DNA of 40,076 bases from a virus, in IMG/VR virus record IMGVR_UViG_3300025949_000050, positions 1 to 40,076 of that record; one strand, given 5' to 3'. The notes under the pieces were generated by a model. The model made no database searches. It was not told the DNA's origin and worked only from the letters and a program-made list of their open reading frames with translations. Position numbers and translations under genes: made by a program. This document shows, piece by piece, positions 1 through 40,076 of this stretch (position 1 is its first letter; each line of letters begins with the position of its first letter).

Positions 1-127
1 CAGGCGATTACAAAGGCGCAGCTGGCATCATGCTTGGCAAAATCGGGCTCGAAAAGTACGGAGCGGCTACTGTTGCGAGTCTTGCTAATAAACTCGGTGA
101 AGCTTTATTAAAAGATGGCGCTGCTCA
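1..127. repeat. Terminal direct repeat (left copy), circular overlap
   Basis: These 127 bases are identical to the last 127 bases of the window (39950-40076). The ejection protein reading frame continues in register across the join, so the window is one circular genome unit of 39,949 bp plus overlap. A length of 127 matches a common maximum assembly k-mer, so this is more likely an assembly overlap of a circular or circularly permuted molecule than a biological terminal repeat. Confidence 0.95.
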
Positions 128-539
128 AGTGGCTGCGGCTGCAAATCCTCAAGCGTTTTCAGCAACTATTTTTAAATATGCTTCTGAACTATTGCAAAAA
201 CAGCCTGAACAGCAAAAGCAAGTCGATACCAAACAACAGTATGTTCCAATTAAAGGCCCCGCAAAATGGCAACAAGACGGAGCTCAAAAACTCATTGATT
301 CAGGCATACCACAAGATCAAATCGACAAACTTAAGATCGACAAAAAAGGCCAAGATTTGCTCGTGCAAGCTGCCTCCGGAGACAAGTCATTAAAAGCTGT
401 AGTCGAGCAATTAAAGAAAGAAAATCCTCCTAAAAATTACCCGATCACAGTAAGAAAAAATCGCCATATAGCGACCGTATCAAGCGACGCCGATCTTAAA
501 GAAGCTCTGTCAGAGGGGTGGGCTGTAGATGAAAAATAA
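1..539 (+). CDS. C-terminal part of large ejection (internal virion) protein
   Basis: This is the 3' end of the gene that starts at 38305 and runs off the right edge of the window. The full protein is 727 residues after joining 38305-39949 to 1-539. This part is rich in Ala, Gln and Lys and predicted largely helical, with the C-terminus ending at the TAA at 537-539. An internal ATG at 30 exists but is not the real start, because the frame is open from base 1 and in register with the right end. The next gene starts at 529 and overlaps it. By position it corresponds to the last ejection protein (gp16 role) of P22-like phages, delivered into the cell with DNA. Sequence identity to gp16 cannot be judged by eye. 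Confidence 0.8.
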   Translation, partial: GDYKGAAGIMLGKIGLEKYGAATVASLANKLGEALLKDGAAQVAAAANPQAFSATIFKYASELLQKQPEQQKQVDTKQQYVPIKGPAKWQQDGAQKLIDSGIPQDQIDKLKIDKKGQDLLVQAASGDKSLKAVVEQLKKENPPKNYPITVRKNRHIATVSSDADLKEALSEGWAVDEK

Positions 540-1245
540 TTGGAGAGATTCAATTAAGCTTGCCCCACCTAAAATTAGAGTAGCGCCTCACTGGAAAAAC
601 ACTATCAGACCAGAACCGCCTAAAGTAATTCATGGGCGTGATGGAGTAAACGGAAAAGATGGGCGTCATGGTGTTGACGGTAAAAATGGCCGCGATGGGA
701 TCAATGGTAAAAACGGAACTAATGGGAAAGACGGTAAAAATGGAAGCTCGTTTTATTTTGCTTCTAGTTTATCTGACGATTTTGGTTCTGATAATGATAC
801 TGCGATTTTAGATAAAACTCTTGATGTTTTCGTAAAAATTAACGGCGAATGGAAATTTAAAGGTTCACTTAAACAAAGAGAAAAAACTCTTGTTACTGGC
901 GGTGTTTCAGAATCATTCGTCACTAATGCGATCAACGCAGCACTAGCAAATGGTGGCGGATCTACTTCTCAAATAGTTAGAGAAACTGCCACTGATTACA
1001 CACTTACAAATGAAAATGTTCTTTTATGCATGGGCACAAATCCTATCAACGTAACTGTTAATAACTCAGCTACTTATTCAGTTTTAGTTAGAAATTTCAC
1101 AAATCAGCAAGTCACGGTTTTAGGTGGCACGTTTTACATAGGTAAAGACGATGCCGGAGTAGACATCACAGACACCTCTTGGGTCATTCCTCGCGGAAAT
1201 GCTTTCAACTTCGTTTTAAAGGATGGAAATTTTTATGCGTATTAA
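529..1245 (+). CDS. Collagen-like tail fibre or appendage protein
   Basis: The 238-residue protein has a basic, proline-containing N-terminus (about 1-34), then about a dozen Gly-X-Y triplets (about 36-71) with the recurring units GKDG, GKNG and GRDG. Gly-X-Asn/Asp repeats of this kind form trimeric collagen-like rods in phage fibres. The C-terminal half is beta-rich with small polar residues and an aromatic end, consistent with a trimerising tip. It overlaps the end of the ejection protein gene and precedes the collar-domain fibre gene, so it probably belongs to the host-recognition module. The exact role (fibre shaft or head fibre) is inferred from composition. Confidence 0.65.
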   Translation: MKNNWRDSIKLAPPKIRVAPHWKNTIRPEPPKVIHGRDGVNGKDGRHGVDGKNGRDGINGKNGTNGKDGKNGSSFYFASSLSDDFGSDNDTAILDKTLDVFVKINGEWKFKGSLKQREKTLVTGGVSESFVTNAINAALANGGGSTSQIVRETATDYTLTNENVLLCMGTNPINVTVNNSATYSVLVRNFTNQQVTVLGGTFYIGKDDAGVDITDTSWVIPRGNAFNFVLKDGNFYAY

Positions 1246-1257
1246 AAAGGAAATCAA

Positions 1258-2148
1258 ATGAATTTAGCACCGGTAGTTAGACAAAGATTTTTCGATGATG
1301 AAGGACAGCCTTTAGCGTACGGCAAGTTGTATACTTATCAGGCTGGCTCAAGCACTCCGCTTACAACGTATTTGGATAAAGACGGAACTCCTAACGAAAA
1401 TCCTGTCACTTTAGATGCAGCAGGGTATGCGGACATATGGATAGGGTCTCGATCTTATAAATTTGTACTACAAGATTCAGATGGAAACGAGATATGGACT
1501 CAAGATGATATTTCAATTCCACAAGTAGAAAATGGATTTTCTACAGGAGAGCTGAATTTCGGATTTTTCACGACCGCTAAATCAGGCTGGGTGATGTTTG
1601 ATGATAAATCAATTGGCTCGTTATCTTCTGGAGCTACCGGAAGAGCCAACGACGACACTGAGGCTTTATTTTTACTTCTTTGGAGCGCCTTAGCTAATGC
1701 GCAAGCTCCGGTGAGCGGAGGTCGAGGAGTAAGCGCAGAGGCGGACTGGGCAGCGGACAAGACTTTAACTTTACCACGAGGACTAGGGAGAGCGATTGCT
1801 CTTGCTGGTAGCGGCTCAGGATTAACTTCGAGAACTCTTGGTGAATGGCTCGGCACAGAGACTCACACTCTAACAGAAGCTCAGCTCCCAGTTATAACGG
1901 TTACTCAGCAAGCCCACAATCATACTCAAGATGCGCATTTTCATACTAATAAACCAGGTCACGACAATACCGGGGTAGCTGGCGGAACCGATCATATTGT
2001 TAATAATCAAATAGATAATACTCAAAACACATCTACCGTTACTGCAACCAATCAGGCAACTACAGCCGTCAATGATCCATTTGGTAGCGGCGATGCCCAT
2101 CCAAATATGCAACCGACATTATTCTTAAACGCGATGATTAAATTATAG
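1258..2148 (+). CDS. Tail fibre protein with collar-type domain
   Basis: 296 residues. The N-terminal 85 residues (starting MNLAPVVRQRFFDDEGQPLA) resemble the virion-binding domain of short-tailed phage fibres and spikes, with the pattern GKLYTYQAGSSTPLTTY and a DAAGYADIWIG stretch. Residues from about 115 match a phage tail collar domain: a run of small residues, then TLTLPRGLGRAIALAG, then LGEWLGTETHTLTEAQLP, followed by a His-rich stretch (HNHTQDAHFH). Such His clusters bind metal in collar domains of other phages. A Shine-Dalgarno AAAGGA lies just upstream of the ATG. Likely receptor-binding fibre anchored to the tail hub. Confidence 0.8.
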   Translation: MNLAPVVRQRFFDDEGQPLAYGKLYTYQAGSSTPLTTYLDKDGTPNENPVTLDAAGYADIWIGSRSYKFVLQDSDGNEIWTQDDISIPQVENGFSTGELNFGFFTTAKSGWVMFDDKSIGSLSSGATGRANDDTEALFLLLWSALANAQAPVSGGRGVSAEADWAADKTLTLPRGLGRAIALAGSGSGLTSRTLGEWLGTETHTLTEAQLPVITVTQQAHNHTQDAHFHTNKPGHDNTGVAGGTDHIVNNQIDNTQNTSTVTATNQATTAVNDPFGSGDAHPNMQPTLFLNAMIKL

Positions 2149-2156
2149 GGGAGAAA

Positions 2157-2360
2157 ATGAAAATAGACGAAAAAACAACAATACCACTTTTTATAGCCCT
2201 CGGGTGCATCCCTGTTTTTATTTATTCCTGTTTTTGGTTTTACTCAGTCAGATCCGACGCTTCTGACGGAGCTGAGGCAAAACAACTCTATTACAAAATA
2301 GATAAAAGATTAGATCGAATTGAAATCAAACTCGGCACTAAGCCGAAAAACGAACCTTAG
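2157..2360 (+). CDS. Small single-pass membrane protein, holin or i-spanin candidate
   Basis: 67 residues with a short charged N-terminus, one hydrophobic segment at about 9-28 (PLFIALGCIPVFIYSCFWFY) and a charged helical tail (RLDRIEIKLG) likely to form a coiled coil. GGGGAGAAA precedes the ATG. It sits directly after the fibre gene and before two other small genes, a common place for holin and lysis genes. The layout (N-terminal anchor plus helical tail) would suit an inner-membrane spanin or holin-like role, but no family is recognised. Confidence 0.6.
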   Translation: MKIDEKTTIPLFIALGCIPVFIYSCFWFYSVRSDASDGAEAKQLYYKIDKRLDRIEIKLGTKPKNEP

Positions 2361-2368
2361 GAGGGTTT

Positions 2369-2608
2369 ATGGATATTCCAGCAATTATTTTAGGATTTGT
2401 GCAAGCGAATCCAAACGCAGCAGCAGTTCTTTTAGCAATGGGCGTGGCAAGAGCGGTTTTTAAACCGATTTTCGCATTAGCTCATGCTTACGTGGAAGCT
2501 ACCGCAAGCCCAGACGATGACGCCGAATTAGCGAAAATCGAAGATTCTAAAATTGTTAAAGCAATCGCTTTTGTTTTGGACTACGTCGCTTCGGTAAAAA
2601 TTAAATGA
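2369..2608 (+). CDS. Small protein with hydrophobic segments, possible holin
   Basis: 79 residues, with a strong Shine-Dalgarno (TTAGGAGG) upstream. Residues about 1-40 are Ala-rich and hydrophobic with one or two weak membrane segments, followed by an acidic stretch (ASPDDDAELAKIED) and another hydrophobic helix at the C-terminus. Small phage proteins of this kind lie next to fibre and lysis genes in many podoviruses and are sometimes called holins. The assignment here rests on position and composition only. It overlaps the next gene by four bases (ATGA). Confidence 0.55.
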   Translation: MDIPAIILGFVQANPNAAAVLLAMGVARAVFKPIFALAHAYVEATASPDDDAELAKIEDSKIVKAIAFVLDYVASVKIK

Positions 2609-2802
2609 TTGATTTCATTTTATCTCTTTCTGATTTGTACGGACTTTTTAAAGCCGTCAAGTCAGTTAGGGACGAAATTGATTCAAAGAAAAAGGTTAAA
2701 GATGACATTCAAGCAATTAAAAACGCTTTTAAAAATAAAGACTCTTCTTATCTCGATCATATTTTTAATGGCGTGCCAGACAATGCAGAAACCAAATCTT
2801 AA
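2605..2802 (+). CDS. Small helical protein of unknown function
   Basis: 65 residues starting at the ATGA overlap with the previous stop. It is predicted mostly helical with many Lys and Asp residues (VRDEIDSKKKVKDDIQAI) and has no clear membrane segment. Its 3' third is overlapped in another frame by the lipoprotein gene 2702-2890, an arrangement reminiscent of nested spanin pairs. However, this protein lacks the N-terminal anchor expected of an inner-membrane spanin. Confidence 0.5.
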   Translation: MIDFILSLSDLYGLFKAVKSVRDEIDSKKKVKDDIQAIKNAFKNKDSSYLDHIFNGVPDNAETKS

Positions 2803-2890
2803 GTGGAGTTTTGAGCAGGAAAAAGCCTGTTTGAAAATTCAGGATGTTGTCGAGCTAAAAAAATATTTAAACAAATGTGAGGCTAAATAA
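2702..2890 (+). CDS. Small lipoprotein, possible outer-membrane spanin
   Basis: 62 residues in a different frame from the overlapping 2605-2802 gene. The N-terminus is basic (MTFKQLKTLLKIK), followed by a hydrophobic core and a lipobox-like LMAC with Cys at about residue 25. The mature part is about 38 residues with two Cys and a helical KKYLNKCEAK end. The frame is open further upstream to 2609, but the signal peptide only makes sense from the ATG at 2702. A tiny lipoprotein nested in another small gene near holin-like genes is the usual look of an Rz1-type spanin. The last base overlaps the ATG of the next gene. Confidence 0.5.
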   Translation: MTFKQLKTLLKIKTLLISIIFLMACQTMQKPNLKWSFEQEKACLKIQDVVELKKYLNKCEAK

Positions 2891-5133
2891 TGTTAAAATT
2901 CACCGTAACTCTTTTATTTATAGCCTTACCTTTATATGCGGCTTATCAGCCTGATGTATCGTCAACAATAATCAATACCGTCGCGCATCCTGTGCCTGTA
3001 AATTTAGTCTCAGGCACAATTAGCGTCAGCACGTCCGGTACTTCGACAGCGGCAAATCAAGTCATAGCGAATGCATCGCTAAACAACATCGACGGGTCTT
3101 TGGCTACAATGTCTCTAGGAGTAGGTGTAAGCGGATCAAGTGTGCCTTTTTACTCTTATTTTATGTCGGGGTCTGACGGGAGTAATGCGCATAACATAAA
3201 GACCGACACAGCTGGCGTATTACAAACTAACATTTTAAATTCATCAATTCCTGTAACCGGGACTTTTTGGCAAACTACACAACCTGTTTCAATCGCTCAG
3301 ACTCTTACGGTTTCAGCGACTGGAAATTCGACAGTCAATCAAGGAACATCTCCGTGGGTTACTTCAATCAGCGGACAGCCTTTGTTTTCTCTTGGTGGGG
3401 TAAGTACCACAGGAGTATTATCCGTATCACAATCTGGCAATGTCGGAGTAAATCAGGTTAGCACTTGGGCCAGCTCTATAAGCGGCGTAAGTACGACTTC
3501 GGCTTTATCTGTTTCAACCACTGGCATAAATTTAGAATCATTAATGGGTGTGTCCACAACTTCTCCTTTAAATGTGAGAATAAGCGCTGTTTCATCGACA
3601 GATGTTTTAAGAGTTAACCTTCAAGCCGTATCTACAACGCTTAATGTGGCTCAATCTGGAATTTGGCAGCAATCCATAAGCGGTGTTAGCACTACAGGAA
3701 TTTTAGCGGTTTCTGCTACTGGTAACTCTACGGTGAATCAAGGCACAAGCCCATGGGTAATTTCTGGATCAGTATCTCCAACAGGGAATATCGGTGTCAC
3801 GCAAATCACCTCGCCTTGGGTTTCATCAATATCTAATCAGCCTTTAGTATCAATCGGCGCAGTTTCTACAACTGGTATTTTATCGGTATCAGCTACGGGC
3901 AACAGCGCAGTCAATCAAAATGGGATTTGGAATTTTGGCCTTAATGCGGTCTCAACTACAGCAGCTTTAAATACTGCGATTACATCAGTCTCAACATCTG
4001 GATTATTTAATACGTCGGTTTTAGGTGTAAGCACAACTTCCTCGCTTAACGTCGCTCAATCAACGGCAACAAATCTAAAAACGCAAGCTGAGAACTATCA
4101 AGGGGGCGCTGCCGTAGCCTCAGGAAATCCGCTTTACGTTTCGCTTGCTGGGGTTTCAACATCAACTGCAGTTCCGGTTTCATTCTCATCGGCATCATTT
4201 TCTATCGTAGGCGTAAGCACGACCAGCGCACTAAATAACAATATCTCAGGCGTGTCCACTACGGCGGTTTTGAATTCCTCTATACTAGGAGTGTCTACAA
4301 CATCGGTGCTTAACGTGTCCGGCACAACAGCAGGAATTAACCCTTCGGCCTCTGTGACCTCTGTGCCTATTACGGGACTAGATTCAGGAAATTCAACGGC
4401 GGTCGCTCTTGGGGCAAATGCGGTCTTTACGGGGACATATAAAGATGTTTCAGCTTATTCGAATGTAACAGTAAATGTCAGTTCCGATCAGTCTTCTGCA
4501 GCTGATGGATTTCAAATACAGTACTCATCAGATGGAACTAATTTAGACAGTGTTGATAAATACACAATACCGGCAGGCGGAGGAAAACAATACTCTGCGG
4601 CTCTAGGTACTAAGTTTTTCAGAGTGGTATATACAAATGGCGGAACGATTCAAGGCGCATTTAGACTTCAAACTAAATTGCACGCAGGAAATATTAAACC
4701 ATCTTCTATAAGAATAGCCGACAGTCAAACGGATCAGGACGATGTTCCATTAACAAAATCAATTATTGCCGCAATGAACGGAACCAGTACGGCTAATGTG
4801 GTTTTAGGGCCCAATAATTCTCTGACAGTTTCAGAGACCAACATGCTTCCTAATTTCGTGACGACCGCCACGGTATCAGCACCAAATGCAGCGAGCACAT
4901 CTTTTGTTGCTAAAACATCAAACGCCAACCGTAAGGGGCTAGAAATCATGAACACAACTGACGTGAATTGTTGGTTCGCCAAAACAACAACGGTCACAAG
5001 CACCACATCGACAGTTTATCTGCTTTCAGGATCTGGATACTACAACATGCCGTACCCGATTTACACAGGCCAAATTCAAGGCATATGTTCAGGTAATCCG
5101 ACAACAGGCGCCATAACAGTGACGGAGTATTAA
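2890..5133 (+). CDS. Large repetitive beta-rich fibre-like protein with signal peptide
   Basis: 747 residues. It begins with a clear signal peptide (MLKFTVTLLFIALPLYAAYQ). From about 120 to 480 it holds about fourteen imperfect repeats built on G/A-VSTT-x-x-L-x-V, interspersed with NSTVNQGTSPWV and TFWQTTQPVS units, typical of beta-helical phage fibres and structural proteins. Residues about 480-600 form a separate beta-domain (DVSAYSNVTVNVSSDQSSA). The C-terminal about 90 residues end in YYNMPYPIYTGQIQGICSG, a module common at the ends of such phage proteins. A secretion signal on a fibre-like protein is unusual: it may be cell-surface exposed rather than, or as well as, in the virion. Confidence 0.7.
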   Translation: MLKFTVTLLFIALPLYAAYQPDVSSTIINTVAHPVPVNLVSGTISVSTSGTSTAANQVIANASLNNIDGSLATMSLGVGVSGSSVPFYSYFMSGSDGSNAHNIKTDTAGVLQTNILNSSIPVTGTFWQTTQPVSIAQTLTVSATGNSTVNQGTSPWVTSISGQPLFSLGGVSTTGVLSVSQSGNVGVNQVSTWASSISGVSTTSALSVSTTGINLESLMGVSTTSPLNVRISAVSSTDVLRVNLQAVSTTLNVAQSGIWQQSISGVSTTGILAVSATGNSTVNQGTSPWVISGSVSPTGNIGVTQITSPWVSSISNQPLVSIGAVSTTGILSVSATGNSAVNQNGIWNFGLNAVSTTAALNTAITSVSTSGLFNTSVLGVSTTSSLNVAQSTATNLKTQAENYQGGAAVASGNPLYVSLAGVSTSTAVPVSFSSASFSIVGVSTTSALNNNISGVSTTAVLNSSILGVSTTSVLNVSGTTAGINPSASVTSVPITGLDSGNSTAVALGANAVFTGTYKDVSAYSNVTVNVSSDQSSAADGFQIQYSSDGTNLDSVDKYTIPAGGGKQYSAALGTKFFRVVYTNGGTIQGAFRLQTKLHAGNIKPSSIRIADSQTDQDDVPLTKSIIAAMNGTSTANVVLGPNNSLTVSETNMLPNFVTTATVSAPNAASTSFVAKTSNANRKGLEIMNTTDVNCWFAKTTTVTSTTSTVYLLSGSGYYNMPYPIYTGQIQGICSGNPTTGAITVTEY

Positions 5134-5134
5134 G

Positions 5135-5791
5135 ATGAAAAAATATTTCTCTTATATTTTTACGCTATTTTTATCAGTCTCATTGTTTGTTCAATGTTCT
5201 AATGTAGCTCAAGCCCAGCTCTATAATCCAACTTCAAATCTATTCAACGGCACTATCTCGGGAACTACTTCAATAAACGGAACGCTTAATTTTAATAATA
5301 ACGCTGTTTTTGTTTCCGGAACAGGGACCAATCTTACAAACACCCGAAGCCCATCGACAGTATCGACAACAACAGTTTTTAAGGTACTTAATCAGTTTGC
5401 GTTTGGAACTTGGACAGGGAGCATAGTCGGGGCAACATCAACCCCTACTTCAGTCACGTATTCCGACCAAGTAGGTTATTATATAAAGTTAATGGATATT
5501 GTTTGTGTCATGAACAGGATTACTATTTCAGGCATCACAGGCGGAGGCGGCAACGTCTCTGTGAGCGGTATGCCATATGTGGTCTCTAATATAAACAACT
5601 CAGGCGGAGGCGTAGTAACTGCCAAATCTGGATGGCTAACCTCAGGACCTGATTTTGTTACGGGCGATCCTAATAAACATTCGATGTTAATGGTTTCAGA
5701 TGGAAATACGGTTGGCTCAGCTTTGACTATTGCAAACGTAACTTCATCAATGGCTGTAGCATTTCAAGGCTGCTATCCGACTACGGAATAA
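5135..5791 (+). CDS. Exported beta-rich protein of unknown function
   Basis: 218 residues. The N-terminus is a signal peptide (MKKYFSYIFTLFLSVSLFVQ) followed by CSNVAQAQ. Cleavage could be after AQA, or the Cys at 22 could act as a poor lipobox. The remainder is Thr, Ser, Gly and Asn rich with beta-pattern (TTSINGTLNFNNNAVFVSGT) and ends in a conserved-looking FQGCYPTTE. It follows the repeat protein by one base and is probably co-transcribed and functionally linked. No family recognised. Confidence 0.6.
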   Translation: MKKYFSYIFTLFLSVSLFVQCSNVAQAQLYNPTSNLFNGTISGTTSINGTLNFNNNAVFVSGTGTNLTNTRSPSTVSTTTVFKVLNQFAFGTWTGSIVGATSTPTSVTYSDQVGYYIKLMDIVCVMNRITISGITGGGGNVSVSGMPYVVSNINNSGGGVVTAKSGWLTSGPDFVTGDPNKHSMLMVSDGNTVGSALTIANVTSSMAVAFQGCYPTTE

Positions 5792-5793
5792 AA

Positions 5794-5824
5794 TTACAAC
5801 GTAACGTTGTTCATTACGTTGTAA
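5794..5824. terminator. Inverted repeat, likely bidirectional terminator
   Basis: A perfect 11-base inverted repeat (TTACAACGTAA at 5794-5804 and TTACGTTGTAA at 5814-5824) with a 9-base loop. On the minus strand it is followed by TTTTATT, which fits a terminator for the leftward gene 5832-5993. It also lies just past the stop of the rightward gene ending at 5791. It could instead be a protein-binding palindrome. Confidence 0.6.
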
Positions 5825-5831
5825 CATCAGC

Positions 5832-5993
5832 TTAAAGCGCTGCGACTAATGTAAATTGCCAGCAGATTGACTGCGAATCATTGGGATCATTTGATACCGG
5901 TAAGTCGGCCGCCGAGCCGCTGAATGTGAATCCCTTCGGGATAATCCCACCAGCGATGTTCTCGGTAAATAACTTTTTTGCTACATAAGGCAT
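5832..5993 (-). CDS. Small minus-strand protein of unknown function
   Basis: An open frame of 53 codons on the minus strand with an excellent Shine-Dalgarno (AAAGGAG, five bases before the ATG at 5993-5991). The protein starts MPYVAKKLFTENIAGG, contains FSGSAADLPVSNDPNDSQ, and ends CWQFTLVAAL. It shows no membrane segment. It stops just before the palindrome at 5794-5824, which would terminate its transcript. Codon use looks coding. It has no recognised family; the strong RBS and the flanking hairpins are the main support. Confidence 0.6.
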   Translation of the reverse strand: MPYVAKKLFTENIAGGIIPKGFTFSGSAADLPVSNDPNDSQSICWQFTLVAAL

Positions 5994-6014
5994 AAGTACT
6001 CCTTTCTTTTAGAA

Positions 6015-6046
6015 AATATTACACGACTGAGTCGGGTAGTAATATT
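6015..6046. promoter_or_regulatory. Nested inverted repeat between divergent genes
   Basis: AATATTAC (6015-6022) pairs with GTAATATT (6039-6046), and inside it CGAC (6024-6027) pairs with GTCG (6031-6034). T-rich runs follow on both strands. It lies between the leftward gene starting at 5993 and the rightward gene starting at 6111, so it may be an operator or a bidirectional terminator. Confidence 0.45.
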
Positions 6047-6110
6047 TTATATTGATTCTAGTTAACTCTTAGTAAAGATTTATCAAATTAATAGGATTAC
6101 TTTAAAATTC

Positions 6111-6299
6111 ATGGATAAAGATTTAATAAAAATCGAATTAAAATTAGATGAAGAGAAGAAAGAAACCTTTCAGATAAATCTCTCTGTAAATAAAATTTAT
6201 GAAAAAAAATATAAGGAACTACAGGGTAGATCATCCCGGCAATGTTCTAAAGAGCTCGTTAAATTAGTTGAAACGGCTCTTGAGAACGCGAAGATTTAG
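6111..6299 (+). CDS. Small protein, possible ribbon-helix-helix regulator
   Basis: 62 residues. It contains a short beta-like stretch (FQINLSV) followed by two predicted helices (NKIYEKKYKELQG and RQCSKELVKLVETALENA), the general pattern of Arc/CopG-type ribbon-helix-helix DNA-binding proteins. No Shine-Dalgarno precedes the ATG; the upstream sequence is AT-rich and includes GTTAAC. It is convergent with 6300-6617, with adjacent stops. The family call is by pattern only. Confidence 0.45.
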   Translation: MDKDLIKIELKLDEEKKETFQINLSVNKIYEKKYKELQGRSSRQCSKELVKLVETALENAKI

Positions 6300-6617
6300 T
6301 TATTTGATTTCTTCGCAATTGATTAAAATATCATTACTGCTGGCATAATCGAATAGTTTTATAGAAAAAGTCCTAAAATTTTGATCCATGCAATTTTTAA
6401 TTGATGGCTGATCCATCATTTTTCTAAAGGTCTCATCACAATATTTTACAGCATAATTTTCGTTGCTTATACCTATTATTTTATAATAGGTAGTCAAACT
6501 GTTTGTATAAATGCATTGTCCGACGTCATATTTATGAGACTTATGCAATATGATAAAAATAATAATTGCGACTATGCATACAGCAAGAAATATGACGATC
6601 TTTATTTTTTTAGACAT
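6300..6617 (-). CDS. Single-pass membrane protein, lysogenic region
   Basis: 105 residues. A basic start (MSKKIK) precedes a strong membrane segment (about 7-25, VIFLAVCIVAIIIFIILH), followed by an 80-residue domain with four Cys (QCIYT, KYCDE, KNCMD, NCEEIK), expected outside the cytoplasm where they could form disulphides. It is the third gene of the leftward XRE - lipoprotein - membrane protein cluster, so it may be expressed from the prophage. A surface-exclusion role is a guess from location and topology. Confidence 0.65.
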   Translation of the reverse strand: MSKKIKIVIFLAVCIVAIIIFIILHKSHKYDVGQCIYTNSLTTYYKIIGISNENYAVKYCDETFRKMMDQPSIKNCMDQNFRTFSIKLFDYASSNDILINCEEIK

Positions 6618-6637
6618 GGCCTAATAAGTATTTCATA

Positions 6638-7012
6638 TTAGTAACAGTTATTTCCATCGTAATGCCAACCATTTATTGAATTATTTGGACTCAACGTGAA
6701 TGTAATTTTACACCAACGGCTACCAACTCTTGTAACGGCTGTATTTGTATATGCTAAGTATGTCGTGCTAGCAATTGCTCCAGATGAACTTTCGTAAATT
6801 AGAAGCTTAGACCCGTCGTCCATTTTATAAACGCCAGTAGGTGCGCTCCATTGACTGACTAATTTACTCTCAGAAGCGCCAATCCATGAACCTAAAAGTT
6901 TTTCAAAATTTTCCTGAGCATGGTTTGCAAAAATATCGGATAAGCTAACATCATTAAATACGCTACTATTGGCGCAACCAGACAGAAAAAATAACATGGC
7001 TAGATACTTCAT
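6638..7012 (-). CDS. Lipoprotein, candidate lysogenic conversion factor
   Basis: 124 residues. The short signal peptide ends in a good lipobox LSGC (Cys at about residue 13). The mature domain contains LLGSWIGASESKLVSQWSAP followed by YKMDDGSKLLIYE, a pattern seen in small bacterial lipoproteins with a W-G/A-x-P turn, and ends in a Cys pair (WCKITF and NNCY). A Shine-Dalgarno-like AAGGAAG precedes the ATG. It lies in the leftward operon behind the XRE repressor, a classic place for phage genes that alter the lysogen's surface and block superinfection. Confidence 0.7.
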   Translation of the reverse strand: MKYLAMLFFLSGCANSSVFNDVSLSDIFANHAQENFEKLLGSWIGASESKLVSQWSAPTGVYKMDDGSKLLIYESSSGAIASTTYLAYTNTAVTRVGSRWCKITFTLSPNNSINGWHYDGNNCY

Positions 7013-7071
7013 AAAATCTTCCTTTGTTTAAAGTCTTAATGTCTTTTAACTCAAGATGAAGATCAAGATGT

Positions 7072-7338
7072 TTACTTGTTATTTCGTAAATAATTCAAAG
7101 TGCTGACCATGGTGGGGTCATTAAATAAGTCTGTTTCTTCGACAGACAGGGCCTTCGCAATCAATTGAATAGTATTGTGATCAGGCCACGAATTGCCGGT
7201 TTCGATCTTATTAACAGATTGAACCGATTTACCAATAAGTTCGGCCAACCCAGCCTGAGAAAGTCCGAGCTTCTTCCTTAATTCAACCATGTTTTTGCTT
7301 AAAGCGTCCTTAACTTCCAACGTCTTTGTTATATCCAT
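7072..7338 (-). CDS. XRE-family repressor (helix-turn-helix)
   Basis: 88 residues with a typical XRE/Cro-C1 domain at about 13-70: helix LRKKLGLSQAGLAELIG, recognition helix KSVQSVNKIETGNSWP, then HNTIQLIAKALSVEETDLF. It lacks the C-terminal cleavage domain of lambda CI, so it is a short repressor, not obviously RecA-inducible. Transcribed leftward and divergent from the early genes that begin at 7497, which fits a lysogeny repressor controlling the operators between them. No Shine-Dalgarno is visible before its ATG, so it may be translated from a leaderless or nearly leaderless message. Confidence 0.85.
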   Translation of the reverse strand: MDITKTLEVKDALSKNMVELRKKLGLSQAGLAELIGKSVQSVNKIETGNSWPDHNTIQLIAKALSVEETDLFNDPTMVSTLNYLRNNK

Positions 7339-7383
7339 AAGCTAACAATAACACAAAAAAAGTTAATTTCAACATCTTTTTAG

Positions 7384-7422
7384 TTGTTTTATTAAACTAA
7401 TAGTGTATATTATTAAATATAC
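7384..7422 (+). promoter_or_regulatory. Early rightward promoter with overlapping operator
   Basis: TTGTTT (7384-7389) and TATATT (7406-7411) are spaced by 16 bases and match a sigma70-type promoter pointing at the early genes. The -10 overlaps the inverted repeat GTATAT-TATTAA-ATATAC (7405-7422), a good candidate operator for the divergent XRE repressor. The rest of the 158-base gap (7339-7496) is AT-rich with no other gene seen. Confidence 0.55.
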
Positions 7423-7496
7423 GAATAATCTCCTATCTAAAAACTCTCTCTCAAAACGAGACATTTTGGTAGGAAAAGAAGAAAGGCGCATAAATT

Positions 7497-7622
7497 ATGA
7501 GCAAAGAAGTGATCAAACTACATAGAGCAGTACAGGAATACGAAGCAATGGGGTGCTGGGTTATGGCTCAGTTCTTTAGGAATCTTATTTATTCATCAGA
7601 ATTGGCGAAGGGTGAGTTATGA
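7497..7622 (+). CDS. Small early protein of unknown function
   Basis: 41 residues (MSKEVIKLHRAVQEYEAMGC...), predicted helical, ending with ATGA overlap into the next gene at 7619. AGAAAGG precedes the ATG. It is the first gene of the rightward early transcript, opposite the XRE repressor, the place usually occupied by a Cro- or antirepressor-like gene. The sequence itself shows no helix-turn-helix. Confidence 0.6.
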   Translation: MSKEVIKLHRAVQEYEAMGCWVMAQFFRNLIYSSELAKGEL

Positions 7623-7861
7623 CCGCCGAAGCAATTCAATCAAAGCTTTTCACTGAAAACGAACAGCTTAAACAGCTTGAGTCCGTGAAACTCAGTCTTA
7701 AGGTATCAGCTACTCAATTCATAAAATATGAAGAATGTGACAACGCTTTAGCAGCAGTAGAAAAGCTTAAAGACGTAATTCAAGAAATAGTTTTTAAAAA
7801 GTATGAAATCAAAAACCTTCATGAAAAATTAGAGGAAGAGGCTCGGGCGGCTATTTTATGA
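7619..7861 (+). CDS. Small coiled-coil protein of unknown function
   Basis: 80 residues, almost entirely helical with heptad-like Leu spacing (LFTENEQLKQLESVKLSL and later LHEKLEEEARAAIL), suggesting a coiled-coil dimer. It is coupled to both neighbours by ATGA-type overlaps. No family recognised. Confidence 0.65.
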   Translation: MTAEAIQSKLFTENEQLKQLESVKLSLKVSATQFIKYEECDNALAAVEKLKDVIQEIVFKKYEIKNLHEKLEEEARAAIL

Positions 7862-8181
7862 AGGGTGAATATACAGATAATCTTCCTAACGTATTAACAG
7901 ACAGAGAGCGCGAAAGCCAAAAGCAAGATGAATTTGTTGATCGGTCTAATTTCGCTCGTAAGTCTGAGTTGGTTAAGGATGAGTATTTCGTTTTAACTGA
8001 CAAAGATAAAGAAGATCCGATCTTTAAAGCTTTCAAGAAAATGGATATAGCAGAGAAGCGTGAAATAGCTCCGTTCTCAAAGGCTTATCATGCGCTTGAA
8101 GTTGGGCTTTGTCGTAAATGTAAAGAATGGACCGAGGTTGGTAATTCTTGTTGTGGTGAGGAGTATGTGCATGTCGATTAA
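7858..8181 (+). CDS. Early protein with C-terminal Cys cluster
   Basis: 107 residues. The N-terminal two thirds are charged and helical. The C-terminus has CRKCKEW (about 85-91) and NSCCGEEY (about 98-105), a four-Cys arrangement typical of a small zinc-ribbon. The start overlaps the previous stop and the end overlaps the next gene. Probably an early accessory protein; function unknown. Confidence 0.65.
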   Translation: MKGEYTDNLPNVLTDRERESQKQDEFVDRSNFARKSELVKDEYFVLTDKDKEDPIFKAFKKMDIAEKREIAPFSKAYHALEVGLCRKCKEWTEVGNSCCGEEYVHVD

Positions 8182-8431
8182 AGTTGGTCAATGGGTTAAA
8201 TTTAAATATGGGAAACAGCCTATTTCAAACGAGCATCAGAGAATGGCCGCACGTCGCGGAAATTCAATTTCAGAAATCAATCGCATAAACAAAGAAAATC
8301 AGTCAATCGCTTGGCAAGACTGTTTTGTTAACGACATGGTTCATAGAATTGAGGGTGAGTTTTTATTTTTAAGAGACGATTATCGCATAAAGATTTCGGA
8401 TGTTGTTGAGGTGTTAGATGCCAAAAACTGA
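8171..8431 (+). CDS. Small protein of unknown function
   Basis: 86 residues from the ATG at 8171, chosen because GAGGAG lies at a good distance upstream and the overlap with the previous gene is then only 11 bases. The N-terminus (MSIKVGQWVKFKYGK) and the end (LFLRDDYRIKISDVVEVL) suggest a small beta-barrel of the type seen in many phage early proteins, with a basic helical middle. No family assigned. Confidence 0.55.
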   Translation: MSIKVGQWVKFKYGKQPISNEHQRMAARRGNSISEINRINKENQSIAWQDCFVNDMVHRIEGEFLFLRDDYRIKISDVVEVLDAKN

Positions 8432-8606
8432 AATTTATCAGCATAAGTTTTCTAAAAAAATAATCGAGTGCTGGCCTTGGGCTACAAAATATTTTGTGGT
8501 TTTAGATAGACAATATCGTCTCGGAGAATATCCCGGCCTAGGAACGAGTAAATTTATTAAGTTAGAAGATTTAAAAACAAAATACATTCGGATTGGAAAA
8601 GTATGA
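8418..8606 (+). CDS. Small protein of unknown function
   Basis: 62 residues beginning MPKTEIYQHKFSKK, rich in aromatic and basic residues and likely beta-stranded. GAGGTG precedes the ATG. It overlaps the genes on both sides by a few bases, so it belongs to the same early operon. Confidence 0.6.
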   Translation: MPKTEIYQHKFSKKIIECWPWATKYFVVLDRQYRLGEYPGLGTSKFIKLEDLKTKYIRIGKV

Positions 8607-8902
8607 AACACAATCAAACGCCTTGGCCGATGCCAACAAAAGAAACTAGACCGCGAGGAAATGGAAGCAGATGCGAGGATGAATATTACTCGATTGATAT
8701 AGACGGAAATAGTTGGATAAATTTTGAGGGAGAAAATCCCGAAGAAAACTCTATCTTTGTTTTCCGCGCAGTTAATTGTCATGAGGATTTAGTTAAATGG
8801 TGTGAATGGCTTTTTGATAATATCCAAAGCTCAAAAGTAGTACAAAACGGCGAAGATGAAATTATTGAAGACCTTTTAAAACGTGCAAAAGGCCGCTCAT
8901 GA
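8603..8902 (+). CDS. Small acidic protein of unknown function
   Basis: 99 residues with a Pro/Arg-rich start (MKHNQTPWPMPTKETRPRGN), an acidic middle and a helical, charged end. It is coupled by a four-base overlap to both neighbours. No motif recognised. Confidence 0.6.
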   Translation: MKHNQTPWPMPTKETRPRGNGSRCEDEYYSIDIDGNSWINFEGENPEENSIFVFRAVNCHEDLVKWCEWLFDNIQSSKVVQNGEDEIIEDLLKRAKGRS

Positions 8903-9009
8903 CCGAACTAACCCCCGAAGAAATCTGGGAGCGCTTTCGTATCGCTCAAGAAGAATTAACTAAACTTATTAACAAAGGAAAAGAAAATGAACGAACTAAC
9001 AACAACTAA
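8899..9009 (+). CDS. Small helical protein upstream of annealase gene
   Basis: 36 residues from an ATGA overlap: MTELTPEEIWERFRIAQEEL, then a short basic tail. It runs 23 bases into the next gene (start 8987) in another frame, so its translation may affect that of the annealing protein. The next gene's own RBS (AAAGGAAAAG) lies inside it. Short, so moderate confidence. Confidence 0.45.
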   Translation: MTELTPEEIWERFRIAQEELTKLINKGKENERTNNN

Positions 9010-9784
9010 TTTAGCCTTAGAATTAAACGATAAAGCTTTGCAGGCGCTCACTGACCAGCGAAACATGTTAAAGAAGTTTATCGAAAAACAGTTAACTAAA
9101 GATGTGGACTACGGGATTATACCTGGAACGCCAAAGCCAACTCTTTATAAGCCGGGCGCGGAGAAGCTTACTAATATTTTTAAACTTGGCTCTAAAATCA
9201 TCAAGAATGAAAAGACCATTGATCGGCAAGGTAACTATGCTCAAATCGACGTAACTATCGAGGTTTATCATATACCTACTGGCAAATCTATGGCGACCTG
9301 TGAGGGGATAGCGAACTCACACGAGACAAAAAACAGAATGCGTACAAAATACGAATGGATTAACGGCGTAAAAACTAAAGTAGCTGAAGTCGAAACTCCG
9401 ATTGGTGATCTTTTAAATACTTTGACTAAAATGTCGCAAAAACGTGCCTTTGTGGGTGCAGTAATTTTGGCGACTAATGCCAGTGATTTCTTTACTCAAG
9501 ATTTGGAGGATATGCCGGACATGAATTTTGAAAAAGATGTAACTCCAAAACCACAAGCTGAACCTTTGAAAGACGATGAACTTAAAAACTGGGTTATGAC
9601 TCACGGAAATAAAAATGTAAAAGGAAAAAAGCTTGGAGACATTGACCAGAAGGACTTATGGGGCGCGATTGATTTCTTTACCGCCAATGGAACGAAACAG
9701 CCTAGCGGAGCGGTGGCAATAGCGGTGTCTAACGCGAAAAAGTTTCTCGATCTATCAAAAGGTTCTCCCGATTTACAAAACTAA
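8987..9784 (+). CDS. Putative phage ssDNA-annealing/recombination protein
   Basis: 265 residues. The N-terminal 170 contain a conserved phage pattern: KFIEKQLTKDVDYGIIPGTP, KPTLYKPGAEKLTNIFKL, a basic segment ending in YEWINGVKT, then LTKMSQKRAFVGAVILATNA. Proteins of this type occur in phage early regions next to recombination genes and I would place it among Rad52/RecT-like annealing proteins, but that assignment is from memory of the pattern and not certain. The C-terminal 80 residues form a separate small helical domain after a Pro/Lys linker. It ends the early operon, just before a structured intergenic region and the integrase. Confidence 0.5.
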   Translation: MNELTTTNLALELNDKALQALTDQRNMLKKFIEKQLTKDVDYGIIPGTPKPTLYKPGAEKLTNIFKLGSKIIKNEKTIDRQGNYAQIDVTIEVYHIPTGKSMATCEGIANSHETKNRMRTKYEWINGVKTKVAEVETPIGDLLNTLTKMSQKRAFVGAVILATNASDFFTQDLEDMPDMNFEKDVTPKPQAEPLKDDELKNWVMTHGNKNVKGKKLGDIDQKDLWGAIDFFTANGTKQPSGAVAIAVSNAKKFLDLSKGSPDLQN

Positions 9785-9792
9785 TTTTTAAA

Positions 9793-9893
9793 ACCTCCGA
9801 TCACATTAATAACAGTTATTTTTGTGTTGCAGTCGGAGGTCTAAGCGCGGTGTAAAAGCCGCGTGAATTTTAACAGGATTTTAACGGGCGCTT
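9793..9893 (+). ncRNA. Structured intergenic RNA candidate
   Basis: ACCTCCGA (9793-9800) pairs perfectly with TCGGAGGT (9833-9840), and within this stem CACA/TGTG and AATAA/TTATT form inner helices. A second element follows: CGCGG (9846-9850) with CCGCG (9859-9863), in competition with AAGCGC (9843-9848) and GCGCTT (9888-9893). A direct repeat ATTTTAAC occurs twice between them. The arrangement of alternative helices looks regulatory. There is no gene in 9785-10008. Confidence 0.45.
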
Positions 9894-9910
9894 ATGTTTC
9901 AACCATAAAA

Positions 9911-9951
9911 CTTTTGCATTTGTTGAGAAATCTTAACAAAAGTCGATAAAA
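9911..9951 (+). promoter_or_regulatory. Integrase promoter with near-palindromic site
   Basis: TTGAGA (9923-9928) with ATAAAA (9946-9951) at 17-base spacing is a plausible promoter. It overlaps GTTGAGA-AA-TCTTAAC (9922-9937), an inverted repeat with one wobble, itself flanked by CTTTTG and CAAAAG. A regulator could bind here to control int. AACGAGGGG downstream and AAAGGA close to the ATG at 10009 serve translation. Confidence 0.4.
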
Positions 9952-10008
9952 TCAATTATAACGAGGGGATAAGGATACTCTCATTTTCAAGTTGATTAAA
10001 GGATTGTT

Positions 10009-10875
10009 ATGGCTATAACTCAAACTCTAAAAGGTGCTATTGCTGAATATTACGAAAATATCACTATTCTCAAGTCCTATTCTTCTCAGAAGCAAGAAAA
10101 GACCTATTTTAAGGACCTAGAAATCTACTTCCTCGGAAAATCTCTCTTGGAGATAACTCCTAAAGACATAGACTTCTTTCAATCTCATTTACTTAAAATC
10201 AAAAAGCCTCAGACCGTAAATAGGCAATTCACTTTATACAATCACTTTTTCAGCAAATGTGTTGAATGGATGTATTTAGAATTCAGTCCTACAAGATACA
10301 GCAAGAAAAAAAGAGAATACAAGCTTCCTATAATCGTCTGGGAGCGGTCAGAAGTTGCAATTATGCTCTGGCACTCAAGGAAAATTAAAAGGATACCTTG
10401 GCTGCGTGGAGCGCTCAGACTCTTGTTTTTAACAGGCATGAGGCCAATAGAATTAAGTAAGCTTAAAAAATGTGATTTATTCTTTAACTTAGAGCCAAAG
10501 TTTAAACATATACGCATATTCTGTGAAAAGAACGCCGAAGGCTATCGAACAATACCCGTAAGCGCGCCAGCAGAAAGACTCTTAAAAAATTTAGTTAAAA
10601 ATAAAAACGATGAAGATTATATTTTCTTAAATAACGGTGGTAGAAAAATTACGACCGGGCGAATTAATCAAAATCTAAAACGCTATAGTAAGCGCTTTAA
10701 CATAAAAACCAAGCCAACATACAAGCTGCGTCATACGTTCGCGACTAAGCTTTGTCGTAAAGATATTAATATCTACAAAATAAAAGATTTAATGGGTCAT
10801 TCTAAGATTGAAACAACCGAGCAATACTCTTTAGTAAATTTTGAAGATTTACGCAAAGTAGTTAATTCAAAATAA
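10009..10875 (+). CDS. int: Tyrosine recombinase (integrase)
   Basis: 288 residues. The N-terminal about 100 residues form a SAM-like DNA-binding domain. The catalytic domain shows Arg145 in LTGMRPIEL, Lys174, the box YKLRHTFA (Arg241, His242), LMGHSKIETT (His264) and the nucleophile Tyr273 in EQYSL. The usual first His of the HxLR box is Tyr238 here, a variation seen in some active members. It would catalyse integration and excision between attP and a host attB. It stands alone between two noncoding regions. The tRNA(Val)-like sequence 128 bases downstream is an attractive attP candidate. Confidence 0.93.
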   Translation: MAITQTLKGAIAEYYENITILKSYSSQKQEKTYFKDLEIYFLGKSLLEITPKDIDFFQSHLLKIKKPQTVNRQFTLYNHFFSKCVEWMYLEFSPTRYSKKKREYKLPIIVWERSEVAIMLWHSRKIKRIPWLRGALRLLFLTGMRPIELSKLKKCDLFFNLEPKFKHIRIFCEKNAEGYRTIPVSAPAERLLKNLVKNKNDEDYIFLNNGGRKITTGRINQNLKRYSKRFNIKTKPTYKLRHTFATKLCRKDINIYKIKDLMGHSKIETTEQYSLVNFEDLRKVVNSK

Positions 10876-11002
10876 GCTGCATAATTATTCAATGTTAAAA
10901 TTTCTTAATATTTTTCTTGCAAGTCCAGAAATTATAATTAAGACTAAGATCAAGCTTCACAAAAGCCCGATCAAAGGGCTAGATTAAACTCGAATCGTCT
11001 CT

Positions 11003-11056
11003 TGGCGTAGTTGGTAGCGCGTTCCCTTGACATGGGAAAGGTCACTTAAAAAGTGA
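11003..11056 (+). other. tRNA(Val)-like D arm and anticodon arm (attP or RNA mimic)
   Basis: GCGT-AGTTGGTA-GCGC (11005-11020) is a textbook tRNA D arm. It is followed by G and an anticodon arm TTCCC-TTGACAT-GGGAA (11022-11038) with anticodon GAC (valine) and the variable-loop-like AGGTC. After that the tRNA pattern stops: instead of a T arm there is a hairpin TCACTT-AAA-AAGTGA (11042-11056), and no partner for an acceptor stem is found nearby. It is therefore not a complete tRNA. Its place just behind int suggests an att site derived from a host tRNA(Val) gene; its place in a long 5' leader also allows a tRNA-mimic regulator. Confidence 0.6.
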
Positions 11057-11097
11057 TATTACCTGAAAGCTAAGAAATAATTCGTCTCAAATCTAGT

Positions 11098-11140
11098 CTC
11101 CTTTGCTCGCCATTTTGTAAGCCTGGCGGGTTCAAAGGAG
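11098..11140 (+). promoter_or_regulatory. Hairpin sequestering the RBS of the replication gene
   Basis: CTCCTTTG (11098-11105) pairs perfectly with CAAAGGAG (11133-11140), and CGCCA (11108-11112) with TGGCG (11124-11128). The 3' arm contains AAAGGAG, the Shine-Dalgarno of the gene starting at TTG 11147. The structure would block ribosome access until opened. The rest of the 271-base gap 10876-11146 holds the tRNA-like element at 11003, a small hairpin AGCCC/GGGCT near 10972, and no gene. Confidence 0.65.
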
Positions 11141-11146
11141 AATATT

Positions 11147-11863
11147 TTGTCACCAATTGATTTATACAAAATCCAAGTCACCAACTTTCTAAAATACAAT
11201 TCGACCTTAAAAAAGGGCTATAAAGCGACCCTAATTTCTAATAATTTTTGTTCTGATTCAAAGCTCGGAATGGTGCCATTGACAGTCCGTTGGATGTTCC
11301 TTGGTATCGTACTGACATGTGGGGACTATACCAGTGATACGGTAGAGATGAACGAGAGACAGCTAAGAGAGTTGTTAGAGAGTTCATGGAGTGTGCCTAG
11401 AGCACTAAGTTCACTTCAATCAATTCAAGTACTTACATATCAAAAAATCAACCTCTTCTTAATAGAAGATAATAGAAAAGAAGATAAAGGAATAGAAAAG
11501 AATAAAACCTCCGAACCGAAAGAATCGGTTGCAGAGGACTCAGCAAATTCAAAAAATAATTTACCTGCTACAATTCAAAAAACTCAAATCGCTATTTCTG
11601 AGAACAAGTCTGTAGAAATTAAATCAGATCTTATCAAAGCATGGGCCGATACTTACCCAAAAGAATACCTCGAGCTTGAATTAAAAAAAGCTCGTAACTG
11701 GCTAGTCGCCAATCCTCACAAAGCGCCTAAATCAAATTTTGGTAGATTTTTCAATTCTTGGTTTGACCGAGGATGGGAAGCCTATCGCAAAAATTTACCT
11801 TCAAAACCGACATCAACAACCGTTGACGAGTTAATGAATTTCATGGGGTGGGATAATGCTTAA
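11147..11863 (+). CDS. Replication initiator-like protein (O/DnaT-type)
   Basis: 238 residues from TTG at 11147, chosen because AAAGGAG ends six bases before it. Residues about 35-105 look like a winged-helix region (MVPLTVRWMFLGIVLTCGDY and NERQLRELLESSWSVPRALS). A low-complexity charged linker follows (about 108-160). The C-terminal domain (AWADTYPKEYLELELKKARN, then KSNFGRFFNSWFDRGWEAYR) matches the shape of C-terminal regions in phage replication initiators and DnaT-like proteins that contact helicase or its loader. It heads a tightly coupled operon with replication and nucleotide-metabolism genes. No origin iterons were seen inside the linker. Confidence 0.6.
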   Translation: MSPIDLYKIQVTNFLKYNSTLKKGYKATLISNNFCSDSKLGMVPLTVRWMFLGIVLTCGDYTSDTVEMNERQLRELLESSWSVPRALSSLQSIQVLTYQKINLFLIEDNRKEDKGIEKNKTSEPKESVAEDSANSKNNLPATIQKTQIAISENKSVEIKSDLIKAWADTYPKEYLELELKKARNWLVANPHKAPKSNFGRFFNSWFDRGWEAYRKNLPSKPTSTTVDELMNFMGWDNA

Positions 11864-12455
11864 GTATGAAGAATTTTTAACTGAAATGACTGGGTTAATT
11901 GAGCGATTCCCCTCCCTCAAAAACCGCTCTTTACTCAGTCGTATTCATTCAATTCTAATGAATATCTCTTCAGAAGGCGCGAGAGAAGTTATCGTAGAAA
12001 TTAGCGATGGCGCAAAAGGCGTTCCCACCCCTAACGACTTCAAGGAGCACGCGAGAACATGGAGAAGTAAGTTTTTTCATAAAAATGGGTATTACTACGG
12101 ATTTGAACCAATCGACTCTCAAGAGACTAATGTAAAATGTGAATTTTGCTTTGATTGCGGAATTGTAAAAGTAAAACACAACGTGCCGGACGATTTCATA
12201 CAACTCATGCGCTGTAACTGCGAGGCGGGCTTAAGATCAAGTGCTGCGCTCCCACCTTACAACAATGATGCCAGACACGTATTCGTTCGAGTGGCGCTGA
12301 ATCCTGCATGGTTTAACCCGAATATTTCGACAACAGACGACTTAGACAAGATGGGTTCAAAGTTACTTCAAAAACACGACACTTGGAGAGTCATCATCTC
12401 TAAGTCTGAAAATTATTGGAAAGGATTGGGATATAAACATGATCGAATCAGTTAG
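11856..12455 (+). CDS. Putative helicase loader-like or accessory replication protein
   Basis: 199 residues, overlapping the initiator gene by eight bases. The N-terminus is helical (MLKYEEFLTEMTGLIERFPS), as in lambda P-type loaders. A Cys cluster CEFCFDCG (about 92-99) with RCNCEAG (about 119-125) looks like a zinc-ribbon. Position straight after an O-like gene favours a helicase loader role, but no ATPase motif is present and the family is not recognised. Confidence 0.4.
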   Translation: MLKYEEFLTEMTGLIERFPSLKNRSLLSRIHSILMNISSEGAREVIVEISDGAKGVPTPNDFKEHARTWRSKFFHKNGYYYGFEPIDSQETNVKCEFCFDCGIVKVKHNVPDDFIQLMRCNCEAGLRSSAALPPYNNDARHVFVRVALNPAWFNPNISTTDDLDKMGSKLLQKHDTWRVIISKSENYWKGLGYKHDRIS

Positions 12456-12654
12456 AGGAACTATGTTCGGAAGATCTCGTGCTAAAAATCATGAAGCCGA
12501 ACAAATAAATAATTTAAGAGTTCATATTGGAATGTTGCCAGTGAAAGAAGGCAATAGGAAGTGCCTATGCTGCGAAAAGAATTTCTTTAGCGAAGATCTG
12601 GCTAACCAAAAATGCTGCGACAACTGCCGAAATCATATTAAGGACGACGTATGA
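12439..12654 (+). CDS. Small zinc-finger-like protein
   Basis: 71 residues. The C-terminal half has CLCCEKNF (about 43-50) and CCDNCRNH (about 59-66), a CxC/CxxC pattern matching a small zinc-ribbon. The N-terminus is basic. It overlaps the genes on both sides and is coupled by ATGA to the PRPP-synthetase-like gene. Probably a nucleic-acid-binding or regulatory small protein. Confidence 0.6.
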   Translation: MIESVRGTMFGRSRAKNHEAEQINNLRVHIGMLPVKEGNRKCLCCEKNFFSEDLANQKCCDNCRNHIKDDV

Positions 12655-13376
12655 TAAGACTAGAAAGCCACAAAATAGCACCGACATTTTTTCCGGACAA
12701 GACGTCACAAGTTTGGAAAATCCCACAAACACTTTTAAATGAACATTCAGCAACAATTTACTGGGACTATGAGAATGAATCGGAGTTAATCCATATAGCT
12801 CAACTAAAAGACCTTTTAGATCAAAACGAAGTTAAAGCGGTTTTGGAAATTTCATATTTACCTTACGCAAGACAGGACAAAGAAATTTCTAACGAATCGA
12901 CCTTCGCATTGAAAACATTTTCTAAAATTCTTAACTGCTTACAATTTGATACGGTTTTTATTTCAGATCCTCACTCTAAAACAGCGACCGATCTCATTCA
13001 GAATTCAGTAGCTCAATACAATGCGCTACCAAACATAAAACACGACATTCTTTGTTATCCCGACAAAGGGGCCGTATTGAAATATTCCGTTCTTTATAAA
13101 ACTGATTATGCCTATGGCGAAAAAGTCAGAGACCAGCTATCGGGCAATATTTTAAACTACGCTCTATTTGGAAATGTAAAAAATAAATCTGTTTTAATAG
13201 TCGATGATATTTGTGATGGGGGAGCGACTTTTATCTTTTTAACAAAGGCTTTGTTAGAAGCCGAAGCCAAAGAAGTTAATTTGTTTGTCTCCCACGGGCT
13301 TTTTACCAAAGGAATTAAAATATTAAAAGATGCCGGGATTAACCGAATCTTTACAAAACAAGGAGAAATTATATGA
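12651..13376 (+). CDS. PRPP-synthetase-like enzyme, candidate ADPR-PP synthetase (NARP1)
   Basis: 241 residues, about 70 shorter than ordinary ribose-phosphate pyrophosphokinases. Recognisable family elements: PYARQDK (71-77, nucleotide-binding Arg-Gln-Asp), DPH (106-108, catalytic His), PDKG (137-140, matching SPDxGG), the PRPP-type loop VDDICDGGAT (184-193) and SHGLF (214-218). It belongs to the type I phosphoribosyltransferase/PRPP synthetase fold. It sits four bases overlapped with a NAMPT-like gene. In phage NAD+ reconstitution pathway 1 a diverged PRPP-synthetase-like enzyme makes ADP-ribose pyrophosphate from ADPR and ATP. That substrate choice is inferred from context; ordinary PRPP synthesis feeding NAMPT remains possible. 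Confidence 0.75.
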   Translation: MIRLESHKIAPTFFPDKTSQVWKIPQTLLNEHSATIYWDYENESELIHIAQLKDLLDQNEVKAVLEISYLPYARQDKEISNESTFALKTFSKILNCLQFDTVFISDPHSKTATDLIQNSVAQYNALPNIKHDILCYPDKGAVLKYSVLYKTDYAYGEKVRDQLSGNILNYALFGNVKNKSVLIVDDICDGGATFIFLTKALLEAEAKEVNLFVSHGLFTKGIKILKDAGINRIFTKQGEII

Positions 13377-14830
13377 TCCCTGCGCCGAACTATACCGATT
13401 TTTATAAAACCACTCATCACACAATGTATCCAGCGAATACTACAAAAGTTTACTCTAACTTTACGCCGAGAATTTCTCGAATTGATGGAATTAGCGCAGT
13501 TGTAGTTTTTGGAGTTCAATACTTCATTAAAGACTTTTTAATCAGACGATGGAACGAAAGCTTTTTCAATAAACCTAAAGATTTAGTTATAGCTCAGTAT
13601 CAAAGACGCATGGACAACTCTTTAGGCAAAGGAGCGGTGAATTGTGAACACCTATCTAAACTTCATGACCTAGGACATTTACCTATCGAGCTAAAAGCAT
13701 TACCGGAGGGCTCATTATGCCCGTTAAAAGTTCCTATTTTGACTATCACAAATACTCATGATGAATTTGCATGGCTACCTAATTTTTTAGAGACAATTTT
13801 ATCTAACGTGATTTGGCACCCGGTCACTTCGGCAACAATTGCATACAACTATAAAAAAGTTCTTAAAGGTTACGCATCAAGAACAAATCCTGAAATGATC
13901 GATTTTATTCAATGGCAAGGCCATGACTTTTCAATGAGAGGTCAATCAAGTTTTGAGTCGTCATTAGTCTCTGGCGCGGCTCATATGACATCTTTTAATG
14001 GATCTGACACAGTTCCGGCTATTGACTGGTTAGAGCATTTTTACGAAGCTAACAGCGAATCGGAACTTATTGCAGGCAGCGTTCCAGCTACAGAGCATTC
14101 GGTTATGTGTCTGGGTGGTAAAGATACCGAAATTGATACCTATCGACGCTTAATCAATGACGTTTGTAAAACTGGCATTATTTCGATTGTTTCTGATACT
14201 TGGGATTATTTTTCATTATTAACCAAAACTTTGCCTTTATTAAAAAATGAAATCATGGCTCGTAATGGAAAATTAGTTATCCGTCCAGACAGCGGTGATC
14301 CTGTTAAGATTATTTGTGGAGACAAAGAGGCACCCGAAGGAACTCCTCAATATAAGGGATCAATCGAACTACTTTGGGAATTGTTTGGCGGCACTACAAC
14401 GTCAAAAAGATTTAAACAATTAGATTCGCATATCGGCTTAATATACGGTGATTCGATCACGCTTGACCGCTGCAACGAGATTTTAAGACAGCTTGAAGAA
14501 AAGGGTTTTGCATCCACTAATGTGGTATTTGGAATAGGTTCATACACTTATCAATATGTAACCCGTGACACTTTTGGTTTTGCCATGAAAGCGACATACG
14601 GAATTATTAACGGACAACCTGTTGAAATTTTCAAAGATCCGATTACAGACGGCGGTGTAAAAAAGTCTGCCAAGGGTCTTTTAAAAGTTAATGAAGATCT
14701 TACTTTAAGTGAATGTGTAACGCCGGACGAAGAAAAGACCGGATTATTAGAAACTGTTTTCTTAAATGGAAAACTTGTTAAAGACCAATCGCTTAAAGAA
14801 ATTAGAGATAGGCTTAATAGTCATGTCTAA
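13373..14830 (+). CDS. NAMPT-like enzyme, candidate nicotinamide ADPR-transferase (NARP1)
   Basis: 485 residues, full length for nicotinamide phosphoribosyltransferase. Conserved elements run in order: TDFYKTTHH (8-16), LPIELKALPEG (103-113), GHDFSMRG (183-190), FNGSDTV (208-214, Asp212 equals the nicotinamide-contacting Asp of human NAMPT), ATEHS with catalytic His242, SDTWDYF (274-280), IRPDSGDP (303-310), GIGSYTYQYVTRDTFGFAMK and FKDP. It joins nicotinamide to a pyrophosphorylated ribose donor. Translationally coupled (ATGA) to the PRPP-synthetase-like gene, it would rebuild NAD+ directly from ADPR-PP (pathway 1) or make NMN. No NMN adenylyltransferase is seen in the window, which favours the ADPR-PP route. 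Confidence 0.9.
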   Translation: MIPAPNYTDFYKTTHHTMYPANTTKVYSNFTPRISRIDGISAVVVFGVQYFIKDFLIRRWNESFFNKPKDLVIAQYQRRMDNSLGKGAVNCEHLSKLHDLGHLPIELKALPEGSLCPLKVPILTITNTHDEFAWLPNFLETILSNVIWHPVTSATIAYNYKKVLKGYASRTNPEMIDFIQWQGHDFSMRGQSSFESSLVSGAAHMTSFNGSDTVPAIDWLEHFYEANSESELIAGSVPATEHSVMCLGGKDTEIDTYRRLINDVCKTGIISIVSDTWDYFSLLTKTLPLLKNEIMARNGKLVIRPDSGDPVKIICGDKEAPEGTPQYKGSIELLWELFGGTTTSKRFKQLDSHIGLIYGDSITLDRCNEILRQLEEKGFASTNVVFGIGSYTYQYVTRDTFGFAMKATYGIINGQPVEIFKDPITDGGVKKSAKGLLKVNEDLTLSECVTPDEEKTGLLETVFLNGKLVKDQSLKEIRDRLNSHV

Positions 14831-15131
14831 ATACCGAGTCCAAGACACAATGCTAGCCGATAAAGTGAGAAATTCACCTTGTATCGTCACAGGAACACCG
14901 CCACCGAGTGACTGTCACCACGTTAAGAGCAAGGGGAGCTTTGGCGCTGATGTAGCGTGGAACTTGTGCCCATTGACGAGAGAACTTCATCAGGAGTTTC
15001 ACAAGATCGGAATAGAAACTTTCGCGAACAAATACGAGAAGTTTAAAAACTGGTTATTAGCTAACGGCTGGACTTTTGAATCTGGCAAATGGAGACATTT
15101 TGAAACCCACCAAACCACAAACAACATTTAA
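14823..15131 (+). CDS. HNH endonuclease-like protein
   Basis: 102 residues from the ATG at 14823, which overlaps the stop of the preceding gene; a longer frame from 14766 would run deep into that gene. The core CHHVKSKGSFGADVAWNLCP (31-50) with LTRELHQEFHKIG has the HH...N...H pattern of small phage HNH nucleases (His32/33, Asn47, His56, His60). The usual first CxxC is reduced to one Cys at 20. Possibly a Holliday-junction or recombination nuclease for replication intermediates, as similar genes are in other phages. Confidence 0.7.
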   Translation: MSKYRVQDTMLADKVRNSPCIVTGTPPPSDCHHVKSKGSFGADVAWNLCPLTRELHQEFHKIGIETFANKYEKFKNWLLANGWTFESGKWRHFETHQTTNNI

Positions 15132-15183
15132 ATTCGTAGTAGCAGTCCTTAGTATTCTGCTACTCGTACACTTATTGAGATAG
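15100..15183 (+). CDS. Tiny single-pass membrane protein
   Basis: 27 codons from TTG at 15100, with GGAG five bases upstream inside the end of the HNH gene. The peptide has a basic start (KPTKPQTTFK) and a clear hydrophobic segment (FVVAVLSILLLVHLL) ending in Arg. The 5-15 bases after it contain the RBS of the next gene. The same DNA can form a hairpin (GTAGCAG/CTGCTAC), so a regulatory reading is also possible. Confidence 0.45.
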   Translation: MKPTKPQTTFKFVVAVLSILLLVHLLR

Positions 15184-15193
15184 GGAGAGAACG

Positions 15194-15847
15194 ATGATTT
15201 ATCAAGGGTTACCAGAGGTAAATTTAAAACATTTCAATATAGAGCCAGTTTATGGACTTCATTGTTTGTATATGCCGATTAAGCTTAAATCATCATGGGA
15301 ATTTTCGATACCAGCTAGCTTCGATTTTCTTAGAGATATTATTTATACGTGTATGGAAAAGGACACTTTTGATATATTCACTAATTACATTTATTTAAGT
15401 TATGAGTGTTCATATGTTCAAAAAGGAATTCCTCAGAAAAGACCAGGCATACACGCTGATGGATTTTTGACAAAAGATATAAATTATATCTGGTACGACA
15501 AAGATCCGACTATCTTTTATGATCAGAAGTTTAGAATTGACAAAAATCACGCAAGATCAATGGAGCAATTTGAAGAGCAAGCTTCAGAACAACATGAAAT
15601 CACATATCCAGTAAAAACTTTATTAAGATTAACTGAGCAAGTTGTTCACAGATCTGCAATTCCGACAGAGTCGGGCGTTCGTCAGTTTATTAAAATTTCA
15701 ATATCTACTGATAAATATAATTTAAAAGGTAACACAAAAAATCCTTTAATTGATTACGACTGGATAATGCACGAAAGATCTTTAGTCAGAAACCATCCTA
15801 TTTATAAAGAAAGTGATACTTTTCCTGATGAGGTTGTAAATGCATAA
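15194..15847 (+). CDS. Candidate 2OG-Fe(II) oxygenase-like protein
   Basis: 217 residues, RBS GGGAGAG before the ATG. A beta-rich protein with GIHADGF (85-91; His87, Asp89), VVHRSA (151-156; His152) and VRQFIKISIS (162-171; Arg163). This HxD...H...R order and spacing is the ligand set of iron/2-oxoglutarate dioxygenases, in which the two His and Asp hold iron and the Arg holds 2OG. The substrate is unknown; phage members include DNA-base hydroxylases and small-molecule enzymes. The assignment is by motif only. Confidence 0.45.
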   Translation: MIYQGLPEVNLKHFNIEPVYGLHCLYMPIKLKSSWEFSIPASFDFLRDIIYTCMEKDTFDIFTNYIYLSYECSYVQKGIPQKRPGIHADGFLTKDINYIWYDKDPTIFYDQKFRIDKNHARSMEQFEEQASEQHEITYPVKTLLRLTEQVVHRSAIPTESGVRQFIKISISTDKYNLKGNTKNPLIDYDWIMHERSLVRNHPIYKESDTFPDEVVNA

Positions 15848-16172
15848 ACTTCTATTGCTAATAGCATCACATTTTATTTGCGATACAGTTTTTCAGCCAG
15901 AACATGTATCAAAATACAAAAATCCTTACGTTTTAAAACCTGAAGGATTCAACCAAACGACATGGCCTTACATTATGGCTGGCCACGCTTTTATTCATGC
16001 TATGGCGGTTTATTTAATAACTGGATCGACTGATTTTTTCTTGGCCGAGTTTTTCTTTCATTGCGGAATTGATTTAGCAAAGTGCAAAGGCGTATTCGGG
16101 AAAAATTATAATATGCATATTGATCAAGGCTTGCACTTATTATGCAAAGCTTTCTATATGGTGGCTTTATGA
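15840..16172 (+). CDS. DUF3307-type membrane protein
   Basis: 110 residues. LLIASHFICDTVFQPEHVSK (about 5-24), AGHAFIHAMAVYL (about 47-59), FHCGIDLAKCKG and HIDQGLHLLCKA carry the repeated His/Asp signatures of DUF3307 proteins, small integral membrane proteins common in phages and bacteria. At least two hydrophobic helices. Function of the family is not established. Overlaps both neighbours by a few bases. Confidence 0.7.
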   Translation: MHKLLLLIASHFICDTVFQPEHVSKYKNPYVLKPEGFNQTTWPYIMAGHAFIHAMAVYLITGSTDFFLAEFFFHCGIDLAKCKGVFGKNYNMHIDQGLHLLCKAFYMVAL

Positions 16173-16294
16173 TCCGCCTAATCCTCCTCCCACCCATCTG
16201 TCTTTTTCTCGTTATCGCATCCCTTACAGGCCTTACATACGCTAGACCGATGATCAACAAAGTAGAGAATAGAATTATAGGAGTGGTGAAGTGA
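16169..16294 (+). CDS. Tiny membrane peptide
   Basis: 41 codons between ATGA overlap with the DUF3307 stop and GTGA overlap with the next gene's start. The first 25 residues are hydrophobic (MIRLILLPPICLFLVIASLT), followed by a short basic tail. The precise coupling at both ends supports a real gene. Function unknown. Confidence 0.6.
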   Translation: MIRLILLPPICLFLVIASLTGLTYARPMINKVENRIIGVVK

Positions 16295-16920
16295 TAAATG
16301 CTCTTTTCGTTGAAACTAATGGTGTTTATTTTAATCAGCCAAACATCGAACCTTGGGATATTTTAAGGGACGCCAAGAAATGTAATAACGGAGCTCCAGC
16401 GATAGCGCACCCGCCTTGTCAAAGATGGGGTAGATATTGGTCAGGTGGGCCTAGCGTGAAAGAAAAACGTAAGCTTGGTGATGATAATGGATGTTTTGCT
16501 TTCACATTAGATTATGTGATGGAAAATATGGGAATAATCGAACACCCAGAAGCAAGTCACGCATGGAAAAAGTTCGGAATAAATAAGCCGCCTAGAAATG
16601 GTGGATGGGTTTATGCTTTTGATAAATATGGTTTTTGGACTTGTTGTGTTGAGCAAGGGCACTATGGGCACAAAGCGAGAAAAGCTACATGGCTGTTTTT
16701 TGCAGGTCACCACAAGCCAAAGGATCTTATCTGGGGCAAATCGCACAACGGAAATAATGTAAGAGTAGATACAGGATTTCGATCTAAAGAAGCGGCGAAA
16801 GCTGCAAGAGCTCGCGAAGATTACAAACCGATTAAGAGATTATCACTTAAAGAAAGATTAGGAACTCCAATAGCTTTTCGTGATCTTTTAATTGAGTTGG
16901 TCGAGCCTTTAACTAAATAG
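16291..16920 (+). CDS. PPC-motif protein, possibly a diverged DNA methyltransferase
   Basis: 209 residues from GTG at 16291 (AGGAG seven bases upstream). Near the N-terminus is AHPPCQRWGRYW (39-50), which resembles the PPC loop of cytosine-5 methyltransferases. Later blocks include NMGIIEHPEASHAWKKFG and ATWLFFAGHH. Proteins of this kind are common in phages and are sometimes called methyltransferases, but the S-adenosylmethionine-binding motif I is not evident. Treat as a conserved phage protein with an uncertain enzymatic role. Confidence 0.5.
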   Translation: MINALFVETNGVYFNQPNIEPWDILRDAKKCNNGAPAIAHPPCQRWGRYWSGGPSVKEKRKLGDDNGCFAFTLDYVMENMGIIEHPEASHAWKKFGINKPPRNGGWVYAFDKYGFWTCCVEQGHYGHKARKATWLFFAGHHKPKDLIWGKSHNGNNVRVDTGFRSKEAAKAARAREDYKPIKRLSLKERLGTPIAFRDLLIELVEPLTK

Positions 16921-16947
16921 AATCTTAACAACAATTAACAAGGGAAA

Positions 16948-17178
16948 ATGAAGATGGGTTTTATACTAATAATAGTTTCATCATACGCATATTTTATTCC
17001 GTCATTCACAACCATTACGGAATTTTCAACGCTAGATTCATGTGAAATCGCTTTAGCAGAGGCAAATAAACAATATGCAACAGTTGAACGCCTTTCAAAG
17101 TGCATTGATGTAAAAAAAGAAAAAGAGCGAATAAAAAAGCGCAAAGAACTATTGGATGAAGCTAAGAAACTTAAATGA
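16948..17178 (+). CDS. Small exported or anchored protein with two Cys
   Basis: 76 residues with an N-terminal hydrophobic stretch (MGFILIIVSSYAYFI), a domain with two Cys (DSCEIALAEA and SKCIDVK) and a basic helical tail. AAGGG precedes the ATG. The layout resembles the product of 24918-25118, suggesting a shared family. Confidence 0.6.
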   Translation: MKMGFILIIVSSYAYFIPSFTTITEFSTLDSCEIALAEANKQYATVERLSKCIDVKKEKERIKKRKELLDEAKKLK

Positions 17179-17190
17179 AAGTGGTGAAAT

Positions 17191-17451
17191 ATGTCAGAAG
17201 TAAAAAAGACGAAGCCAAACGACCCAGTAAAAGCAGTTAGAACCAAAATTCATGGATTAATTTTAACTACTCATAATGGATTAACTAAAAGAGAATATTT
17301 CGCAGCAATGGCAATGCAAGGAATGTTAGCGGCGCACGACGACAGATATGAAAGAACTCAAGGCAAGACAAACGGTGAAGCATTAGCCGAATGTGCAATA
17401 GCTCAGGCCGATTATTTAATCGTAGCCCTCAACAAAGACACTAAGGAGTAG
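17191..17451 (+). CDS. Small conserved-looking phage protein
   Basis: 86 residues: basic start, then TTHNGLTKREYFAAMAMQGM and a helical end. The pattern 'NGLTKREYFAAMAMQG' is frequent in phage accessory proteins of unknown function. It is coupled to a run of small genes. Confidence 0.65.
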   Translation: MSEVKKTKPNDPVKAVRTKIHGLILTTHNGLTKREYFAAMAMQGMLAAHDDRYERTQGKTNGEALAECAIAQADYLIVALNKDTKE

Positions 17452-17455
17452 AGAT

Positions 17456-17566
17456 ATGGACTATCAGCTGTTTTATACAATAATCGGATGCATTATTGGA
17501 TTCTTTATCGGGCGAATATTAGGTGATGTAATTTGGAATTATGGCGAAAATAAAGGGTGGTGGTAA
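17456..17566 (+). CDS. Tiny membrane protein with GxxxG-like helix
   Basis: 36 codons, RBS AAGGAG before the ATG. One membrane helix (FYTIIGCIIGFFIGRILGDV) with regularly spaced Gly residues that favour helix-helix packing, then an aromatic tail ending KGWW. The stop directly abuts the GTG of the next gene. Confidence 0.6.
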   Translation: MDYQLFYTIIGCIIGFFIGRILGDVIWNYGENKGWW

Positions 17567-18013
17567 GTGAGTAACTTTCAAGAGAAGCTGAAAGAGGCGG
17601 CTAAAAATCACCCCGCAGGATGGGCAGTTGAAGAAATGGACGCTACAGACATTTTACAAATGAAAGAGGAAGTCTTTGAAGCTGGCGCTAATTATGCGAT
17701 CAAAGAGCTATCGAGTGCTGAGGCTGATGAATTAAAATGTTGGACTTATGAAGTCGGCAATACAATTGAAAGCGATACGTTAGTCACTTTCGTTAAGCCG
17801 AAGTATAAAGAACACGATCTTCAAGAATGGCGCACGATCGAAACTGTAGCCTCTCTTAACGCTAAAATCCTGCTGCTTGAGAGGGAGATAGGCTCGCTAT
17901 TCGACAAAATTAAACATGGTGACGAAGAGCATCAAGCTTGGCTTAAAAACGCAATCTCTGAGCATTTCTCAACCCTAACCAAATCAAAGGGGGGCGTGAA
18001 CAATGTGGGCTAA
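17567..18013 (+). CDS. Protein of unknown function
   Basis: 148 residues starting at GTG right after the previous stop. Helical regions alternate with a beta-like stretch (DTLVTFVKPKYKEHDL), and the C-terminal 50 residues are coiled-coil-like (NAKILLLEREIGSLFDKIKH). No family recognised. Confidence 0.6.
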   Translation: MSNFQEKLKEAAKNHPAGWAVEEMDATDILQMKEEVFEAGANYAIKELSSAEADELKCWTYEVGNTIESDTLVTFVKPKYKEHDLQEWRTIETVASLNAKILLLEREIGSLFDKIKHGDEEHQAWLKNAISEHFSTLTKSKGGVNNVG

Positions 18014-18314
18014 ATGTAAAACGTATTATTTTAAAGAAGTCGGAAGTAAAGAATTTTACAGCTTTCAATCTCATTCGCGGTCATTAACTGGCGTCTTGAG
18101 AGACTGCTCAAGGGGAGTAATGTCGCTCAACGCCTCAAGACCTACCGTCATAAACCTTTACGATAAAAACAGAAAGCGAATCGGTAAATATCGTGTATTT
18201 GCTAAACTGGTTACTTCATATCAGAGCGAGAAGTTAGATAATAACTATCGTAAATTTTATCATGAACTGCATTTTCCAACACCCAACAAAGAGGCCGAGA
18301 ATGAAAAAGTGTGA
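18003..18314 (+). CDS. Small basic protein of unknown function
   Basis: 103 residues (MWAKCKTYYFKEVGSKEFYS...), strongly basic, with several Arg-rich segments such as NRKRIGKYRVFAK, which could bind nucleic acid. Overlaps the previous gene by 11 bases and the next by 14. Confidence 0.6.
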   Translation: MWAKCKTYYFKEVGSKEFYSFQSHSRSLTGVLRDCSRGVMSLNASRPTVINLYDKNRKRIGKYRVFAKLVTSYQSEKLDNNYRKFYHELHFPTPNKEAENEKV

Positions 18315-18465
18315 TAGCTGCAAAAAGAAGAAAAAGGTTACTTTCAAAGTGTGCGGGTTTCCGTTTCGTCTATGTCGGAAGTGCTTTGATTTAGTTTTTG
18401 TAATTAGCATAGGCAAACCATTAAAACACTGCAAAGCAAAACTTAAAAAGGGGGGGATGAGATGA
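18301..18465 (+). CDS. Small Cys-rich, zinc-binding-like protein
   Basis: 54 residues from the ATG at 18301, with GAGGCCGAG upstream. CDSCKKKKK and LCRKCFD give a CxxC...CxxC zinc-ribbon arrangement, followed by a hydrophobic segment and a basic tail. A longer frame from 18262 would lack the RBS and overlap the previous gene more. Confidence 0.6.
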   Translation: MKKCDSCKKKKKVTFKVCGFPFRLCRKCFDLVFVISIGKPLKHCKAKLKKGGMR

Positions 18466-18872
18466 GCGCAAAAACATTAGCAGAAAAATTAAATGGGCGT
18501 CGGTACAGAAAAGAAATCACCGAACAAGAAGAAGTTGAGGCAAAAGAAAGTGGCCTTGTTGTTGTTTTTGGGGCCTCTGACGACTTAACCGAATTTAGAG
18601 GGGCTATTTATGATGAAGTAGACTCTTGCGACGGAGCGACCATTAAGCTTGATCAGCATGGTTTGATTAAGTCTATTTGTGATGCCGATGACTGTCCTCA
18701 TGAAGTTAAGCGGCTTAGTGAAGCAAAAAATAAGATCATAGCTGATTGGTGTGAACTAGACGGCTACTCATGGTCTTACAGAACAAAAATACCGCATGAG
18801 TCTTTTGATATTTTAGAGGATGAAGATAAATATTGTCGCGGCATAGTTTTTAACATCAAAGATTTAGTTTAA
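18462..18872 (+). CDS. Acidic phage protein of unknown function
   Basis: 136 residues with the recurring phage pattern LVVVFGASDDLTEFRGAIYD, followed by DADDCPHE and SWSYRTKIPHESFDILEDED. Acidic overall. Similar proteins are common in phage accessory regions; function not known. The GGGG-rich RBS lies in the preceding gene's end. Confidence 0.65.
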   Translation: MSAKTLAEKLNGRRYRKEITEQEEVEAKESGLVVVFGASDDLTEFRGAIYDEVDSCDGATIKLDQHGLIKSICDADDCPHEVKRLSEAKNKIIADWCELDGYSWSYRTKIPHESFDILEDEDKYCRGIVFNIKDLV

Positions 18873-18896
18873 CCCCACCAATAGAGAGGATGAGAG

Positions 18897-19070
18897 ATGA
18901 GTATTAGAAAAGTATTTTTAAAAACATTCGGATTTAGCGCGGAGCCATTAAAGCAATATCACGACAGAGACTTATGCTTTGGCGCTAACGTGCAGACTGA
19001 CAACAAAGTGAAAATCGGATTAGTAGTTTATTTTTACAAAACTGTATTCGGATTGTGGTGGTTACGATGA
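18897..19070 (+). CDS. Small protein of unknown function
   Basis: 57 residues (MSIRKVFLKTFGFSAEPLKQ...), good RBS (AGAGAGGATGAG). The end, YFYKTVFGLWWLR, is hydrophobic. The stop overlaps a 13-codon mini-frame that itself overlaps the next gene. Confidence 0.55.
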   Translation: MSIRKVFLKTFGFSAEPLKQYHDRDLCFGANVQTDNKVKIGLVVYFYKTVFGLWWLR

Positions 19071-19108
19071 CACCCCCAACGCCAGCGAAGAAAGAAGTGA
19101 GATTATGA
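19067..19108 (+). CDS. Possible 13-residue coupling peptide
   Basis: ATG at 19067 overlaps the stop of the previous gene, and its TGA overlaps the ATG at 19105 of the next. Reads MTPPTPAKKEVRL. It may serve only to carry ribosomes from one gene to the next. Confidence 0.3.
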   Translation: MTPPTPAKKEVRL

Positions 19109-19728
19109 GTAATCGAGAAATGCCAGCAGAAACAGGTTATTATTGTAACCGCCACGAACGTAATTTAGATAAATTCTTTTGTTATAATTGCGATGGCGAA
19201 GGGATAGGTCCAGCTAAATACGTTATCGCTAATAAACCAGTTATGACACCTAAAACAGAGAAGCCGACTTGGGACTTTGAAAAGTTCAAGCGATATGTTT
19301 TGTTATTTAAAAAGAATTATATCGAAGACAGTTTATGGGGCAAAGACCCTGTTAATTGCTCAGATGAATTTAGCGAATTTACAAAGCTTGAGCCGTTGTT
19401 TCGAGATAAGGACAACACTCAAATTATGATTGATAAAATCACCGAACTCGAAGCCGAGAATCAGAAGTTGAGAGAGGATCTGGCGGCAAAACATCAGTCT
19501 TACATTATGGCTGACGATGACGCAAAAACTGAGAGAATGCTGCGCCAAGAAGATGGGACGACGATTAAAACCCTAGCGGCGAAATTGAAAGAGCGAGATA
19601 ATGCTCTTAAAAACATTTATCAAATCGTATCGCTTGCAAACAAGAATTTAGGAACTAAATCACCTGAGTTTTTGATAATTCTTGAAAATTCATTAAGAGA
19701 AGAACTCGCAAAGGTGACTCATGGTTAA
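19105..19728 (+). CDS. Protein with N-terminal Cys/His cluster and coiled coil
   Basis: 207 residues. The N-terminus YYCNRHERNLDKFFCYNCDG gives a C-x2-H...CxxC zinc-binding-like site. Residues about 110-170 form a coiled coil (KITELEAENQKLREDL). No family recognised. It precedes two related short genes. Confidence 0.6.
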   Translation: MSNREMPAETGYYCNRHERNLDKFFCYNCDGEGIGPAKYVIANKPVMTPKTEKPTWDFEKFKRYVLLFKKNYIEDSLWGKDPVNCSDEFSEFTKLEPLFRDKDNTQIMIDKITELEAENQKLREDLAAKHQSYIMADDDAKTERMLRQEDGTTIKTLAAKLKERDNALKNIYQIVSLANKNLGTKSPEFLIILENSLREELAKVTHG

Positions 19729-19945
19729 GGTTTATACAGCAAGATACACTTATGGAGATTTTGATATTGATGGGCTTGAGTGCTGTAATCATGAGTTAGT
19801 GAAGAAATCTGATTTCGATAAGCTGGCAACCGCAGCAAAAGCAATAACAAGATGGATAGGTCTAGAGGCAACAAGGGAGCACAATCCTGAGCATTGCGTG
19901 GTTAAGTTAGCCGAAGTGCTGGCAGAAATGGGGATTGAGGGATGA
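19721..19945 (+). CDS. Small protein, sibling of the next gene
   Basis: 74 residues starting MVKVYTARYTYGDFDIDGLE. The start and the following pattern (basic/aromatic strand, IDG, then a helical KKSDFDKLATAAKA) parallel the 19942-20244 product, suggesting duplication followed by divergence. Confidence 0.6.
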   Translation: MVKVYTARYTYGDFDIDGLECCNHELVKKSDFDKLATAAKAITRWIGLEATREHNPEHCVVKLAEVLAEMGIEG

Positions 19946-20244
19946 AAGTTTACACAGTAGCACATGAACCTTACGAGGGTTATCACTTTGAAATTGACGG
20001 CATTTGGCAACATGAGGATTTTGTTCATGGAAAAATGATCTTTCTTAAAGACCACGACGCCGCAGTAAACGCACTAAAGCTTGAGAATGAGATTTTACGA
20101 CGCCAGAGAGATTATTTTTTAGACGAAACGTGGCGAATGGCAACTCATTTGAGCGTTCATCAAAGGACTGAACAGCATGCAAAGCAAAAGGAAGTTATCG
20201 ACGCAGAAATCACCGCAGCACTATCTAAGCTGGGGAAGGGGTAG
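19942..20244 (+). CDS. Small protein, sibling of the previous gene
   Basis: 100 residues starting MKVYTVAHEPYEGYHFEIDG, with the same opening layout as the upstream neighbour and a long helical C-terminus (LENEILRRQRDYFLDETW). Coupled by ATGA. Function unknown. Confidence 0.6.
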   Translation: MKVYTVAHEPYEGYHFEIDGIWQHEDFVHGKMIFLKDHDAAVNALKLENEILRRQRDYFLDETWRMATHLSVHQRTEQHAKQKEVIDAEITAALSKLGKG

Positions 20245-20247
20245 GGG

Positions 20248-20361
20248 ATGGAAGAGTATGTTTATTACTGCGAAGAACTTAATATATTAGACGTATACCC
20301 AATAAAAGAGGATTCATACAGAGCGGGCGGATACAGTTTTATTTATATAGGAAGGTTTTAA
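20248..20361 (+). CDS. Tiny Tyr-rich protein
   Basis: 37 codons with the strong RBS GTAGGGG close to the ATG. Reads MEEYVYYCEELNILDVYPIK and then a Gly/Tyr-rich end. Short, but well placed between coupled genes. Confidence 0.5.
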   Translation: MEEYVYYCEELNILDVYPIKEDSYRAGGYSFIYIGRF

Positions 20362-20396
20362 TGAACTCAATAGAGCCTTGGGTGTGGGGGAGATAA
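20361..20396 (+). CDS. Possible 11-residue peptide
   Basis: ATG overlaps the last base of the previous stop; reads MNSIEPWVWGR. GGAAGG lies just upstream and the stop abuts the next ATG. May act as a coupling leader only. Confidence 0.25.
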   Translation: MNSIEPWVWGR

Positions 20397-20495
20397 ATGA
20401 CAAAACGACAAGCTGCTTTCAATTGGTGGTTAAAACATTGCGCCGGAACTCGAATAGGTCACAATTTATTTAGATATGAAAGGTATTTAAAATGA
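20397..20495 (+). CDS. Tiny basic protein
   Basis: 32 codons, RBS GGGGGAG. Reads MTKRQAAFNWWLKHCAGTRI and ends FRYERYLK. Its TGA overlaps the next ATG. Basic and aromatic; function unknown. Confidence 0.5.
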   Translation: MTKRQAAFNWWLKHCAGTRIGHNLFRYERYLK

Positions 20496-20887
20496 TAGAA
20501 ATAACAATAAGAAGAACAGAACACTTAAAAGAAGCAACTAGAGGTGAGTTAAAAATAGAGGGCTTTGACCATTATCCTATTTTTACTCTTGAAAACCCCA
20601 AGCGCGATACAGATAAGGACTCTTGTATTCCAGCCGGAACTTATAACTGTAAGCCATATTCAGGAGAGCATTTTAAAGACGTTTACATTGTGGAAAACGT
20701 ACCGAATAGAACTGCTATTTTACTACACTGGGGTAACACAGAGAAGGATACTTTGGGATGTATACTTTTAGGAAATAAATTAGGCAATATAGGAAATGAG
20801 CCCGCTGTTCTTGAGAGTCGGAAATGCTATGACAGGTTTCGTGGGTTGATTGGTCAGAATGAATTTACTTTAGTGATCGAGGATTAA
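20492..20887 (+). CDS. DUF5675-family protein
   Basis: 131 residues. FTLENPKRDTDKDSCIPAGT, then NVPNRTAILLHWGNTEKDTL and GCILLGNKLG match the conserved core of DUF5675, a small single-domain phage family with invariant His (ILLHWGN) and Cys (SCIP, GCILLG) residues. The family is found in phage genomes near lysis or accessory genes. An enzymatic role on peptidoglycan has been suggested by its fold-like pattern but I cannot support it from the sequence. Confidence 0.75.
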   Translation: MIEITIRRTEHLKEATRGELKIEGFDHYPIFTLENPKRDTDKDSCIPAGTYNCKPYSGEHFKDVYIVENVPNRTAILLHWGNTEKDTLGCILLGNKLGNIGNEPAVLESRKCYDRFRGLIGQNEFTLVIED

Positions 20888-20915
20888 ACCGCCTGTAAAG
20901 GCAGAAAGAGGATAG

Positions 20916-21209
20916 ATGAAAAAGGAAAGTTTATTAAATGGCAGAGTTTTAACAATGAGCTATTTTCATGATGGCGAAGAAGTGACTATATCCCAAAGTG
21001 TAGACGCAGAGGCTTTCAGGAAGTTTTTGAATGAACATACAAATGAAGATGCAGAGGTTCTTCTAGAAGACATGGAAAATGCTGATTTTAAATTAGAATT
21101 TAAAACAGTCACAGTTGAGGAAAACAGAGAAAGTGAAATCCAGGGCCTTATGTGGGGAGATGGAATTTCTCGCGAAGAAGCTATTAAGCAAATAGAAACA
21201 ACAGTTTAA
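20916..21209 (+). CDS. Small acidic protein of unknown function
   Basis: 97 residues (MKKESLLNGRVLTMSYFHDG...), acidic, mixed alpha/beta, ending in ISREEAIKQIETTV. AGAGGA precedes the ATG. It is the last gene before the structured RNA at 21218. Confidence 0.6.
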   Translation: MKKESLLNGRVLTMSYFHDGEEVTISQSVDAEAFRKFLNEHTNEDAEVLLEDMENADFKLEFKTVTVEENRESEIQGLMWGDGISREEAIKQIETTV

Positions 21210-21217
21210 GTATTTAA

Positions 21218-21343
21218 GTGCGAGTGATGGGTGAGATAGTCTCGAAAGAGATTCAGGACGAAACCTTATCTATGCAGATACTACTTAGTTGTTCGCATAG
21301 AGAGACCTAGGTAGACAGCAGTTCAAATCTGCTTCACTCGCAC
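21218..21343 (+). ncRNA. tRNA-like structured RNA (acceptor plus T arm, no normal anticodon arm)
   Basis: GTGCGAGTGA (21218-21227) pairs perfectly with TCACTCGCAC (21334-21343). Directly inside the 3' strand is a perfect T arm AGCAG-TTCAAAT-CTGCT (21317-21333). The space where D and anticodon arms belong holds instead TAGTCTC...GAGACCTA (21237-21309, one bulge), enclosing TCTATGC (21270-21276) paired to GCATAGA (21296-21302 region) and a GAAA-capped hairpin AGTCTC/GAGATT that competes with it. No CCA is encoded. The plan recalls the tRNA-like domain of tmRNA but is far shorter, with no evident tag frame. A small hairpin CCCCT-GTT-AGGGG (21355-21367) follows. Confidence 0.55.
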
Positions 21344-21379
21344 CCCTTTTAAGGCCCCTGTTAGGGGATGAGGTAAGAA

Positions 21380-21538
21380 ATGAAAATTGAACTGATTTTA
21401 ACGAATGATTACGCAGCACTATCTAAACCTCCTAAGTTTTCAGGTAATTCAAGACAGAGGCGAATTAAGAGAAGATGGTTATTAAGACAGCCAAAAGGAA
21501 TAATCGGCAAATTTATTGGATTTACTTTTATAAAATAA
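21380..21538 (+). CDS. Small basic protein of unknown function
   Basis: 52 residues, RBS GAGG six bases before the ATG. Strongly basic middle (SRQRRIKRRWLLR) and a hydrophobic end. It follows the tRNA-like RNA directly and may share its transcript. Confidence 0.55.
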   Translation: MKIELILTNDYAALSKPPKFSGNSRQRRIKRRWLLRQPKGIIGKFIGFTFIK

Positions 21539-21548
21539 GGAATAAAAA

Positions 21549-22160
21549 ATGATTTTCGATAATCTAGGATACCCAAAAATAAACGGCGCTGACGACTTCG
21601 CAGATAGCCCGCATTTAGCCGGAATACTGGCTCTATTCAATCATCCTCAGCAAGTTGATATGACTAAGTATGTAGCGCCAGTTGAGGATAGCTCAGTGGT
21701 TGGAAGAAACTTAAAGTATATCCGACATCCATCTGAATCCCGATACGACATGAGTCGCGATCAGGCTATTCTTTTAATGGCTGGCTTATGGAAGCAAGGG
21801 CGAGCAGATTTAATAAATGCAGATTATATCATAGGTAAAGATTTAATACCTCCGTCAGTTAGCGGTATGATCAGAAAAGCTAAAGGAAAAGACCCTTGGT
21901 TCTGGCAGCGTGGAGATTTCGAAGCTGAATTTGAGACCAATATCACTATTCAAAAACTAGAAGAACCTTTTCAGGTCATAGCTATGTGCATGGTTTACGG
22001 AGATGGATATTTAGACCGCTGGATGAGAGAAAATAAATTATGGATGTGGGCGATTAGACGTTACCTATCACAGTTAGATGGAGCCTGGAGAAAAGAACCA
22101 GAGCTTGCTGAATTCATAATTGATAAAATTAAATCTTCAAGAAATTTAAACTTAAGTTAA
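21549..22160 (+). CDS. Conserved-type podovirus protein of unknown function
   Basis: 203 residues. The middle holds KYIRHPSESRYDMSRDQAIL, MAGLWKQGRADLINADYI, and GKDLIPPSVSGMIRKAKGKD, a block order I recognise from uncharacterised proteins of other phages. The C-terminal half is Trp-rich (WMWAIRRYLSQLDGAWRKEP). No catalytic motif is assigned. It sits between the small-gene region and the nuclease gene. Confidence 0.6.
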   Translation: MIFDNLGYPKINGADDFADSPHLAGILALFNHPQQVDMTKYVAPVEDSSVVGRNLKYIRHPSESRYDMSRDQAILLMAGLWKQGRADLINADYIIGKDLIPPSVSGMIRKAKGKDPWFWQRGDFEAEFETNITIQKLEEPFQVIAMCMVYGDGYLDRWMRENKLWMWAIRRYLSQLDGAWRKEPELAEFIIDKIKSSRNLNLS

Positions 22161-22218
22161 AGTTTTGTTAAAGGTCCTGTTTTATATCTTTTGAATAATA
22201 ATTACTCATACTAAGAAT
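22156..22218 (+). promoter_or_regulatory. GTTAA-rich regulatory region upstream of SD-less gene
   Basis: GTTAAAGTTTTGTTAA (22156-22171) is the same 16-mer found at 24367-24382 in the terminase promoter region. The following 47 bases to the ATG at 22219 are AT-rich and contain no clear Shine-Dalgarno. A shared promoter or operator is likely. Confidence 0.5.
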
Positions 22219-22998
22219 ATGAGTAATGAACCAAAGATTCTTTTGCTCGATATCGAAATAAGTCCTGTAATAGCTCACGTTTGGCAACTATTTGATCAAA
22301 ATGTAGGGCTTAATCAAATACAGCAAGATTGGTTTATCATAGCGTGGGCGGCTAAATGGCTAGATCAAAAAAAAGTATTTTATGAAGATTTAAGAGGCTC
22401 GGTAAAAAAGAAATCAGACAAGAAGATTCTTAAGACTTTATGGAAACTAATAGATCAGGCTGATATAGTAATTACACAAAATGGCCGCAAATTTGATATT
22501 AAAAAGATAAATTCAAGATTTGTAATCAATCGATTTAAACCTCCGAGTGATTTCAGACAAATTGACTTACTGGCCGACATAAACAAAAAACATTTCGCAT
22601 TCACATCTAATAAGCTCGAATATATAACCAACACTCTAAACACAAAATACAAAAAACTTAAACACAACGCTTTCGCTGGCCACGATTTATGGTCTGAGTG
22701 CCTCAATGACAATATTAGAGCATGGCGAGAAATGAAAAAATATAATATTTACGATGTTTTAGCTTTAGAAGAGTCTTACAAAGTCGTCAGAGCTTGGGAT
22801 AAAACAATAAATTTCAATGTTTATAACGATACATTAAGTCACGTATGTAGTTGCGGATCTCATAAAACCCATCTTGATGGGTACTCGTATTCTAATACTG
22901 GAAAATTTCAAAGGTTTGAATGTAGTAAATGCGGGAAAAGATTTGTTTCAAAAAGAAATATGCTTGGAAACGAAAAAAGAAGGACGATGCTAAAATGA
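22219..22998 (+). CDS. Predicted 3'-5' exonuclease (RNase H-like) with zinc ribbon
   Basis: 259 residues. The N-terminal LLLDIEISP (Asp11, Glu13), ADIVITQNGRKFD (81-93; Asp93) and YNIYDVLALE (175-184; Asp179) correspond to the acidic metal-binding residues of DEDD-type, PolB/YprB-like exonucleases. A C-terminal CSCG (210-213) and CSKCG (235-239) make a zinc ribbon, probably for nucleic-acid binding. No Shine-Dalgarno is visible. Likely degrades or processes DNA or RNA during infection; the target is not known. Confidence 0.7.
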   Translation: MSNEPKILLLDIEISPVIAHVWQLFDQNVGLNQIQQDWFIIAWAAKWLDQKKVFYEDLRGSVKKKSDKKILKTLWKLIDQADIVITQNGRKFDIKKINSRFVINRFKPPSDFRQIDLLADINKKHFAFTSNKLEYITNTLNTKYKKLKHNAFAGHDLWSECLNDNIRAWREMKKYNIYDVLALEESYKVVRAWDKTINFNVYNDTLSHVCSCGSHKTHLDGYSYSNTGKFQRFECSKCGKRFVSKRNMLGNEKRRTMLK

Positions 22999-23078
22999 AC
23001 GACCTAGAGAAAATCTGCTCAATAGCTTTAATCTCAGTTATAACCATTCACTTTCTAATCTTATGTTGGTGGGAATGA
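22995..23078 (+). CDS. Tiny membrane peptide
   Basis: 27 codons overlapping the previous stop (ATGA) and the next start (ATGA). Reads MNDLEKICSIALISVITIHF with a single hydrophobic helix and WWE end. Possible small lysis or membrane factor. Confidence 0.5.
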   Translation: MNDLEKICSIALISVITIHFLILCWWE

Positions 23079-23305
23079 GATATTTATTATTCACCTGCTT
23101 TTTGCTTTTATTCTGCCTGGCATTCGCTTGCCCGGATGAAAACGAGATTATTTGTAAAACTGTGTGTATTCATGACGGAGACGAGACAGGACTTCTGATC
23201 AAGGGCCGCTGTATCTGTGGAAACGAAAGAGACATAAAGAAAATCGTGGCCCACGTACCAAAGTACGGAAAAACAATAGACGTTAAGAGGTATTATGACC
23301 AATGA
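23075..23305 (+). CDS. Exported Cys-rich protein
   Basis: 76 residues from the ATG at 23075, chosen over 23063 because it overlaps the previous stop. A strong signal peptide (MRYLLFTCFLLLFCLAFAC) precedes a small domain with several Cys (EIICKTVCIHDG and GRCICGNE). Likely periplasmic or membrane-anchored, disulphide stabilised. Function unknown. Confidence 0.6.
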   Translation: MRYLLFTCFLLLFCLAFACPDENEIICKTVCIHDGDETGLLIKGRCICGNERDIKKIVAHVPKYGKTIDVKRYYDQ

Positions 23306-23576
23306 AATACTACCTAAAGGATATGGGTATTGTTATCAAAACGACGTAATAAGAATCGCAAGAGAAATGAAATCAAAAGTCTATTTAGATAAAACGCCTG
23401 AGGGTAAATTATTTGTAATAGTTGAGCATGTGTTCATTAAGATCAAATCCTACGCGCATAAGCCTATTCAGGGCATCGGAATCACCCTAGAAGACGCCTG
23501 TGAGGATTATATGAGGCAAGCTAGAGGGCTCACGCTGATTCATGTGCTGACAGATAAAGAAGGAACGTATGTCTGA
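23295..23576 (+). CDS. Protein of unknown function
   Basis: 93 residues, alpha/beta (KVYLDKTPEGKLFVIVEHVF, then LEDACEDYMRQARG). RBS AAGAGG. Overlaps both neighbours. Confidence 0.6.
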   Translation: MTNEILPKGYGYCYQNDVIRIAREMKSKVYLDKTPEGKLFVIVEHVFIKIKSYAHKPIQGIGITLEDACEDYMRQARGLTLIHVLTDKEGTYV

Positions 23577-23784
23577 TAAGGAATTAATACAAAACCTCTG
23601 TGAAGATCATGTGTTTAGGGAATCAATTGAATCAGAATATGGGAAAGTCACAAGAATTTACCCGGATTGGGATCAGAAGATCTTGATTTACGAATTCATA
23701 GACGGTGACTATTTGCACTCTGACATCACTCCAATCCTTAAAAGACTTCGAGAAATCAAATATGAAAATTATTTTCGTCACTAA
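23569..23784 (+). CDS. Small acidic protein of unknown function
   Basis: 71 residues, acidic and aromatic (MSDKELIQNLCEDHVFRESI ... YENYFRH). GGAACG precedes the ATG. Overlaps the start of the next small gene. Confidence 0.6.
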   Translation: MSDKELIQNLCEDHVFRESIESEYGKVTRIYPDWDQKILIYEFIDGDYLHSDITPILKRLREIKYENYFRH

Positions 23785-23872
23785 TATAGACAAAGCATTG
23801 AACTTAAACATAGACTTAAGTAAGGCCCCTGCGGGCGGGTTTTATGGACGAAACTTCGCCCCATTCCTATGA
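23762..23872 (+). CDS. Tiny protein of unknown function
   Basis: 36 codons starting inside the end of the previous gene (MKIIFVTNIDKALNLNIDLS, then KAPAGGFYGRNFAPFL). Its stop overlaps the next ATG (ATGA), supporting it as a real link in the operon. Confidence 0.5.
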   Translation: MKIIFVTNIDKALNLNIDLSKAPAGGFYGRNFAPFL

Positions 23873-24060
23873 GCCAATTGAAAAAGAAATTTAAGAAACT
23901 TAAATCACTGATAGATGCGGAGAAGAACAAGCATAACTCTTATGAACTCACTGTGTTTTTAAGAAAACTCGATTACGCATTAAGTTGTCAATGTAGAGAG
24001 CCGCTAGTTAAGAATAATCATTGTCAGAAGTGCACAGCTCATGTTTTGAAATGGAACTAA
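23869..24060 (+). CDS. Small basic protein with Cys cluster
   Basis: 63 residues. Basic start (MSQLKKKFKKLKSLIDAEKN) and a C-terminal CQCREP...HCQKCTAH set that could bind zinc. Last rightward gene before the convergent leftward regulator; the 56 bases to 24117 hold GC-rich partial repeats but no clear terminator. Confidence 0.6.
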   Translation: MSQLKKKFKKLKSLIDAEKNKHNSYELTVFLRKLDYALSCQCREPLVKNNHCQKCTAHVLKWN

Positions 24061-24116
24061 AAGGACGGCCTGCCGCTCATGAGTCGGTTTCGCTTTCGCT
24101 ACTGTCGGCCATAAAA

Positions 24117-24329
24117 CTAAAACAATCTATACGCGTAATCTATCGCTTTCATAACTAAGAATCGCAATACCTTTGAAAGCTTCTTGTTTTTACGGCTTTG
24201 AATCTCGTCGTACTTTTTCCAGTAATCAACAGGAACCCAAATCCCTATTAACTTTCGTTCAGTAGACGACTCAGACTCTTCGTTTTCAAAACCCTTAAAT
24301 GCTTCTTCGATAAGATTTAATGTACTCAT
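24117..24329 (-). CDS. Ribbon-helix-helix-type regulator (putative)
   Basis: 70 residues, leftward, alone among rightward genes. After an acidic N-terminus comes RKLIGIWVPVDYWKKYDEIQ, KNKKLSKVLRFLVMKAIDYA: a short strand followed by two helices, the Arc/CopG/MetJ-type layout. It diverges from the small terminase gene across a perfect inverted repeat (24362-24388), which it may bind. No Shine-Dalgarno precedes its ATG, so translation may be leaderless. Probably controls late genes and itself. Confidence 0.55.
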   Translation of the reverse strand: MSTLNLIEEAFKGFENEESESSTERKLIGIWVPVDYWKKYDEIQSRKNKKLSKVLRFLVMKAIDYAYRLF

Positions 24330-24361
24330 TAACTAAATGTTAATAGAAAAAAAACACCTTG

Positions 24362-24388
24362 TTAATGTTAAAGTTTTGTTAACATTAA
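24362..24388. promoter_or_regulatory. Operator-like inverted repeat, divergent promoter region
   Basis: TTAATGTTAA (24362-24371) and TTAACATTAA (24379-24388) form a perfect 10-base inverted repeat with spacer AGTTTTG. It lies between the leftward RHH gene (start 24329) and the rightward terminase gene (start 24409). Its core GTTAAAGTTTTGTTAA is repeated exactly at 22156-22171. Confidence 0.65.
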
Positions 24389-24408
24389 ATAACTCATAAA
24401 ATAATCAC

Positions 24409-24921
24409 ATGGCAAAGAAACAGAAAGCTAAACTCAGAACCGAAGCAGAAAAAGCAGCGCTTCGGATCGCTACGGGTAGACCAACTAAATACGATCCGTC
24501 AGTTGTTGATAAAATCACAGAGTTTTTTAATAAAGCCCCATACAAAGAAGTAATGCAAAAAATTGTCACCAAATCCGGCGATGTTGTAGAAGTTCCAATG
24601 GAAAAGGCTAACGATTTCCCAACATTAGCAGGGTTCGCGCTAAGTATTGGAATTGATAGAGATACTTTAAAGGAATGGGCGAAAGAATATCCTGACTTTT
24701 CCGCCGCTTATAAAAAAGCTAAGGAAGCGCAAGAGAATTTTTTAATGGTTAATGGGCTAAAAGGCTTAGTTCAACAGCCTACAGCTATTTTCGGGCTTAA
24801 GAATTATTCAGGATTCACAGACAAGCAGGAAATCAAGCACGAGGGCCAAATAGATTCAAAAGTAACAGTTGCTCCTATTGATATAGAAGAGCGAGTTAAT
24901 GCGATAAAGGAAAAGAAATGA
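24409..24921 (+). CDS. terS: Terminase small subunit
   Basis: 170 residues. GRPTKYDPSVVDKITEFF near the N-terminus, FPTLAGFALSIGIDRDTLKE (about 66-85), and PTAIFGLKNYSGFTDKQEIK near the C-terminus match the P22 gp3-like packaging protein pattern seen in many phages. The subunit recognises the packaging site and hands DNA to the large terminase. No Shine-Dalgarno is visible before the ATG; the upstream DNA carries the GTTAA-type inverted repeat. The large subunit gene follows 1.6 kb downstream. Confidence 0.88.
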   Translation: MAKKQKAKLRTEAEKAALRIATGRPTKYDPSVVDKITEFFNKAPYKEVMQKIVTKSGDVVEVPMEKANDFPTLAGFALSIGIDRDTLKEWAKEYPDFSAAYKKAKEAQENFLMVNGLKGLVQQPTAIFGLKNYSGFTDKQEIKHEGQIDSKVTVAPIDIEERVNAIKEKK

Positions 24922-25118
24922 CTTACCTATTAGTTTTAATTTTAGTCGGAGGAGCAGGCGGAACTTCGATAGAAAAGATAAGAATTAAAAACCAGGAAGA
25001 TTGTACAAAGGCTGGAGAAGTGTTTTTAAAGAATTTGCCATATTACGCAACCCAAGGAGAAGCCATTTTAGCCCTAAAAGTGAGAGCATCGTATTTATGT
25101 GTAAAGGAAGCTAAATGA
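24918..25118 (+). CDS. Small exported-looking protein with two Cys
   Basis: 66 residues: hydrophobic N-terminus (MTYLLVLILVGGAGG), then a small domain with Cys in QEDCTKAGE and SYLCVKEAK. Same plan as 16948-17178. ATGA overlap with the terminase gene. Confidence 0.6.
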   Translation: MTYLLVLILVGGAGGTSIEKIRIKNQEDCTKAGEVFLKNLPYYATQGEAILALKVRASYLCVKEAK

Positions 25119-25465
25119 CCGAATTTAAACTATGCGAAGAAATGGGATTGAAAACATTAGAGCATTCATGGATCAACGATTCTTTTAAGTTTCATGTTAT
25201 TCTGGCCTTAGACGTTGAGAAGATGCTTCAAGGCGGGCGCAGATATTCCGAGCAAGCTGAATGGCAAAGCGGACCAATTAGAGGGCCATTCCAAACATAC
25301 TTAGGCGAAAAGACAGAACACATTTCTTTAACTATCCCTCAAAAGCCTAAGCCAGTAACTAAAGAAGACATCCTTCAAGCTTTAAAAACATTAAACGTAC
25401 TACATAACAAATTCGATCATGTTACAGATTTAATTGAGCGCATCGAAAAGAACGGTATCGAATGA
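25115..25465 (+). CDS. Protein of unknown function in packaging region
   Basis: 116 residues, alpha/beta N-terminus (HVILALDVEKMLQGGRRYSE) and a helical C-terminus (EDILQALKTLNVLHNKFDHV). Coupled to both neighbours. Confidence 0.6.
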   Translation: MTEFKLCEEMGLKTLEHSWINDSFKFHVILALDVEKMLQGGRRYSEQAEWQSGPIRGPFQTYLGEKTEHISLTIPQKPKPVTKEDILQALKTLNVLHNKFDHVTDLIERIEKNGIE

Positions 25466-25524
25466 GTGATTTTTATCTATTTATTATTACTGTTGTTGTA
25501 ATTTTAATTTGGATTGAGCGTTAA
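25462..25524 (+). CDS. Tiny membrane peptide (first of a tandem pair)
   Basis: 20 codons: MSDFYLFIITVVVILIWIER. One transmembrane helix. Overlaps the previous stop (ATGA) and abuts the next ATG directly. Confidence 0.5.
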   Translation: MSDFYLFIITVVVILIWIER

Positions 25525-25617
25525 ATGATTAAAGACATCCTCTTCTGCCTTTTAGCCATTTCAATTATTGCCGTAGTTACAGCTTTACAGATTTATTGCG
25601 ATTGGTGGCCTGTGTGA
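25525..25617 (+). CDS. Tiny membrane peptide (second of a tandem pair)
   Basis: 30 codons: MIKDILFCLLAISIIAVVTA then QIYCDWWPV. Single membrane helix, start immediately after the previous stop, end overlapping the GTG of the next gene. The pair may be small holin-like or regulatory membrane peptides. Confidence 0.5.
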   Translation: MIKDILFCLLAISIIAVVTALQIYCDWWPV

Positions 25618-26018
25618 AACATTGGATGGACAGAACTTTAATCGAGTCACCTATCTATTATTGCTTAATCACTAACGAGAAGCTGTTTAAATCAGAATTA
25701 AAAAGACTAAAAATACCACAGGATTTTCAGTCAGTTCCAAGCGGAAAAGGTGCATGTACTCATTTTCTAAACTCGAAGCAAGGCGCAGAAATAGCCTTAG
25801 TCTGTCTTATGGATAAGAAGCACGATAAAGAACAAATCATGTCTCTGTTGGCTCATGAGGCCGTTCATATTTGGCAGCGAATTAAAGAAGATATGGGTGA
25901 ATTGAATCCTAGCCATGAGTTTGAGGCTTATTCAATTCAAAGAATATCTCAAAATCTATTTTACGAATTTAAAAGACAAAACAAAAAGCCTTTAAAGGCT
26001 AGAAAGAAGACAAAATGA
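25614..26018 (+). CDS. Putative zinc metallopeptidase-like protein (HEAVH)
   Basis: 134 residues from the GTG at 25614, which overlaps the preceding stop. LLAHEAVHIWQRI (79-90) is a clear HExxH site (His81, Glu82, His85), and EFEAYSIQRISQ downstream supplies a likely third ligand (Glu104). The short, cytoplasmic-looking protein resembles small phage metallopeptidases of unknown substrate that sit near terminase genes. A role in scaffold or virion maturation or host protein cleavage would be inference. Confidence 0.6.
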   Translation: MKHWMDRTLIESPIYYCLITNEKLFKSELKRLKIPQDFQSVPSGKGACTHFLNSKQGAEIALVCLMDKKHDKEQIMSLLAHEAVHIWQRIKEDMGELNPSHEFEAYSIQRISQNLFYEFKRQNKKPLKARKKTK

Positions 26019-26317
26019 TTAATGAAAAATTAGGGCTAGGTAGAATAGTATCGAACCAGGGCGGACAGCATGCAGAGCCTATGTGTGCCGTTAGATCATC
26101 AAGCTTAGAAGAAGGTATTAACGCCTGTTCAGCCGAAGCCTATGGCCTTTTAGAAACATTAAAAGCTATTCACGCTAGAATTCATGGAATTGGTGAAGAG
26201 AAGAACGGGCAGGCAAAAGCACCAACTACTTTAGCTTCAAGACCTTTTGAAACAGAAGAAGTTTTAAGACAATGTCGCGATTTAGCTAGTCACATTGGTA
26301 GTTCATTATTTAACTAG
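26015..26317 (+). CDS. Protein of unknown function
   Basis: 100 residues, Ala-rich helical middle (SAEAYGLLETLKAIHARIHG) after a Gly/Gln-rich start. Directly upstream of the HicA-like gene; not similar to a HicB antitoxin. Confidence 0.6.
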   Translation: MINEKLGLGRIVSNQGGQHAEPMCAVRSSSLEEGINACSAEAYGLLETLKAIHARIHGIGEEKNGQAKAPTTLASRPFETEEVLRQCRDLASHIGSSLFN

Positions 26318-26500
26318 ATGAATTCAAAAACAGCCATTAAAGAACTATTGAGAATAGGTTTCATTGAGATTAGAAAAGGAAAAGGATCTCATGTGATTCT
26401 TCAAAAAGATAAAGAGCGAATAGTTTTATCCAAAGGCAATGAATTAAGTCTCGGAATGGCTGGTAAAGTTCGATCAATTTTAAATCGAGCGAATAAATGA
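26318..26500 (+). CDS. hicA: HicA-like mRNA interferase, no HicB seen
   Basis: 60 residues. TAIKELLRIGFIEIRKGKGS followed by HVILQKD and LSLGMAGKVRSILNRA is the compact dsRBD-like fold of HicA toxins, with the catalytic His in GSHVIL. HicA proteins cleave mRNA and are normally held by HicB. Neither neighbour shows a HicB layout: the gene upstream is a helical unknown, and downstream is the large terminase, overlapped by four bases. It may be regulated differently, be used by the phage as an RNase or RNA-binding protein, or have lost its toxicity. Confidence 0.7.
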   Translation: MNSKTAIKELLRIGFIEIRKGKGSHVILQKDKERIVLSKGNELSLGMAGKVRSILNRANK

Positions 26501-27999
26501 TCTGTAACGGCTTAACCCGACAACAATCTAACGCATTATACTTAGAGGTTTTAGAGGCCAAAGACAATGAGGCTTTGCGGAGACTATGCAAAGAGGATTT
26601 GTTCTTTTTATTAACGGTGGCCTTGAAGCGCAGAGATATTGATAGGGATTGGCTTTATGAAAGAATACGCGAAGTCGAAGCTAATCCAGACGGCTTTTTA
26701 GATTTGTGGGCCCGCGAACATTACAAATCAACCATAGGTACGTTCGGCATGAACATTCAAGGTGGCCTTAAGGATCCCGAGAAGACTACGGGAATCTTTT
26801 CGCATACAAGACCTATAGCAAAAGCTTTCTTAGAGCAAATTAAGAGAGAGCTTGAGCTTAACACCTTTTTGCAAAATCTTTTTCCTGATGTGTTATACAA
26901 GAACCCACAATCAGAAGCTCCTAAATGGTCTTTAGATTCTGGACTAATTTTAAAGCGGAAGACTAATCCAAAGGAAGCGACTTATGAAGCATGGGGCTTG
27001 GTTGACGGACAACCAACAGGCAAACACTTTGATGTATTAGATTACGATGATGTGGTTACTCGTGAATCAGTTACAACTCCCGAACAAATAAAGAAAACAA
27101 CAGAAGCTATTGAAATGTCCTATAACTTAGGGTCAAGAGGTGGAGTTAAGCGAGCAAAGGGCACTCGTTATCACGTAAACGACACGTATAAGGTTTTAAT
27201 GGATAGAGGCACCTTTAAGCCTAGAATCTACACCGCTACTGATGACGGAACCCCTAACGGCATACCTGTTTTAATGACTCCTGAGCAATTATCCGAAAAG
27301 CGCCGAGACATGGGGCCTTACACTTTCGGGACTCAAATGCTTCAAGACCCTGTTTCAGATAAGGCAATGGGGTTTAAGCCAGACTGGTTAAAATACGTCG
27401 ATAAGGTTAATTACAAAGGCTGGAATATTTATATCCTGGTCGATCCTTCGGGAAGCAAAAAGAAACTCTCAGGAGATTATACTGTAATAGTGATTATTGG
27501 CTTGGCCCCAGACGGGAATTATTACCGAATAGATGCAATCAGGGACCGATTAAACCTTACCGAGAGAACCAAGAAGCTATTTGAATTTCATCGTAAGTAC
27601 AATCCTCAAGCCGTTGGATATGAGTCTTATGGTATGCAAGCCGATATTGAGCATATTAAATACGTGCAAGAACAAGAGAATTACAGATTCAGGATTATAG
27701 AACTTGGCGGATCTATGCCTAAGCCTGACAGAATCCGAAGACTTATCCCTATTTATGAACAACATAGATTCTATTCACCTAAAACCATTAACTTCGTAAA
27801 CCATGAAGGTAAATCAATAAATTACGTCGAAGCGTTTACCAATGAAGAATATTCCATTTATCCAGTTGTAAGCCATGATGACATGCTCGACTGCGAATCC
27901 CGAATATTAGACCCAGAATTCGGCGCTAAATTCCCTAAAGAAACAAAACCAATCAATCTGTCGATTTCAAATGCTGGCCCTCAAGGCTGGATGGGATAA
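26497..27999 (+). CDS. terL: Terminase large subunit
   Basis: 500 residues, close to P22 gp2 in length. The ATPase part has a deviant Walker A AREHYKST (72-79) and a Walker B FDVLDYDDVV (178-187). The nuclease part has LVDPSG (Asp316), VGYESYG (Glu375) and SHDDMLD (Asp461/Asp462). It drives headful DNA packaging into the procapsid through the portal. Upstream overlap with hicA; a 63-base AT-rich gap separates it from the portal gene. Confidence 0.95.
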   Translation: MICNGLTRQQSNALYLEVLEAKDNEALRRLCKEDLFFLLTVALKRRDIDRDWLYERIREVEANPDGFLDLWAREHYKSTIGTFGMNIQGGLKDPEKTTGIFSHTRPIAKAFLEQIKRELELNTFLQNLFPDVLYKNPQSEAPKWSLDSGLILKRKTNPKEATYEAWGLVDGQPTGKHFDVLDYDDVVTRESVTTPEQIKKTTEAIEMSYNLGSRGGVKRAKGTRYHVNDTYKVLMDRGTFKPRIYTATDDGTPNGIPVLMTPEQLSEKRRDMGPYTFGTQMLQDPVSDKAMGFKPDWLKYVDKVNYKGWNIYILVDPSGSKKKLSGDYTVIVIIGLAPDGNYYRIDAIRDRLNLTERTKKLFEFHRKYNPQAVGYESYGMQADIEHIKYVQEQENYRFRIIELGGSMPKPDRIRRLIPIYEQHRFYSPKTINFVNHEGKSINYVEAFTNEEYSIYPVVSHDDMLDCESRILDPEFGAKFPKETKPINLSISNAGPQGWMG

Positions 28000-28062
28000 G
28001 TTAACATAAAGTTAATAAATCTTAAATAATACTTAAAAAAAGTTAACTCAGACAATTTGATT
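28000..28062 (+). promoter_or_regulatory. GTTAA-rich promoter region of the virion operon
   Basis: The gap contains GTTAAC, AAAGTTAA and AAAGTTAACTC in AT-rich DNA, like the elements at 22156 and 24362. The portal ATG at 28063 has no Shine-Dalgarno, so a transcript may start very close to it. Confidence 0.45.
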
Positions 28063-30129
28063 ATGTCTGATGAATACTCTGAAAATTCAGAAGTTGATCA
28101 CGAATCAACCGAATCTAAAAAAGAGCGCGATCAAGAGATTATTGAAGAAGCAAAAGCCTTCTTTAAATATTCATCAGAGCAATATCAGGACATATTAGAA
28201 AAAGCTAATCAAGACGATAAATTCGCTGCAGGTGAGCAATGGGACCCAATCCTTTTAAAATCTCGCCAAGATGAAAACCGTCCAGCTCTCACAATAAATA
28301 AAGTTATCGCTCCAATCAGACAAGTATCAAACGAAGGTCGCAAAAACCGTCCAGCGTTAAAAGTTTATCCAGTAGGTGATGGAGCAAAAGAAGAAACAGC
28401 AAAAGTCCGTCAAGGCATGATCAGAAACATTGAATATGAATCTGACGCTCAAATTGCTTATTCAGTCGCTTTAGAATGTGCTGCACGTAAATCATTAGGA
28501 TATTTCAGAATAGGAACGGATTACGAGTCTTGGGACTCAATGAACCTCGTTATCAAGATTTTAGCGGTTCACAATCCATTATCAGTACGCTTTGACCCCG
28601 CATCAGTTGAGCCGGACGGTAAGGACGCAAGCAAAGCAATTGTCTTTGATGATATTTCTAAAGATGAATTCAAAACTCTCTATCCAGATGCAGAGACTAA
28701 TTCTTATGAAGATTTCCAACAACAATTTGAAGATTCATGGGTTGATAAAGAAAAAGTCCGGGTAGCTGAGTATTACACTAAGAAATTTGAAGAAGTAACA
28801 ATTTATGAAGTGACTGATCCTCAAGGTCAAGTTTCTACAATGGAAGAATCTTTAATCCCTGAAGGTTACACAAAAGGCAAATCTCGTAAGTCATTAAAAG
28901 CCAAGATCATGCACTATAAGATCGGCGGCTGTGATTTATTAGAAGAGACCGAAGTAATCGGTTCATACATTCCGGTAATCCCGATGTACGGCGCTCGCGC
29001 GTTTGTAAATGGCAAATGGATAATCGAATCAGTTCACCGTCATTCTCAGGACGCACAACGATTATATAATTTTTCAGTATCAAATGAGGCTGAAGCCCTA
29101 TCTTTAGTCCCTCGTGCTCCTTATATTGTAGAAAAAGGCCAAGTCCCTCTTGAATATCAACATATATGGAATACTGCCAATACCAAATCGTGGCCGATGC
29201 TTCCATACGATAAAGTAGAGGGCGCTCCACCTCCTCAAAGAAATGTTATTGAGCCGGCTACAAGCGCGTTAATCAATTCAAAACTTCATGCATCTGACGA
29301 CATTAAAGCAACAACAGGAATTTATGACGATTCTTTAGGCCGAAATACTCAGAACAAATCAGGCATCGCTCTACAAAGAACTCAGCAGCAATCCCAAACA
29401 TCAAATTTCCATTTCATGGATAACCAAGCGATCTCTATTAAGCATGGCGGTCGAATCATCAATGAATGGTTAGATAAAATCTACGACACCGCAAGACAGA
29501 TCAGAATTGTCGGAGAAGACGGCTCTCAAGAAATGGTTCAAATCAATCAGCCGTTTCAGCAGGGTAATGAAATTGTTCACCATGATCTTAAAGTCGGTAA
29601 ATACGACGTAGTTCTTGATGTGGGTCCAAGTTACGAAACAAAACGCCAAGAGTCAGCCGACATGCTTTTAGAATTCTCAAAATCATTCCCTCAACAAGCC
29701 CCGGCGTTTTCAGATCTTATCGCAAAAAACATGGATTTCCCAGACGCTCCTTTACTCGCTGAACGATTAAGAAAAGTTAACGGCGTTGACGATGACAAAA
29801 ATAAAGCTATTCCACCTCAAGCTCAGCAACAGATTCAGCAGTTATCACAAATGGTTGAGCAGCTGACTGAGACTTCTAAAAAACAACACGACATTATCAC
29901 TAATAAAACGAACGAGCTCGAATCAAAAGAACGAATTGAGTTTGCAAAAATGCAGAATCAGTTAGCTATCGAATCTCTCAAAGCACAAAACTCCGAATCA
30001 TTAGCTCTATTTCATGCAGATATAAAAATGATTCAAACCCAATTAGGCGCTTTGGATATCGGTCAACCCATTGATGAAGAATTTAATGAATCTGGCAATC
30101 AAGCTGCGATTCAACAAGGACAAATGTAA
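28063..30129 (+). CDS. Portal protein (P22-like)
   Basis: 688 residues from the ATG at 28063 (a TTG six bases earlier is less likely). NRPALTINKVIAPIRQVSNE and GRKNRPALKVYPVGDGAKEE near the N-terminus, and RAFVNGKWIIESVHRHSQDA, are hallmarks of the P22-type portal family. The middle domain contains SALINSKLHASDDIKATTGI. The C-terminal 100 residues are Gln-rich and coiled coil, like the barrel of P22 portal. It forms the dodecamer through which DNA is packaged and ejected. Confidence 0.93.
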   Translation: MSDEYSENSEVDHESTESKKERDQEIIEEAKAFFKYSSEQYQDILEKANQDDKFAAGEQWDPILLKSRQDENRPALTINKVIAPIRQVSNEGRKNRPALKVYPVGDGAKEETAKVRQGMIRNIEYESDAQIAYSVALECAARKSLGYFRIGTDYESWDSMNLVIKILAVHNPLSVRFDPASVEPDGKDASKAIVFDDISKDEFKTLYPDAETNSYEDFQQQFEDSWVDKEKVRVAEYYTKKFEEVTIYEVTDPQGQVSTMEESLIPEGYTKGKSRKSLKAKIMHYKIGGCDLLEETEVIGSYIPVIPMYGARAFVNGKWIIESVHRHSQDAQRLYNFSVSNEAEALSLVPRAPYIVEKGQVPLEYQHIWNTANTKSWPMLPYDKVEGAPPPQRNVIEPATSALINSKLHASDDIKATTGIYDDSLGRNTQNKSGIALQRTQQQSQTSNFHFMDNQAISIKHGGRIINEWLDKIYDTARQIRIVGEDGSQEMVQINQPFQQGNEIVHHDLKVGKYDVVLDVGPSYETKRQESADMLLEFSKSFPQQAPAFSDLIAKNMDFPDAPLLAERLRKVNGVDDDKNKAIPPQAQQQIQQLSQMVEQLTETSKKQHDIITNKTNELESKERIEFAKMQNQLAIESLKAQNSESLALFHADIKMIQTQLGALDIGQPIDEEFNESGNQAAIQQGQM

Positions 30130-30941
30130 TGAACAAAGAAAACGCTGTCGAGGAAACTCTGGCGCCCGAAGGAACAGAAGAAATTGAAACAACCGAAGAA
30201 GAAGCGGAGTCTGGCGAAGTCGCTGAGTCTACCGAACAATCAGAGGAAGTTAAAAAGCCTAAGAAATTAGGCGGATATCAACGAAAGGTTTTAAAATTAG
30301 AAGCTGAGCTTCAATCACTCAGAGAGCAAGTCTCTAAGCCTAAAGAAACGGCGCCTGTCGCTGTCGATAAAGAGCCTAGAGAAGACGATTTTAGCTCGCC
30401 GACTGAGTATTACAAAGCTTTAGCTAAATTTGAAGCTGACGTTAAGGTCAAAGCATTAAAAGAAGAACTAAAAGAAGAGCGGACTAAAGAAACTGTTAAT
30501 CAGGAACTTAAGTCAAAACAAGCGGCATATAACGCAAAATTATCTGAATACGTAAAAGAAACGCCGGACTTTCATGAAGCTTTACAAGAAGACGCTGACG
30601 AAAACGGCCCGATGCAATTCTCGGGAGTCGTTAACGAACTATTGTTGGATTCTGATGTAGCTCCTGCGCTCATTTATAAATTCGCTAAAGATCGCGAACT
30701 TTTAGAAAAACTTAATGCAATGACGCCCACACAAGCGGCTAGAGAGTTATTTAGACTCGAAAGCGGTCTTGTAAAAACAAAACCACAAACAAAAACAACA
30801 ACAAGTGCGCCTAAGCCGATCACTCCGATCAAGGGCAAGACTTCCACGACTGCGAACAAAGATCCATTCGAGGAAGGCATTGATTATCCAGAGTTTGAGA
30901 GACGGATGAGAGCACAAGAAAGCGCTCAAAAACGAGCTTAA
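30129..30941 (+). CDS. Scaffolding protein
   Basis: 270 residues. Acidic N-terminus rich in Glu and Thr, then long helices (VLKLEAELQSLREQVSKPKE and YYKALAKFEADVKVKALKEE), and a basic/Thr-Pro tail before a helical C-terminus (EFERRMRAQESAQKRA) that would contact coat protein. The order portal - scaffold - coat and the shape match P22 gp8. One-base overlap with the portal gene. Confidence 0.85.
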   Translation: MNKENAVEETLAPEGTEEIETTEEEAESGEVAESTEQSEEVKKPKKLGGYQRKVLKLEAELQSLREQVSKPKETAPVAVDKEPREDDFSSPTEYYKALAKFEADVKVKALKEELKEERTKETVNQELKSKQAAYNAKLSEYVKETPDFHEALQEDADENGPMQFSGVVNELLLDSDVAPALIYKFAKDRELLEKLNAMTPTQAARELFRLESGLVKTKPQTKTTTSAPKPITPIKGKTSTTANKDPFEEGIDYPEFERRMRAQESAQKRA

Positions 30942-30951
30942 AAGGTAGAAA

Positions 30952-32187
30952 ATGGCTGGCAACAGTTTATTAACAAACAACATCATTTTAAAAAGAAGTT
31001 TGATGGAACTAAAAAATCAATTAGTTCTTTCTAACAACGTAAATCGTCAATATTCAAAAGAGTTTGCGGGCTCTGGCGGTAAAGTTGGCGATACCATCAA
31101 TATCCGTAAACCGTTACGTTATGAAGTAACTGATGGCGCGATCCTGAACATTCAGGATTCAGTAGATCAATCAATGTCTTTACAGATCGACACCCAACAA
31201 CACGTTGGTATGGCGTTCTCAAGTAAAGACAGAGCTCTTTCTATTGAAAACTTCAAAGAGCGTTACATCGGCCCTGCAATGACTGCGTTAGCGAATAAAA
31301 TCGACTACTCAGGGTATCAAAAAGTTTACAGAAAAGTTCCTCACTTTGTCGGAGTTCCATCAGCAACAGCTTTACCAAGTACTTTAAAAGGTTTCGGTCA
31401 AGCTCGTGCGAAGATCGCTAAATCAGGCGCTCCTATCGACGGTTTAAAAGCAATCGTTGATTATGACGTTGAGGCATCTTTAGTGAATGGTCTTTCTGGT
31501 TTATTCCAGGCTTCTGATTCATTAAGCGCACAATACAAAAAAGGCTCAATGGGTATGGCTTCTGGTATGGATTTTTACGCTTCTCAGAACGTAATTAAGC
31601 ACACCATCGGTCACGTTGCTGGCACTCCACTGACTAATTATGCAACTCCTTACGTTGCTGGTTCTACTTCATTAGTAACTGACGGCTGGACGATTTCTAC
31701 AACCACTTTGAAAAAAGGTGATGTGATTTCTATCGCTGGCGTTTATGAAGTGAATCCACAAACTCGTCAATCTACAGGCGCATTAGCTCAATTCTGCGTA
31801 ATGGCTGATGTGACTGCAGACGGATCAGGAAATATCACAATCACTTTAGATCGCGGTATGTACGCTTCTGGTCAATACCAAAACGTTGATGCCTTACCAA
31901 TCGATGGCGCGGCTATCACTACTTTCGGCGCAACAAGCACTTATGCGGACGTAATTGCTCCACAAAACTTAGTCTTCGACAAAAATGCATTTGCATTAGT
32001 GTTCGTAGATTTAGAGCAAGTTCCAGGTTCAGAAGTGGTTCGTGACGAGGAGACAGGTATCTCTATGCGTTTATGGCAACAAGGTGACGTAGTGAATGAC
32101 CGTTTAATCACTCGTATCGATGTTCTCTACGCTTGGGAATGTATCTACCCAGAATACGCATGTCGCGTAGTTGGTCAACCCGCTTAA
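30952..32187 (+). CDS. Major capsid (coat) protein, P22-like
   Basis: 411 residues, RBS AAAGGTAG. LKRSLMELKNQLVLSNNVNR at the start, then GDTINIRKPLRYEV, a DIQTQQHVGMAFSSKDRALS-type stretch, ALANKIDYSGYQKVYRKVPH, and an inserted beta domain around 225-320 match the P22 gp5 / Phage_P22_coat family (HK97 fold). Codons are better adapted (more GCT, CGT, GGT) than in neighbouring genes, consistent with high expression. Confidence 0.92.
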   Translation: MAGNSLLTNNIILKRSLMELKNQLVLSNNVNRQYSKEFAGSGGKVGDTINIRKPLRYEVTDGAILNIQDSVDQSMSLQIDTQQHVGMAFSSKDRALSIENFKERYIGPAMTALANKIDYSGYQKVYRKVPHFVGVPSATALPSTLKGFGQARAKIAKSGAPIDGLKAIVDYDVEASLVNGLSGLFQASDSLSAQYKKGSMGMASGMDFYASQNVIKHTIGHVAGTPLTNYATPYVAGSTSLVTDGWTISTTTLKKGDVISIAGVYEVNPQTRQSTGALAQFCVMADVTADGSGNITITLDRGMYASGQYQNVDALPIDGAAITTFGATSTYADVIAPQNLVFDKNAFALVFVDLEQVPGSEVVRDEETGISMRLWQQGDVVNDRLITRIDVLYAWECIYPEYACRVVGQPA

Positions 32188-32194
32188 TTAAACT

Positions 32195-32216
32195 AGCGGC
32201 TCAGAAATGGGCCGCT
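32195..32216 (+). terminator. Hairpin after the coat gene (attenuator-like)
   Basis: AGCGGC (32195-32200) pairs with GCCGCT (32211-32216). No T run follows, so it may be an RNA processing or stability element that tunes coat versus downstream expression rather than a true terminator. Confidence 0.4.
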
Positions 32217-32232
32217 TAACAAAGGAAATAAT

Positions 32233-32568
32233 ATGAATACAGCAACAGATTCAATGTATGTAGAAACGCCGAAATCAAGCGGCGGTTACATGGTAGGACA
32301 ATCGGCTACTGATTTAGTCGGATTTTACGGTTCTGCTCCAATCGCTCAGAGAACAAATGCTTCTCAAGCAGCGGTTTCAGCGGTGACCGATTCATCTGGT
32401 GGAGCAGGCGCTTACACGAACGGTATCGCAGCTCTGACAGGTACTTACAACAGCACTATTTTAGCAAATGCAATTGCTACCTTAGCTTTACAAGGTAACG
32501 CGAACAGAGTTTTAGCTAATGAACTTCGCGCTGCTTTAGTCGCTTTAGGCGCTATCAAGGGCTCATAA
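32233..32568 (+). CDS. Capsid decoration or head-associated protein (putative)
   Basis: 111 residues, RBS AAAGGA. DLVGFYGSAPIAQRTNASQA followed by an Ala/Thr-rich helical C-terminus (NAIATLALQGNANRVLANEL) resembles small proteins encoded straight after phage coat genes, often called head fibre or decoration proteins. Codon use is like the coat gene. Position and pattern are the evidence. Confidence 0.55.
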   Translation: MNTATDSMYVETPKSSGGYMVGQSATDLVGFYGSAPIAQRTNASQAAVSAVTDSSGGAGAYTNGIAALTGTYNSTILANAIATLALQGNANRVLANELRAALVALGAIKGS

Positions 32569-33233
32569 TGAAAATAGTCGTCGGGATTCCTGTTTATGAT
32601 GGAAAACTTCAGGTTCAGACAGTCGCATGTCTGATGGATGAAAAAATCATTGCATTGATGAACGGCGACGATCTTCAAATTAGATTTCTACCTAATTGCT
32701 CTCACGCAGCGATGGGTAGGAATCAACTTGCACAAGAGTTCATGGACTCAGATGCAGAGAGACTAATTTTCTTAGATGCAGATATTACTTTCAAACCCGG
32801 CGATCTAGTAAAACTTGCTCACGCAAAAGCTGACTTTGTTGGCGGCTGCTACAGGTACAAAACTGAATTAGAGCAGTATCCAGTCGGATGGATTGAAGGA
32901 AAAGACCTTTGGGCTAATGAGAGTGGACATTTAGAAGTCAGAACTCTACCGGGTGGGTTTTTATCTTTATCAAGAAAAGTTTTCGACGATCTTAAGCAAG
33001 CATATCCAAGACCTTACGAACATTTCGGAAAAAATTATCAAGCATGGTTTCAAATGCTTTACAGCGAAGGTCATCTTTACGGCGAGGACTCTTACTTTTG
33101 TAAAGAATGGCGCGATCTCGGCAGACAAGTATGGCTCGACCCAGAATTAACATTAACACATTGGGATTTCAATAAACCGTATGAGGGCCATATCGGCAAT
33201 TGGTTGAAATCTCGCTTACAGAAAGCAGTTTAA
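32568..33233 (+). CDS. Glycosyltransferase-like protein (GT-A fold)
   Basis: 221 residues. Starts KIVVGIPVYDGK with a nucleotide-binding strand, has the metal-binding DAD (70-72) in LIFLDADITF, GED at 172-174 followed by FCKEWRDLG and a His198 in LTLTHWD, the usual order of GT-A family enzymes. Located between decoration and tail genes, so it probably glycosylates a virion protein or a surface glycan during assembly. The sugar and acceptor are unknown. Confidence 0.75.
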   Translation: MKIVVGIPVYDGKLQVQTVACLMDEKIIALMNGDDLQIRFLPNCSHAAMGRNQLAQEFMDSDAERLIFLDADITFKPGDLVKLAHAKADFVGGCYRYKTELEQYPVGWIEGKDLWANESGHLEVRTLPGGFLSLSRKVFDDLKQAYPRPYEHFGKNYQAWFQMLYSEGHLYGEDSYFCKEWRDLGRQVWLDPELTLTHWDFNKPYEGHIGNWLKSRLQKAV

Positions 33234-33235
33234 AA

Positions 33236-33427
33236 ATGAAATATCCATCATGGAGATACCACAAATCAGAAGAACCAAAAGTCATTCACTCAGAAGATCA
33301 GGAGCATCCCGACTGGAAACATTCGCCAGCATGCTTTGAAGAGAAAGAAGAACTCTCAAAAGAATCTGAGGAAATCCAAGAAATTAAAGAAGAAGTTAAA
33401 GAAGTAAAAACCAAAAAGAAAAAGTAG
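33236..33427 (+). CDS. Small charged protein in virion operon
   Basis: 63 residues from the ATG at 33236, three bases after the previous stop region; an upstream TG start at 33200 would overlap the glycosyltransferase. Starts MKYPSWRYHKSEEPKVIHSE, then HPDWKHSPACFEEKE, and ends in a Lys/Glu-rich helix. This layout is frequent in podoviruses next to tail genes; function unknown. Confidence 0.6.
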   Translation: MKYPSWRYHKSEEPKVIHSEDQEHPDWKHSPACFEEKEELSKESEEIQEIKEEVKEVKTKKKK

Positions 33428-33433
33428 GGTTAA

Positions 33434-34150
33434 ATGACGGCATCTGACTTGATCCATAGAGCGGCGCGAATAGCAGGAATTCTTGCTACAGGTGAAGTTT
33501 TTTCAGGTCAAGACGCATCTGACGCTCTATCCAGCTTAAAAGGAATTTTTGAGACTTGGAATAACGAAGGGTTTTTCCAATGGAAAGACCTTTTTTACGA
33601 CTTTCCATTGACAGCTGCTACAATGGGCGCTGGTTATTTTTCTATTGATAAAACCTCTCCTCTAATAAGTAACGCAACTATAATTGTGTCAAGCCAAGGG
33701 GCTAATCTTGAAACGCCGCTTATGATTTTGAATAAAGATCAGTATGCCGCCATTCCAGATAAATCTATTACGTCAACAAGACCATACAAGGTTTATATTT
33801 ATAATGCCTTGGAGGCTAATGATGATAATTTGTCAATTGCCCGAGGTTATCTTTATCCGATTCCTAGCGTCGATTGCACTTTAAGACTTTATATAAAAGA
33901 CGGTTTAACCCTCCCGGCGAACCTAATCGAAACACTTTCTATTCCGCAGGCATATTCAAGAGCCTTGATTTACGAAATGGCAATTGAACTAGGCGAAAAT
34001 TACGGACGAGAATTAGCGCCATCTATATTTGCTAAATTAGACAATCTTAAGTCAGGAATCAAAAGACGAAATATACAAATTCCAACGATGAGTAGTGAAC
34101 TCGCAAATACCAACGGTCGCCTTCGAAATATCTATACAGGTGAACAATGA
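33434..34150 (+). CDS. Tail accessory factor, P22 gp4-like
   Basis: 238 residues. ASDLIHRAARIAGILATGEV with DALSSLKGIFETWNNEGFFQ, and later LPANLIETLSIPQAYSRALI followed by YEMAIELGENYGREL, match the P22 tail accessory factor gp4 family (head-to-tail adaptor), though it is longer than P22 gp4 (166). Place after the portal and coat genes and before a gp10-like gene fits. Confidence 0.85.
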   Translation: MTASDLIHRAARIAGILATGEVFSGQDASDALSSLKGIFETWNNEGFFQWKDLFYDFPLTAATMGAGYFSIDKTSPLISNATIIVSSQGANLETPLMILNKDQYAAIPDKSITSTRPYKVYIYNALEANDDNLSIARGYLYPIPSVDCTLRLYIKDGLTLPANLIETLSIPQAYSRALIYEMAIELGENYGRELAPSIFAKLDNLKSGIKRRNIQIPTMSSELANTNGRLRNIYTGEQ

Positions 34151-35655
34151 AATTTAACGGATTCATAGGGGGAGCATATAAATTAGATAACGTTGAAATA
34201 GCTAATCAACGCTGTGTTAATTTATATGTAAACCAAATCGAAACCGCTGACCGCGAAGCTCAACAATTGTATTTGAAATGTACTCCGGCGCTTAAGTCTT
34301 TAATGGACTTAGATTACGGGACAATCCGGTTAATTCATGTTGATGGACTAGAAACTGATGATAACGGCTATTCACAGCCTGATAGAATGTTTGTTGTAAG
34401 CGCTGAAAAGGTCTTTAAATTAACTTATAATGGCTCTTGGACTTCAACATTAGTCGGATCACTTGGCACCACGACAGGGCCGGTTCATGCGGCGTCAAGC
34501 TCAATAGAATTCGGTGTCACTGTATTTGTAGACGGATCTAACGATAACTACGCTTACGAACAAACCGACGCTACTACTGAGACATTTAGAACTTTTGCGG
34601 TTGCGGGTTACGGATCAGTCCCGAAGGCAACCAGAGTCCGTTGGTTAGATGGTTTTTTCTTATTTATTATAAAAAACTCAAACACATTTTATGTGAGTGA
34701 TGTAAATGCACTTAATGTCGATCCTCTTTCCTTTGCAAAAGCTGAGGGTGATCCCGATTCAATCGTTTCATTAGAAATTTTAAACCGTGATGCTTGGTTT
34801 TTTAATAAAAAAAGTATCGAAATATTCAATAATACAGGCGCTGCCGATTTTCCATTGGAACGGGTACAGGGCGGATTTATTGAAGTCGGGTGTTTAGCCC
34901 CTAATTCAGTAGGTAAAATCGAAGGGACGCTTGTTTGGTTAGGCAGAAATGCGAATGGACAAGGTGTTATTTACGCAGCTAAAGGTCCGCAACATGTTCA
35001 AATTTCTACTAACGCGATAAATGACGCTATTTCAGGTTACGCAAACCCAGAAAGCGCAACTGCCTTCACTTATCAATCAGGTGGCGATCTATTTTATATT
35101 ATTAATTTCGAAGAAACCTCTTGGGCTTACGAATTTACCACAAAAGAGTGGCATGAGCGCTGCTATACAAATGAGACTAACGGAGAATTAGAAAGACATA
35201 GAGCTCAGTTTTGTGTGTTTTTCCCTGATTATGGCAATCATATCTTAGGCGATTACGAAAACTCTAAACTTTATGAATATTCTGATCAGATTTTCAAAGA
35301 TAACGGCAATACAATTACAAGAATCCGTACAAGTCCGCATATTTCAAATAATTTTTTAAGTGTTTTCTGTAAGAGATTTTATTTAGACATGAAGGTGGGC
35401 GTCGGCAAAGACGGCGATCCTACAGCGTTAGGAGCAGATCCTAAAATCATGCTTCGCTGGTCTGATGATGGCGGACATTCATGGTCAAACGAGCATTGGA
35501 AATCAATCGGGAAAATAGGCGAATTTACTAAACGTGTTTTTTGGGACCGATTAGGCATGTTTAAAATTACTCGCATTTTCGAAGTGAAATTCACTGATCC
35601 TAATAACTTAGTCTTATTTGGTGCTGATTTAGATTTAGAATCGGGGACTAAATGA
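34147..35655 (+). CDS. DNA stabilization/tail hub protein, P22 gp10-like
   Basis: 502 residues, close to P22 gp10 (472). Opens with GGAYKLDNVEIANQRCVNLY and continues with beta-propeller-like repeats (TRVRWLDGFFLFIIKNSNTF, SIEIFNNTGAADFPLERVQG, LVWLGRNANGQGVIYAAKGP), typical of the phage_stabilise family that closes the head and forms the tail hub. ATGA overlap with the gp4-like gene. Confidence 0.88.
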   Translation: MKFNGFIGGAYKLDNVEIANQRCVNLYVNQIETADREAQQLYLKCTPALKSLMDLDYGTIRLIHVDGLETDDNGYSQPDRMFVVSAEKVFKLTYNGSWTSTLVGSLGTTTGPVHAASSSIEFGVTVFVDGSNDNYAYEQTDATTETFRTFAVAGYGSVPKATRVRWLDGFFLFIIKNSNTFYVSDVNALNVDPLSFAKAEGDPDSIVSLEILNRDAWFFNKKSIEIFNNTGAADFPLERVQGGFIEVGCLAPNSVGKIEGTLVWLGRNANGQGVIYAAKGPQHVQISTNAINDAISGYANPESATAFTYQSGGDLFYIINFEETSWAYEFTTKEWHERCYTNETNGELERHRAQFCVFFPDYGNHILGDYENSKLYEYSDQIFKDNGNTITRIRTSPHISNNFLSVFCKRFYLDMKVGVGKDGDPTALGADPKIMLRWSDDGGHSWSNEHWKSIGKIGEFTKRVFWDRLGMFKITRIFEVKFTDPNNLVLFGADLDLESGTK

Positions 35656-36110
35656 GCCTTCCTCAGTTTACCGCTCCTGCAATTGATGAGAATGGATTTC
35701 TTGTAAGAATCTGGCAAGAATTTTTAAGAGCTGTTTCAAGTGTTGTAGACTATATCGGAACCGAGAAGTCATTTTCTTTACTTAATAATAATGCGACTCC
35801 TGCGAATATAACAGGACTTAAATTCGACAAAGGCTATTCGTCTTGTGTTTTTATTGAGTACTTAATTCAGCGGGTAACACTTTCAACAGAATCAAATGAA
35901 TCGGGTATTTTCTGGATTCAATACAATCCTAAAGCTGACACATGGACTTTATTAAACGGTCCATCAACATCAGGAATTACTTTATCAGTCACAGCGTCGG
36001 GAGCGGTTCAATACGTTTCGACTTCAATTTCTGGCACACAAAAATTATCACGAATTGTTTTTAGAAAACGCGAACTAGCTGCAAAAGCTTATTACTCAAA
36101 GGTCGGCTAA
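35652..36110 (+). CDS. Virion-associated beta-rich protein
   Basis: 152 residues. Short N-terminal helix (DENGFLVRIWQEFLRAVSSV) and a beta domain (NITGLKFDKGYSSCVFIEYL, GTQKLSRIVFRKREL) similar to a domain often found in phage fibre and head proteins. Position between the gp10-like and GNAT genes would suit a tail needle or hub component (P22 gp26 slot), but the sequence does not look like gp26. Confidence 0.5.
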   Translation: MSLPQFTAPAIDENGFLVRIWQEFLRAVSSVVDYIGTEKSFSLLNNNATPANITGLKFDKGYSSCVFIEYLIQRVTLSTESNESGIFWIQYNPKADTWTLLNGPSTSGITLSVTASGAVQYVSTSISGTQKLSRIVFRKRELAAKAYYSKVG

Positions 36111-36445
36111 TGAATAATTATGCAGCTTACATAAAAGAACGAGAAGGCAAAGAAATCATTTCAAATGAAATTGGTTTTCTGACTTACAAAATAACAGGGC
36201 CTCAATGTTTTTTAGCCGACATGTTCATTCAAAAAGAATCAAGAGGAACAAAAGCGGTTTCATGGTTTGTTTCTGAATTAGAAAAGAAAGCTATTGAAGC
36301 AAAATGTGAGTTTATCAATGCGACCATTGATCTTAGAGATAAAGGCGCAAACATCACCTTGAGAGCCGCTCAAAAATTAAATTTCAAAATCATCCAAGCC
36401 AATCAAGACATTCTTTTAATTTCAAAAGGGGTTAATCATGGGTAG
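36110..36445 (+). CDS. GNAT-like acetyltransferase
   Basis: 111 residues. LADMFIQKESRGTKAVSWFV followed by LEKKAIEAKCEFINATIDLR has the strand-loop-helix of GNAT motif A with RGTKAV as acetyl-CoA loop. One of the small phage GNATs, as found next to ejection protein genes in other podoviruses. Its target may be a virion or host protein. Confidence 0.6.
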   Translation: MNNYAAYIKEREGKEIISNEIGFLTYKITGPQCFLADMFIQKESRGTKAVSWFVSELEKKAIEAKCEFINATIDLRDKGANITLRAAQKLNFKIIQANQDILLISKGVNHG

Positions 36446-37109
36446 CATTATCGGAGCTGTAACAGATCCACTATTAGGAACTGACTTGCAGGGTAAACGT
36501 GCGGCATCAGCAGCCTTAGGGGCGCAGCAAGGCGCAACTAACGAAGCTAATGCAGCGGTTTTACAAGCATATAATGATCAAAAAAATTACTTAAACCCTT
36601 ATATCACTGGCGGGCAGACAGCTTACAACAATCTGACTTCTGGAAACATCCAAATGGACCCAGGATATCAATTCAGATTATCAGAGGGTCAAAAGGCAAT
36701 TAACAACGCCCTCTCAGCAAGAGGGATGTACGGCTCGGGCGCTGCTTTAAAACAGCTTTCTCGGTATGGACAAGATTATGCCTCAAATGAATATCAGAAC
36801 GCATTTAATCGACAAAATACTTTAGCTAATTATGGATTTAATGCCGCTAACAGCTTAGGAAATTTTGCCGGAGGATATGGAAATTCGGTTGGAAATAATG
36901 CGATCAACTTCGGAAACGCTCAAGCTTCAAGTGCAATAGCAGGAGCAAATAGACAATCTCAAGATTTTGGTCAGCTTCTACAGGCTGGCGCTTTATACGC
37001 ATCTGGCGGATTAAGTGGTTTGGGTGGAACTTCGAAAGCAACTCCACAATCTAATGGCTATTCGTTCAATCAGCCAAGTTCACAATTAAATTATTGGGGA
37101 AGTAACTAA
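36438..37109 (+). CDS. Ejection protein, P22 gp7 / DNA transfer protein-like
   Basis: 223 residues. QQGATNEANAAVLQAYNDQK, YLNPYITGGQTAYNNLTSGN, DPGYQFRLSEGQKAINNALS, ARGMYGSGAALKQLSRYGQD match the conserved core of DNA transfer/ejection proteins in P22-like phages. The rest is Asn/Gly/Gln-rich. Part of the channel set ejected before DNA. Confidence 0.8.
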   Translation: MGSIIGAVTDPLLGTDLQGKRAASAALGAQQGATNEANAAVLQAYNDQKNYLNPYITGGQTAYNNLTSGNIQMDPGYQFRLSEGQKAINNALSARGMYGSGAALKQLSRYGQDYASNEYQNAFNRQNTLANYGFNAANSLGNFAGGYGNSVGNNAINFGNAQASSAIAGANRQSQDFGQLLQAGALYASGGLSGLGGTSKATPQSNGYSFNQPSSQLNYWGSN

Positions 37110-38308
37110 TGGCGCAAGTCGATTCATCAATTTTCTTTCAGCAGCAGCCTATTGATGTAAGTGGATCTATCACCAAGGGCCTAAACATGGCTGACATGAT
37201 CTATCAAAGACAACAGCAAAGAAAAGAGCAGCAAAAACAGCAAGATTTAAAAGACGCATTTAATGCCGGTATTACACAAAATCCTGATGGCTCAATTTCT
37301 CATGATCCAACCAAAACTATTTCAGCTATTGCAAATTTAGCAAAAAACCCAAATTCAGCAGTAGGCGGTCAAGACTTAGTTCAGGCGCAACAACAGTTTG
37401 CATCTCAAGCCGCCCAACAAGCAGAGGCTAAGCAGAAGAAGCAACAAGCCGATGCCGCTTATACTTTTCAGAGCTTAGATCCTGCGAAAGTAAGAGACCA
37501 AGCTTCATGGATTGCGGCAAAACAACAAGCTATTAAAGACGGTCATTTAGAAGCTGCTCAATTGCCCGATCAATATGATCCTAATTTGCAAAAACAATTA
37601 TTAGACCACGCTCAACGCTTGGCTTTAACTCCTGAACAATTCTCAAGTTTGCAAGAAAGACAACAAACTCATGCCGATGCAAGAGCTGAGCGAGGACTTA
37701 AGCGCGATGAAATGGCGAATAATAAACAAATCGCTGAACTTGATAAAATCGGATCGCGACTTGAGCAAATGCGCGGAAGTCCAGCCGCAGCTCAAGCTGA
37801 AAAAGATATTTATGCTGCTCAAAAAGTTAATTCTCTCGTTAATCTTTACGGAGACCCTAATAAGTTAAATCCGCAGCAAGTTCAATTAGTGGCGTCCGAG
37901 GTAGCGAAAATTGCATCTGGCGGCGTTCCGTCTATTCATGAACTCGAGGGGTTAAATCCTAGTACTATTCCTAAATCTTTAGCTGAATTAGCTCAGAAAT
38001 TTGCAAATAAACCAATCGCAGCCGATCAAGGGGCATTTGTTAAAGCAATGAAAGATTACACAGATTCTTTAACAAAAGACGCGAAAGCGGTTATTTCAGA
38101 TCGCTACGGACGAATTTTAAAACCTTATGAATCTACTTATGGAAAGCATCCAGTTTTTCAAGGTTATCAAGATCAATATTTGAATCGTTTCAATCAACAA
38201 GAACAGCTTCAAAATTCACACCCTCAAGATGATCAAGCAGTTCAATGGGCCAAATCGAATCCGAATGACCCTAGAGCAGCGCAAATTCTGAAAGCGAATG
38301 GTCTATGA
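37109..38308 (+). CDS. Internal virion (ejection) protein, gp20-like position
   Basis: 399 residues, long Gln/Lys-rich helices (DMIYQRQQQRKEQQKQQDLK) with a more compact C-terminal half (KPIAADQGAFVKAMKDYTDS and SDRYGRILKPYESTYG). Second of three adjacent virion genes, matching the slot of P22 gp20. One-base overlap at each end. Confidence 0.65.
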   Translation: MAQVDSSIFFQQQPIDVSGSITKGLNMADMIYQRQQQRKEQQKQQDLKDAFNAGITQNPDGSISHDPTKTISAIANLAKNPNSAVGGQDLVQAQQQFASQAAQQAEAKQKKQQADAAYTFQSLDPAKVRDQASWIAAKQQAIKDGHLEAAQLPDQYDPNLQKQLLDHAQRLALTPEQFSSLQERQQTHADARAERGLKRDEMANNKQIAELDKIGSRLEQMRGSPAAAQAEKDIYAAQKVNSLVNLYGDPNKLNPQQVQLVASEVAKIASGGVPSIHELEGLNPSTIPKSLAELAQKFANKPIAADQGAFVKAMKDYTDSLTKDAKAVISDRYGRILKPYESTYGKHPVFQGYQDQYLNRFNQQEQLQNSHPQDDQAVQWAKSNPNDPRAAQILKANGL

Positions 38309-40076
38309 GTTTTAATCCAGATCAATACTTAAAAGAAAAACAAGCTTCTGGATTTAACCCAGACCAGTATTTATCTGAGAAATTAGGACCACAAAATCCC
38401 CAAGGTTATGACTATTCTAATATTCCACAAGTAGCGAGTGATTTAGGTCATGCGGCTATAAACTCTTTACCTACCGCGGGCATGATTGGTGGAGCCTTGC
38501 TTGGCGAAGGGGTGGCCTCAGTTCCTTTGGCTGCTGCTGGAACTATGGCAGGCGAATCACTTAAGCGTGGCCTTAATAAAATGTTCTTTAATGAAGATCA
38601 AGGCGACGTTTCTGACATAGCCAAATCCCAAGGAAAAGCAGCACTAGAAGGCGCAGCGGGAGAAATGGGCGGTCAAGTTCTCGGAAAAGTAGTCGGTTCA
38701 GCGGCAAATGCAGTCGGTAATTTTTCAAAAGATTTAGCAAAGAAAGCAGCCTTTAAAGCGGTTGGTCCAGTTTTAAGAGATTACCGAACGATGGACGCCG
38801 ATCAACTTGGTAAATACGCGCTTGATAACGGATTGATTAAGGCCGGCGACACTTACGAATCAATAGCTGCAAAAGTCGATGAACATTTAAAACAAGTCGG
38901 TCAAAAGCTTGATGAAATTTATCAGAATGCTGATGCAGCCTTTAAGGAAAAGTTAAACAAAACTGGTTTTGATCCTGTACGTGACAAAGCAGCGGTTTTA
39001 AATCAAGCAAAAAAAGAACTCGCCAATACTGTTGGCGGCGACGCTGCTATTTCACAACTTGAAACATATTTAGACCAAGTTGCAAATGCTCACGGCAATA
39101 AACCTATGCAAGAGGCTATGCAAAAATATGGCTCTCAGATTCAAGAGTATTTGCCTAAATTAAAACAATTTTTAAAAGATAAAAAGATTTACATAAATCA
39201 AGTTGGCGAAGCTGGAAAAGACCTAAATCAACCAGTTTTACCGATATTCAGTGATCTACAAAAGACTGGCGAAGGAATTTCAAAAGTCGAGCTTAACGGA
39301 CAGCCGCCGAATGTAATGGCGCCGAATCAATCAGAGTTTGGCACGCAGATGGACTTAATGTCTTTACCTACGAGACCACCTCAAGGATTTAATTCGCCTC
39401 ATGGTGACGATCTGTTGCCGCTACAACAACAGATGTTTTTAGACAATACAAATACACAATTACACTTAGGCGAAGGACAGCAAGGTTTTGCAACTGGAAC
39501 TGATCTTGTGCCTAGAGCTTATATCGATGCACAAGGAAAAATAGTCGAACAAGGAACGGGACAAACTCAATTTTCATTGCCACCAGAAAAGCCGACAAGA
39601 CCTGTTCGTCCTGAAGATATTAGAAATCCAATGACGCCGCGGCAAACAAACGATGTTAAGTCTGCGATTGATAAAACGATAAATTACTCAAGAAATCCAA
39701 TGAATCCAGAGCCGGCAAAAGAGGCCGCGTTTTCATCTGCAAGAAATACTGTAAATCAAATCAATCTTAAATCATTAAACGACTTAGGCGAAGACGGAAA
39801 AGCTCTTATTCAGGCCAATAAAGAATATGGAAGCGCAAAAAGCATTAGCAATATCGTAAATGACCGCTTGAATAGGATGGCCTCAAATAAAAACTTCGGT
39901 CTTACAAATGCCATAACGGGCGTCGCAGCTTTGGGTTACGGAGCCAAAACAGGCGATTACAAAGGCGCAGCTGGCATCATGCTTGGCAAAATCGGGCTCG
40001 AAAAGTACGGAGCGGCTACTGTTGCGAGTCTTGCTAATAAACTCGGTGAAGCTTTATTAAAAGATGGCGCTGCTCA
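38305..40076 (+). CDS. Large ejection protein (N-terminal and central part), gp16-like position
   Basis: Open from ATG at 38305 to the right edge and continues at base 1 to 539 (727 residues in total). Opens MSFNPDQYLKEKQASGFNPD with a duplicated FNPDQYL motif seen in phage internal proteins. Two hydrophobic Gly/Ala-rich segments (about 55-82) could insert into membrane, followed by long helical regions, an inserted Pro-rich linker around 330-400, and another hydrophobic stretch (GLTNAITGVAALGYG) near the join. Consistent with a membrane-penetrating ejection protein. Confidence 0.8.
   Translation, partial: MSFNPDQYLKEKQASGFNPDQYLSEKLGPQNPQGYDYSNIPQVASDLGHAAINSLPTAGMIGGALLGEGVASVPLAAAGTMAGESLKRGLNKMFFNEDQGDVSDIAKSQGKAALEGAAGEMGGQVLGKVVGSAANAVGNFSKDLAKKAAFKAVGPVLRDYRTMDADQLGKYALDNGLIKAGDTYESIAAKVDEHLKQVGQKLDEIYQNADAAFKEKLNKTGFDPVRDKAAVLNQAKKELANTVGGDAAISQLETYLDQVANAHGNKPMQEAMQKYGSQIQEYLPKLKQFLKDKKIYINQVGEAGKDLNQPVLPIFSDLQKTGEGISKVELNGQPPNVMAPNQSEFGTQMDLMSLPTRPPQGFNSPHGDDLLPLQQQMFLDNTNTQLHLGEGQQGFATGTDLVPRAYIDAQGKIVEQGTGQTQFSLPPEKPTRPVRPEDIRNPMTPRQTNDVKSAIDKTINYSRNPMNPEPAKEAAFSSARNTVNQINLKSLNDLGEDGKALIQANKEYGSAKSISNIVNDRLNRMASNKNFGLTNAITGVAALGYGAKTGDYKGAAGIMLGKIGLEKYGAATVASLANKLGEALLKDGAA
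39950..40076. repeat. Terminal direct repeat (right copy), circular overlap
   Basis: Exact copy of bases 1-127. Joining the two copies restores a full-length 727-residue ejection protein, which supports a closed genome. P22-type headful packaging would give circularly permuted ends and such a circular assembly. Confidence 0.95.

Follow-up and report, generated by a model that had tools for sequence, protein, structure and literature searches.

NARP1, the NAD+-forming pair of Adps and Namat, has already been published and is abundant in phages; the original paper is reportedly that of Osterman et al. (Nature, 2024). Several relatives of the pair described here have a published function, namely the SPbetaL1 and Paenibacillus pairs (PMC12774641), NrsAB of phage ICP1, which acts against the NADase system Nezha by raising NAD+ (PMC11559045), and the DyoEdafos pair (PMC13232231). 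The hallmark of Namat is an adenine clamp composed of a loop residue (Arg40 in SPbetaL1) and the helix motif GSX..X..X.TRD, in which the third and seventh positions are aromatic; the selectivity of Adps has been called obscure and its structure unsolved (PMC12774641).

The stretch of DNA analyzed in this study (the window; 40,076 bases) contains an Adps homologue adjacent to a Namat homologue, the gene arrangement by which NARP1 is recognized, and we estimate the probability that this pair is a NARP1 cassette, as judged from its sequence, at about 0.9. A NARP1-like pathway had been proposed in the sequence-only reading of this DNA, and both phylogenetic trees, the clamp residues and the altered Adps loop now back that proposal. 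The pair is one more ordinary case of a published system, carried by a small, temperate-looking podovirus, and the side results weigh more: the moderate weight of the case comes from the mosaic pairing of the two genes and from the hypothesis concerning the Adps loop.

The first gene, adps (positions 12651..13376, + strand; 241 aa), was assigned from phrog_619, the tree and a structural model, and its product has a PRPP-synthetase fold without the C-terminal extension. The second gene, namat (13373..14830, + strand; 485 aa), was assigned from matches to Namat structures and the tree. Both reading frames were found where the sequence-only reading had placed them, coupled by an ATGA overlap (13373-13376). 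A gene encoding a CxxC zinc-finger-like protein of 71 aa (12439..12654, + strand; weak phrog_13335 match, 5.5e-5) likewise overlaps the adps start by ATGA, and the namat stop is overlapped by a gene for an HNH-nuclease-like protein (14823..15131, + strand; phrog_398, 2e-6; phrog_22514 HNH, 1.4e-4; PF16784 below cut-off). Together with two overlapping genes located 5' of the CxxC gene (11147..12455, + strand), they form a single run of six overlapping genes (11147-15131). The cassette thus lies between a zinc-finger-like gene and an HNH gene, as had been described, both family matches being weak. The further designation of this run as a replication operon is unproven, given these weak matches and the two upstream genes, for which Pfam and PHROGs gave zero family matches.

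The SPbetaL1 NARP1 of a Bacillus phage (Adps WIT26982.1, Namat WIT26983.1; structures 9w5w and 9w5x) resembles this locus in its gene order (adps-namat), its overlapping gene ends and its Namat (53% identity), whose contact positions and adenine clamp are kept in the window protein. It differs in the host, in the phage type and in its Adps, which has 31 more residues than the window Adps and shares only 32% identity with it. ICP1 NrsAB represents the same gene pair (Namat approximately 50% and Adps approximately 33% identical), but the ICP1 genes are 33 bp apart.

By analogy with these relatives, we infer that the window proteins would carry out the published reactions, with the anti-defence effect, in the host of this phage. 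Adps would form ADPR-PP by moving pyrophosphate from ATP onto ADP-ribose, and Namat would join nicotinamide to ADPR-PP, forming NAD+ in a single step. In an infected cell in which a TIR, SIR2 or SEFIR defence splits NAD+ into ADP-ribose and nicotinamide, the pair would rebuild NAD+ from exactly those products, and the phage could complete its cycle.

The homology of the first protein to Adps is far beyond chance (phrog_619, 1e-60). The motifs noted earlier are present (YARQDK at residues 72-77, DPH at 106-108 and VDDICDGGAT at 184-193), and the identity with the aligned, tested Adps proteins is about one third (SPbetaL1, 32%; ICP1, 33%). Neither the window Adps nor the SPbetaL1 Adps reaches the cut-off of any NCBIfam PRPP-synthetase model, whereas E. 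coli Prs passes easily. In the phylogenetic tree, which included only 5 Prs rows, the window protein grouped with Namat-linked Adps and was split from bacterial and archaeal housekeeping Prs with 100% support; the comparison proposed in the sequence-only reading therefore came out on the side of Adps. The AlphaFold2 model (mean pLDDT 97) has PRPP synthetases as its best PDB matches; the TM-score is approximately 0.78 when normalized to the query and 0.61 when normalized to the target, which fits a core that is complete but has no C-terminal part. Fold, tree and the kept ATP, Mg and ribose residues support the identification of the first gene product as a putative Adps. PADLOC matches of this protein to ShosT and PsyrT were weak and were dismissed as due to a common phosphoribosyltransferase domain.

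The protein had been described as shortened, which holds: its 241 aa make it shorter than any other of the 220 complete Adps collected (median 278 aa), compared to 315 aa for E. coli Prs. This shortness, and a mosaic origin (see below) that could have mismatched the partners, would fit a decayed or inactive cassette. We consider such decay extremely unlikely, since both frames are open, every catalytic residue is kept, the junction overlaps are intact, the Adps model reaches the confidence given above, and Adps proteins of 242-250 aa are present in relatives.

Comparison of Adps with Prs yielded one residue as a testable determinant of specificity. In E. coli Prs, the ligands of ribose-5-phosphate are D170, D220, D221, T225 and T228 (PMC9232217), the phosphate in this site being held by the backbone amides of residues 224-226 and, through a hydrogen bond, by the Thr225 side chain (PMC6332680). 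The equivalent substrate-phosphate loop of the window Adps, identified by alignment, is DDICDGGATF (residues 185-194; 13203..13232, + strand; DDLSSFGGTF in SPbetaL1), in which Gly190 takes the place of Thr225, the mark of housekeeping Prs. The loop was examined in an alignment of 222 Namat-linked Adps and 11 Prs, with a further 35 Prs loci measured separately; the two Prs sets overlap by 8, leaving 38 different Prs. All 222 Adps keep the catalytic residues of E. coli Prs (H131, D170, K194, R196, D220 and D221) and have Thr or Ser at the position of T228. Thr225, by comparison, is present in 38/38 Prs (11/11 aligned, 35/35 measured separately) and lost in 222/222 Adps, being replaced by Gly in 200 of them and by Lys, Tyr, Arg, Phe, Met, Asn or Ala in the others. 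Two further substitutions are nearly as general: Leu229 to Phe (220/222) and Ala246 to Leu (217/222).

The 5'-phosphate of ADP-ribose is internal, with AMP attached to it, and we therefore propose that a pocket that has lost the Thr side chain could accommodate the AMP moiety of the substrate. The alignment suggests that the Thr225 position is a candidate determinant of Adps specificity.

The homology of the second protein is likewise far beyond chance (phrog_448, 4e-190; PF04095, 1e-43). The best structure matches were 9w5x/9w5w (554 bits; the sequence aligned is SPbetaL1 Namat), followed by 9ke8 (443 bits), human NAMPT (approximately 232 bits) and Xcc NAMPT (approximately 217 bits). The 485-aa product of this NAMPT-like gene contains the previously noted Asp212, His242 and RPDSGDP (residues 304-310). 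The catalytic His242 (14096..14098, + strand) is invariant in 18/18 aligned Namat and NAMPT sequences, and the nicotinamide/ribose core is kept (Phe186, Arg189, Asp212, His242, Arg304 and Asp306). This core and the fold are shared with phage and cellular NAMPT (NadV), which, apart from pNAD1 NadV, form a separate group (100%) and have no adenine clamp.

Both parts of the clamp were identified in the window protein. The selectivity clamp helix (SCH) motif, GSYTYQYVTRD (residues 389-399; 14537..14569, + strand), conforms to the consensus published for Namat and has an aromatic residue at both position 3 and position 7. The selectivity clamp loop (SCL; 13463..13489, + strand) contains Arg36, which alignment identifies as the equivalent of SPbetaL1 Arg40 (PMC12774641); an SCL was called when the stacking residue is Arg, or when Lys/Tyr is followed by a stacking residue, and Arg36 is of the former kind. 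All 20 positions that contact NAD+ in SPbetaL1 are kept (20/20), with conservative changes of Ala362 to Ser and Phe392 to Tyr. In six phage NAMPTs used as controls the core is kept, but the first clamp aromatic is replaced by Gly/Gln and the second by Glu, Met, Lys, Ala or His.

In a maximum-likelihood analysis of 88 proteins, the NAMPTs, including that of Xcc, were separated from the Namat group at 100%. The window protein was placed in the Namat group together with SPbetaL1 and ICP1, its nearest neighbors being the Manatee Spring podovirus (MW202524) and two viral contigs, so that the phylogeny suggested for this protein also favors Namat over the Xcc and phage NAMPTs. NadV of the Haemophilus ducreyi plasmid pNAD1 (locus L200, 492-1979) lies inside the Namat group as well, yet reads GAQTYQRNTRD, without the clamp aromatics; it may have reverted from ADPR-PP to PRPP as its substrate, or may have branched off early. 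Since this protein nests among Namats, group membership alone is not decisive for the substrate, and the substrate argument is carried by the adenine clamp. The second gene product is supported as a predicted Namat with the ADPR-PP-specific clamp residues in place. A NARP1-like pair with the motif GSFTYQYNTRD, followed 3' by a third overlapping gene, was also observed on a large plasmid of Arthrobacter caoxuetaonis (L202, 1657-4656).

Hosts have their own NMN adenylyltransferase. The two enzymes might hence act in plain salvage, the first making PRPP and the second NMN, which the host enzyme would convert into NAD+. The sequence-only reading had argued against this route from the lack of a phage NMN adenylyltransferase. 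The lack itself was confirmed (PF01467 gave no match down to E = 1 in the whole, probably complete, genome), but the argument was not, because a host-supplied enzyme makes the absence weak evidence and no obstacle to salvage. The fold and catalytic core shared with Prs and NAMPT, and the position of pNAD1 NadV in the Namat group, are compatible with salvage, and in vitro SPbetaL1 Namat also uses PRPP, producing NMN about half as fast as human NAMPT does (PMC12774641). Nevertheless, we regard PRPP/NMN salvage as very unlikely: the clamp aromatics, absent from NAMPTs and from pNAD1 NadV, are present in the window Namat, and the window Adps lacks the Thr that binds the terminal 5'-phosphate and stays below all Prs cut-offs. 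The six control phage NAMPTs differ in their gene context too, an Adps-like gene being located upstream in none of them (0/6) and an annotated NMN adenylyltransferase-type or cytidyltransferase gene nearby in four (4/6). Salvage by a housekeeping Prs and NAMPT was rejected on the clamp, the loop and the trees. Two other phage loci contain an adjoining macro-domain (ADP-ribose-binding) or Appr-1-p processing gene: one beside a Pakpunavirus NARP1 pair (L011, 3670-4149) and the other, in a Rhizobium phage, beside a NAMPT/NMN adenylyltransferase pair (L018, 3919-4380).

The closest named relative of the window Namat is that of Caudoviricetes sp. ctKR88 from Manatee Spring (MW202524; 67% identity), also a podovirus in which a small gene, adps and namat are coupled. 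Its Adps, however, is of a different lineage (28% identity), and outside the pair it shares with the window a single short, weak match. For 42 cassettes, careful trees of the two genes were built as a pair and compared. The window Namat grouped with L004 (Manatee Spring), L024, L025 and L026 (support 100/99), whereas the window Adps grouped with L083, L090, L092 and L096 (support 100/99). Forcing the Namat into the L083/L090/L092/L096 group was rejected (AU p 6e-7; log-likelihood 113 lower), as was forcing the Adps to L004, L024 and L026 (AU p 1.5e-7; log-likelihood 197 lower); the groups for these tests were named after sight of the first trees, and the likelihood gaps are large. Identity along the pair switches lineage at the gene boundary and not within a gene. 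By these trees the cassette is a mosaic of a Manatee-Spring-type Namat and an L090-type Adps, derived from different lineages of the pair, and the adps gene was probably exchanged at the overlapping junction, joining the two.

When more sequences were included, the same Namat lineage was paired with the other Adps lineage in at least two more loci, L221 (IMGVR_UViG_3300015360_000046) and L288, on different Adps branches. IMGVR_UViG_3300015360_000046 (L221, L283) has the same overlapping junction as the window, but its Adps lies on another branch, and a clade joining the window and L221 Adps was rejected (AU p 5e-4). These pairings are most simply explained if adps was replaced more than once beside a resident namat. 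An assembly chimera is an unlikely source of the mosaic, considering the switch at the gene junction, the matching contig ends and the like pairing in two independent contigs (L221 and L288).

In FastTree trees of 222 pairs, 42 partner changes were counted, compared to a minimum of 24 for 25 clades; this number includes tree error and is not the number of events. A scan with a single Namat protein had returned one locus, and better recovery was obtained with alignment queries. Among phage records, 1,938 of 50,697 matched the window Namat, a count that takes in NAMPTs. NCBIfam names both Namat and NAMPT "nicotinate phosphoribosyltransferase", and public annotation therefore hides NARP1 cassettes.

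Adps and Namat would have nothing but a diffusible intermediate to share, and partners could hence be exchanged freely. The existence of mosaic pairs is evidence from nature that neither protein needs a specific contact with the other, in line with a negative pull-down (PMC12774641). We see about an even chance that both of the following hold: (i) NARP1 partners, having only a diffusible intermediate in common, reassort between phage lineages at the junction, and (ii) the switch from PRPP to ADPR-PP synthetase rests largely on the loss of Thr225. Neither idea was found in the literature searched.

The record begins and ends with the same 127 bases (window 1-127 and 39950-40076); such an exact direct repeat is the usual mark of a circular assembly, and an open reading frame (38305-40074) runs on into 3-539 across the record ends. 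On account of the repeat, the record is probably a complete circular genome of about 39,949 bases (approximately 39.95 kb). It encodes a terminase, a P22-type portal, and scaffold, coat, head-closure and DNA-ejection proteins, as well as a tyrosine integrase (10009-10875) and a repressor-like HTH protein (7072-7338, minus strand). The phage looks like a small P22-type podovirus, temperate by gene content, that carries NARP1. Namat was sought in 12 terminase-related contigs, several of which are fragments, and was found in none (0/12); the cassette therefore looks accessory in this phage lineage. Outside the structural genes, almost no early genes or flanks are common to the relatives. No tRNA was found in the genome, Rfam gave zero matches, and promoter and terminator counts were not above chance level.

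These features bear on a variant of the main reading, in which NARP1 works but its main gain is a general NAD+/ADP-ribose balance for replication or for the lysogen, and not counter-defence. The integrase and the repressor-like gene make expression in a lysogen possible. Namat-type genes are also common in Bacteroidota chromosomes, about half with Adps upstream, and a self-regulatory role has been proposed for these chromosomal genes (PMC12774641). On the other hand, absence of the pair from the terminase relatives is as expected for an accessory gene, and ICP1 NrsAB costs fitness without an NADase defence (PMC11559045). We judge this balance role possible but rather unlikely, and prefer NARP1 acting in counter-defence.

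Just 3' of the cassette and the HNH gene, a 217-aa protein is encoded (15194-15847; phrog_1843, 3e-27). A 209-aa protein (16291-16920; phrog_12600, 4e-52; no Pfam match) contains the stretch PPCQRWGRYWSGGP. Finally, a 747-aa repetitive protein rich in Ser, Thr and Val (2890-5133; no PHROGs match), with repeats like GVSTTGxLxVS, is possibly a secreted or virion surface protein.
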